From Nitrospirota bacterium (lineage in GTDB: Bacteria > Nitrospirota > Thermodesulfovibrionia > Thermodesulfovibrionales > Dissulfurispiraceae), in assembly GCA_040752355.1 (NCBI GenBank), contig JBFMHE010000025.1, positions 1-46,784 of the forward strand: 46,784 nt of DNA, read 5' to 3'. The position numbers were made by a program, and so were the translations under genes. The notes under the pieces are model-generated. The model made no database searches. It was not told the origin of the DNA and was given only the letters and a program-made list of their open reading frames with translations. Positions 1 to 46,784 of this stretch are shown in pieces (the first letter of the stretch is position 1; each line of letters opens with the position of its first letter).

Positions 1-114
1 CATGGCTAATACTTTCGTGATCGCCGCCGTCAAGGTCGTCTTGCCGTGGTCTACATGCCCGATCGTCCCCACATTCACATGCGGCTTTACCCTCTCAAAT
101 TTTGCCTTCGCCAT
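1..114 (-). CDS. tuf: Elongation factor Tu, N-terminal fragment (runs off the window)
   Basis: Reverse-strand reading gives 38 residues beginning [20 protein letters not shown] and continuing into [12 protein letters not shown]. This is the EF-Tu start and its P-loop (G1, GHVDHGKT). EF-Tu delivers aminoacyl-tRNA to the ribosome as a GTPase. The ATG at 114 is preceded by a strong AAGGAGG ribosome binding site. It is the fourth gene of the str operon, 57 bp after fusA; the rest lies beyond position 1. Confidence 0.97.
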
Positions 115-171
115 ATCTCCTCCTTGCGTAACCTTTTATCCCAATCTCGAGAAAACCGTAATATATGATCG

Positions 172-2250
<2,079 letters not shown>

Positions 2251-2265
2251 CAGTAGAAACTCTCC

Positions 2266-2736
2266 TTACCACCTGTAGTGAGCAAAAGCCCTGTTCGCTT
2301 CTGCCATTTTATGCGTATCTTCCTTTTTCTTTATGGAGGCGCCGGTATTGTTGTAGGCGTCCAGCAGCTCGCCGGCGATGCGCTCGCGCATCGTGGTCTC
2401 TTTGCGGTTCCGGGCGTAGCTCGTGATCCACCGCAGGGCCAGCGCGATCTTCCGCTGCGGCCGCACTTCCATCGGGACCTGATAGGTGGCGCCGCCCACC
2501 CTTCTCGGCTTCACCTCGAGGAGCGGCTTTACGTTCTCCACCGCGGTCTTGAATACCTTCAACGGGTCGGACCCGGTCTTATCCTTGAGGATATCGAAGG
2601 CGCCGTAGCATATCCGTTCGGCCGTCGCCCTCTTGCCGTCCTTGAGCAGCACGGTGATGAACCTGCTCACCAGCTTGCTGCTGAACTTCGGGTCCGGTAA
2701 AATCTCTCTCTTTTCTGGTACTCTTCTTCTTGCCAT
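2266..2736 (-). CDS. rpsG: 30S ribosomal protein S7
   Basis: Primary binding protein that organises the 3' major domain of 16S rRNA in the small-subunit head. The 156-residue product begins [18 protein letters not shown] and contains the conserved [11 protein letters not shown] segment and the C-terminal [15 protein letters not shown], all diagnostic for S7. It is the second gene of the str operon, 71 bp after rpsL and 15 bp before fusA. A GGGAG ribosome binding site precedes the ATG. Nothing is unusual in length or motifs. Confidence 0.99.
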
Positions 2737-2807
2737 GCTCTATCGCTCCCGAATCGGTTCCTCACAGCGGCCTCAGCGAGGCACTGCGGGTAGACTGTAA
2801 TGGTGTA

Positions 2808-3179
2808 CTATTTCGGCCTCTTCGCCCCGTACTTGGAACGGCCCTGCTTCCGGTCCGCCACGCCCGCGCAGTCGAGGGCGCCTCTCAGGATATGGTATCT
2901 CACACCGGGAAGGTCCTTGACCCTGCCGCCCCTGATCAATACGATCGAGTGCTCCTGAAGGTTGTGGCCGACGCCCGGGATATACGCGGTGACTTCCATA
3001 CCGTTCGTGAGCCGCACTCTCGCCACTTTCCGCAGCGCCGAGTTCGGCTTCTTCGGGGTCGTGGTATACACCCTCGTACAAACGCCGCGCTTCTGCGGGC
3101 AGCTCTTCAGCGCAGGGCTCTTCGTCTTCTTCTCAACCTTCTTGCGCCCATTCCTTACCAGTTGTGCGATTGTCGGCAC
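2808..3179 (-). CDS. rpsL: 30S ribosomal protein S12
   Basis: S12 sits in the decoding centre and controls translational accuracy. The 123-residue product begins [20 protein letters not shown] and carries the conserved [19 protein letters not shown] and [11 protein letters not shown] stretches. The lysine positions linked to streptomycin susceptibility ([16 protein letters not shown]) look wild type. Translation starts at a GTG at 3179, preceded closely by GGAGGAAAG; no alternative upstream start fits. It is the first gene of the str operon, behind the promoter at 3242-3270. Confidence 0.99.
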
Positions 3180-3241
3180 CTTTCCTCCAATGCATTAAGC
3201 TATTGATAAATAAAATCTCCGATTTATCGGAAAACCTGTTA

Positions 3242-3270
3242 AGCTTACCAGAGAATTCTTTCTTTGTCAA
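3242..3270 (-). promoter_or_regulatory. Sigma-70-type promoter of the str operon
   Basis: On the minus strand, TTGACA (3270-3265) is separated by exactly 17 bp from TAAGCT (3247-3242). This places the start of transcription about 55-60 bp upstream of the rpsL GTG. The -35 box is perfect and the -10 matches TAnnnT. No other promoter is evident inside rpsL-tuf, consistent with a single operon transcript. Confidence 0.7.
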
Positions 3271-3468
3271 GCACTAACGAGCACGCTTGATGAAAACGGC
3301 ACGCGGCACTAGGAAAGAGAAATATAACACATATTTTCAAAAAAATAAAGAGGTGCTCCGTATGCTATACTTCTCCCGTCGGGAGCGATTACCGTGCCCG
3401 CACCAGGCAGTTACCGCAGCGGCGGCAGCATCATTAATCATTTATCTCTTATCTCTCTTCGCACGCTC

Positions 3469-4470
3469 ATGGGCAGCAAGATAAACAACGAGACCGTGAT
3501 CCGCCTCTTCAGGGAGCGGCAGGGCTTTCTCTCGGGCGAGGAAGTCGCCCGGGAGCTCGGCGTCACGAGGGCGGCGGTCTGGAAGAAGATCACCGCTCTC
3601 AAGAGAAACGGGTATGTCTTCGAGACATCGGCGGCACGGGGCTATCGCCTCGTCCGGTCGCCCGACCTCTCCGTCGAGGATCTCCGCAACGCCCTGTCGG
3701 GCAGGGAGCGGGTCATCGGGCGGGAGGTTCTTTTCTACAGCGCCGCAGATTCGACCAACACCCTCGCCGCCGAACTGGCCGGAGCCGGTGCAGCCGAAGG
3801 GACCGTGGTGATCGCCGACAGCCAGACCGGCGGCAGGGGACGGCGCGGGCGTACGTGGCTTTCGCCGCCGGGAAAGAACCTTTATATGAGCGTTATCGTG
3901 CGGCCGGCGCTCTCTCCCCGGGACGCGACGCTCCTCACGCTCATGACCGCCGTCGCCGCAACAGCCGCGATGAGAACCAGAACGCATCTCCCGGTGAGCA
4001 TAAAATGGCCCAACGATCTCATGGTGCGGGGCAAGAAGCTGGGAGGGATCCTGACCGAGATAAAAGCCGACATGGACCGCATCTTTCACGCCGTCATCGG
4101 CATAGGGATAAACATCAACCTCGAGCACGATGATATGCCGGACGATATCAAGGATACGGCGACCTCGGTGAGCATCGAGGCTGGAGCGCCCCGTATGAGG
4201 ACCCCCTTCGCCGTAGAGCTGCTCGAAGAGCTCGACCGCTGGTACGGTCTTCTCGTGAGAGAGGGCAGAGGACCGATAACCGCAGCATGGCGGCGGATGT
4301 CCTCGACCATCGGCAGGGCGGTCCGTGTCGTACTGAACGATGAGGTCCTGACGGGCATCGCCGAGGATATCGATGAGGAGGGCATGCTCCTCGTCAGAGA
4401 GGACACCGGCGGAGAGGCGCCCCCTGCGCTGCGAAAAATAAGCGCAGGAGATATCACCATCCTGAGGTAA
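3469..4470 (+). CDS. birA: Bifunctional biotin-protein ligase / biotin operon repressor
   Basis: Activates biotin as biotinyl-5'-AMP and transfers it to the carboxyl carrier protein. The N-terminal domain would bind DNA as a biotin-sensing repressor. The chosen start MGSKINNETV gives 333 residues. Residues about 5-65 form a winged helix (SGEEVARELGVTRAAVWKKI). GRGRRGRTW at 122-130 is the biotin/ATP loop, KWPND lies at 179-183, GIGININ follows, and a small C-terminal SH3-like domain ends the protein. The frame is open for 25 codons upstream but that stretch has no family similarity. Its stop codon is followed directly by a heptanucleotide repeat array. No biotin synthesis gene is adjacent. Confidence 0.95.
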   Translation: MGSKINNETVIRLFRERQGFLSGEEVARELGVTRAAVWKKITALKRNGYVFETSAARGYRLVRSPDLSVEDLRNALSGRERVIGREVLFYSAADSTNTLAAELAGAGAAEGTVVIADSQTGGRGRRGRTWLSPPGKNLYMSVIVRPALSPRDATLLTLMTAVAATAAMRTRTHLPVSIKWPNDLMVRGKKLGGILTEIKADMDRIFHAVIGIGININLEHDDMPDDIKDTATSVSIEAGAPRMRTPFAVELLEELDRWYGLLVREGRGPITAAWRRMSSTIGRAVRVVLNDEVLTGIAEDIDEEGMLLVREDTGGEAPPALRKISAGDITILR

Positions 4471-4476
4471 AAAGAC

Positions 4477-4511
4477 AAGCAAGAAGTAAGAAGTGAGAAG
4501 TAGGAAGTGAA
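4477..4511 (+). repeat. Heptanucleotide tandem array, family A (left arm)
   Basis: Five head-to-tail heptamers, AAGCAAG AAGTAAG (4477-4490), AAGTGAG AAGTAGG (4491-4504) and AAGTGAA (4505-4511), with consensus AAGTRAG. The array begins six bases after the birA stop codon; the intervening bases are AAAGAC. An inverted copy lies at 4603-4630, so the two could pair as a long imperfect hairpin between the convergent birA and epsI genes. Confidence 0.9.
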
Positions 4512-4516
4512 GACAA

Positions 4517-4537
4517 GATTCAGAACTCAGGAGCCAG
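4517..4537 (+). repeat. Heptanucleotide tandem array, family B (intergenic copy)
   Basis: Three heptamers GATTCAG, AACTCAG and GAGCCAG. Read on the other strand these are CTGGCTC CTGAGTT CTGAATC, matching the TYCTGRC-type heptamers at 18320-18361 inside the membrane-fusion protein gene. The array is nested between the two family A arms. A further single GAGCCAG follows near 4571-4577. Confidence 0.7.
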
Positions 4538-4602
4538 TCGGAGCGACCCTTCGCGCAGACCCGCTTCGGGGAGCCAGAATAAAAGAACTCCCCTAAGCTC
4601 CC

Positions 4603-4630
4603 CCTTCTTCTTACTTCTCACTTCTTACTT
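4603..4630 (-). repeat. Heptanucleotide tandem array, family A (right, inverted arm)
   Basis: On the minus strand this reads AAGTAAG AAGTGAG, AAGTAAG and AAGAAGG: four heptamers starting three bases (GGC) after the TAA stop of the EpsI gene. It is the inverse of the array at 4477-4511. Each array therefore abuts the stop codon of the gene transcribed toward it. Confidence 0.9.
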
Positions 4631-4633
4631 GCC

Positions 4634-5269
4634 TTACCTCGGCAGAAATTCCATGATGAGCGGGTAGAAGTCCCGTATGAAGGCTACGCCGGCTGCATAG
4701 GCGCTCTCCCTGTCGGCATTGAAAGGAACGGAGACCCTGATGAATGCGGACTCTCTCCGGCTGTACAGCATCGAGTTCACGATTTCGTAGAGCTTGAGGG
4801 AATACTCGTCGGAGAGCGCCCGGTCCTTTACCTGGAACCAATAGAGGAAGAGCTCGCTGTCGCCGCCCTTCTGGTAAACCGCCTTCACCAGTCGCACACG
4901 GCTCTGCCCGCCGAGGTCCACCGCGACCCGCTCCTCGGCAGCCTGGTACCACCCGCTGCCGGGCATGCAGTGCTTCGGGGAGTGGATGCCCCCGCTCTCC
5001 TTGCCGCCGCTGTGATAGCCGACATATATATGGACGGGAACACCGTCCCCGTTGACGTACACTCTATAAATGTAGTCGGTAGGCTTCAGCACTTTGAGCA
5101 CGTTCGTACTGAACGAGGATTGCGACACCATGCGCCACTCCCGGTGGTGCCGGGGGAGTTCGGCAAAAGGCCTGTTTATCGGGACCGCAACATCCTCGTG
5201 GAGATGGAGGAAGAGCGTCGTTCCTGCGAGGAGAGCAAAGACTAGGATAAATCTCCACCGCGGTATCAT
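4634..5269 (-). CDS. EpsI-family exosortase-associated protein (DUF3485)
   Basis: EpsI proteins accompany exosortases in exopolysaccharide / PEP-CTERM loci; their precise role is unsettled. The 211-residue product has one N-terminal membrane segment (about 7-25, FILVFALLAGTTLFLHLH). It then carries the diagnostic VHIYVGYHSGGKESGGIHSP and KHCMPGSGW block around residues 80-106. Its ATG overlaps the stop of the upstream truncated exosortase (ATGA at 5269-5266), implying translational coupling. No polysaccharide or PEP-CTERM gene is visible in this window, so its present job is unclear. A heptamer array follows its stop codon. Confidence 0.88.
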   Translation of the reverse strand: MIPRWRFILVFALLAGTTLFLHLHEDVAVPINRPFAELPRHHREWRMVSQSSFSTNVLKVLKPTDYIYRVYVNGDGVPVHIYVGYHSGGKESGGIHSPKHCMPGSGWYQAAEERVAVDLGGQSRVRLVKAVYQKGGDSELFLYWFQVKDRALSDEYSLKLYEIVNSMLYSRRESAFIRVSVPFNADRESAYAAGVAFIRDFYPLIMEFLPR

Positions 5270-5547
5270 CTGCGCCGCCCTCTCAGGAGGATGGAGCAGC
5301 CGATCAGCAGCGCCAGGGCGAGACCGAAGACCGCCAGACCTGCAAACTCATGGAAGCCCCCCCCGGCGATGACCGGCACGAGGAAGCCGTGCGAATAGGT
5401 GGAGGCGTCGTACCACTGCTTTACCATCAAGGGCACGATGGAATAATAGATGCTCCCCAGGAGCGCGAGGGTAATAGTCAGGCATCCCGCGTTTCTCCTC
5501 AAATTTTCCGGAAGGGTCTGATGCACAGCCTGCTCCACGCTATCCAT
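5266..5547 (-). pseudogene. Internally deleted exosortase remnant
   Basis: The frame encodes 93 residues starting MDSVEQAVHQTLPENLRR. The first part has a membrane helix and the exosortase N-terminal landmark YSHGFLVPVI (51-60). The next residues, GGGFHEFAGLAVFGLALALL, look like the extreme C-terminus of exosortases. The family is usually around 270-300 residues, with a catalytic Cys, Arg and His in the middle. Here that core is missing while the reading frame is kept, and the ATGA overlap with the EpsI gene is intact. I infer an in-frame deletion of roughly 180 codons. The product is likely inactive, but it could still make a two-helix membrane peptide. An assembly collapse is the main alternative. 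Confidence 0.7.
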
Positions 5548-5740
5548 TCTAAAATTATAGTAGGCATTGCGCCGTTGCACAATTCTTTCTTTCGGCCCCT
5601 GTTCACCTGGAGGCGAGCTGCCGATAGCTATTGTCCCGGAGGGTGAGGTACAATAAAAAGCTTTGTAATGCGCCGATAGTGTCGTATTATTTTTAGAGCG
5701 TCTCACAGAGTGAGAGGGGGAGGAGGAGAAGGGGACGGCG

Positions 5741-6610
5741 ATGCTCATTGCGGTAGACATCGGCAATTCGACGATCGGTATCGGCCTCTTCACGAACCCC
5801 GAAAGAAGCAGCCGCCTTATCGTGAGAAAGGTTCCCGTCCCTCCCACCACCAGAGCCGGCAGGACCGCCGGGAGCGCGGCAGCGTACAGAAGAATCGTTG
5901 CGGCCCTCATCAACGAGGCGGCGCCATCGTCCCGCACCGCGCGGAGCGCGTCCGGGAAAAGCCCGGTCAGCGCCGTGCTCTCTTCCGTAGTGCCCGCGCT
6001 TACCGGGCCTATGGCCGAAGCGCTCACCGCGCTCTGCGGTGAGCAGCCGCTCGCAGTTACCGCCCGGCTCGAGAGCGGGCTCTCGTTCGGCGTCAGGCAT
6101 CCTGAGAAGACAGGAGCCGACCGGATCGCCACTGCCGTGGCGGGCTGGGGGATAGTCGGGGCGCCGGTGGCGGTCATCGATTTCGGGACCGCGACCACCG
6201 TAACCGTTGTCGGCAAGGGCCCCCGCTTTCTTGGCGGCGCCATCCTCCCCGGCATCCGCCTTATGCAGCAGTCGCTCCACACCGGCACGGCAAGGCTCCC
6301 GCTCATCTCCCTGACGCGTCCGAAGGCCGCCCTCGGCAGGGATACCGCTGCAGCAATGACATCTGGTATTATTAACGGGACCGCCGGGGCTGTCGAATAT
6401 CTCATTGAGGGGATAGAGAAAGAGCTGGGGTATGCGGTAGAATTAATCCTGACAGGCGGCAATGCGGCGATGCTTTCGCCCCTGCTGCGGCGGAAGCACC
6501 GGGTGGCGCCCGCGCTGATCTTCGAGGGAATGCGCCTGCTTTATGTGATGCACAGGGAACAGCGCCGTAACGAGCAGTCGCAGACTTCTGCCGGGAGAGA
6601 CGTACGCTGA
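5741..6610 (+). CDS. coaX: Type III pantothenate kinase
   Basis: ATP-dependent phosphorylation of pantothenate, the first step of coenzyme A synthesis. The 289-residue product shows the ASKHA-fold signature: DIGNSTIGIGLF at residues 5-16, TGADRIATAVAGW, DFGTATTVTVV, GGAILPGIRL and LTGGNAAML in order. The ATG follows a GAGGGGGAGGAGGAGAAGG purine-rich leader. The protein is slightly longer than typical CoaX because of a loop near residues 35-45 and a charged C-terminal tail. In many bacteria coaX lies beside birA; here the two are separated only by the EpsI/exosortase pair on the other strand. Confidence 0.95.
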   Translation: MLIAVDIGNSTIGIGLFTNPERSSRLIVRKVPVPPTTRAGRTAGSAAAYRRIVAALINEAAPSSRTARSASGKSPVSAVLSSVVPALTGPMAEALTALCGEQPLAVTARLESGLSFGVRHPEKTGADRIATAVAGWGIVGAPVAVIDFGTATTVTVVGKGPRFLGGAILPGIRLMQQSLHTGTARLPLISLTRPKAALGRDTAAAMTSGIINGTAGAVEYLIEGIEKELGYAVELILTGGNAAMLSPLLRRKHRVAPALIFEGMRLLYVMHREQRRNEQSQTSAGRDVR

Positions 6611-6665
6611 GGGATGCGCTTCTTCAGCGGTGGTGATACCATATTTCAAAGGGAGGATACCAGCA

Positions 6666-7115
6666 ATGCTGACCAGGAGAATTCTTTTTCCCACCGATTT
6701 TTCCGAAGGCGCCCTGAGCGCCCTGCCTCACGCCGTCGATTATGCGAAGAACTGCGGAGCGAAGCTCTACATGCTGCATGTCGTCTACGACATCGCCACC
6801 GCCTCCGGCCTCTATGTCCCCCACGTCTCGGTCGATGAAATGTACAAGGAGCTCGAGGCAGGAGCGCGGAAGCAGCTCGAGAATTTCGGCGTGGAGCTGC
6901 GGCGGGACATCAAAGAGGTGGAGTATGCGGTGCTCCGCGGGGTGCCGTATGAAGAGATCCTGCACTTCGCCCGGGAGAACAAGATAGACCTGATTGTCAT
7001 CGGCACCCACGGCAGAAAGGGGCTCGACCGGTTCCTCTTCGGCAGTACCGCGGAAAAGGTGGTGCGCTATGCGCCGTGTCCGGTGCTGACCGTGCGGGGA
7101 GAGGAACAGAAATAA
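6666..7115 (+). CDS. Universal stress protein, UspA family
   Basis: Single-domain Usp of 149 residues, a small cytoplasmic nucleotide-binding protein associated with stress survival; its target is unknown. The fold starts RRILFPTDFSEGALSALPHA. The ATP-binding signature GTHGRKGLDRFLFGS (G-x2-G-x9-G-S pattern) sits near the C-terminus, followed by VVRYAPCPVLTVR. The start at 6666 is preferred over the upstream in-frame GTG at 6630 because GGGAGG lies nine bases ahead and family similarity begins there. It lies 55 bp after coaX and 63 bp before the flavoprotein gene. Confidence 0.93.
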   Translation: MLTRRILFPTDFSEGALSALPHAVDYAKNCGAKLYMLHVVYDIATASGLYVPHVSVDEMYKELEAGARKQLENFGVELRRDIKEVEYAVLRGVPYEEILHFARENKIDLIVIGTHGRKGLDRFLFGSTAEKVVRYAPCPVLTVRGEEQK

Positions 7116-7178
7116 GGGACGCCGTATGGCGTGGGGAGGCAGGGGGCGTCCTTTACCGGCCTCTTCTTCGGTTGAGCG

Positions 7179-8306
7179 ATGCTGCGAACCAAGGTGTTGA
7201 TCATCGGCGGCGGTCCTGCAGGCGCTACGGCGGCAAAGTTTCTGGCCGGCAGCGGCGTCGATACCGTGCTCGTGGAGCGCGACCTTTCCTATAAGAAGCC
7301 CTGCGGCGGCGGCATCCCCTCCTCTGCCTTCGACGAGCTGGATATCCCGAGAGACGCCGTCACCAACGAGATAAGCACCGTACGGATCGTCTCCCCGCGG
7401 GGCGAGACGGTCGACGTGGAGCTGAAAGGGGGGTGGATCTGCATTGCGGAGCGGGGCGTCCTCGACAGGTCGCTCAGAGACCAGGCAGGGCAGAAGGGCG
7501 CCCATATCATAGAGGGAGCGTTCGACCGTTTCGAGACGGTCGGGACACCGATCGTCTCCCTCGTCAGGAGACGCCAGGACGGCAGAGAGCTCGCCATCGC
7601 CTCAGACTATGTCATCGCCTCTGACGGCATAACCTCCCGCGTTGCCGCTGCAGCAGGAGCCCTGAAGCAGGACTTCCTCTATACGATAAGCGCCCGTGTT
7701 GTACCGTCCCAGGGAAAGGTCTGCGAGTTCTGGTTCGGGGAGGAGCATGCCGCGAATTTCTACTCCTGGGTGTTTCCGTCCCGGGGGTACGCCTCGGTCG
7801 GCACCGGCAGCAGCACGCCGCGGGGACTCACGACGCTGCTCGACGCCTTCGTCAGGCGGCGCTACAGCGACTCCCTGCAGAGCCTCGCCGGGAAAGGCGT
7901 CCTCGAGAAGACCCGGGCCTTCAGGATACCCGTCTGGAAAGGGACTCCCTTCAGCATCAACAATATCCTTTTTGCGGGCGACGCCGCCGGCGCCGTCATG
8001 CCGGTGACCTATGAGGGGATTTACTACGCCATGAAGTCCGGGGAGTTCGCTGCGCGTGCGCTCATCGAGCGGAATCCCGCGGCATACGGAAAACTATGGA
8101 ACAGCCGCTTCAGAGCCCGCTTTCTCTTCATGAACAGGGTGCGGAAGCATCTCTTCAAAAGCAACGCGACGATCGAGAAGTGGGTCGCCCTTCACAAAAA
8201 CGCCGATATCCAGGAGCTCGCCGTAAAACTCTGGCTCCATAAACGAAAGGACAAGAATCCTCTCGTCTCATATATGAACGTCTTCAAGCACCTGATTGCG
8301 GGTTAG
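7179..8306 (+). CDS. Geranylgeranyl-reductase-family FAD-dependent oxidoreductase
   Basis: Predicted flavoprotein that reduces isoprenoid double bonds or a related lipid/quinone substrate; the exact substrate cannot be read from sequence. The 375-residue product opens with the dinucleotide-binding loop LIIGGGPAGATAAKFL and VERD. The family CGGGIP motif lies near residue 43. GDAAGAVMPVTYEGIYYAM, around residue 270, is the second FAD contact and the hallmark of this family. The C-terminal about 60 residues are basic (RVRKHLFKSNATIEKW). It sits between usp and rsmA on the same strand, 30 bp ahead of rsmA. Confidence 0.88.
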   Translation: MLRTKVLIIGGGPAGATAAKFLAGSGVDTVLVERDLSYKKPCGGGIPSSAFDELDIPRDAVTNEISTVRIVSPRGETVDVELKGGWICIAERGVLDRSLRDQAGQKGAHIIEGAFDRFETVGTPIVSLVRRRQDGRELAIASDYVIASDGITSRVAAAAGALKQDFLYTISARVVPSQGKVCEFWFGEEHAANFYSWVFPSRGYASVGTGSSTPRGLTTLLDAFVRRRYSDSLQSLAGKGVLEKTRAFRIPVWKGTPFSINNILFAGDAAGAVMPVTYEGIYYAMKSGEFAARALIERNPAAYGKLWNSRFRARFLFMNRVRKHLFKSNATIEKWVALHKNADIQELAVKLWLHKRKDKNPLVSYMNVFKHLIAG

Positions 8307-8336
8307 ATAATTCTTTACCCCCAATAATCCTCCTCT

Positions 8337-9116
8337 ATGGCAAAAAAACATCTCGGACAGAACTTTCTCTTCGACCCGGCGATCCTGACGAAGATCGTCG
8401 AGGCAGCGGATATCGCCGCGGACGATACGGTGGTCGAGATCGGTCCGGGCCATGGCAGCCTGACCAGGCTGCTTGCGCAGAGGGCCCGCAGAGTGGTCGC
8501 CATAGAGCTCGACCCCGACCTTTACCAGAAATTGAGCGAGGACCCGCAGCTGCCGGAAGCGGTGACGCTCGTCTTCGGCGATGCCCTCACCTATGCGTAC
8601 GAGGAGCTCGGTCCGTTCAAGGTCGTCGCCAATATCCCCTACTATATCACCACCCCGATCATCTTCAGGCTCCTCGAGGCGAAGGAGCAGCTCGTCTCGA
8701 TGACGCTCACCATACAGAAAGAGGTGGCCGAACGCATCGTTGCGGGTCCGAACACCAAGGACTACGGCGTGCTTTCCCTCGGCGTGCAGTTCTATGCAGA
8801 CCCGCGGATCGCGTTCATCATTCCCCGCAGCGCCTTCAGACCGGCGCCGAAGGTCGACTCCGCGGTCATCCATATGACGATCAGGAAGACTCCCCGCGTG
8901 CGGGTCAGGGACGAGCGGCTCTTCTTCAGGACCGTCAAGACCGCCTTCTCGCAGCGGAGGAAGACCCTCTCGAATGCGTTGAAACCGCTCGCGAAGGATG
9001 TACGGGACGTGCTCATTGAGGCAGGGATCGATCCTGCCAGGAGGGCTGAAACATTGAGCATCGAGGAATTTGCGAAGCTCGCGGATCTCCTTGCAGACCG
9101 GGCTCCGCATCGTTAA
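8337..9116 (+). CDS. rsmA: 16S rRNA (adenine1518-N6/adenine1519-N6)-dimethyltransferase
   Basis: Dimethylates the two adjacent adenines in the 3'-terminal hairpin of 16S rRNA late in 30S assembly (KsgA). The 259-residue product has the usual length. It shows the N-terminal GQNFLFDPAI, SAM motif I VVEIGPGHGSLT (about 32-43), the acidic IELD of motif II and the catalytic NIPY at 99-102. SQRRKTLSNAL appears in the C-terminal helical domain. It is followed by a perfect 18-bp hairpin that separates it from the convergent cytochrome gene. Confidence 0.97.
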   Translation: MAKKHLGQNFLFDPAILTKIVEAADIAADDTVVEIGPGHGSLTRLLAQRARRVVAIELDPDLYQKLSEDPQLPEAVTLVFGDALTYAYEELGPFKVVANIPYYITTPIIFRLLEAKEQLVSMTLTIQKEVAERIVAGPNTKDYGVLSLGVQFYADPRIAFIIPRSAFRPAPKVDSAVIHMTIRKTPRVRVRDERLFFRTVKTAFSQRRKTLSNALKPLAKDVRDVLIEAGIDPARRAETLSIEEFAKLADLLADRAPHR

Positions 9117-9191
9117 CATCATTCTCCCCGGAGTATCCGCAATTACCATGCAGATCATGGGAAAAGGGATACACCGCCTGCACAAAACAGC

Positions 9192-9229
9192 ATGAACGGC
9201 TATGCCTTGTGCAAGGCATAGCCGTTCAT
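9192..9229. terminator. Perfect 18-bp hairpin, bidirectional terminator candidate
   Basis: Arms 9192-9209 and 9212-9229 are exactly complementary around a 2-base loop. It lies between the convergent rsmA (plus) and pentahaem cytochrome (minus) genes. There is no clear T run on either side, so termination is inferred from position and stem strength. Confidence 0.7.
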
Positions 9230-9245
9230 CATGCGTTCTACCGTT

Positions 9246-10457
9246 CTACTTATCCAGAGATACTTTCTTGGTTACCGAATGAATAGGATATTTGTTGTCG
9301 GGGTTGACTGCCTCGTAGACGAGGTCTACGGTGACATCCGCAGCCTTTACTCCTTCCGGAAGATCGAACTCGACGGTCTCCACTTTGGTCTGAAGGGGCT
9401 GCAGGCTGGTGTCGCGCAGGTTCGCAACTTTCCACTGGGCGCCGTACTTCATCTTCATGTCGCGACAGTTCGTCGCCTGAGGATGGAAATGCCGTTCAAC
9501 CTTGCCGATCTCTTTGCCGTCCGACGACTTTGCGGTCACTACCATGACCACTCTGTTATGGGACGGTCAACCGTCGGGTATCCTGTGGCCCGCGGTCGTA
9601 TTGATCCTCGTGTTCACCACGATCTTGGGGAAGTACGTGTTTGCTTTCCTCAGCCACTCATACGCGTACGCCTGGACATCGAGATTGATGGCATTGGCCA
9701 GAAGCTGGGAAGTCTGTTTGTCGTCATTGAAATTCGGGGCGATAAGGTGATCCCCCTTTTGCATATGACACTCCTGGCACGTCTTTGTCCCGCCGTTGGA
9801 TACATAGTTGTGGAGATAGCTCCCGTAGAGGTTGGCGCACTGGAATGCCTGATCGAACTCGAGATTAGGACCGAGTCCGTGGCACTGACCGCAGTAGACC
9901 GAGTCGCTGAAGATAGCGCTCTTCTTGACCTTCGTGAATGTCTTGTCGGGATGGGACGCGATATCCCTTGTACTGTAAAGGACCCCCTTCTCCGGCTCGC
10001 CGAGCTCCCGCTTGTGAATAATCGCCTTGGTATTATGGCAGACGGTGCAGGTGATCTGGAGTTTCGCGACTTTGGCTGAATCCTTTGCGAGCAAGGCCTC
10101 GGTCAATTCGACCGCGACCGAGTCCTCGGCAGAGGTGATAGCTTGAGGAAGATGGCACTTGAAGCAGGGAAAATTCTTGATCGTCATCTTCTTCGGGTCA
10201 TCCTCAGAAAAAGCCGTGCTGCCTTTCTCCCCTTTTTTCAATGCAAGGGGCGTCAGCATCAATCCGCCTTTTACCCCCATAAGCGGTCTGGCGTGGTGCG
10301 ATTTCTCCCACTGAGCGTAGATTTCCGCATGGCACCCCTTACAGCCGGATGAGTCGTACATTTTGGCCAGCTCGTCGATGGTCTTCGCCTTCTCTGCGTT
10401 CGCTGTCAAAGGCAAAACGATCAAGAGAACAGCGAGCATCACTAATGCTACTCTCAT
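9246..10457 (-). CDS. Pentahaem c-type cytochrome with in-frame UGA (probable selenocysteine, codon 297)
   Basis: Exported electron-transfer protein. The signal peptide (about 1-21, LLIVLPLTANA) precedes five CXXCH haem sites at 39-43, 98-102, 137-141, 189-193 and 227-231. The frame reads TTAGHRIPDG, meets TGA at 9569-9567, and continues without another stop for 106 codons as PSHNRVVMVVTAKSSDGKEI to the terminal KKVSLDK. AGHRIPDG is the GHxxPxG landmark seen in multihaem cytochromes, and the downstream part reads as the beta-rich continuation of the same domain, so the TGA falls inside a domain. Directly after it lies a two-stage hairpin with SECIS geometry. The full product would be 403 residues. 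A strong AAGGAGGAGG site precedes the ATG. Alternatives are a nonsense mutation, or a 296-residue product plus a dead tail. Confidence 0.75.
9517..9566 (-). promoter_or_regulatory. SECIS-like hairpin directly after the in-frame UGA
   Basis: Immediately 3' of the UGA, CCGUCC (9566-9561) pairs with GGACGG (9522-9517). A symmetrical 9/9 internal loop follows. Then GUGGUCA (9551-9545) pairs with UGACCGC (9538-9532), seven pairs with one G-U, closing the hexaloop UGGUAG (9544-9539). The apical loop starts 22 nt after the UGA and has G as its second base. Known bacterial selenocysteine insertion elements have a stem starting just after UGA, a short apical loop with an early G, and similar spacing. 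Confidence 0.7.
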
Positions 10458-10711
10458 ACCTCCTCCTTTGGATACACCCTGGTTTCTACTGACCCCCTCC
10501 TGAAATCTCTCCCTCAGACCCTCCTTTCTTCCTCTTCTTTACGAGACTGAAGCAGAACGCGTCTCTTTATTGCGTGCTACTTACTTATAAGTTATACCAC
10601 AGGGAAGCGGCAACTTTAAAGGGGAAAGAGAGAATTATCAGGTCATCTGACAGCGCCAGGTTCAGCGGGCACCGGCAAACCGGCGCCGGAGGCGATAGGA
10701 GTGGCCGGGGA

Positions 10712-10735
10712 GGCGCTCAGACCGGTCCGAGCGCC
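10712..10735. terminator. Hairpin overlapping the 3' end of the ABC ATPase gene
   Basis: GGCGCTC at 10712-10718 is complementary to GAGCGCC at 10729-10735, with a 10-base loop. The structure overlaps the stop codon of the ATPase gene and lies upstream of the separately promoted cytochrome gene. No T run is evident, so the call is tentative. Confidence 0.35.
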
Positions 10736-11403
10736 CCGTTGCTCATACGGAGCTGCCGCCCTGCCAGGCGCGCGAGATCGGTATTATGGGTGATCATGAT
10801 GAAGGTGATGCCCCGCTCCTCGTTCATCGCCTTGAAGAACCTCACCATTTCGGCTTCCGTCGCCTCGTCCAGGTCACCCGTCGGCTCGTCGGCGAGGATG
10901 ATCTCGGGGTCGTTCATGAACGCCCGCGCTATGGCGACGCGCCGCTGCTGGCCGCCCGACAGCTGCGAGGGGTAAGCGTTTACCTTGTCGCCGAGCCCTA
11001 CCCTCTCCAGAAGCCCCACCGCTTTATCATGCGCCTGAGCGCCGGTCCCGCCGGGCATGAAGACGAGCGGCAGCAGGACGTTCTCACGGGCCGTCAGCAT
11101 CGGCAGGAGGCTCGCAAACTGGAACATGAACCCGACCTTCTCGCACCGGTATGCCGAAAGCTCATCGCTCGTAAAGCGATAGATATCCCTCCCCTCGAAA
11201 AGGACCCTGCCCGATGTGGGCGCTGTCATGCCGCCGATCATCGAGAGCAGTGTCGTCTTGCCGGAACCGGAATGGCCCACGACAGATACGAACTCTCCCT
11301 TGCCCACGGCGAGCGAGACCCCGCGCACCGCCGTGATGGCTTCGCGGTCGACCGGATAGGTCTTGGTCACGCTCTCGATGCTGAGCTGGTCCACGTCATT
11401 CAC
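10717..11403 (-). CDS. ABC transporter ATP-binding protein (MacB/LolD-like)
   Basis: ATPase subunit of 228 residues for an FtsX-type permease complex. Walker A is GHSGSGKTT, the Q-loop region is GFMFQFASLLPMLTARENV, the signature is LSGGQQRRVAIARAF and Walker B is ILADEPTGDLDE, with the switch His in MITHN. This arrangement belongs to the lipoprotein-release/macrolide-export/NosF-like groups. The frame starts at GTG 11403 and overlaps the 3' end of the permease gene by 8 bp, so the two subunits are translationally coupled. Substrate is unknown. A role with the upstream copper-handling genes is possible but is only a neighbourhood inference. Confidence 0.92.
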   Translation of the reverse strand: MNDVDQLSIESVTKTYPVDREAITAVRGVSLAVGKGEFVSVVGHSGSGKTTLLSMIGGMTAPTSGRVLFEGRDIYRFTSDELSAYRCEKVGFMFQFASLLPMLTARENVLLPLVFMPGGTGAQAHDKAVGLLERVGLGDKVNAYPSQLSGGQQRRVAIARAFMNDPEIILADEPTGDLDEATEAEMVRFFKAMNEERGITFIMITHNTDLARLAGRQLRMSNGALGPV

Positions 11404-12592
11404 CCTTCATCGCGGCGAGCGGCTCCATGCGCTTGAGCCGCTGCAGGGGCGCTACCGCACCGACGACGCAGACCCCTGTCCCGATCAGGAGTCCGAACAG
11501 GGCGATCGCCGCTCTCTCGAGGGAGCCGAGATCGGTCGTCACATGCTTCATGATCGAGAAGCCCTTCGCCAGCAGCATCGAGAGCGATGTCCCCGCCCCG
11601 ATCCCCGCTATACTGCCTATGCCTCCTATGATGAGTATCTCGATGAGGAAGAGCTTCACGACCTGGGACTCTCTCGCGCCTATGGCCCGCATGATGCCGA
11701 CCTCCCGGGCCCGCTCGTTGGCTACCGCCGAGAAGACCGCCCATGCCAGGAACACGGAGAGCACGGCAGCGAGCACTACCGTAACGGAGAAGACGCGGTT
11801 GATATCCGCCAGGGTGTCGAGCACACCCTTCCCGAGGTCCTTCCGGGCCACGGCGTCGACCTCGATGATCGAGTCCTCGATGAGGCCGGCCACCTTCCGG
11901 GGGTCCTGTCCCTTCTTCACTTTCGCGAAGACGATCGATATCTCTCCCGGCCTTATCTTCGCCTTGCCCTGCTTGAGGATGTCGTCGATGTTCGCTTGAT
12001 CGATGAAGATGGCGTAATCGAGCCCGGTCCCGGTCTTTTCGAGGACGCCGACCATTTTGAAGATGCTGCCGAAGAGGATGCTGTCGACCTCCATCGCGCC
12101 GATATCGATATTGAAGGCAGACTCGCTGCCGACGATCGCCTCGCCCTTCTGGAGGCGGCGTCCCAGTTTTTTGGGAAGCCAGGGATTGACGACGAAGTCC
12201 GTCTCCTGGTCGAAGGCGATGACTACCGCGTCCGGCACATCGCAGCAGACCCCGGCGATGGTGGTGAGATAGATCTGGGGCGAGACCGCGGCGATGCCGT
12301 CGATCTTTCGTATCCGCTCGATGACAGCGCGGTCCATGAGGAACGACTTCACCTCGTTTTCGAGCAGGAAGTCCTCTGCAGCGCCGCGCGAGCCGGTCGG
12401 CAGGATGAGCAGGTCCGCTCCGAGGCGTTCAGAGGCGAGCCGTATGCTCGAATCGACACGCCGGATGAACGAGAGGGCGAAGACGAGGAGTGCAACGAGC
12501 AGCCCGATCGCGACGATCAGGATCGTCGTCCGCAAGGGCTTCCTCTTCACATTCCTCGCGGCGACGGAAAGCAGGGTGAATTCCTGAGCCAT
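11396..12592 (-). CDS. ABC transporter permease, FtsX/MacB-type
   Basis: Inner-membrane permease of 398 residues. It has one N-terminal helix (about 17-40, TTILIVAIGLLVALLVFAL), a large extracytoplasmic domain (about 45-270), then three helices in the C-terminal FtsX domain. That domain contains the typical NERAREVGIMRAIGARESQVVKLFLIE segment (broken here: NERAREVGIMRAIGA, then RESQVVKLFL). It pairs with the overlapping ATPase. Upstream lies a perfect 19-bp hairpin, and a TATAAT only 8 bp from the ATG suggests its own, possibly leaderless, transcript. The extracytoplasmic domain gives no clue to the substrate. Confidence 0.9.
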   Translation of the reverse strand: MAQEFTLLSVAARNVKRKPLRTTILIVAIGLLVALLVFALSFIRRVDSSIRLASERLGADLLILPTGSRGAAEDFLLENEVKSFLMDRAVIERIRKIDGIAAVSPQIYLTTIAGVCCDVPDAVVIAFDQETDFVVNPWLPKKLGRRLQKGEAIVGSESAFNIDIGAMEVDSILFGSIFKMVGVLEKTGTGLDYAIFIDQANIDDILKQGKAKIRPGEISIVFAKVKKGQDPRKVAGLIEDSIIEVDAVARKDLGKGVLDTLADINRVFSVTVVLAAVLSVFLAWAVFSAVANERAREVGIMRAIGARESQVVKLFLIEILIIGGIGSIAGIGAGTSLSMLLAKGFSIMKHVTTDLGSLERAAIALFGLLIGTGVCVVGAVAPLQRLKRMEPLAAMKGE

Positions 12593-12600
12593 AGAGTCGT

Positions 12601-12606
12601 ATTATA
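12601..12606 (-). promoter_or_regulatory. TATAAT -10 element close to the permease start
   Basis: A perfect TATAAT on the minus strand ends 8 bases before the permease ATG (12592), so a transcript would start at or next to the start codon. No good -35 box is seen because that position falls in the terminator hairpin. No ribosome binding site precedes this ATG. Confidence 0.4.
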
Positions 12607-12616
12607 AAGGATTCGG

Positions 12617-12661
12617 CCTATTCTTTCTATGCGGCTCATCAGGCCGCATAGAAAGAATAGG
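12617..12661. terminator. Perfect 19-bp hairpin between haem protein and ABC permease genes
   Basis: Arms 12617-12635 and 12643-12661 are exactly complementary around a 7-base loop. On the minus strand the stem is followed after about seven bases by CCTTTATAAT. It probably ends the transcript of the propeller-like haem protein and separates it from the ABC genes. Confidence 0.75.
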
Positions 12662-12681
12662 GATAAGGAAAGGTACGGCGG

Positions 12682-13827
12682 CTACTTCCTGTAGTTGGCG
12701 TCCAGGCCGCAGAGGGTCGCCGGCTTGTCGCCGAGCCCCATCTCCTTGTGGCAGGCAAAGCAGACCGAAACCGACTTGCCCACGATCTTCTTCTCTCCTG
12801 CATCGTAAAGCATCACCACGCCGTCCATGATGGTCTTGCCGGGTATCGGCTTCCCCTCGACGTCGCAGGCTTCGGCCGTGCTCCTGACCGTCAGCACCGC
12901 GTATTTATCGTCGGGGGTCGGCATCGCGTCATGCACCTCGCCGCTGTTGGGGATCATCTTCTCGTCGACGAGCTTGAGCGTCTTTGCATCGAGCAGCCAT
13001 ACCCGGTCGCCTGCGGACTGGTAGAGATACTTATCGTCACTGGTGAAATACTGCCTGAAGGTGAGCGTCTTTTTCGGCTCTCCCGTGTGGGTCGCCCTGG
13101 CGAGCACCTTCCACGTGCCCTTCTCGAGCGCCGGGAGATCGACCATGACGAAGTCTACCTTGCCGTTCGGTTTCCCCTCGCTCTTCTGGTTGAGGACGAC
13201 GACGAACTTCTTCATGTCGTTCGAGTTGATGCCGTGTACGAAGAGGTAGGAGTCGGGGTCCTTGTAGCCGATATCGCTCACGAACATGCGGTGCTTGAGC
13301 TTCAGGTCCTTCTTGTCGAAAACATCCACATACCCCTCGGCGCCCATGAACACCGGCAGGAAGGAACTCTTGGTCTGTCCCGAAGCGCAGTAGAGCGGCA
13401 TCTTCTTTTCGCCGCCGGTCGCCCTCTTGTCGGGGTCCATGGCGACGTCCTTGATCACGGCGCCGGTCTTCAGGTCGGTCTTCCCGACATGCTGCTTGCC
13501 GTCGGGGTCGAGCTTGTAGGTGGACCAGAACATGACGTTCCGATCATTGACATCGATGCGCGCGTCATGTGTTGCATGGGTTGCCTTCGTGCCGATGTCG
13601 ATCTTGTCGAGGGCGGTGACCTTTATCGGGTCTTCAGCGTTATTGGGATCGATGGTAACATCGGCTTTGGCGAAATGACCGCCCATACCCGCTACATAAA
13701 TAACCGACGAATAGGTCTTCTTCGCCGCTGTCGCCACCGGCGTCTTCGCGTCGATAACGCTGAACGCGAGATACCCGGCAAACGCCATTACCATTACCCC
13801 CAGAACCGCCAGAAAACGTTTTTGCAT
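12682..13827 (-). CDS. Exported propeller-like protein with one C-terminal haem c site
   Basis: I do not recognise a named family with confidence. The 381-residue product has an N-terminal signal or anchor helix (about 4-26). A body of repeated beta-strand segments follows, with phrases such as RNVMFWSTYKLDPDGKQHVG, GEVHDAMPTPDDKYAVLTVR and SDDKYLYQSAGDRVWLLDA, typical of beta-propellers. One CXXCH (CFACH, 356-360) lies close to the end. Histidines recur at blade-start positions (HATHDAR, FVHGIN, EVHDAM), reminiscent of metal-binding propellers, but there is no CuA motif as in NosZ. It lies downstream of PCuAC and NosL genes, so it may receive copper. It has its own promoter and a strong terminator. 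Confidence 0.6.
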   Translation of the reverse strand: MQKRFLAVLGVMVMAFAGYLAFSVIDAKTPVATAAKKTYSSVIYVAGMGGHFAKADVTIDPNNAEDPIKVTALDKIDIGTKATHATHDARIDVNDRNVMFWSTYKLDPDGKQHVGKTDLKTGAVIKDVAMDPDKRATGGEKKMPLYCASGQTKSSFLPVFMGAEGYVDVFDKKDLKLKHRMFVSDIGYKDPDSYLFVHGINSNDMKKFVVVLNQKSEGKPNGKVDFVMVDLPALEKGTWKVLARATHTGEPKKTLTFRQYFTSDDKYLYQSAGDRVWLLDAKTLKLVDEKMIPNSGEVHDAMPTPDDKYAVLTVRSTAEACDVEGKPIPGKTIMDGVVMLYDAGEKKIVGKSVSVCFACHKEMGLGDKPATLCGLDANYRK

Positions 13828-13927
13828 TACTTCCTCCCCTTTGGAATTATTATTCGTTCACCCGGTCATCATGCAAGAGTGAAGGGTGGTGCTGCACTGT
13901 CTGCTGCAAAGATGCTCTGCGTTATTG

Positions 13928-13956
13928 ACATTAACTCACCTCTGGACTAAAGTCAA
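13928..13956 (-). promoter_or_regulatory. Sigma-70-type promoter of the propeller-like haem protein
   Basis: On the minus strand TTGACT (13956-13951), a 17-bp spacer, then TAATGT (13933-13928). It lies about 100 bp upstream of the ATG at 13827 and just beyond the stop of the PCuAC gene. The spacer region contains the small palindrome GACTTTAGTC, which could be an operator half; I see no clear named regulator site. Confidence 0.5.
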
Positions 13957-13977
13957 CCTGAAATTTTGGGTTTAGCT

Positions 13978-14502
13978 TTATTCCCTGGAACCGATACGGG
14001 ACTTTCCCGCCGAGAGCCTCACCGGCACCGTAAGGGGCCCCGTCTTCCGGAAAGACAAGGTGAGCATGAACTCGTGCCCGCTCTTCAGGTCTCTCGACAT
14101 CTTGAAGATCATGAGGTGGAGGCCCCCTGGCTTCAGCTCGACCGTCTCCCCTGCCGGGACCGGGATCTCCTCCCTCTTGACCATCTTCCCCTCCCTCGTA
14201 TCGTGCAGCTCCACGCGGGCGCCGGGGAAGTCCGCCTGCGCACCGAGGAGCATATCGTCGCCCTCACCCGAATTCCTGATCCTCATGAAGACAGAGCCGA
14301 CACCGAGGAAGACCGGCGAGAGGACCGCCTCCTGCGCCTCGATAGTTATCTGCGGAGCTCCCTGCTGGGAACCCCTTCCGCACCCTGCAAGAGCTGCAGC
14401 AGCGATGATCGCTGCCGTCGCAAAAAGGAAGCCCCCCCGGGCAAGGGCACGCCTTGCCGCGACCCGAAGCCCGGAGCGCGGGGTTCTCCCGGAGTCATGC
14501 AT
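13978..14502 (-). CDS. PCu(A)C-type periplasmic copper chaperone, lipoprotein
   Basis: Copper chaperones of this family hold Cu(I) in the periplasm and hand it to copper sites such as CuA. The chosen start MHDSGRTPRSGLRV gives 174 residues. A basic N-terminus and a hydrophobic stretch end in the lipobox LAGC, so the mature protein should be membrane-anchored. The cupredoxin-like body carries the family ligands: M in DDMLLGA, H in VELHDTREGKM, and GLHLMIFKM. The ATG lies 4 bp after the NosL stop with GAAAGGG upstream. An open frame reaches 38 codons further up but overlaps nosL and lacks family similarity. Confidence 0.85.
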   Translation of the reverse strand: MHDSGRTPRSGLRVAARRALARGGFLFATAAIIAAAALAGCGRGSQQGAPQITIEAQEAVLSPVFLGVGSVFMRIRNSGEGDDMLLGAQADFPGARVELHDTREGKMVKREEIPVPAGETVELKPGGLHLMIFKMSRDLKSGHEFMLTLSFRKTGPLTVPVRLSAGKSRIGSRE

Positions 14503-14506
14503 CGCG

Positions 14507-14965
14507 CTATTGCCCTTTCGGAAGAGAGAGCGTGCGGTAGGGGACCACGCTCCCCTTTCCCGTTTCGGCGACAAAGCGTTCGGCGCTCTGTCTGTCCTTG
14601 AATGCGACAATGCCATATCCCATCGGGGTCTTTACCCCGGAATCGACGACGAAAGAGGCGGCCTCGATAGCGACCGGCTCCCCGGTGGAGAAGTCGAACA
14701 CCTCCGCATTGGTGTTGAACTGGAGCTCCTTGGTGGCGCACTGCTCCGCCCTCCAGAGGAGAGCGCAGCCGATATCGTCGAAAGCGACCTTATCCGTACT
14801 CTTGGTGTCGACCACCGAGAACCGCTTGTTCTGCCCCTCGATCGACATATTGCATGCCGTACAGACCGCCGGGGATGCCGGCTCGGCCCCTGCCGGGACA
14901 GGAATAGCGGAAATGCATGACAGGATCATAACGAGAAACAGCCAGACCTTGCGATGTGCCTTCAT
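14507..14965 (-). CDS. nosL: NosL-family copper-binding protein
   Basis: NosL proteins are periplasmic Cu(I)-binding proteins that help deliver copper to nitrous oxide reductase, though the family also occurs elsewhere. The 152-residue product has a signal peptide ending near PAGA. It has the VCTACNMSI metal-binding motif (about 34-42), the conserved FDDIGCALLW, and MGYGIVAF near residue 115. It is the first gene of a pair with the PCuAC chaperone. No nosZ, nosR or nosD is visible in the window, so its target may be the downstream haem-bearing propeller or a protein elsewhere. Confidence 0.85.
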   Translation of the reverse strand: MKAHRKVWLFLVMILSCISAIPVPAGAEPASPAVCTACNMSIEGQNKRFSVVDTKSTDKVAFDDIGCALLWRAEQCATKELQFNTNAEVFDFSTGEPVAIEAASFVVDSGVKTPMGYGIVAFKDRQSAERFVAETGKGSVVPYRTLSLPKGQ

Positions 14966-15006
14966 AAGCGCCTCCCCTTACCATTTATATATAAAGCGCG
15001 TGCTGT

Positions 15007-15441
15007 TTATTCTAAACGTCCTGTCTTCGCGAGCACAAGCCGGAGCCTGAAGCCGGGGTCGGCATGCGCATCGCGCCTCTTGATCAGGAGCCACTCCTTC
15101 TCTTTCCCCCTCATCCTGGTGAGGACAAAGCCTCCCTTCAGCTTCTCCCCTTCGAGCTGAAACTCGATCACGCCTTCGGCAATGCTCCCCTTCCGCAGCG
15201 CACAAGAGCCCCGGTCCCAGAGAGCGACAGCGCCCGCGCCGTAACTGCCTTCGGGGAGCGTCCCCTCGAACGAGCCGTACTCGAGCGGATGGTCCTCGAC
15301 CATGACAGCGAGCCGCTTGTCGGCAGGATTCATCGAGGGACCTTTCGGAACCGCCCATGACTTGAGCACTCCCTCCATCTCGAGCCTGAAGTCGAAATGG
15401 AGATGGCGCGCGTGGTGCTCGTGGACAACAAAGCAGGGCAT
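15007..15441 (-). CDS. Stand-alone LigD-type 3'-phosphoesterase domain protein
   Basis: The 144-residue product matches the phosphoesterase module that in LigD trims 3'-phosphates and ribonucleotides at double-strand-break ends. Landmarks in order are [20 protein letters not shown] (about 5-24), [33 protein letters not shown] and [11 protein letters not shown]. The active-site His, Asp and Arg of the first block are all present. Here it is neither fused to a ligase nor next to ku. It could act with Ku/LigD elsewhere or independently. The gene is minus-strand, 41 bp upstream of nosL, and may be the head of that transcript. Confidence 0.9.
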
Positions 15442-15571
15442 ACCATCAGCATACCGGAATCAGGAGCGGATTACAATTATTATAAGGTCGAGATGTAGGT
15501 TATCGTCGAGGGAGGGTATGGTATGCGAGCGGTATGGTGAGCGTGCGATAGTTTAATTGTTTAGAAATCCC

Positions 15572-15599
15572 TTGACAATTGATCGTATAATCGTATATA
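15572..15599 (+). promoter_or_regulatory. Promoter of the arsR-like gene
   Basis: TTGACA at 15572-15577 is followed after 16 bp by TATATA at 15594-15599. The transcript would start within a few bases of the ATG codons at 15603 and 15609, and no ribosome binding site is visible, so the mRNA may be leaderless. The AT-rich repeated CGTATA units at 15584-15598 overlap the -10 and could be the autorepressor's operator. Confidence 0.6.
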
Positions 15600-15602
15600 A
15601 AT

Positions 15603-16004
15603 ATGTTTATGAAAGAAATGCTCACCCTCTTCAAGCTCGTCTCCGACGAATCGCGGCTGCGGATCATCCTGCTGCTCGAAGAGAAGGAGCTCTGCGTCTG
15701 CCAGATCATGGGGGTGCTGAACATGTCGCAGCCGCTCGTCTCCCGCAATCTCTCCCTCCTCTCGAGGGCGGGATTCCTCGAGGACCGGAGAGAGGGAAAG
15801 CTCATGTTTTACCGTATCAGGAAGGATGTCCCCCCGCGGCAGGCAGCGCTGCTGTCGATGATGCGGAAGTTCCTGAAAGATGATACGATTGCCGTAAAGG
15901 ATATGGTTTCGCTCCGAGAGTGCGAAGAGTTCCAGAAAAAGACGGGCAAGTGCGACATGGAAACGTTCCTTTCCTATATGAGAACGAATGGTAAGAGTCA
16001 CTAA
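15603..16004 (+). CDS. ArsR/SmtB-family metalloregulator
   Basis: Small winged-helix repressor of 133 residues that typically releases DNA on binding arsenite/antimonite or a soft metal. Recognition region: SQPLVSRNLSLLSRAGFLEDRR. The metal motif ELCVCQI places Cys31 and Cys33 in helix alpha3, as in arsenic-responsive ArsR proteins. Another Cys pair lies later (RECEEF and KTGKCDM). ATG codons at 15603 and 15609 are equally possible. It stands directly upstream of the inverted-repeat element and the efflux operon, which it may control; the effector cannot be read. Confidence 0.88.
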   Translation: MFMKEMLTLFKLVSDESRLRIILLLEEKELCVCQIMGVLNMSQPLVSRNLSLLSRAGFLEDRREGKLMFYRIRKDVPPRQAALLSMMRKFLKDDTIAVKDMVSLRECEEFQKKTGKCDMETFLSYMRTNGKSH

Positions 16005-16020
16005 CGAAATGAAGGGGCTT

Positions 16021-16160
16021 GGAGTCGGGCGAGGCATAGTACATGAGCGGCTTGGGCAGCCTAGGCGAAACCAGGGATGGTGAAGCGGGATGCCCCGCCT
16101 CGGAGGACGGCCTGGATGCCGTCCGAGAATGAGCGAATGTACTATGCCTTGTCCGACTCC
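16021..16160. repeat. 140-bp inverted-repeat element with nested hairpins
   Basis: The outer arms 16021-16044 and 16137-16160 are near-perfect complements (one G-T type mismatch). Inside are two further hairpins: GCGGG-ATGC-CCCGC at 16085-16098 and GGACGGC/GCCGTCC at about 16105-16123, flanked by CTC/GAG. The element has no coding frame and lies between arsR and the efflux genes. It may be a miniature transposable or REP-like element, or a structured leader RNA of the operon. Confidence 0.75.
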
Positions 16161-16204
16161 CCCTACACACTAAATCAACCACTCTAAATAACAAGGAGGA
16201 CAGG

Positions 16205-16888
16205 GTGCTTAACGCAGTGAAAGAGAAGCGGAGCAGGCTCCAGATGATTACCTGGTATGGATTGCCGTTAGTGGTCGTGGGCGGGTGGTTTTTCCCGAAG
16301 CTGGGGTTCTTCCTCCTGGCCTGCATGGTCGGCGCGGTGGGCCTCGCCTTTTCCAAAGGCCGGTCGTGGTGCGACTGGATGTGCCCGCGGGGGAGCTTCT
16401 ACGATCTCTTCCTCGGGAAGATCAGCGCCAAGAGGGAGATACCCGCGTTCTTCAGGAGGAAGGGCTTTCGCGTCTTCATGCTCGTCGTGCTCCTGAGCGT
16501 ACTCGGAACGCAGATATATCTTTCCTGGGGCGATATCGACGCTATAGGTCGTGCGATGGTGACACTGCTCACCGTAACGACGCTGGTTGGAGCTGTCCTG
16601 GGAGTCGTGTACCACCAGCGCATCTGGTGCCACTTCTGTCCCATGGGCACGCTCGGGAACTTCATCGCCGAAGGGAAGCGTCCGCTCACGATCAGCTCTG
16701 CCTGCACCTCCTGCGCAGCCTGCGCAAAGGTCTGCCCGATGCAGCTGAAGCCGTACCAGTACAGGGGGAATGAGGTGATGGGCGACAACGACTGTATCAA
16801 GTGCTCGACCTGCGTCGCCGCCTGCCCCAAGAAGGCGCTGCTCTTCGCCCCTGCGAACGGAGAGCCGGAATACAAAAAAGCAGCCTGA
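16205..16888 (+). CDS. Membrane 4Fe-4S protein, NapH/NosR/CcoG-like
   Basis: Predicted inner-membrane electron-transfer protein of 227 residues. Four hydrophobic segments lie at about 15-32, 34-48, 90-105 and 115-135. Paired cytoplasmic-type motifs CDWMCP (about 59) and CHFCP (about 142) occur, then a soluble domain with two 4Fe-4S sites, CTSCAACAKVCP and CIKCSTCVAACP. This layout is shared by NapH and related quinol-linked ferredoxins. Translation starts at GTG 16205, six bases after AAGGAGG. It heads the efflux operon, 31 bp before tolC. Why an electron-transfer protein accompanies an RND pump is unclear; it may supply reducing power for a metal(loid). Confidence 0.85.
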   Translation: MLNAVKEKRSRLQMITWYGLPLVVVGGWFFPKLGFFLLACMVGAVGLAFSKGRSWCDWMCPRGSFYDLFLGKISAKREIPAFFRRKGFRVFMLVVLLSVLGTQIYLSWGDIDAIGRAMVTLLTVTTLVGAVLGVVYHQRIWCHFCPMGTLGNFIAEGKRPLTISSACTSCAACAKVCPMQLKPYQYRGNEVMGDNDCIKCSTCVAACPKKALLFAPANGEPEYKKAA

Positions 16889-16919
16889 GCATCGTGAGGG
16901 CGTTACGATCGGGAGCGTT

Positions 16920-18263
16920 ATGCTGATCCCTATTCTCTCGAGCATACTTTTAGTGCTGGCGCTGTTCGCCGGAGCGGCCTTCGGCCAGGAGCAGCCGGTG
17001 ACGCTCAGCGAGGCGGTTACCATCGCCCTCGACCGGAATTACGAGATACGGGCGTACCGGCATGCGCTCTCGGCGCAGCGGGAGGATATCGGCATAGCGC
17101 GGAGCTCCCTGCTGCCGAGGATCTCTTTCGAGGAGCGGTTTCTGCGCACCGACAACCCGACCTACTCGTTCATGGCCAAGCTGAACCAGGAGCGTTTCTC
17201 CCAGGAAGATTTTCGCATACGCTCCCTGAACGACCCGGAGGCCATCAGCGACTTCCAGACCACTCTCGCCTTCGAGCAGCCGCTCTTCGCGCCGCAGGCC
17301 TGGATCGGGCTCAGGATGGCGAGGCTCGACGATGCAGCCGGAGACGGAGCGTACCGCCGGAAGAGGGAGGAGATAGCCTTCAAGGTCACCCGCACCTATT
17401 TTTCGCTGCTCACGGCAAAGGAGCAGGCCGGCGCTGCGGAGAGGACGGTCGAAGACACCAGAGAGCACCTCAGGATCGCACGGGTGCGCCACGACGCCGG
17501 TCTGGGCCTCTATTCCGACGTACTGCGGGCATCGACCGCGGTCACCGGGGCCGAGCAGCGGCTCGTCACCGCGCAGAAGAATCTCGAAATAGCCCGCCGC
17601 GCGCTCGGCCTGCTGCTCGGCAGGGGAGAGCCGGTCACCGCAGCCGACGTCGCCCCTTCCGATATGCAGGTGAGCGACATCGCCTCCTACCTCGCCGCTG
17701 CATCAGGCAGAAACGACCTCCGTGCGCTCGCGATGCGCGCGGAGAGCGCGAAGAACGGCGTAACGCGCGCCGAAGCCGCTTACCTCCCCACCGTCGGCGT
17801 CGGGGGCGCCTATCAGCTCAACGACCACAACATACCCTTCGGCGCCGAAGGGCAGAGCTGGCAGGTGACCGCCTTTCTGCGCTGGACACTCTTCGACGGG
17901 ACACGGCGGAAGCACGAACGGGCGCAGGCAGCATCGAGGGCCGCTGAAACGGAAGAGATGCTCCAGGGGCTGAGGGATACGGTATCGTTCCAGGTGCACG
18001 AGGCGTATCTCGAGGTGGCCGAGGCGAAGAAGAACACGGAGCTCGCCCGGTCGGCGCTCGAGACGGCCGAGGAGGGGACGCGGCTCGTGCGGATCCGGTA
18101 CGAAAATTCCCTCTCGCCGCTCGTCGATCTCCTGGATGCGCAGATCAGCCTGGACCAGGCGCGCGCCGGGTATGCGGCGAGAAAGAACGAGTACCGCATT
18201 GCCGTTGCGAACCTCGCCTATGCGAGCGGGACCATCCTTAAAGACTTGAAGAGAGAGCAGTGA
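16920..18263 (+). CDS. TolC-family outer-membrane efflux protein
   Basis: Outer-membrane channel component of a tripartite pump, 447 residues with a signal peptide ending near AFG-QEQ (about 22). Two repeated halves show the OEP pattern: LSEAVTIALDRNYEIRAYRH near the mature N-terminus and ARSALETAEEGTRLVRIRY with SLSPLVDLLDAQISLDQAR near the C-terminus. Long coiled-coil helices lie between. The stop codon overlaps the ribosome-binding region of the next gene (ATG 12 bp on), so it is co-translated with the fusion protein. It follows the Fe-S gene by 31 bp. Confidence 0.93.
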   Translation: MLIPILSSILLVLALFAGAAFGQEQPVTLSEAVTIALDRNYEIRAYRHALSAQREDIGIARSSLLPRISFEERFLRTDNPTYSFMAKLNQERFSQEDFRIRSLNDPEAISDFQTTLAFEQPLFAPQAWIGLRMARLDDAAGDGAYRRKREEIAFKVTRTYFSLLTAKEQAGAAERTVEDTREHLRIARVRHDAGLGLYSDVLRASTAVTGAEQRLVTAQKNLEIARRALGLLLGRGEPVTAADVAPSDMQVSDIASYLAAASGRNDLRALAMRAESAKNGVTRAEAAYLPTVGVGGAYQLNDHNIPFGAEGQSWQVTAFLRWTLFDGTRRKHERAQAASRAAETEEMLQGLRDTVSFQVHEAYLEVAEAKKNTELARSALETAEEGTRLVRIRYENSLSPLVDLLDAQISLDQARAGYAARKNEYRIAVANLAYASGTILKDLKREQ

Positions 18264-18274
18264 GGGAGGGAACA

Positions 18275-19405
18275 ATGGAAAGAGGCCGGAATTTGCGAGG
18301 ACTCCTTTTTTTTATTTCATTCTGGCTCCTGACTCCCGGCTTCTGGCTTCTGACAGCCGGCTGTTCGGACAAGGTCGGGCCCGGCGCGGTCGAGGTGAAG
18401 AGGCCGGTCGTTACCGGTGTCGCCCTCACGACGATCACCCCTGCGACAGTGGACGATTTCTATGAAACGTCCGGCACTGTTAAAGCGAAGACCGTAAGCG
18501 CCGTGGCGAGCAGGACGATGGGGACCATCACCGCCGTGCGGGTGAGAGAAGGAGACCGCGTAAGGGCAGGGCAGGTCCTGATGACCATAGACGACAGGGA
18601 CATGGCACAGAGGGTGCAGGCTGCCGAAAGGGCGGTCGAGGCTGCGCAGCAGCAGAAAGCCCTCGAAGACATCACCTATCAGCGGTATCGGAAGCTCCTG
18701 GACGAAAAGGCGGTGTCGCGGCAGGAGTTCGACGAGGTCGAGACCCGCCGCACGGTGGCCGAGCTCGGATACGAACGGGCAAAGGCGCAGCTGCGGGAAG
18801 CGCAGGTGGGCCAGGGATATGCGCGCATCACCGCGCCCACCAGCGGCGTGGTCGTCGAGAAGAAGGCCGATGCAGGCAGCATGGCCGTGCCCGGCGTTCC
18901 CCTGCTCGTCATCGAGGACACTTCGTCGTTCACGGTCGAGGCACAGGTGGACGAGCGCCTCTCGGGCTCGCTGCGCGCAGGCATGCCCGTCGAGGTGGCG
19001 ATCGATGCAACGGGGCAGAGGCTTACCGGAGCCGTCAGCGAAATCGTTCCCGCTGTCAATGCCCAGTCGCGCACCTTCCTGGTGAAGAGCGCTATCGCCG
19101 GTCCGGCGCTCAGGACCGGCCTCTATGCGAAGGTACGCATACCGGTCGGCGCTAAAGAGGTTATCGTCGTGCCGCAGCAGGCGGTCGTCGAAAAGGGGCA
19201 GCTAACGGGAGTCTATACGGTGGACGCCCGCGGCATCGTCACCTATCGCCTCGTGCGCCCCGGGAAAAAGCACGGCGGCATGGTCGAAATCCTCTCGGGC
19301 ATCGCGCCGGGAGAGCGGGTGATAACGGACGGCCTCGAGCGGGCGGTGGACGGCGGGATTATACAGAGCACAGGGCAGCGGGTCCGGAGCCCGGAACAGA
19401 GATAA
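18275..19405 (+). CDS. RND membrane-fusion (periplasmic adaptor) lipoprotein
   Basis: HlyD/AcrA-type adaptor linking the RND pump to TolC, 376 residues. A basic start (MERGRNLRG) leads to a hydrophobic signal ending in the lipobox LTAGC (Cys30). The biotinyl-lipoyl half-motifs follow ([20 protein letters not shown] and [20 protein letters not shown]), with an alpha-hairpin between and a beta-barrel/membrane-proximal domain after. The ATG at 18275 is preferred over GTG 18260 because GGGAGGG lies between them. The signal region [14 protein letters not shown] is a perfect heptapeptide repeat encoded by DNA heptamers. The gene lies 10 bp before the pump gene. Confidence 0.92.
18320..18361 (+). 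repeat. Heptanucleotide tandem array, family B, within coding sequence
   Basis: Six head-to-tail heptamers: TTCTGGC TCCTGAC (18320-18333), TCCCGGC TTCTGGC (18334-18347) and TTCTGAC AGCCGGC (18348-18361), consensus TYCTGRC. Because 7 and 3 are coprime, 21 bases make a repeating heptapeptide, here [14 protein letters not shown], which forms the core of the adaptor's lipoprotein signal peptide. Non-coding relatives lie at 4517-4537. Confidence 0.85.
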
Positions 19406-19415
19406 AAGGGAAGAA

Positions 19416-22400
19416 ATGGGAACCATAGGGATCGCAGGCAGGATCGCAAAGACCTTCATCCAATCGAAGCTGACGCCGCTGATCGTCATCGCCTCGCTGA
19501 TCCTCGGCGTCTTTGCGGTCGTCGTTACGCCTCGCGAAGAAGAGCCCCAGATCGTCGTGCCGATGATCGACGTCTTCGTCTCCTATCCCGGCGCCTCGCC
19601 GAAGGAGGTCGAGGAGCGGGTCACCAAGCCGATGGAAAAGTTCCTCTGGGAGATCAAGGGTGTCGAGTACGTCTATACCATTTCGCGCCCCGGCATGAGC
19701 ATGGCGATCGTGCGTTTCTACGTGGGCGAAAATATGGAGGACAGCCTCGTCAAGCTCTACAACAAGCTGATGTCCAACTACGACAAGATCCCTCCCGGCG
19801 TATCGCAGCCCTTTGTTCGGCCGAAGTCGATCGACGATGTCCCGATAGCGACCTTTACGCTCTGGAGCGAACGCTACGGCGGCTACGAGCTGCGGAGGAT
19901 CGCCGTCGAGGTCTGCGACGAGCTGAAGAAGGACCAGGACATAGCGGAATTCACGGTCATCGGCGGACAGCGGCGGCAGATGCGGATCAGCCTGGAGCCC
20001 TCGCGGCTCAGCGCCTACGGCATCACCCCGCTCCAGATAACGGATATGCTCCGGAAAGCCAACTTCGTCCTGCCTGCGGGGGCGTTCCCTTCGAAGAACA
20101 GGGAGCTCGTCGTCGACGCGGGCTCCTTCCTCCGCAGCGCCGAGGAGGTGGGCAGCGTCGTTGTCGGCGTCTACAACGGGAGCCCCGTCTATCTCAGGGA
20201 TGTGGCTGCGGTGACCGACGGCCCGGAAGAGCCCGCGAACTACGTATTCATGGGGTTCGGCCCCGCGTATAACCGTATCGGCGCATCCGAAAATACGCCG
20301 GCGCATCGCCAGTACGAAGCGGTGACGATCGCCATCGCCAAGAAGAAGGGGACCAACGCGACGCATATCGCCGAGCGGGCGCTCGAGAAGATCGAGGCGA
20401 TCAGAGGGGGCGTCATTCCTTCGGACGTGCAGATCACCACCACGAGGAACTACGGCGAAACGGCGAAGGAAAAGTCGGATGAGCTCCTCGAGCACATGCT
20501 CATCGCCGCCATCTCGGTCACCATACTCATCGCCCTCGCCCTCGGCTGGAGGGAGTCGCTCGTCGTAGCGGTGGCAGTGCCGGTCACGCTCGCGCTCACC
20601 ATACTCGTCAATTATATGTACGGGTACACCCTGAACAGGGTGACGCTCTTTGCGCTGATCTTCTCGATCGGCATCCTCGTCGATGATGCCATCGTCGTGG
20701 TAGAGAATATCCACCGCCACTTCAAAATGGGGAGGGTCGATACCGATACGGCGGTGGCTGCCGTCGACGAGGTCGGCAACCCGACCATCCTCGCCACCTT
20801 CACGGTCATCGCCGCCCTCCTCCCCATGGCCTTCGTCTCGGGTCTCATGGGCCCCTATATGCGCCCCATCCCGGTCGGGGCCTCTGCAGCGATGCTCATC
20901 TCCCTGCTCATCGCCTTCATCATAAGCCCCTGGCTGAGCTACATCGTGCTGAAGGGGACCAGGAAAGAGGAGTCCGCGCGTGAGGACAGGGATGAAAGCA
21001 GGATCATCGGCGCGCTGAATCATGTCTACGAGAAAAACCTGAGAGGGCTTCTCGAAAGCAAGAGGAAACGCTTTTTCGGCCTGCTGCTCGTCCTGGGGCT
21101 CCTCGGCGCGGCCTTTCTGCTCGTGCCCCTGAAGTTCGTGACGGTCAAGATGCTTCCCTTCGATAACAAGAGCGAGCTGCAGGTGATCATCGACATGCCC
21201 GAAGGCTCCACGCTCGAGCAGAGCGCGGCAGTGACCCGCGCCATAGGCGACTACCTCGAGACCGTCCCCGAGGTGACGCACTACCAGTCCTATATCGGCA
21301 CTGCAGCGCCCTTCAACTTCAACGGCCTGGTGCGGCACTACTTCATGCGTTCGGGAAGCACCATGGCCGATATCCAGGTGAATTTCGTTTCGAAAGACAG
21401 GCGGAAGGCGCAGAGCCACGAGATCGCAAAACGCCTCAGGCCCGAGATCAAGAGGATCGGCGATGCCTACCACGCCCGCATAAAAGTCGTCGAGATTCCG
21501 CCGGGCCCCCCGGTATTGAGCACCCTCGTTGCCGAGATCTACGGGCCCGACTTCGACCGGCAGCTCGCCATTGCCCGGACCGTCAGGGAGGTCTTCGAAA
21601 AGACCCCCGGCGTGGTGGATGTGGACTGGTACGTCGAGGACGACCAGAAAAAAATCGTCTTCGACGTGGATAAGGAGAAGGCGGCATACCACGGCATAAG
21701 CACCGATGCCGTAGCCCGGACCCTCGGGGTCGCCCTCGGAGGGAGCGTGGCAGGACTCGCCCATATCGAGAAGGACAAGGAGCCGGTCGAGCTCTTCCTC
21801 AGAACGCCCCTTGCGGAACGGGCCGGGACCGACGATCTCAGGGAGCTGACCCTGCCCTCGAGCTCGGGGAATCTCGTACCCCTCTCCGAGCTCGTCACGG
21901 TGAAAGAGGGCATAGAGGACAAGACCATCTACCGGAAAAACCTGAAGCGGGTCGTCTACGTCACCGGCGATGTAGCGGGCACCGAGGAGAGCCCGGTCTA
22001 CGCCATACTGAAGATGAAGGAGACGATCAACACCATACGACTGCCTGAAGGATACGCCATGCAGCAGTATTCGGCGGTGCAGCCCTGGCTCGAAGACCGG
22101 TACGCGATGAAATGGGACGGCGAATGGCATATCACCTACGAGGTGTTCAGGGACCTCGGTATCGCCTTTGCCGCGGTGCTGATCCTCATCTACGTCATGG
22201 TGGTGGGATGGTTCCGCTCCTTCATCGTCCCCCTCGTCATCATGGCGCCGATCCCGCTCTCGCTCATCGGCATACTCCCGGGCCATGCGCTCATGGGCGC
22301 CTTCTTCACCGCCACCTCCATGATCGGTTTCATCGCCGGCGCAGGCATCGTGGTGAGGAACTCCATCATCCTCGTCGACTTTATCGAGCTGAAGCTCGCC

Positions 22401-22640
22401 GAGGGCGTGCCGCTCAAGGAAGCGGTGGTGCAGGCGGGGATCATCCGGTTCCGTCCGATGCTCCTGACCGCTGCCGCGGTCGTCGTCGGCTCGTCGGTCA
22501 TTCTCTTCGACCCGATCTTCCAGGGCATGGCTATCTCCCTGATGGCGGGCGAGGTCGCGGCTACGCTGCTGTCGCGCACCATGGTGCCGGTTCTGTATTA
22601 CGTGTATAAAAACCGGGAATCGGGCAAGGCGAAAGGATAG
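19416..22640 (+). CDS. RND efflux pump, inner-membrane transporter subunit
   Basis: Proton-driven resistance-nodulation-division transporter, 1074 residues, near the AcrB-type length. Two-fold internal repeat: a helix near the N-terminus (about 21-40), a large periplasmic loop, helices at about 360-530, a second loop and helices at about 900-1060. The TM4 proton-relay pair is present in [18 protein letters not shown]. The TM10 segment [17 protein letters not shown] has Arg where AcrB has Lys940. The opening [14 protein letters not shown] resembles a widespread HAE1-like branch whose substrates are mostly unknown. It completes a tripartite pump with the adaptor and TolC gene upstream. Confidence 0.95.
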
Positions 22641-22697
22641 GGCCCCGGCAGAGCGCGGAGTCACGGAACGCCCTTGCCCTTGTTTAAGGAGGAAATT

Positions 22698-22922
22698 ATG
22701 TACCTGGCTAAAACCGACGACTGGTATCTGGAGCGGTTCGTCCTGCTCCTTGCCGGGCTCTTCACCCTTGCGAGCGCGGTCCTCGCGTGGGTGTTCAGCC
22801 CTTACTGGCTTATCCTGACAGCATTGGTCGGGTTCAACCTGATCGTCTTCGCCCTTACCGGGTTCTGCCTGATGGCGAATATCCTGTACCGCCTGGGAGC
22901 AAAACCGCGATTGCAACGATAA
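22698..22922 (+). CDS. Small DUF2892-type inner-membrane protein
   Basis: A 74-residue protein with two membrane helices (about 14-34 and 37-56) and the family-like ending TGFCLMANILYRLG. This resembles the transmembrane module of YgaP-like rhodanese proteins, where CxxM/CPM sits at the membrane edge; here it reads CLM. The ATG at 22698 is set by AAGGAGG 4-5 bases upstream. It is the last gene of the efflux operon, 57 bp after the pump gene. This kind of small protein often accompanies ArsR-linked loci; its function is unknown. Confidence 0.8.
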   Translation: MYLAKTDDWYLERFVLLLAGLFTLASAVLAWVFSPYWLILTALVGFNLIVFALTGFCLMANILYRLGAKPRLQR

Positions 22923-22925
22923 GTC

Positions 22926-22996
22926 GTGACGAGTAATCCGTGATGCGTGATCGGTAAAAGACAGCCCCCATAGCCGTTTTACTCATTACTCATCAC
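22926..22996. repeat. Inverted pair of heptanucleotide arrays, family C
   Basis: Left array 22926-22960: GTGACGA GTAATCC (14 b), GTGATGC GTGATCG, then GTAAAAG. The right array 22976-22996, read on the other strand, is GTGATGA GTAATGA then GTAAAAC. Both run from GTGATGA-like units into GTAAAA, giving an imperfect hairpin with a 15-base loop. The left array begins three bases after the TAA stop of the DUF2892 gene. It may serve as a terminator. Confidence 0.8.
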
Positions 22997-23012
22997 GGTC
23001 GTTAAAAATCGG

Positions 23013-23021
23013 TGCTAGAAT
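23013..23021 (+). promoter_or_regulatory. Extended -10 promoter for the YihY-like gene
   Basis: TGCTAGAAT is an extended -10 (TGn plus TAGAAT) ending six bases before the ATG at 23028. Transcription would begin at or next to the start codon, and no ribosome binding site is seen. No clear -35 box; extended -10 promoters do not need one. Confidence 0.45.
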
Positions 23022-23027
23022 GTAATT

Positions 23028-24410
23028 ATGTGGAGCCGGATCAATAGCGGCATCGTCAGACTATTGTGGGGGAAGAGACTTCCGGCGCGCAGCAGGGCCG
23101 GGGCGTTCATAACGGAGCTGCTGCAGCTGCTCTACGTGGCGGTCCGCGATGTCTACGAGGGCCGGCTTACCCTGCGGGCGACGAGCCTCGTCTACACCAC
23201 ACTGCTCTCGCTCGTTCCGCTCATCGCGGTGAGCTTTTCCGTACTGAAGGCCTTCGGCGTACACAACCAGCTGTGGCCGCTCCTGCTCAGGTTCTTCGAG
23301 CCCCTCGGCGAGAAGGGTGTCGAGCTCAGCAGCAGGATCATCGGCTTCGTCGAGAATATCAATGTCGGCGTGCTCGGCGCGGTCGGCCTCGTCTTCCTGG
23401 TATACACCGTCATTTCAGTCATTCAGCAGATCGAAGAGGCCTTCAACGATATCTGGAAGATCAGCAGGCCCCGCAGCTTCATGCGGCGGTTCAGCGATTA
23501 CCTCAGCGTCCTCCTGATCGGCCCGGTCCTCGTCTTTTCCGCCATGGGCATCACCGCCTCGGTCATGAGCACAAGCGTTGTCCGGTGGATCGTCGCCTTC
23601 GAGCCCTTCGGCACCGTCGCCTATCTCGCGAGCACCATCGCGCCGTTCATTCTCATTACTGCGGCCCTCACCTTCTTCTACAGCTTCATACCCAATGTAA
23701 AGGTACACCTCCGCTCGGCCCTGGCAGGGGGCATCTTTGCGGCTGTCCTCTGGGAGGCGTCGGGCTGGGCATACGCCTCGTTCATCGCTTCGTCGGCGCG
23801 GTACTCGGCCATCTACTCGGGGTTCGCGATCGTCATTCTTTTCATGCTCTGGCTCTATCTCAACTGGCTCATTCTCCTGGTCGGCGCGGAGATATCGTTT
23901 TACCACCAGCATCCCCAGTTGCTCACGCCCCGGAAACAGCTGGGGCTCATGAGCAGCCGGATCAAGGAGGCGCTCTCGCTCCAGGTAATGATCCTGGCCG
24001 GCTACAACCATTACTGCAATATCCCTCCCTGGACCCGGACCTCGCTCATGAGGCACCTCGGCATCCCGGTCGCCGCTCTTGCCGACGTGCTCTCGATCCT
24101 GACACAGAAGCGGCTGCTCCTCGAGACCTGCGACGATCCCCCGCTCTACCTCCCTGCGCGGGACATCGAAACGATCACCCTTAAAGATATCGTCACCGCG
24201 GTAAGGACCTTCGGCGATGATACGGTGACTTCCTACGGACAGCGTCCCGTGACCGCCGAGGCTGACCGCATCGTTCGCGAGATCGACGCCGCGGTGAGCG
24301 ACACCCTGGAAGAAAGGACACTCAAGAGCGTCGTCCTCTCCTGCAGGGACGCTCACGCCGGCATGCGCCCCGGCCGCATGCAGACCGAAGAGCTGCCGGT
24401 CTCTTCGTAA
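23028..24410 (+). CDS. YihY/BrkB-family membrane protein with C-terminal soluble extension
   Basis: Inner-membrane protein of unresolved function; the family was once mislabelled ribonuclease BN. The 460-residue product has about six helices between residues 45 and 290. Family landmarks are TLRATSLVYTTLLSLVPLIAV, QIEEAFNDIWKISRPRS, and GGIFAAVLWEASGWAYASFI followed by YSAIYSGFAIVILFMLWLYLNW. About 170 residues extend past the membrane domain. That extension has a winged-helix-like segment (TSLMRHLGIPVAALADVLSI) seen in the longer members of the family. It is monocistronic, set apart by the family C repeat upstream. Confidence 0.9.
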   Translation: MWSRINSGIVRLLWGKRLPARSRAGAFITELLQLLYVAVRDVYEGRLTLRATSLVYTTLLSLVPLIAVSFSVLKAFGVHNQLWPLLLRFFEPLGEKGVELSSRIIGFVENINVGVLGAVGLVFLVYTVISVIQQIEEAFNDIWKISRPRSFMRRFSDYLSVLLIGPVLVFSAMGITASVMSTSVVRWIVAFEPFGTVAYLASTIAPFILITAALTFFYSFIPNVKVHLRSALAGGIFAAVLWEASGWAYASFIASSARYSAIYSGFAIVILFMLWLYLNWLILLVGAEISFYHQHPQLLTPRKQLGLMSSRIKEALSLQVMILAGYNHYCNIPPWTRTSLMRHLGIPVAALADVLSILTQKRLLLETCDDPPLYLPARDIETITLKDIVTAVRTFGDDTVTSYGQRPVTAEADRIVREIDAAVSDTLEERTLKSVVLSCRDAHAGMRPGRMQTEELPVSS

Positions 24411-24527
24411 GCCCCGGCCCGCTCCCTCCCGATTTGAAACAGCGGAAATATCGCTTATAATTAGTGTATATCTCCTCACCGTAAAAACCGCTGCACTCAA
24501 GCATCATCCATGAGGGAGGACGTCCCC

Positions 24528-27500
24528 ATGATCGATAAAGCCAGACAAGAGAGAAAGACGATCACCGTCGACGGCTGCGCCGCGTGCGCTCATGTGGTCC
24601 ATGCCACCAATGAGATCATCACCATCTATCCCATAACCCCGTCCACCCCTATCGCCCAGATATGCGACGAGAAGTCCGCAAAGGGAGAGACGAACATCTG
24701 GGGGAGCGTGCCGGAGGTCTACCAGATGCAGTCCGAGGCAGGGGTCGCCGGAGCAGTGCACGGCGCCCTGACGACCGGCGCCCTGGCTACGACCGTCTCG
24801 GCCTCGCAGGGGCTCCTGCTGATCATGCCGGTAATGTACAAGCTCGTCGGAGAGCTCACGCCGACGGTATTCCACATCACCGCCCGGGCGCTCGCCGTGC
24901 AGGGCCTCTCGATCTTCGGCGACCATTCGGATGTGATGGGGGTCCGCTCGACCGGCTTTGCGATGCTCTGCTCGAAGAGCGTCCAGGAGGCGATGGACTT
25001 CGCCCTCATCGCCCAGGCAGCCACGCTCGAATCGAGAATACCCTTCCTGCACTTCTTCGACGGCTTCAGGACCTCCCACGAGATACGGAAAATAGAAGAG
25101 CTCTCGTTCGACGATATGCGGGCCATGATCGATGACGACCTCGTCGCCGCGCACCGTACGAGAGGGCTCACCCCCGACCGGCCCATGATACGCGGCACCG
25201 CCCAGGACCCCGACGTCTACTTTCAGGGAAGGGAGACGGTCAACAGATTCTATAACGCCGCGCCCGGGATCGTACAGAACGCGATGGACCGCTTCGCCGG
25301 CATCGTGGGGCGGCAGTACCGTATATTCGAGTACCACGGCCACCCCGAGGCGGAGCGGGTCGGCGTCATCATGGGGTCCGCGGGCGAGGCGATGCTCCTC
25401 GCCATCGATGAGCTGAATAAGCGGGGCGAACGGCTCGGCCTGGTCCAGGTGAGGCTCTTCCGCCCCTTCTCGGTCGAGTCCTTTGCCGGGGCGCTCCCCG
25501 CGAGCGTCCGGGCCATCGCGGTGCTCGACCGGACCAAGGAGTCGGGCGCCGTCGGCGAGCCCCTCTACCTCGACGTGCGGACCGCGATCGGCGAGGCGAT
25601 GGAAAAGGGCATCGCTCCCTTCAAGGAGTACCCGGCGATCATCGGCGGCCGCTACGGCCTCGCGTCCAAGGACTTCACCCCTGCCATGGCGAAAGCGGTC
25701 TTCGACAATCTCGCCGCAGCGCAGCCGAAGAACCACTTCACCGTCGGCATCAACGACGATGTCACGCATACCAGCCTCGACTACGACGAGAAGGCCTTCC
25801 GCATCGAGGGAGAGCGGATGTTCCGCGCCCTCTTCTACGGCCTCGGCGCGGACGGCACGGTCGGCGCCAACAAGGACGCGATCAAGATCATCGGGACCGA
25901 GACCGGCAACTACGCCCAGGCCTACTTCGTCTACGATTCGAAAAAGTCGGGCTCGGTCACCGTCTCCCACCTCCGCTTCGGCGAGGAGGAGATCCGGAGC
26001 CCCTATCTCGTGCTCTCGGCGAACTTCATCGCCTGCCACAACCCCTCGTTCCTCGAACGGCTCGACATGCTCTCCCAGGCCGAAGAAGGCGCAGTCTTCC
26101 TGCTCACCACGCCGTACGGCAAAGACGAGGCGTGGGATACGCTGCCGGTCGAGATCCAGGAGCAGCTCATCGCAAAGAAGATGAAGTTCTACGTCATCGA
26201 CGCCATCTCGATCGCGAACGATATCGGGCTCGGCACCAAGATCAACATGATCATGCAGACCGCGTTCTTCATCATCTCGGGGATACTGCCGCAGGAGCAG
26301 GCGGTCGCCGCGCTCAAAGACCAGATCGAAAAGACCTACGGCAAGAAGGGGAAGGCGGTCGTCGCAATGAACTACGAGGCCGTGGACCGGGCGGTGAAGA
26401 GCATCGCCGAGGTCCCGGTGCCGGACAGGGTCACGAGCGGAAAGCGGCAGCGGCCTATCATGCCCGAGAACACCCCGGAGTTCATAAAGCGCGTCAATGG
26501 GGCGATCCTCGCCCGCAAAGGCCATTTCCTGCCGGTCTCCGCGCTCCCGGTCGACGGCGCCTGGCCCACGGGAGTCACCCAGTACGAGAAGAGGAATATC
26601 GCGGTCGAGATCCCCATCTGGGAACCGCAGATATGCATCCAGTGCGGGCTCTGCTCCTTCGTCTGCCCCCATGCCACGATCAGGATAAACGCCTGCGATC
26701 CCTCCCTTCTCGAAAACGCCCCGCCCTCCTTTAAATCGGCTGCTGCGAAAGGCAAGGGGCTCGAGGGGCTCAGGTTCACCGTGCAGGTGGCGCCCGAGGA
26801 CTGCACCGGCTGCGGCTCCTGCGTCTTCGCCTGCCCTGCCTACGGGAAAGATGCGGACGGCAACAGGCTGCCGGACCTGAAGGCGATCAACCTGCGGTTC
26901 CAGGAGGAGCACCGGGACGAAGAGGTGCGGAACTTCAATTTCTTCATGACCCTCCCGGAGCTCGATCTCCCGCGCTACAACATAGCCACGGTAAAGGGGA
27001 GCCAGTTCAGGCGGCCGCTCTTCGAATTCCACAGCGCCTGCGCCGGCTGCGGCGAGACGCCCTACCTCCGCCTGCTCAGCCAGCTCTTCGGCGACCGGAT
27101 GCTCATCGCCAATGCCACGGGCTGCTCCTCGATCTATACGGCGAACCTGCCGGACGCCGCCTATACCGTACGCCACGACGGCAAGGGCCCGGCGTGGTCG
27201 AACTCGCTCTTCGAGGACAACGCCGAGTTCGGCTTCGGCATGCGCCAGACAATAGACTTCTTCCGCAGCGAAGCGCTCCGGCTGCTGAACTATTTCATAG
27301 CCCATCCCTCCTACGGAGACGCCTGGCACCTCTTCGAACAGCTGAAGACCGCGGATCAGTCATCACAACAGGGTATCGAGGAACAGCGGTCACGGGTGGC
27401 GGAGCTCAAAGAACGCATCAGGAACGACACCGCCCCCCAGGCGATCAACCTCCGTTTACTGGCCGACTACCTGGTGAAGAAGTCGGTCTGGGCCGTCGGC

Positions 27501-28169
27501 GGCGATGGATGGGCCTACGACATCGGCTACGGCGGGGTCGATCATGTGCTCGCCTCGGGCAGGAATATCAACCTCCTCATCCTCGACAGCGAGGTCTACT
27601 CCAATACCGGGGGGCAGACCTCCAAGTCGACCCCGCTCTCGGCAGTGGCGCAGTTCGCCGCAGGCGGGAAGAGGACGCCGAAAAAGAACATCGGGATGAT
27701 CATGTCGACCTACGGCAGCATCTATATCGCGCAGGTAGCCTTCGGCGCCAACCCGGGCCAGACGGTCAAGGCGTTCCTCGAAGCAGAGGCCTTCAACGGC
27801 CCCTCGCTCATCATCGCCTATGCGACCTGCATCGCCCAGGGGTTCAACCTGGCCGAGACGGTCGAGCACAACAAGAAGGCGGTCGCCTCGGGCCATTGGC
27901 CGCTCTACCGCTACAACCCCGATCTCGAGAAAGAGGGCAGGAATCCCCTGACCATCGACAGCAGCGAGCCGACCATCTCCTTTGCCGACTACGCCTACAG
28001 CGAAAACCGCTACCGCATGCTCCAGCGCTTCAACCCCGACCTCGCCGCCAGGCTGATGCAGCAGGCCGAGGCGGACGCAAAGAGGCGGTGGAGCTACCTG
28101 AAGCACATGGCGTCATGGAACCCGGCAGGGGCGAAGAGCGAGGAGCACGCCGAGAGCAAGCAGGGCTGA
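24528..28169 (+). CDS. nifJ: Pyruvate:ferredoxin (flavodoxin) oxidoreductase, single-chain
   Basis: Interconverts pyruvate, CoA and oxidised ferredoxin with acetyl-CoA, CO2 and reduced ferredoxin. The 1213-residue protein carries all domains of the homodimeric enzyme. These are the N-terminal YPITPSTPIAQICDEKSAKG domain, the CoA/transketolase-like part, and two ferredoxin sites (CIQCGLCSFVCP near 703, CTGCGSCVFACP near 758). The C-terminal TPP domain has CAGCGETPYLRLL, ATGCSSIYTANLP and GDGWAYDIGYGG, then SEVYSNTGGQTSKSTP. The start MIDKAR at 24528 follows GGGAGGA; the frame opens 18 bases earlier. The lactate permease gene lies 13 bp downstream, so lactate or pyruvate metabolism is the likely context. 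Confidence 0.97.
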   Translation: MIDKARQERKTITVDGCAACAHVVHATNEIITIYPITPSTPIAQICDEKSAKGETNIWGSVPEVYQMQSEAGVAGAVHGALTTGALATTVSASQGLLLIMPVMYKLVGELTPTVFHITARALAVQGLSIFGDHSDVMGVRSTGFAMLCSKSVQEAMDFALIAQAATLESRIPFLHFFDGFRTSHEIRKIEELSFDDMRAMIDDDLVAAHRTRGLTPDRPMIRGTAQDPDVYFQGRETVNRFYNAAPGIVQNAMDRFAGIVGRQYRIFEYHGHPEAERVGVIMGSAGEAMLLAIDELNKRGERLGLVQVRLFRPFSVESFAGALPASVRAIAVLDRTKESGAVGEPLYLDVRTAIGEAMEKGIAPFKEYPAIIGGRYGLASKDFTPAMAKAVFDNLAAAQPKNHFTVGINDDVTHTSLDYDEKAFRIEGERMFRALFYGLGADGTVGANKDAIKIIGTETGNYAQAYFVYDSKKSGSVTVSHLRFGEEEIRSPYLVLSANFIACHNPSFLERLDMLSQAEEGAVFLLTTPYGKDEAWDTLPVEIQEQLIAKKMKFYVIDAISIANDIGLGTKINMIMQTAFFIISGILPQEQAVAALKDQIEKTYGKKGKAVVAMNYEAVDRAVKSIAEVPVPDRVTSGKRQRPIMPENTPEFIKRVNGAILARKGHFLPVSALPVDGAWPTGVTQYEKRNIAVEIPIWEPQICIQCGLCSFVCPHATIRINACDPSLLENAPPSFKSAAAKGKGLEGLRFTVQVAPEDCTGCGSCVFACPAYGKDADGNRLPDLKAINLRFQEEHRDEEVRNFNFFMTLPELDLPRYNIATVKGSQFRRPLFEFHSACAGCGETPYLRLLSQLFGDRMLIANATGCSSIYTANLPDAAYTVRHDGKGPAWSNSLFEDNAEFGFGMRQTIDFFRSEALRLLNYFIAHPSYGDAWHLFEQLKTADQSSQQGIEEQRSRVAELKERIRNDTAPQAINLRLLADYLVKKSVWAVGGDGWAYDIGYGGVDHVLASGRNINLLILDSEVYSNTGGQTSKSTPLSAVAQFAAGGKRTPKKNIGMIMSTYGSIYIAQVAFGANPGQTVKAFLEAEAFNGPSLIIAYATCIAQGFNLAETVEHNKKAVASGHWPLYRYNPDLEKEGRNPLTIDSSEPTISFADYAYSENRYRMLQRFNPDLAARLMQQAEADAKRRWSYLKHMASWNPAGAKSEEHAESKQG

Positions 28170-28182
28170 AAGGAGGGGATCC

Positions 28183-29943
28183 ATGTCCTGGAAGATGGAC
28201 GCCGATCCGCTCGACAATGTCTTTCTCTCGGCCCTCATCGCCGCCATCCCGATCCTGGCGATGTTCTGGGCCCTGGCGGTGAGGCGGATGAAGGGACACC
28301 ACGCCGCCCTCATCGCCGCGGGCAGCGCCTTTGCCGTTGCGGTCATCGGCTTCGGCATGCCGGCCGGGCTCGCCCTGCTCGCTCTCGTCGACGGGATGCT
28401 CTTCGGCCTCTTCCCCATCGCCTGGATCGTGGTCACCGCCGTCTTTCTCTTCAATATCACCGTCAAAGCCGGGCAGTTCGAGGTCATCAAGAACTCCATC
28501 GCCGCCATCACCGACGACCGCCGGCTCCAGGCCCTGCTCATCGCCTTCTCGTTCGGCTCCTTTCTCGAGGGAGCGGCCGGGTTCGGCGCGCCGGTAGCCA
28601 TCTCGGCGGCGATGCTCGCGGGCCTGGGCTTCACGCCCCTCTATGCAGCGGGCATCTGCCTGCTCGCCAACACCGCGCCCGTCGCCTTCGGCGCGATCGG
28701 CATCCCGATCATCGTCGCAGGCCAGGTCACGAATGTAGACTTCATGGCCATCAGCAGGCTCGTCGGCCTCAACCTGCTCTTCCTGTCCGCGGTCATCCCC
28801 TTCTATCTCGTCGGATTGATGGCAGGACGGAGAGGAGTGGCCGAGGCATGGCCGGCCGTGCTCGTCAGCGGCGTATCCTTCGGCGTTTCCCAATGGGTCA
28901 CCGCAGCCTACCTGGGACCGTTCCTGCCGGATATCATCGCCTCCCTCGTCTCGATCGTCCTGCTCACTCTCTTCCTGAGGGTCTGGCACCCTGCCGTGAG
29001 CTGGCGGTTCGCCGAGGAGCCCCCGAGCAGGGGCAAGACGAGACTCGTCTACACCGGAGGGCAGGTCTTCAGGGCCTGGGCGCCGTTCGTCATTCTCACT
29101 ATCGTTGTCGCTGCCTGGGGCCTCCCGCCGGTCAAGCAGACCCTCGATGCCCTCGGCCTCGTCACCTTCGCCATCCCCGGACTCCACGCCGCGGTCATCA
29201 GCGACGGGCAGCCGATGCCCGCCCTCTTCACCTTCAACTATCTCAGCTCACCCGGCACCGCGATCTTCCTGGCAGGCATAGCGACCCTCCTGCTCCTCAA
29301 GGCGCCTGTCCGCGAGGGGGCGAGGATCTTCGGGGAGACCGCGAAGACCATGCGCTTCTCGATCGTCACCATCGCCGTGGTCCTGGGCTTCGCCTACCTC
29401 TCGAACTTCTCCGGCATCTCGATCGCCCTCGCTCATGCCTTTGCAGCGACCGGGGCGCTCTTCCCCTTCTTCTCTCCGTTCATAGGATGGCTGGGCGTCT
29501 TCATCACCGGGTCCGACACCTCGGCGAATGCGCTCTTCGGCAAGCTCCAGGAAGTGACGGCGCTGCAGACAGGGATCAACCCGGTGATCGCCGTTGCCGC
29601 GAACAGCACCGGCGGGGTTACGGCGAAGATGATCTCTCCCCAATCGATAGCGATCGCTACGGCAGCGGTGGGCCTGGCAGGCCGCGAGGCGGATCTCTTC
29701 CGTTTCACCCTCAAACACTCGCTCCTGCTCACCCTGCTGATCGGCGTCATGACGCTCATGGAGGCATACGCAGTCCCGTGGGCCGCGCCGGAATACCGGA
29801 GAGTCGCGGCAGCAGAAGAGGCAGCGCGGACGCCGATGATGACGATAGAGGGAGTGCTCTCCCTGGCGGTCTCCCTGGCGCTGGTGCTGCTCGTCTTCCT
29901 TGCGGCGAGCCGGCTTGCTACACGGCGCCGCGCACGGCAATGA
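28183..29943 (+). CDS. lctP: L-lactate permease family transporter (canonical type)
   Basis: LctP-family proton symporters import lactate or glycolate. The 586-residue membrane protein has about 13 hydrophobic segments. It keeps the family signatures FGSFLEGAAGFGAPVAIS (about residue 125) and TGSDTSANALFGKLQ (about residue 445). It lies 13 bp after the PFOR gene with a strong AAGGAGGGG site, so the pair probably forms an operon feeding lactate-derived pyruvate to acetyl-CoA. No lactate dehydrogenase is visible nearby. Three diverged relatives occur at 36328-41793; unlike them this copy has no small membrane protein after it. Confidence 0.93.
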   Translation: MSWKMDADPLDNVFLSALIAAIPILAMFWALAVRRMKGHHAALIAAGSAFAVAVIGFGMPAGLALLALVDGMLFGLFPIAWIVVTAVFLFNITVKAGQFEVIKNSIAAITDDRRLQALLIAFSFGSFLEGAAGFGAPVAISAAMLAGLGFTPLYAAGICLLANTAPVAFGAIGIPIIVAGQVTNVDFMAISRLVGLNLLFLSAVIPFYLVGLMAGRRGVAEAWPAVLVSGVSFGVSQWVTAAYLGPFLPDIIASLVSIVLLTLFLRVWHPAVSWRFAEEPPSRGKTRLVYTGGQVFRAWAPFVILTIVVAAWGLPPVKQTLDALGLVTFAIPGLHAAVISDGQPMPALFTFNYLSSPGTAIFLAGIATLLLLKAPVREGARIFGETAKTMRFSIVTIAVVLGFAYLSNFSGISIALAHAFAATGALFPFFSPFIGWLGVFITGSDTSANALFGKLQEVTALQTGINPVIAVAANSTGGVTAKMISPQSIAIATAAVGLAGREADLFRFTLKHSLLLTLLIGVMTLMEAYAVPWAAPEYRRVAAAEEAARTPMMTIEGVLSLAVSLALVLLVFLAASRLATRRRARQ

Positions 29944-29991
29944 TAAAGGGGCGCCCGGCTCCTGCTCGAGTGGGCAGGGCGGGCGTTCCGG

Positions 29992-30477
29992 TCAGTATTC
30001 TTCGAGATGATACCACTCGGCGTTTTCGAGCCAGGTGAAGGGCCGGGAGACGAACTCGATGATATTCTCGAGAATGAGGTAGTGCCGCTGCTCTTCGTCC
30101 GCGATCTTCAGGAGTGCCTGCTTCTGGCGGGGATCTGCCACCTCTCCCGCCTTCTCACGGTAGAAGTCACGGGTCTTCTCCTCGATCTGCTGCGCCCTCG
30201 CGTAGAGGTCCACTTCCGACCCGTTGTCGGTTATCGCTTCACCCTCGTCCCGCATCTTGACGAAGATATTCTTCACGTCGTCGAGGATCGGGGAGTCGGG
30301 CACCTCGACCGGCTCGTTCCGCTTCATCTTGCCGAAGAGCTCATAGTGCTTCACCTCGGCATCGGCGAGCATCGTCAGTATATTCTTCAGCCCCGCATTG
30401 ACCACCCTCCCGGAGAGCTCGCGGTAGTAGAGCTCCCCGTCCTTCTCGAGCTGCATCGCATAGTCATAGATATCCAT
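29992..30477 (-). CDS. Ferritin-like (rubrerythrin-type) protein without rubredoxin domain
   Basis: Four-helix-bundle protein of 161 residues. Carboxylate/His positions fit a di-iron site: LEKDGELYYREL in the first helix, DAEVKHYELF in the second, QQIEEKTRDFYREK in the third and DEEQRHYLILENI in the fourth. No CXXC rubredoxin motif is present. Such proteins usually handle peroxide or iron in anaerobes. The start MDIYDY at 30477 is chosen because GGAGGTGAT lies just ahead; a second in-frame ATG lies 18 bases further up. It converges with the lctP gene; the MITE-like element lies upstream of it. Confidence 0.87.
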   Translation of the reverse strand: MDIYDYAMQLEKDGELYYRELSGRVVNAGLKNILTMLADAEVKHYELFGKMKRNEPVEVPDSPILDDVKNIFVKMRDEGEAITDNGSEVDLYARAQQIEEKTRDFYREKAGEVADPRQKQALLKIADEEQRHYLILENIIEFVSRPFTWLENAEWYHLEEY

Positions 30478-30505
30478 GTCATCACCTCCAGGCATATTGA
30501 GGCTA

Positions 30506-30735
30506 TAGGGTGTGAATACAAACTATTTTCTACTGCGACCGGCTGCACCGTGCACTGACTTCGCTGTCCCGGACAAAACGTCCTCACCGCAGCTCCGCTA
30601 CGCCTCCGGACGTACTTTCACCCCGAAGATTTCCGATCTTCGGGGACCCCGTCCAGTTACCATAACTTTGGGGCCGCCTTGCCCGAGCACGGTGCGCTCG
30701 GTCTCGTGACGAATACAGTTTGTATTCACACCCTA
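30506..30735. mobile_element. 230-bp MITE-like element with 19-bp perfect terminal inverted repeats
   Basis: Terminal repeats 30506-30524 (TAGGGTGTGAATACAAACT) and 30717-30735 are exact complements. If the outer TA on each side is the duplicated target, the element is 226 bp with 17-bp ends. That would resemble non-autonomous relatives of IS630/Tc1-type transposons. There is no internal gene. Inside are a perfect 10-bp hairpin (30621-30645, CCCCGAAGAT arms) and a smaller one at 30684-30702. It sits just upstream of the ferritin-like gene, whose promoter it may carry or disrupt. Confidence 0.75.
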
Positions 30736-31368
30736 AAAAAATTATATCAGACTATTGTTCAAGAGGCTTGCGCTTAAAAGAAAGGGGGACCGGCCTGAAC
30801 GCCGAAGCAGGGACAGCGATTTATTCAGGGTACCAGTTTGGGCTAAAGAGCAGCGAAGCACGAAGAGGTTGGGAGATTGCGCACTAGATGTAGCTGATAC
30901 TACTTGACCCTACAGGCAGTGTACGGTCAGCTCATGCCTTTCGTTGGCGCTTACAGCGATAAGGCAACCGGAGATGACGTCCTCTTCAATCTCAGGAAGA
31001 AACCGCAGAGTATATGTGTAAATTTGAGTGCCATCCTGTTTGTCATGTTATCGAGTTTTCTGCTCAACATTGGTTAGCTGACTACCAATCGGCACATCGC
31101 ATCCTCTGGGCTGTTGTTGCAGCGAGGACTTGAATGTGGAGTCCGCCGCGATCGGCTCAATTCCCCAGCGTTTAATTCCAGAAATAATGCTCGACAGCTC
31201 GGTTGCCCGTAAGCTGCGATGCAGGAGGAATAACTCGCAATCGACATGCCCATATGTGCGGTTCTACTTCTCCGTGAGGCTCAGAATTTTCCAGGGAAGC
31301 CCGGGGAAATGTCGAACCCGACATATGTGATATAATTTCTTAACAAAACAAACTATGAGCATGCCTCC
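30736..31368. other. Gene-poor stretch, no intact gene
   Basis: I find no convincing coding sequence, RNA gene or long repeat in these 633 bases. Short frames exist, for example about 30910-31076 on the plus strand, reading YGQLMPFVGAYSDKATG, but none has a ribosome binding site or a family I recognise. They may be decayed remains linked to the neighbouring mobile element. Near the end, a TATAAT at 31331-31336 could serve the nucleotidyltransferase gene at 31369. Confidence 0.5.
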
Positions 31369-31797
31369 ATGAGGAACAGTGACGACATAAAACGCATTGC
31401 CGACTATTTCAAAGACCGGAACGAGGTTTCGGCCCTGTTTTTGTTCGGCAGTCTCGCAAAAGGCAGGGAGACAGCCGAGAGCGATATCGATATCGCGGTG
31501 CTCGTGGATGAATCCAAAATGGGAGGGAACACCTTTCAACAGCTAAAAAGGGCTTATTATGCGGCTTCCCCTCGGTTTTCCCTGCGGCCGGTCGATATCG
31601 TCATACTGAATACCGCCTCATCTTTTTTGAAACATCATGTGCTCGCTGCAAGCAAGGTGCTCTTTGACAGGAACCGGAAACTGAGAGTGAGGTTCAGGAC
31701 AAGGGCGATCATTGAGTACCTGGATTTTACCTATACGGAAAACATCTGCCGCAAAGCAGTGGCAGATCGCTTCAGGAGGTCTTCTTGTGGTCGATAA
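31369..31797 (+). CDS. mntA: MntA-like minimal nucleotidyltransferase, antitoxin of a HEPN pair
   Basis: Small nucleotidyltransferase of 142 residues with the motif FLFGSLAKGRETAESDIDIAVL: Gly27-Ser28 and the catalytic pair Asp39/Asp41 are intact. In MntA/HepT systems such enzymes neutralise the HEPN ribonuclease, reportedly by AMPylating a tyrosine near its active site. The next gene overlaps its 3' end by 11 bp and encodes the HEPN partner. The pair lies in a gene-poor, MITE-bearing stretch with lower GC content than the flanking genes, consistent with horizontal acquisition. Confidence 0.88.
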   Translation: MRNSDDIKRIADYFKDRNEVSALFLFGSLAKGRETAESDIDIAVLVDESKMGGNTFQQLKRAYYAASPRFSLRPVDIVILNTASSFLKHHVLAASKVLFDRNRKLRVRFRTRAIIEYLDFTYTENICRKAVADRFRRSSCGR

Positions 31798-32206
31798 AGC
31801 TCTCATCGGCAAAAAACTGGAACGGATAGCGAAATACCTGAAGACAATACGTCAAAAAAAAGATCCCGGCCTTCGATTATTCAAGAAGGATGAAGATCTC
31901 CAGAGCCTTATTCTCTTTAATCTTGTCCAGGCGATCCAGGCATGCAGCGATATAGGCGCCCATATTATAAGCGACCAGGAATGGGAATCACCTGATACCC
32001 AGGCAAGCATTTTTGAAATTCTGGCGAACAAGAAAGTAATTACAGCGTCTCTTTCGAAGAAGATGAAACAGATGGTCGGGTTCAGGAATATCGTTGTCCA
32101 TGAATACGAGAAAGTAGACCTGGATATAGTCTATACGGTGTGGAAAAAACATCTTTCCGACATCGAGAAGTTCTGCAAAGCGGTTATTCTGAAATATAAT
32201 CTTTAG
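31787..32206 (+). CDS. hepT: HepT-like HEPN-domain ribonuclease toxin (DUF86)
   Basis: All-helical HEPN protein of 139 residues. The RNase signature RNIVVHEY places Arg100, Asn101, His105 and Tyr107 exactly as in HepT toxins, where the tyrosine is the antitoxin's modification target. Translation is read from GTG 31787, seven bases after AGGAGG inside the 3' end of mntA. The frame is open 75 bases further up, but that part overlaps mntA and lacks similarity. It probably cleaves tRNA or mRNA when not neutralised. A hairpin at 32214-32238 ends the unit. Confidence 0.88.
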   Translation: MVDKALIGKKLERIAKYLKTIRQKKDPGLRLFKKDEDLQSLILFNLVQAIQACSDIGAHIISDQEWESPDTQASIFEILANKKVITASLSKKMKQMVGFRNIVVHEYEKVDLDIVYTVWKKHLSDIEKFCKAVILKYNL

Positions 32207-32213
32207 CCGGCCC

Positions 32214-32238
32214 GCCCCGCTTTACCCGCAAACGGGGC
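32214..32238. terminator. Terminator hairpin between hepT and the U32 peptidase gene
   Basis: GCCCCG (32214-32219) pairs with CGGGGC (32233-32238) around a 13-base loop. It begins 7 bp after the hepT stop and is followed on the plus strand by AATAAAAG. The genes are convergent, so it could act in both directions. Confidence 0.5.
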
Positions 32239-32248
32239 AATAAAAGAT

Positions 32249-33475
32249 TTACGCCGGCGCCGCCCTGAAGTTTTTCTCTCTTCGTATCAGGTCGTTCGGC
32301 CGCACGCCGGGAGGAACGTTCATGAAAATGGTATCCTCATTCCGTGCAGAGGCAATACTCATGCCTTCCACATCGCGCATCGCTTCAACAGTAAAGCGCT
32401 GCTCTTCAACGCCGGACGAGAGGTACTCGATTACATCTCCGAGGTCGAGTCTGTTTCGCAATCCGATCCTTGCACGATCACCGTTGACCTCGAGGACCAC
32501 GCCGACGAGCTCGTGGCTCGTGCGGTAGCTCTCGCCGTCGAAGTTGTAATCGTTGTCGGGCTGCCTGCCGAAGAACATGCCCGCCGTATATCCCCTGCTG
32601 CTGAACATCGAGAGCTCCCTGAGCCAGCGGGGATCGACGCGGTATTCGCCTCCGCGGGCCACTGCGTCGACCGCCTCGCGGTAAGTCTTCACCACCCCGG
32701 CGACATAATTGATCCCCTTCATCCTTCCTTCGATCTTGAAGCTGTCGATGCCGGCAGCGGCGAGGAGCGGCAGGTGCCCGACCATGCAGAGGTCCTTCGA
32801 GCTCATGATATAGGTGCCCCGGTCGTCCTCGAAGACCGGGAAGTACTCTCCCGGACGCTTCTCTTCCATGAGCGCATAGCTCCACCGGCAGGAATTGGTG
32901 CACTCCCCCGTGTTGGCGCTCCGGGAGGCGAGAAAGCTGCTGATATAGCAGCGGCCCGAGTAGGAGAGGCAGAGCGACCCGTGGACGAAGACCTCGAGCT
33001 CGATGCCGACCGCATCGCGGATCTCCTTTATTTCGCCGATCGACAGCTCCCGTGCAAGGATGAGCCGCTTCGCGCCCAGCTCTTCCCAGAACCGCGCCGA
33101 TTCCGTATTGGTGATATTCGCCTGCGTGCTGACGTGGATATCGATTTCCGGGGCCCTCTTCCTGAAGAGGGAGAAGACGCCGGGGTCCGAGAGGATGACC
33201 GCATCGGGTCTGATCTCCCTGAGGACCCGTATATGCTCCCCGATCTCACCCAGATCCCTGTTGTGAGGGAAGATATTCACGGTCGCATAGACCCTCGCTC
33301 CCCGGGCGCGGGCATAGGAGACCGCTGCCGCAAGCTCTTCGGGCTGGAAGTTCCGCGCCTTGCCCCTGAGGCTGAAGCGCGAATCGCCGAGGTAGACCGC
33401 ATCGGCCCCGTAATGGAGCGCGGTCACCAGCTTCTCGAAGTCGCCCGCAGGGGCGAGCAGCTCAGGCTTTCTCAT
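32249..33475 (-). CDS. Peptidase U32 family protein (tRNA/rRNA hydroxylation type)
   Basis: U32 proteins such as TrhP and RlhA use prephenate-linked chemistry to hydroxylate RNA bases; older annotations call them collagenase-like proteases. The 408-residue product starts [20 protein letters not shown], with GADAVYLG next. It carries the signature [20 protein letters not shown] around residues 163-182, and the cysteines of [15 protein letters not shown]-terminal beta-rich domain includes [19 protein letters not shown]. Length and layout fit TrhP-like members. The start codon overlaps the rnhA gene by 14 bp, so the two are co-transcribed. Confidence 0.9.
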
Positions 33476-33956
33476 GCAGCATCCTCGTACGGCATTCCTC
33501 TATCGCCTCGCGTGCGAGCCGGTCGCAGCGCTCGTTCTCCGGGTGCCCGTCATGCCCCTTGATCCAGTGCCACGTCGCTTCGTGAGGCTCCGCCGCCCTG
33601 ATCAGCCGTTCCCAGAGGTCGCGGTTGAGCACCTCTTTTTTCTGGGAGTTCCTCCAGTTGTTCCGGAGCCAGCCCGAGAGCCACTCGCTCATGCCCTTCA
33701 CCACATAGTTCGAATCCGTGGTGACCCTGACCCTGCAGGGACGCTTGAGCGCCTCGAGCGCGGCGATGACGCCGAGCAGCTCCATGCGGTTATTGGTGGT
33801 CAACGGCTCGCACCCCGACAGCTCGCGCTCCTTTTCCCCTGACCTGAGGATCGCCCCGAAGCCGCCGACGCCCGGATTGCCGCTGCACGCGCCGTCCGCA
33901 AAGATCTCGACGAGCGGCTTACCGCCCTGTTTATCGCGATGGGTATCGTGCGCCAT
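33462..33956 (-). CDS. rnhA: Ribonuclease HI
   Basis: Degrades the RNA strand of RNA-DNA hybrids. The 164-residue product has a short N-terminal extension and then the RNase H fold. The four catalytic carboxylates are in place: Asp21 ([11 protein letters not shown]), Glu59 (TNNRMEL), Asp81 (VTTDSNYV) and Asp145 (ENERCDRLA). His135 lies in the flexible loop GHDGH. It overlaps the U32 peptidase gene by 14 bp at its 3' end and has a promoter-sized gap upstream. Nothing is unusual. Confidence 0.97.
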
Positions 33957-34081
33957 AAGACCTTTATATTACCGTTTTTCATACTCCCGGTGCCAGCCGG
34001 TATCCGCTCTTTTAATGGAGAGGTCTCTTTTGCTAGTATAGGTACTCACACAGCTCGATTGCCCGACCCAGGAGGAAAATT

Positions 34082-34615
34082 ATGAAGAGGATTATCGCGA
34101 TTGTTCTATTGCTCTTTACCATAGGCGCGTGCCAGCAGCAGCAGGAGCCGAAAGGCCAGCTGCCCCATGCAGGGGCGCCGCTGCAGATGCCGCAGCAGAA
34201 TGCCCAGGAGATAGCACTGCTGCAGGATGCGGTAAGGAAGGACCCCGGTAATGTCACTGCATGGATACAGCTCGGCAATATCATGATGGACACCTCGCGT
34301 TTCAGCGAAGCTGTCGATGCCTACCAGAAGGCGCTCGCCATAGACCCCAGGAACGTAGACGTGCGCGTCGATATGGCGACCTGCTACCGGGGTATGGGCA
34401 ACTCGGCCAAGGCGGTCGAGGAGTACCGGAAAGCGATCGAGATCAATCCCAAGCACCCCTATGCACACAGGAATCTCGGGGTAACGCTGCTCTTCGACCT
34501 CAAGGACAAGACAGGGGCGGCAAAAGAGTTCGAGAAGTATCTCGAGCTCTCCCCCTTCGCTCAGGATGCGTCCCAGATACGACAAACCCTGAAAGAGCTC
34601 AAGGCGGGGAATTAG
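34082..34615 (+). CDS. TPR-repeat lipoprotein
   Basis: A 177-residue exported protein. The signal peptide ends in TIGACQQQ, a lipobox-like site, with Cys17 as the likely lipidated residue. After a Gln/Pro-rich linker come about three tetratricopeptide repeats: NVTAWIQLGNIMMDTSRFSE, NVDVRVDMATCYRGMGNSAK and HPYAHRNLGVTLLFDLKDKT. Such proteins act as periplasmic scaffolds; the partner is unknown. The ATG follows AGGAGG. The excisionase-like gene begins 25 bp downstream, so they may share a transcript. Confidence 0.85.
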   Translation: MKRIIAIVLLLFTIGACQQQQEPKGQLPHAGAPLQMPQQNAQEIALLQDAVRKDPGNVTAWIQLGNIMMDTSRFSEAVDAYQKALAIDPRNVDVRVDMATCYRGMGNSAKAVEEYRKAIEINPKHPYAHRNLGVTLLFDLKDKTGAAKEFEKYLELSPFAQDASQIRQTLKELKAGN

Positions 34616-34640
34616 ACGCCAGCAAGGGGGGCCGGGGATC

Positions 34641-34847
34641 ATGGAAGCATATTTTAACATTCACCAGCTCGCAAAGTACCTGAAGCTTACCGAGCAGGCG
34701 ATCAACCGCCTCGTTGCGGCAAACAAGATACCTTCCGTCACGACCCCGGCCGGGGTCGTCATTTTCAAGAAGAGCGACATCGACCAATGGATCGAGGAGC
34801 ACAGGAAAAAGGCGCAGGAGATTCTCGAGAATAACGAGATCATCTGA
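34641..34847 (+). CDS. Excisionase-type helix-turn-helix protein
   Basis: A 68-residue protein with the MerR-like winged helix of the excisionase/BldC group. It begins MEAYFNIHQLAKYLKLTEQA, then NRLVAANKIPSVTTPAGVVIF and a charged helical tail. It is probably a small DNA-binding regulator. GGGGGGCCGGGG upstream offers only a loose ribosome binding site. No recombinase is near, so a phage role is not supported. Its TGA stop is followed at once by AAAAGAC and a family A heptamer array. Confidence 0.8.
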   Translation: MEAYFNIHQLAKYLKLTEQAINRLVAANKIPSVTTPAGVVIFKKSDIDQWIEEHRKKAQEILENNEII

Positions 34848-34854
34848 AAAAGAC

Positions 34855-34889
34855 AAGTGAGAAGGAGGAACTGAGAAGGAAGAAGTAAA
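34855..34889 (+). repeat. Heptanucleotide tandem array, family A
   Basis: Five heptamers: AAGTGAG AAGGAGG (34855-34868), AACTGAG AAGGAAG (34869-34882) and AAGTAAA (34883-34889). It starts seven bases (AAAAGAC) after the TGA of the helix-turn-helix gene. This is the same offset and spacer seen after birA and after the histidine kinase gene. Confidence 0.85.
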
Positions 34890-35166
34890 TTGCGGTAATC
34901 ATTAGTTTCGTTGATGAAAACTACAAGCGCCCTTCATGGCTTCACCAGGAAATTGAGAGGTCAGGTGTCTATTCCCAGAGGTTGTATAACCTGAATACTC
35001 CGCAGGCTCGGAGAACTAAAGCTGCCGCTGATTATCGAAGGGCACGAATTCAATGCAGCAGAAAAATTCTGTTGAGGCCTGAAGATAAATGTGCTATGTA
35101 ATTATGTAAGGGCCACATTCCGATTCCATCTAAAGAACATTGCGGATACGGAAGGGGGAGTTAACA
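34890..35166. other. Non-coding stretch upstream of the exported protein gene
   Basis: No gene is seen. The sequence has lower GC content than its surroundings and holds only short frames. A possible promoter for the gene at 35167 is TTGAGG near 35073 with TATGTA about 17 bases further on; this is weak. I see no repeat or RNA gene beyond the heptamer array just before it. Confidence 0.4.
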
Positions 35167-36096
35167 ATGAAGAGGAGCTGCGGCAGAGGCGGATTCTGCG
35201 TGCATGTCTTACTGATTGCTTCGCTGGTGCTGGTGCTGCTGGGTCATCAGAGGGCGTTTGCCGCTGAGCAGAAGGAGGTTATCTCGGTGGATTCGCTCGG
35301 GAGCATCACGAAGGATACGACGCCGAGCGGGGCCAGGATCCATCTCATAGGCAGCCTGGGCATCAGCACGGCTGACTACACACGCGGAAGATTCGACGAC
35401 GTCAGGGAAGAGCTGAACGATATCGCGGTATCCGGAACACTGAAGGTCGTTTTCAGGCTTATCGAGCGAAACCAGGGCTGGCTGCGCAACCTGAACCTCA
35501 CGCTCGCCACCCAGAACGCCGTGAGCGACGAGGAGCCGTTCGACAATGCGACCAGCCCGGAGATCTGGTACGAGTCCAACAACTTTGCCGCATTGACAAC
35601 GCGGACCTCCAATGATCTGCTGTTCGGACTGACCTACACCGCCTTTACCAGCCCCAATGACGTTTCCGATACTGCGGAGGAGGTTGCCGCGGCAGTGATG
35701 TACACCGGGAAGAACTTCATAGGCAGCCTTTCACCGCAAGCCAAGATAGTCTTTCCCGCAGATGAGGGCGACGGCTATTTTGCAGGGGTGTCTATTACTC
35801 CCAGCTTCAACCCGATACAGGGCAGCGGTCTTACCCTCAAGGTGCCGATCGAGGCGGGCCTGGGATTCGATAAGTACTATACTCCCGATGATGACGATGT
35901 CCTAGCGTTCGGAAGCGCAGGGCTCGCTGCAGCGCTCCCCCTGGAATTCATCCCGAAGGAGTACGGCAACTGGAACTTCAGCGCCGGGATCCATCTGATT
36001 GTCCGTGACAAAGCCATAGCCGATGCCGGAAGGCCCCTCGATGATGCAGACAACACGATCGTCTACGGCACCGCGGGGTTCAGCTTCGTCTACTGA
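35167..36096 (+). CDS. Exported protein of unknown function, probable outer-membrane beta-barrel
   Basis: I do not recognise the family. The 309-residue product has a signal peptide (VLLIASLVLVLLGHQRAFAA). After it come alternating strands with many aromatic/polar segments, such as LIGSLGISTADYTRGRFDD, NDLLFGLTYTAFTSPNDV, GLTLKVPIEAGLGFDKYY and FSAGIHLIVRD. It ends in TAGFSFVY; a terminal aromatic is typical of outer-membrane barrels. The ATG follows GAAGGGGGAG. It stands alone, convergent with the permease operon, so its relation to that operon is open. Confidence 0.65.
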   Translation: MKRSCGRGGFCVHVLLIASLVLVLLGHQRAFAAEQKEVISVDSLGSITKDTTPSGARIHLIGSLGISTADYTRGRFDDVREELNDIAVSGTLKVVFRLIERNQGWLRNLNLTLATQNAVSDEEPFDNATSPEIWYESNNFAALTTRTSNDLLFGLTYTAFTSPNDVSDTAEEVAAAVMYTGKNFIGSLSPQAKIVFPADEGDGYFAGVSITPSFNPIQGSGLTLKVPIEAGLGFDKYYTPDDDDVLAFGSAGLAAALPLEFIPKEYGNWNFSAGIHLIVRDKAIADAGRPLDDADNTIVYGTAGFSFVY

Positions 36097-36157
36097 GGAC
36101 CGGGCGCGCACTTCTTCCGCAGTGGTTCCGGGTGCGGCAGGCCGGAGCTGCCTCCCC

Positions 36158-36322
36158 TTAGTCTGCCGATTCGAAAAAGCGCAGCGCCGCAGGGATAAGC
36201 CCGCCTATAGCCAATGCAACAAGCCCGGCCCGCCAGAGCCACGGCGCCTCACCGGTCGCCCCGAAGCTGATGAGCGGAAAGGAGACGAGCATCAGGACCA
36301 GTGCGATACCTTGTATAAGCAT
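36158..36322 (-). CDS. Small two-helix membrane protein C, companion of LctP-C
   Basis: A 54-residue protein too short for most gene finders. Helix one is IALVLMLVSFPLISFGA, the linker is TGEAPWLWRAG, helix two is LVALAIGGLIPAAL, and the tail is short and charged (RFFESAD). The ATG lies 5 bp after the TAG of LctP-C, with GAGGTAG upstream inside that gene. It shares size, topology and the P-W-L-W interhelix motif with the small proteins after LctP-A and LctP-B, so a real gene is likely. It is the last gene of the operon. Function unknown; an accessory subunit of the permease is the natural guess. Confidence 0.75.
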   Translation of the reverse strand: MLIQGIALVLMLVSFPLISFGATGEAPWLWRAGLVALAIGGLIPAALRFFESAD

Positions 36323-36327
36323 TCGCG

Positions 36328-37953
36328 CTACCTCACAAACGTCACGTTATTTATCAGAACAGTGACAATACCGGTCAATACCGCGGCAACGGCTGCCCAG
36401 GGGAGCGTCATCTTCAGGATCTCGCCGAGCTTGCCGGTCTGCTGCGTCGTGCTCGTCCCCAGAATGATATTGGCGGGCGCTATCGCGTTGCCGATCGCGC
36501 CGCCCGTGGACTGGGCTGCGATGAGCGTTGTCTGGGAGAGCGCCTGCTCCGTCTGTGCCACGGTATCGTGAAGAGGCGAGAAGAGGATGTTCGAGGCGGT
36601 GTTGCTCGATGTGATGAAGGCCCCCACAATCCCGATCCAGTTCGCAAAGAACGCGTATACCAGGGGAGGAGATACCGCCGAGATGCCGAACGCCAGCACA
36701 TTCGTCTGTCCCGAATCGTCCATTGTCTTGCTCAGCACCAGGAACGAGGTGACCGCGATCGAGGCGGGGATCGCATTGCCGGTCAGTCCGCTCCAGATGC
36801 CCTCCTTCTCTCCGCCGGCTTTCCGGTAATAGCCTTTAGCACGGTATACTGCCCAGCCTATAAGCGACGCGAGCAGGAGGTACGTGCCGGGATGGGTGAA
36901 AAGACTGAACGGTGAATAGGGTCGGGTCGCCTCTGTGGTGAGCCCGTATCCGGTCGTCGTCTCCGGGAAAGGCAAGCCGATCTCGAACCGGCCCAGAATG
37001 CTTTCGACCTGGGGGATGCCGGACCCTATTACAATTGATACCGCCAGAACGATATAGGGCAATACGGACATCCAGAGCCCCATGACAGGCTCTCTCTCTT
37101 CCGTCTCATTCTTTCCCTTCCGCTCCTGCATGACGTCGCTCTCGATGTCTTGAGGCTCACTGTACCTCTCCCAGCGCGAAAGAGGATAGAGCGCACCCAA
37201 TGCGACGGTTGCGGGGATGAAGGTCGAAACGACCGGATTCCAGAGCACCAGCGCGAGCTGTCCCCCGCCGTGGATGAGAGAGATGATGAGGACGAGGGGC
37301 CATGCATGCCGGACCCCGCTCATCCTGCCGAAGAGCCACGCAATGGTAAAGCCCGCCAGGAGGTCGGGGATCCAGAGCAGGAGCGCCGCTTGAAATGCGG
37401 TCCCGGTCACATTCTCAAGCTCCACCACCTTGATGGTCGCGAGCCAGCCGACCGCGAGGGTCCCGAACATGTTCGCCCAGGCGTGGCCGATCAGCGCAAT
37501 GGCTACGGCATAAAGCGGCCTCACTCCTATTGCGACGAGTAGGGGCGCGGCAACCGCTATCGGAACGCCGAATCCCGCAATCCCCTGGAGAAAGGAGACG
37601 AAGACCCAGCCGAAGGCGAGCACCAGAAAGAGCCTGTTCCGGCTGAAATGGCGTATGCCCAGCCTGAGCGCTTCGAAGGCCCCGGCACGGTCAGCTACTT
37701 TATAGAGGAGAAGGGCCGGCCAGATAACGTAGAGAATGAAGATCGCGTCCCAGACGCCCTTTGCGCTGGCGACCGCCAGAGTTTCGAAGGGGGTGCGAAA
37801 GAAAAGAAGTGCGATCGCCCAGGCGGTGAACATGCTCACCGGGCCTGCCTGCGGCCCCTTCCACCTGCGGAAGACGAGGAGAAAGAGGAGGACGAGGATC
37901 GGAAGAAGGGCCACTATCCAGTGAAGCAGCGTTATGGGGAGTTGATTCTGCAT
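36328..37953 (-). CDS. Divergent LctP-family permease C
   Basis: Membrane transporter of 541 residues with about 12-13 helices, clearly LctP-like in layout. The first signature reads VSFLQGIAGFGVPIAV, with Gln in place of the canonical Glu. The second reads TSSNTASNILFSPLHD, with Asn in place of Asp. A charged cytoplasmic-type loop (VMQERKGKNETEEREPV) divides the protein. The conserved pair WDAIFILYVIWPALLLYKV and STGGAIGNAIAPANIILG are shared with the two other paralogues in this operon. The substrate is unknown and may not be lactate. It is preceded by small protein B (84-bp gap) and followed by small protein C. Confidence 0.85.
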   Translation of the reverse strand: MQNQLPITLLHWIVALLPILVLLFLLVFRRWKGPQAGPVSMFTAWAIALLFFRTPFETLAVASAKGVWDAIFILYVIWPALLLYKVADRAGAFEALRLGIRHFSRNRLFLVLAFGWVFVSFLQGIAGFGVPIAVAAPLLVAIGVRPLYAVAIALIGHAWANMFGTLAVGWLATIKVVELENVTGTAFQAALLLWIPDLLAGFTIAWLFGRMSGVRHAWPLVLIISLIHGGGQLALVLWNPVVSTFIPATVALGALYPLSRWERYSEPQDIESDVMQERKGKNETEEREPVMGLWMSVLPYIVLAVSIVIGSGIPQVESILGRFEIGLPFPETTTGYGLTTEATRPYSPFSLFTHPGTYLLLASLIGWAVYRAKGYYRKAGGEKEGIWSGLTGNAIPASIAVTSFLVLSKTMDDSGQTNVLAFGISAVSPPLVYAFFANWIGIVGAFITSSNTASNILFSPLHDTVAQTEQALSQTTLIAAQSTGGAIGNAIAPANIILGTSTTQQTGKLGEILKMTLPWAAVAAVLTGIVTVLINNVTFVR

Positions 37954-38037
37954 TGCATCACCTCTCGTTGCTGCGTTCCGTAAAGGGCATGAATACTTCG
38001 CCTCGCGCTGAAGAATATCTGTGGCGGATTCTTTCGA

Positions 38038-38220
38038 TCATTCTTTGCGGCGCCCCCGATCGCTCCAGTGCGAAGCGAGGGAAAGGATCATTGCCAGAAC
38101 GATCGTCCATAAGCCGGTGTGCCACAACCATGGTGTTTCGGCCTGCAAGCCGTACACAATGAGAGCCAATGAAACCGCAAGAAGCAGGGCGGCAGCGGTA
38201 AACAGCGTCTTTTTTCTCAT
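38038..38220 (-). CDS. Small two-helix membrane protein B, companion of LctP-B
   Basis: A 60-residue protein: basic start MRKKTLF, helix one TAAALLLAVSLALIVYGL, linker QAETPWLWHTG, helix two LWTIVLAMILSLA and a basic tail. It begins 8 bp after the LctP-B stop with GAGCGAGG upstream. The frame is open 72 bases further up, but that part overlaps LctP-B. The TPWLW motif aligns with APWLW of small protein C and TPLLW of small protein A. Confidence 0.8.
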   Translation of the reverse strand: MRKKTLFTAAALLLAVSLALIVYGLQAETPWLWHTGLWTIVLAMILSLASHWSDRGRRKE

Positions 38221-38228
38221 CCTCGCTC

Positions 38229-39908
38229 TCACATTAAGAAGTAGATCCCGAGCGTGAACGCCGAGACGAGCGCGCCGGTTATCAATGTCCACGGCAGCGC
38301 TCTCGCCAGCACAGCCCCTATCCTCCCCGACAGGCCCGCCACCGTGGCGCCCAGGAGGGCATCGCCGGGAGCCATCGCATTGCCCACCGCTCCTCCGGCG
38401 GACTGCGCCGCGAGGATCAGGTTGACCGAAAGCTCCTGGGCGCGCGCGGCAGTGGCTTGCAGCGGGGCGAACAGGACATTCGAGGCCGTGTTGGATGAGG
38501 TGACCAGCGACCCCAGGATGCCGATGAAGTCGCTCGCTCCCACATAGACCGCAGGAGAGGATACCTGCGCTATTCCCAGGGCCAGCACCGTCGTTTCACC
38601 CGAGTGGTCCATCACCTTGCTGATCAGCAGCAGGGCGGCGATCGCGGTGGTGGCGGGCAAGGCGTCCTCCGCCGCCTGCGAGAGCAGGGATCCGGGCGTA
38701 TCCTCTTTTCCATATAAGCCTCTTCCGCGGTAAAGCAGATAGCCCGCCGCAGCCGAGAGCAGCAGCAGGGTGCCGGGATGCGTCAGCGGAGTAAAGGCGG
38801 CGTAAGCGTCGACCGCTTTCTGCTCCACTCCGAACCCGGTAGTAGCGTCCGGGAAGGGCAGGCCCACCCGGAACTGCTCGAGGAGACGGTTGACAGGCGG
38901 TATCAGCAGCGCAGTGACGGCGAGGACGGCAAGTATGGCGTAGGGAGCAAAGGCGAGCGTCAGCGACATGCCCGGTCTCTCGCGCGGTCCCCGTTTTCCT
39001 GAAGCCGCCGTTCGCTTCGCCGATGTTTCTGCTTCATGCTCTTCGTTCTCTTCGTAAAAGGCCCGCTTCCCCGACTCGGTGAAAATCAGGTGCGGCTCAT
39101 CCCGGTCCTGCTGACGATAGAACCCCCAGCGATTAAGAATAAAGAGCGCCCCGAGAGCGGCGGAGGTTGCGAGGAACGTACCTATGGCAGGGATTATCGG
39201 CACCAGGAGAAACTGCAATCCGCCTTGAATCAGCGAGAGCGCTGCTATGGCGGGACCGCCGCGCTTCAGCGCCCAGGTCTTTCCGTAAAACCAGGCGATC
39301 GCAATCCCTGCCATCAGGTTGGGAACCCAGATGAGCGCCGCAGCATACCGCAGCATAACGGTGGTATCGGGAATATCGACGACGGTTTGGGTGGCCAGCC
39401 ATGCGGTACCCAGCGAGCCGAACATATTGGCCCACGACGCCCCGATCATCGGCAGCAGGACGGCATACACCGGCTGTACGCCCAGCCCGATCAGCAGGGG
39501 CGTCGTTACCGCCAGGTTCGTGCCGAAGCCGGCGATGCTCTGTATGAATGAGGCAAGCACCCACGCGAAGGCCAGCACTACCAGCAGCCGGTCGGGTATG
39601 AGGCGGCGCAGGCCCCGCTGCATGGCGCCGAAGGCCCCGGCCTCGTTGGCCACATTGTAAAGAATGAGCGCGGGCCAGATGACATACAGCACGAAAATAG
39701 CGTCCCAGATACCCTTTCCTGCCGCAACCACCAGCGTGTGCAGCGGGGTGCGGTAAAGAAGCAGCGCGGCAGCTACCGCACCGGCCAGAGCGAGGGGGGC
39801 TGCGGCCGAGCTGCTCCAGCGGCGCCACACCAGCAGCGCCAGGAGAACCAGAATAGGGAGGAACGCCGCGAGCCAGGTAAGGGGCGTGACCGGCGGAGCG
39901 GCGTTCAT
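38229..39908 (-). CDS. Divergent LctP-family permease B
   Basis: Membrane transporter of 559 residues with about 12-13 helices. Its version of the first LctP signature is ASFIQSIAGFGTNLAV, the most diverged of the four (Glu to Gln and Pro lost). The second signature is TSSNTASNVLFAPLQA. A long charged loop near residue 285 (KRAFYEENEEHEAETSAKR) separates the halves. Its ATG overlaps the stop of small protein A by one base (TGATG at 39910-39906 region), so the genes are translationally coupled. Small protein B follows after 8 bp. Confidence 0.85.
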   Translation of the reverse strand: MNAAPPVTPLTWLAAFLPILVLLALLVWRRWSSSAAAPLALAGAVAAALLLYRTPLHTLVVAAGKGIWDAIFVLYVIWPALILYNVANEAGAFGAMQRGLRRLIPDRLLVVLAFAWVLASFIQSIAGFGTNLAVTTPLLIGLGVQPVYAVLLPMIGASWANMFGSLGTAWLATQTVVDIPDTTVMLRYAAALIWVPNLMAGIAIAWFYGKTWALKRGGPAIAALSLIQGGLQFLLVPIIPAIGTFLATSAALGALFILNRWGFYRQQDRDEPHLIFTESGKRAFYEENEEHEAETSAKRTAASGKRGPRERPGMSLTLAFAPYAILAVLAVTALLIPPVNRLLEQFRVGLPFPDATTGFGVEQKAVDAYAAFTPLTHPGTLLLLSAAAGYLLYRGRGLYGKEDTPGSLLSQAAEDALPATTAIAALLLISKVMDHSGETTVLALGIAQVSSPAVYVGASDFIGILGSLVTSSNTASNVLFAPLQATAARAQELSVNLILAAQSAGGAVGNAMAPGDALLGATVAGLSGRIGAVLARALPWTLITGALVSAFTLGIYFLM

Positions 39909-40126
39909 CAGCTTTCGTCCTCCTCCCCTTCTTTATCCTGCGCAGCTTCGAGGGCTTTTGCCAGAAGGGGCACGAGAAGTCCGAAAAAAATGAGGGCAAG
40001 GGCGGTCCACAGGAGCGGAGTGTTCGTCACTTCCCTTGCGGCAGCGCTGTAGGCGAGCCATGCGCCGAACAGAATCATCAGTGCTCCTGCTCCCATCTGC
40101 CACACCCGCTGCTTGTACCATTTCAT
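39908..40126 (-). CDS. Small two-helix membrane protein A, companion of LctP-A
   Basis: A 72-residue protein: MKWYKQRVWQ start, helix one MGAGALMILFGAWLAYSA, linker AREVTNTPLLW, helix two TALALIFFGLLVPLLA and an acidic tail (DKEGEEDES). Its ATG overlaps the stop of LctP-A (ATGA, 40126-40123) and its own stop overlaps the ATG of LctP-B. This places it firmly inside the operon, with production tied to both permeases. It is the longest of the three related small proteins. Confidence 0.85.
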   Translation of the reverse strand: MKWYKQRVWQMGAGALMILFGAWLAYSAAAREVTNTPLLWTALALIFFGLLVPLLAKALEAAQDKEGEEDES

Positions 40127-41793
40127 TGTGCAGGCCCTCCTGCTCCTCCCGACAAAAAGAGCACATAGAGAAGCGACACGGCTCCCGCCAGGAGCACACC
40201 GACCAGCATGTAGATGATTGTACGGCGAATTACTTCGCCGGTCTTGCCGGTCAAACCCACCGAACCGATACCGAGCAGGACATTGCTCGGCGCGATGCTG
40301 TTGCCTACCGCAGCGCCCGCAGTCTGCCCTGCAAGGATCGCCGCCTGCGCAACGCCCAGGGCGGCTGCGGTGCGTTCCTGGAGCGGGCCGAAGAGGATGT
40401 TCGACGACAGATTACTGGAGGTCATGAACGATCCGACTGCTCCGATCAGCGGCGCGACGAATGCGTACACCGTTCCGGTCGCGACACCGGCAATGCCGAG
40501 CGCCAGCTCGAGGGTCTGCCCGGAGCCTTCCATCACTTTTGCCAGGGGCACCAGGGCGAAAAGGGCAACAGCGGAAGGGATACTGGTGCGAATGGTCCTG
40601 ATCAGCACCTCATCCATCCTGCCCCGATCTATTGTGCCCGCCCTGCGGAACGCCACAAAGGCAAAGATCGCAGAGAGAAGCAGAAACGTGCCAGGATGTG
40701 TCAAAGGAGAGAAGGCGCTGTATGCATCGGCAGCCTCTGTTACGACTCCCCGTCCCGTCTCGAGCTCCGGGAAGGAAAGGCCGATCTGAAAGGCGGAAAG
40801 AGCGTCTTTAACGGGAGGAATGAGCAGCACCAGGACTATCAGGGCGATCAGCACAAGATAGGGAGAGAGGGCCAGCGGGAGTGATATCTCTTTCTGCTCG
40901 GAACCGCCCTCCTCCCTCTCTTTTTTCCGGTCTTCTCCCCGCTGCTGTTGCAGCTCGCCTTTCTGCATGACCCGGCTGGTCTCGACCCCGGTGGGGTTCC
41001 GGTACCAGCGGCTCCTTCCCAGCATGATCACGACGCCCACCGCTATGGTCGCCGGAAGGAAGCCGGCCAGCTCGGGCACGAGCGGCGCGAGGATAAGCTG
41101 TCCGACACCATGGACCGCTGCTATGATCAGCACCACGGGCAGGCCCTCACGAATGCCCCTCCCTTTGCCGAAGAGCCAGGCGATGGTGAGTCCGGCCAGA
41201 AGGTTGGCCAGGAGCAGCATTACCGCGGCTATGATAGCGGTCGTAGCCGGGCTCTGCATCTCGGTTACCAGCTGCAGCCCGTTCCAGGCCACAGCCAGTG
41301 TGCCGAAAGTATTGGCCCAGGCATGGCCGATCAAAGGGATGATGACCGCCCAGACCGGGACTACGCCGACGGCGACCAGCAGCGGCGCGGTTACGGCTAT
41401 GGGGGCTCCGAAGCCGGTGATGCCCTGCAGGAAGCTGGCGAAGACCCAGCCGAAGGCGAGGACATGCAGCAGGTCGTTCGGGGTGTACGCCTCGATACCG
41501 CGCCGCAATGCTTGAAACGCGCCGGCCTCTTTCGAGACCTGATAGAGGAGCAGCGCCGGGACAATCACATAGAGAATGAAGATCGCATCCCACACTCCCT
41601 TGACCGTCTGCAGGGCGATGATGCGGGGCGATGCCTGGAAGAGCGTCAGGGCCGCGATCGTGGCGATGAAGTACCCGACGGGAGCGGCAGTCGCCGCTTT
41701 CCACCGAAGCCCCACCAGCAGGATGAGTATCGCCGCCAGAGGAGCGGCGGCAACGATCCAGAGCCAAAAGGATACGTCAATGCTTTCCTTCAT
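40123..41793 (-). CDS. Divergent LctP-family permease A
   Basis: Membrane transporter of 556 residues with about 12-13 helices. The signatures read ASFLQGITGFGAPIAV and TSSNLSSNILFGPLQE, again with Gln and Asn where the canonical copy at 28183 has Glu and Asp. A highly charged central loop (QQQRGEDRKKEREEGG) separates the halves. It starts 35 bp after the GGT gene and overlaps small protein A. In its signatures and in QTAGAAVGNSIAPSNVLLG it is closer to LctP-B and -C than to the lactate-type copy. Confidence 0.86.
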   Translation of the reverse strand: MKESIDVSFWLWIVAAAPLAAILILLVGLRWKAATAAPVGYFIATIAALTLFQASPRIIALQTVKGVWDAIFILYVIVPALLLYQVSKEAGAFQALRRGIEAYTPNDLLHVLAFGWVFASFLQGITGFGAPIAVTAPLLVAVGVVPVWAVIIPLIGHAWANTFGTLAVAWNGLQLVTEMQSPATTAIIAAVMLLLANLLAGLTIAWLFGKGRGIREGLPVVLIIAAVHGVGQLILAPLVPELAGFLPATIAVGVVIMLGRSRWYRNPTGVETSRVMQKGELQQQRGEDRKKEREEGGSEQKEISLPLALSPYLVLIALIVLVLLIPPVKDALSAFQIGLSFPELETGRGVVTEAADAYSAFSPLTHPGTFLLLSAIFAFVAFRRAGTIDRGRMDEVLIRTIRTSIPSAVALFALVPLAKVMEGSGQTLELALGIAGVATGTVYAFVAPLIGAVGSFMTSSNLSSNILFGPLQERTAAALGVAQAAILAGQTAGAAVGNSIAPSNVLLGIGSVGLTGKTGEVIRRTIIYMLVGVLLAGAVSLLYVLFLSGGAGGPAQ

Positions 41794-41828
41794 GACCGCC
41801 TCTCCTCCGGGAATCCTCTTCCGGCGGC

Positions 41829-43484
41829 TTAGTGGCCGATAGCGAGCCCTTCACCGCGGGGGTCGGCGCCGCCATGCAGCACACCCTGCTCTCTATCGAT
41901 CCATATCGCCTGGGCATGTCCCATCTTCTGCGACCAGTCCTCCATCATCTGGACATCGTGGCCGCGACGCTTCAGCTCCGTAACGATGCCGTCCGGTATG
42001 CGTCCCTCCAGTTTGAGCGACCGTGAGGATTCGCCCCAGGTCCTTCCATAGAGCCAGCGCGGCGCCTCGATCGCTTCCTGGACATTGAAGCCGAAGTCCG
42101 CCATACGGGTGAGCATCGCCGTCTGGGTCTGGGGCTGGCCCTCCCCGCCCATAGTCCCGAACAGAAGCGCAGGCTTGCCGTCCTTGAGCGCCATCGCCGG
42201 GATGATAGTATGAAAGGTGCGTTTCCGCGGCGCGAGCGCATTGGGATGGTCGGGGTCGAGCTTGAAGAACGAGCCCCTGTTCTGCAGGAGTATGCCGGTG
42301 CCGGGCGGGATGAACGCTGATCCGAACTCGAAATAGACGCTCTGGATGAGCGACACGCAGAGACCGTCCTCATCCGCCGCGCACATATAAACAGTATCGC
42401 CGCCGCCGTGCCCCGCCATTGCGGGCTCGGTGGCGCCGGGTTGGATATCGCCCTCGGGCGTGGCCCGGTTCATATCGATCATGCGGCGGCGCTCCGCGGC
42501 ATACTCCTTCGAGAGCAGCCGGTCGTAGGGGATGTCAAGGGTCGCAGGATCGGTTACCCAGCGGTCGCGGTCCGCAAAGGCGAGCTTCACCGCCTCGGCC
42601 ATCAGGTGGTAGTAATCCGCAGTTCCCTCGCCGATCTCCTGCAGATCCATTGCCTCGATCAGGTTCAGGATCATCAGGGTGGCGACGCCCTGGGTGTTCG
42701 GCGGGAGCTCGGTGACCTCGTATCCTTTATAGTTGGTGCGCAGCGGCTCCACCCAATCGGAGGAGTGGGAAGCGAAATCATCTTCGGTCAGGAGTCCGCC
42801 CGCCTGTTTGAGCCCGTTTACTATCTTTTCCGCCAGTTCTCCCCGGTAAAAGACATCCGAGCCTTTCTCGGCGACAAGGGAAAGACTGCTCGCCAAGTCC
42901 GGCTGACGCAGGATGGCGCCTGCCCTCGGTGCCCGCCCGCCCGGCAGAAGGATAGAGGATGCGGTCTCGAACCCCTGCAGCATGTCAGAATACTGTTCGA
43001 TGTAGTCGCGGAACTTCTGCGAGATAGGGAATCCCCGTGCATGCTGAATAGCCGGTCGAAACAGCTCTTTCCACTCCAGTTTGCCGTACCGCTGATGAAG
43101 CTGCTTCCAGGCATCAACCGCACCGGGAACGGTATTGGCGGCGAGCGGGCCCCTCGGGTGAATTTTATCCCACCCCTTGGAACGATACGCATCGATCGTG
43201 ACCCGTTCACCGGAGCGGCCGGACCCGTTCAATGCCTCTACCTTCGACGTCTTCGGGTCCCATACCTGGGCAAACAGATCGCCGCCGAGGCCTGCCATAT
43301 GGTTGTAAACTACTGCAAGCGTCGCATTGGCGGCGATGAGCGCGTCAACAGCGGAACCTCCCCTGTCGAGCATTGAAAATCCTGCCGCGCTGGCGAGATA
43401 GTGAGAAGTGCTCACCATGGCCCTGGTTCCCATAGTAACGGGACGTCCTGTAGATTGCCGGTACTGCTGAGATGCTACGCTCAT
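41829..43484 (-). CDS. Gamma-glutamyltransferase-family N-terminal nucleophile hydrolase, cytoplasmic
   Basis: Ntn-hydrolase that in this family cleaves or transfers gamma-glutamyl groups, or related amides. The 551-residue precursor would self-cleave before the nucleophile Thr364 in HGGGDTVYMCAADEDG. Other landmarks are GGSAVDALIAANATLAVVYNHMAGLGGDLF, GPLAANTVPGAVDAW and, in the small subunit, FFKLDPDHPNALAPRKRTFHTIIPAM with GGEGQPQTQ. There is no signal peptide, unlike classical periplasmic GGT, so it should act on imported substrate, as YwrD-like members may. GAGGAGG precedes the ATG. It heads the permease operon. Confidence 0.9.
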   Translation of the reverse strand: MSVASQQYRQSTGRPVTMGTRAMVSTSHYLASAAGFSMLDRGGSAVDALIAANATLAVVYNHMAGLGGDLFAQVWDPKTSKVEALNGSGRSGERVTIDAYRSKGWDKIHPRGPLAANTVPGAVDAWKQLHQRYGKLEWKELFRPAIQHARGFPISQKFRDYIEQYSDMLQGFETASSILLPGGRAPRAGAILRQPDLASSLSLVAEKGSDVFYRGELAEKIVNGLKQAGGLLTEDDFASHSSDWVEPLRTNYKGYEVTELPPNTQGVATLMILNLIEAMDLQEIGEGTADYYHLMAEAVKLAFADRDRWVTDPATLDIPYDRLLSKEYAAERRRMIDMNRATPEGDIQPGATEPAMAGHGGGDTVYMCAADEDGLCVSLIQSVYFEFGSAFIPPGTGILLQNRGSFFKLDPDHPNALAPRKRTFHTIIPAMALKDGKPALLFGTMGGEGQPQTQTAMLTRMADFGFNVQEAIEAPRWLYGRTWGESSRSLKLEGRIPDGIVTELKRRGHDVQMMEDWSQKMGHAQAIWIDREQGVLHGGADPRGEGLAIGH

Positions 43485-43551
43485 AAGCGCCTCCTCTTAA
43501 TGGTTATGATATTTCAGCTCAGTCTAAAGCGCTTGAGAGAGAGGTGAGGGC

Positions 43552-43567
43552 AGGTCTTGTATGACCT
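43552..43567. promoter_or_regulatory. Small palindrome upstream of the GGT-permease operon
   Basis: AGGTC at 43552-43556 and GACCT at 43563-43567 flank a 6-base centre, about 70 bp upstream of the GGT start. It could be an operator for a dimeric regulator. A weak minus-strand -10-like TATCAT lies between it and the gene. The rest of 43485-43722 shows no gene. Confidence 0.3.
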
Positions 43568-43722
43568 CAATGCGGTTGTCTTATCCTACTTAAAAGTTTA
43601 GGGTATAAGGTGAGTACATTCAAGGAGACGTTCTTGTTAACGGGGGGCATCGACCTCGGGGAGCGCCGGGGCCGCCCCACCATGACCGCCTCCGGCGCCC
43701 GGCGCTGCGGGTGAGAGCATCT

Positions 43723-43750
43723 CTTACTTCTTACTTCTTACTTCCTACTT
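43723..43750 (-). repeat. Heptanucleotide tandem array, family A
   Basis: On the minus strand AAGTAGG AAGTAAG (43750-43737) then AAGTAAG AAGTAAG (43736-43723). It starts six bases (AAAGAC) after the TAA of the histidine kinase gene, the same spacer and offset as after birA. Confidence 0.9.
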
Positions 43751-43756
43751 GTCTTT

Positions 43757-45130
43757 TTACCGGGGCAGAATAAAATAGAAGTTGTTCCCGTACTGCGTCG
43801 GCTCGTATCCCACGATGCCGCCGTGTATCTCGACCGCGTTCCTGATGAACGCCAGACCGTGGCCGGTGCCGGGCCGGTCCTTGGCGTTCGAGCCCCGGTA
43901 GCCCTCCTCGAAGATGATCTGGCGCTCATCGGGATTTATGTGGGGCCCGGTGCTGAAGACATTGTACTTCACGCCGTCCTTTCCCGGGCCGAAATAGTCC
44001 GGGACCACCTCGCGGCCGTAGGAGATGTATTTCTTTCTCCCGCCGCTCTCGTCCACGACCTCCCTGGTGTACTTCAGCGCATTCGAGAAGAGATTTGCAT
44101 AGACCTGGGCGATGAGCCCCACGTCGACGACGCTGATCACCTCTTCATCGGGAATACCGCTCACCGCGTCGTTGATCGCGATGCCCATGTCCCTGAACTG
44201 GTCGATATACCGCTCGAGCTGGGGTTGGATCACCTCCCGCTTCATGTTGCACGGCTTGGTGCGCAGGGTGAGACGCCCCTGGTCGAAGTGGCTTCTGCGC
44301 AGGAGCGTCTCGAGGAAGAGGCTCATGTTCCGGTAGTGCTTCTCGATGTTTTCGAACTCTTCGGTCAATCCCTGGTTCACCTCGACGAGCTCCGCAAAGA
44401 TGCGCTCGATGCAGGTCTCGTCCCCGCCCTCGGCGCAGCGGCAGAGGAGCTTCTCTATCTCGATGTTCTTTTCGATCTTTCCTTTCAGCCGCCGCAGGAA
44501 GAGCTTGTAGACCATATTGGGGACGATGATGTTGTGCTCGATGTCGGCGACGAGGGAGCGTATGAAGCGGAGGTGCTCGACGTTCTTCTCGGCGAGGTAA
44601 CGGTTGTGGAGATTGAAGCCGATGCGGTTCGCATACTTCTCGAAGAAGAGCTCGAGGTGGAGGTCCTTCTCCCTGATCGGGAAGACCTCGAGCAGGCCCA
44701 ACACTTCGTTCGAGGTCTCGAAGGGAAGCTGGTCGATCAATGGCCGCTTGCCCCTGATCGTGAGCACGAGGCTCCTGTCTTCGGTGTAATAAGGATGCTC
44801 GTCGGGATGCATGCCGGCGGGCGGGGCTGCGGAGAGCCCCTCTTCGGGGCCTTCCGTCTTTGCGACGAGGGAGAGGTCGCTGTGCCGGGGGGTGATGAGA
44901 TAAAGGCGCGTATCGAGGCCGAGGAAGACCTTCGGGACAAAGGCGCAGACCTGGCAGAAATCGTCGATCTCGTCGAATTCCTGGGAGAGGTCGAAAAAGG
45001 CCTTGAGGGCGTTGTTCTCCCGCTGTGTGAAATTGTAGAAATTGTAATCGTTCTTTTTGGTCTCGATACGCTCGAGTATATAGTCCAACGTATGCATAGC
45101 CGGAAGAGAAGAGCTCCTGGTATCGTCCAC
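43757..45130 (-). CDS. Soluble sensor histidine kinase with GAF-like input domain
   Basis: Cytoplasmic signal-transduction kinase of 457 residues, with no membrane segments. Residues about 35-190 look like a GAF-type sensor (FFDLSQEFDEIDDFCQVCAF and VFLGLDTRLYLITP). The phospho-acceptor helix contains DIEHNIIVPNM with His199. The catalytic domain has the N box NLFSNALKYT, the FEEGYRGSNAKDRPGTGHGLAFIRN segment in place of F/G boxes, and ends NNFYFILPR. Start codons are GTG 45130 or ATG 45097; neither has a good ribosome binding site. No response regulator is in the window. Two Cys pairs (CQVCAF and LLCRCAEGGDETC) could be redox- or metal-sensing. Confidence 0.85.
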   Translation of the reverse strand: MDDTRSSSLPAMHTLDYILERIETKKNDYNFYNFTQRENNALKAFFDLSQEFDEIDDFCQVCAFVPKVFLGLDTRLYLITPRHSDLSLVAKTEGPEEGLSAAPPAGMHPDEHPYYTEDRSLVLTIRGKRPLIDQLPFETSNEVLGLLEVFPIREKDLHLELFFEKYANRIGFNLHNRYLAEKNVEHLRFIRSLVADIEHNIIVPNMVYKLFLRRLKGKIEKNIEIEKLLCRCAEGGDETCIERIFAELVEVNQGLTEEFENIEKHYRNMSLFLETLLRRSHFDQGRLTLRTKPCNMKREVIQPQLERYIDQFRDMGIAINDAVSGIPDEEVISVVDVGLIAQVYANLFSNALKYTREVVDESGGRKKYISYGREVVPDYFGPGKDGVKYNVFSTGPHINPDERQIIFEEGYRGSNAKDRPGTGHGLAFIRNAVEIHGGIVGYEPTQYGNNFYFILPR

Positions 45131-45206
45131 TGCACCGGAGCCCTGTCGTGGAAGGCCGATTCGGACATGAGCACCGTACCCTCATTATAGCAAATCGCCG
45201 CAAAGG

Positions 45207-45236
45207 AAGGGCTTAGACACCGGTGTCTAAGCCCTT
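45207..45236. terminator. 30-base perfect palindrome, terminator candidate
   Basis: Arms 45207-45221 and 45222-45236 are exact complements with no spacer, centred on ACCGGT. It lies between the ferritin-like gene and the histidine kinase gene, both on the minus strand, so it likely ends the first transcript. T tracts on either side are weak (TTTTCT on the plus side), so a regulator-binding palindrome is also possible. Confidence 0.65.
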
Positions 45237-45296
45237 TTCTGTCCCCCTGAGGTCTGGTGGAGGACGTGGGAAGAGGCGGGATAGTGATGAGGACTG

Positions 45297-46520
45297 CTAT
45301 CGTGCCGCCATCGCGGGCATCCTGAACTCCTCGAGAGGGTGCGGGCCCTTCACCTCATGGCGGTACTCTCTGCCGCTCTTCACCCTGTTCTGTTCGATGA
45401 CGAGCTCGGTGGGCACGCCGTCCGTATTGACGTCCTTCTGGTACTTGAAGTAGCGCGCGTTCGGCTCGAGCTCGCTGCTGCGGATGAAGCCCGTCTCGAG
45501 CGCCGTCAGGTCGGTCTGGGTCGCTATGATATCGCGCACATAGTCGATGTTCGACTCCAGGACGATGGGCGCCGGCATCTCTCTGGGAAGGATGGCTTCC
45601 GGGTCCTTCTTGTCATACTTCCGCATCAGGTCGCAGGCGTACTTCAGATGCTCGATCTCCATGTTCAGATGCATCTCCCATACGCTCTTCACCCGCGGAT
45701 CGGTCTCGGTCTGCAAGCAGGAGTAGTAGAGATAGCACTCGTTGTACTCGTGCATCACCATCATCTCGTACATCGACATGCGGGGGTCGATCATCGATTC
45801 ATAGTGCGATACATGCTGCTCCTCGATCTGGCCGATCTCGAGGTATATCCCCCTCCCGAGGCTGTCGGTAAGGCGGTTGCCGACGTTCATATAGTAGTTC
45901 ATCGTCTGCTGCTCCGCAGCGGTGATCGTCAGCGCATAGAGCTGGTTCAGCGGCGGGCCTGCCGTACGGTCGACGAAATTCCTGATTTCATCATAGGGAT
46001 GGCGGTGCTCCTTGATGGTGGGGCGCCCCGGCATGATCTCGGTGTAGTCGCCGACGAGCGTCTCCGCCTTTTTCCCTTCCGACATCTCCATGAGGTTGGC
46101 ATACCGGTAGAGGTGGTCGAAATCTTCGATGAGGGCGAAGTCGAGGACCTGCTTGAAGTAGGGGTCCGGGACCGTCCTCGCAAGATAGGCCGTGAGATCG
46201 ACCGCCAGCTGCTCGTACCCTATGGTCACTTCGAGAGTCGACTCATCCCCCGGAATCATCCAGTTGACCGCCTTCTGCTGCTGCTGCTCGAGCCTGCGGA
46301 TGAAGGCGAGATTCCTCTTCAGATCGAGGTCGGCGATATGGCGGGCGCACTCGTGAGAGCAGAGCGCCGCCTCGACCTCGATGCCGTTCATCAGTATGCC
46401 CCTCGTGCGCGTGTAGGGATGCACTTCGTTTTTATTATAGGGCTGAACGTTCAGCTCGGCCCAGCCGCGTATCTGCTTTTCAAGGGGAATGCCCTTCTCT
46501 TGCAGCGGATTGAATGCCAT
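45297..46520 (-). CDS. Large ferritin-like protein of unknown function (possibly two bundles)
   Basis: A 407-residue soluble protein rich in Glu, His and Tyr and largely helical. It contains repeated di-iron-type phrases: IEDFDHLYRYANLMEM, TITAAEQQTMNYYMNVG, IEEQHVSHYESM, MHEYNECYLYYSCL and NMEIEHLKYACDLM. Their number and spacing suggest more than one four-helix metal-binding bundle. Residues 1-60 include CSHECARH, a possible metal or disulfide site. I do not recognise a named family. It has a strong promoter (46599-46627) and AAGGAGGG ahead of the ATG, so it is probably well expressed. Confidence 0.7.
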   Translation of the reverse strand: MAFNPLQEKGIPLEKQIRGWAELNVQPYNKNEVHPYTRTRGILMNGIEVEAALCSHECARHIADLDLKRNLAFIRRLEQQQQKAVNWMIPGDESTLEVTIGYEQLAVDLTAYLARTVPDPYFKQVLDFALIEDFDHLYRYANLMEMSEGKKAETLVGDYTEIMPGRPTIKEHRHPYDEIRNFVDRTAGPPLNQLYALTITAAEQQTMNYYMNVGNRLTDSLGRGIYLEIGQIEEQHVSHYESMIDPRMSMYEMMVMHEYNECYLYYSCLQTETDPRVKSVWEMHLNMEIEHLKYACDLMRKYDKKDPEAILPREMPAPIVLESNIDYVRDIIATQTDLTALETGFIRSSELEPNARYFKYQKDVNTDGVPTELVIEQNRVKSGREYRHEVKGPHPLEEFRMPAMAAR

Positions 46521-46598
46521 GCTCTACCCTCCTTATCGCTTCTCGCTTTTAATACCGGTAATCATGCCATGAGTGTACCTGTCTCCTTCCTCAAGTAA

Positions 46599-46627
46599 AG
46601 TATAGTGGATGATCTACTTACAGTCAA
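46599..46627 (-). promoter_or_regulatory. Strong sigma-70-type promoter of the ferritin-like gene
   Basis: On the minus strand TTGACT (46627-46622), a 17-bp spacer, then TATACT (46604-46599): one mismatch in each box at ideal spacing. The predicted leader is about 70 bases. No clear operator is seen. Confidence 0.7.
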
Positions 46628-46635
46628 AAAGCTCT

Positions 46636-46784
46636 TCAGCCGTCCTTCCTGACGATTTTTTTTTCGATCTGGGAGATGATGCCGTGGAGCATCTTCAGCT
46701 CCCAGTCGTTGAGCCCTGCCCTCCCGATGAAGTGCTTCAGGTTCTGCATGATGTGCTGCTCGATGTCGCGGTCGCCCCTCGGGA
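46636..46784 (-). CDS. C-terminal fragment of a TrmJ-like tRNA methyltransferase
   Basis: Reverse-strand reading enters from the window edge and encodes 48 residues ending at TGA 46638-46636. It contains IEQHIMQNLKHFIGRAGL and NDWELKMLHGIISQIEKKI. This helical tail resembles the C-terminus of TrmJ/TrmH group 1 RNA methyltransferases, where an L-x-x-x-x-x-R-A-x-L-x-x-x-E-x-x-x-L-x-G pattern is typical. TrmJ methylates the 2'-O of tRNA position 32. The catalytic SPOUT domain lies outside the window, so the name is tentative. Confidence 0.6.
   Translation of the reverse strand, partial: PRGDRDIEQHIMQNLKHFIGRAGLNDWELKMLHGIISQIEKKIVRKDG

Follow-up and report, generated by a model that had tools for sequence, protein, structure and literature searches.

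A gene for a pentahaem cytochrome c on the minus strand of a Nitrospirota contig is interrupted by one in-frame UGA, which raises the question of whether this codon is a stop, an error or a selenocysteine (Sec) codon, and what kind of protein the complete frame would encode. A first-pass annotation of the window (the whole 46,784-nucleotide stretch of DNA analysed) had proposed Sec from the letters of the gene and from a hairpin beside the UGA. Here we examine this proposal using family profiles, homologous loci, RNA folding, the rest of the genome and a structural model.

Reading frame and family assignment

The frame layout claimed in the first-pass annotation was borne out when the minus strand was re-read. 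The product carries five CXXCH sites (residues 39-43, 98-102, 137-141, 189-193 and 227-231), after which come GHRIPDG, the TGA, 106 sense codons and TAG (Table 1). Its N-terminus is a probable signal peptide. Translated with UGA as Sec, the 403-residue product scored 445.4 bits against the NCBIfam profile for "multiheme c-type cytochrome (seleno)protein ExtKL" (NF040886), for which the membership threshold is the curated cut-off of 250 bits. A six-frame search of the organism's own genome with this profile gave a single match above the cut-off (438.9 bits) with exactly one TGA within it.

The product also matched PDB entries 9wt8 and 9wt9 (MccSep and MccSep U325A; E about 1e-70, residues 17-357 aligned), and the profile alignment to MccSep covered nearly the whole length. 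The Sec297 column is X in the 9wt8 chain and A in the U325A mutant 9wt9, and thus corresponds to MccSep U325. All of the features that define ExtKL/MccSep members were found: a score above the cut-off, five CXXCH sites and UGA or Cys after GHxxPxG.

Table 1. Positions of the gene, its UGA, the RNA element and the neighbouring block in the window.
Feature	Position	Strand	Remarks
ExtKL/MccSep-type pentahaem cytochrome c selenoprotein gene	9246..10457	minus	403 residues with UGA = Sec297; NF040886, PDB 9wt8/9wt9
In-frame UGA = Sec297	9567..9569	minus	GHRIPDG-U-PSHNR; Sec/Cys-only column in 97 loci; aligns with MccSep U325
Probable N-terminal signal peptide (MRVALVMLAVLLIVLPLTANA)	10395..10457	minus	By eye from the sequence and the model's hydrophobic helix 2-18
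Upper hairpin of the SECIS-like element	9532..9551	minus	7-bp stem, loop UGGUAG; covariation; mostly lost in Cys forms
Whole SECIS-like region	9517..9566	minus	Includes lower stem CCGUCC/GGACGG, lineage-variable
NosL, PCuAC, propeller-like protein, MacB/FtsX permease and ABC ATPase genes ahead of ExtKL	10717-14965 (upstream block)	minus	

Conservation of the Sec297 column

Standard annotation splits the gene into two ORFs, one of 296 aa and, downstream of it, one of 101 aa that starts with GTG, as would be expected if the UGA were a genuine stop and ExtK (296 aa) and ExtL were separate genes, or if the gene were decaying; Geobacter GSU2937/GSU2936 were also once annotated as split. We aligned homologues across the TGA, as had been suggested, and only TGA or Cys codons were found at this position. 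Among 97 homologous loci, the codon was TGA in 77, TGC in 12, TGT in 8 and any other in none; the 20 Cys loci were picked deliberately among stop-free matches, so the TGA:Cys ratio is not a frequency, while the absence of a third residue stays informative. The loci were drawn from same-phylum genomes, genome contigs and chosen stretches; the gene of the window itself is among them, as are a few near-duplicates. This distribution (77 TGA, 20 Cys, 0 other) lifts the Sec reading above chance. In the search of same-phylum genomes, nearly all of the matches above the cut-off hold exactly one TGA or no stop.

Conservation extends on both sides of the codon. In 60 aligned sequences, 25 columns are invariant, including all haem motifs (five CXXCH in 60/60), C207, H237, H291 and column 297, and the frame downstream of the UGA is conserved in sequence among homologues. 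The nearest relatives come from Nitrospirae/Nitrospirota assemblies, with identity up to 83%. A genuine stop is very unlikely given a UGA kept at one column in 77 loci, Cys codons giving an uninterrupted ORF in the other 20, and a conserved downstream frame. A sequencing error or a pseudogene, with a codon that is truly TGC or TGT, agrees poorly with the presence of TGA at the identical codon in independent genomes of many genera and assemblies.

Two more distant paralogue groups (L093-L096 and L097-L102) have Cys at the column in the surroundings IPDGCLW and IPHGCAV, compared to IPDGUPS in the Sec form. TGA and Cys paralogues stand side by side in some genomes (e.g. G156, G232 and G268).

The RNA hairpin downstream of the UGA

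Folding confirmed the geometry that had been described by eye: a CCGUCC/GGACGG stem, an internal loop, a 7-bp upper stem and a UGGUAG loop starting 22 nt past the UGA. The minimum free energy of the downstream RNA was -23.2 kcal/mol (z -3.6), and none of 200 shuffled sequences was as stable. The claim that such pairing is unlikely to arise by chance is upheld by the comparative data, but is weak as far as stability alone is concerned. The window holds 16 TGA codons with 100 open codons on each side, and one of the others (29994, minus strand) folds more stably (-24.2), so hairpin stability alone is not diagnostic; as sole proof of Sec it was dropped. The TGA at 29994 is flanked on either side by long open frames and followed by a stabler fold, and there is no evidence for Sec at that codon; it warns against calls based on a hairpin only.

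Structure counts were made on 60 distinct TGA sequences, with RNA positions counted from the U of the UGA. The core pairs of the upper hairpin (20-24/33-37) are standard in 59-60 of the 60, and compensatory changes in this core include G-C to A-U (3) and C-G to G-C (1). Over the whole structure, 80.0% of the cells were paired (76.4% when shuffled, at most 51.3% when slid), and the covariation score was 0.109 compared to 0.060. Only around half of the Cys sequences form core pairs 21-24/33-36. Cys forms also had the weaker fold downstream of the codon (mean z -0.17; TGA forms, -1.18; Mann-Whitney p 0.008, indicative only, as related sequences are not independent). The lower stem is present in part of the family only: 26/60 sequences lack pairs 6-51 and 9-48, the two that vary most, and where the stem is kept, changes on both sides occur. 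Of the two-stem SECIS proposed in the first-pass annotation, the upper hairpin thus stands as the conserved element, covarying and largely lost in Cys forms, while the lower stem varies between lineages. An Rfam scan of the gene matched no relevant family. The gene nevertheless has a SECIS-like hairpin directly 3' of its UGA, as expected of a bacterial selenoprotein.

Retention of this hairpin in the TGA forms and its loss in the Cys forms also speak against a sequencing error, the chance of which we consider negligible. Both the real stop and the sequencing error were rejected on the comparative data.

Selenocysteine machinery in the genome

The genome search that had been proposed recovered selA, selB, selC and selD. 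The selA match scored 614 bits, selB 356 bits (above its cut-off) and the tRNA-Sec gene selC 68 bits against 47, with anticodon UCA. Two selD genes were above the cut-off, on own-genome contigs C1 and C7 (L078 and L079), each with one in-frame TGA. The better-scoring SelD (L078) reads SSCAGUAAKF across its TGA, where the U is presumably the active-site position; the Sec-making enzyme SelD thus appears to be itself a selenoprotein. In the search of relatives, selA was found in 19/21 genomes. The organism therefore carries the Sec machinery expected for a bacterial selenoprotein, which is a further point against a genuine stop.

We are almost certain that the gene is a Nitrospirota member of ExtKL/MccSep, in which SelB-dependent insertion of Sec297 would yield an exported redox protein that carries five haems and has its Sec next to a conserved haem-ligand-type His. 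The family assignment, the Sec/Cys-only column, the conserved, covarying RNA pairing and the sel genes are shown directly, and support the Sec interpretation first given to the UGA. In this organism, the hairpin just past the UGA would recruit SelB-GTP with Sec-tRNA-Sec, Sec297 would be inserted at the UGA and translation would continue to the TAG. We infer that the product is then exported to the periplasm and loaded with five c-type haems, with Sec297 acting as a catalytic or ligand residue. The substrate may be an oxyanion such as selenite, or the protein may serve general electron transfer.

Structural model and possible role of Sec297

The AlphaFold2 model, built on the alignment of 60 sequences, had a mean pLDDT of 89.6 and a pTM of 0.83. 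Its best full-length structural match was the pentahaem cytochrome c552 of Thermochromatium tepidum (5ze8; VIA-align Z 22.7, 306 aligned, rmsd 3.2), which was also matched in a Foldseek search; MccSep entries were absent among the Foldseek and VIA-align matches (structures to April 2026). The C-terminal region of the model (253-403) resembles beta-sandwich domains, and Sec297 would lie in this domain, directly past GHxIPDG.

Four His residues outside the CXXCH sites are conserved (H55 in 56/60, H169 in 58/60, H237 and H291 in 60/60). This pattern suggests bis-His coordination for four of the haems, with Sec297, the invariant C207 or both possibly taking part in the pocket of the fifth. His291 of GHxIPDG probably binds a haem on its distal side, and a redox or substrate site is probably formed by Sec297, perhaps together with Cys207.

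The T. tepidum cytochrome shares the overall fold but is a more distant relative (22% identity) and has Ala at the Sec/Cys column, indicating that the pentahaem fold needs neither Sec nor Cys there. The His of the GHxxPxG-like motif is kept in 5ze8 (PHAMPTGAP). The Ala of c552, the multihaem architecture and the existence of Cys versions would all suit a protein that only transfers electrons and has no substrate chemistry, its Sec serving a structural purpose or as a haem ligand. Such a reading, which concerns the role of Sec only, is possible but the less probable one, as the whole family strictly retains Sec or Cys, Cys207 is invariant as well, and Sec is usually catalytic. A study of cable bacteria (PMC11976967) counted the related sPHC proteins as potential catalytic cytochromes that have pentacoordinated haems.

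Gene neighbourhood

The gene is followed by a convergent ksgA and preceded, on the same strand, by genes for an ABC ATPase, a permease of the MacB/FtsX type, a propeller-like protein that matched no Pfam family, PCuAC and NosL. Six other loci (L046, L050, L058, L062, L068 and L070) show parts of the same order. Among the neighbours within the window, extHIJ and extMNOPQS genes are not adjacent to the ExtKL gene. The conserved Nitrospirota neighbourhood is a lead on function. The Sec cytochrome might have been recruited here into a conserved NosL/PCuAC/propeller-like/MacB-FtsX ABC setting rather than the porin/electron-conduit cluster of Geobacter, and might serve a distinct redox function, possibly copper- or envelope-linked, although we regard this as a speculative and rather unlikely proposal.

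Comparison with known systems

Whether the family had already been catalogued, a point left open by the first reading, can be answered positively. NF040886 is listed in the prokaryotic selenoproteome (PMC13188914, review), a 'cytochrome c family protein' is listed as a selenoprotein (PMC9312934, review), and structures have been solved (9wt8-9wtc); the gene is therefore not new. It reads UGA as Sec, yet is an ordinary, well-supported ExtKL/MccSep member, and adds no new kind of biological system. What it offers is a clean comparative case for ExtKL/MccSep, in which the column admits only Sec or Cys and the SECIS-like hairpin is retained by the UGA forms alone, and an illustration that true Sec codons can be found by reading raw sequence.

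A close counterpart is ExtKL of Geobacter sulfurreducens (GSU2937-GSU2936), a cytochrome c with five haems in which a Sec encoded by UGA divides ExtK from ExtL, and the product gives a full-length match to the ExtKL profile. It is a predicted selenoprotein split by UGA (PMC5877670, PMC6148476), and preliminary results pointed to its involvement in selenite reduction (PMC5877670). MccSep (PDB 9wt8, 9wt9, 9wta, 9wtb and 9wtc) belongs to the same family and has the identical Sec column (U325), but comes from another species. The genomic setting differs from the Geobacter ext cluster (extHIJKLMNOPQS type), as the gene lies between ksgA and the block that encodes the MacB-type ABC transporter, the propeller-like protein, PCuAC and NosL; this difference is the one mildly novel point.
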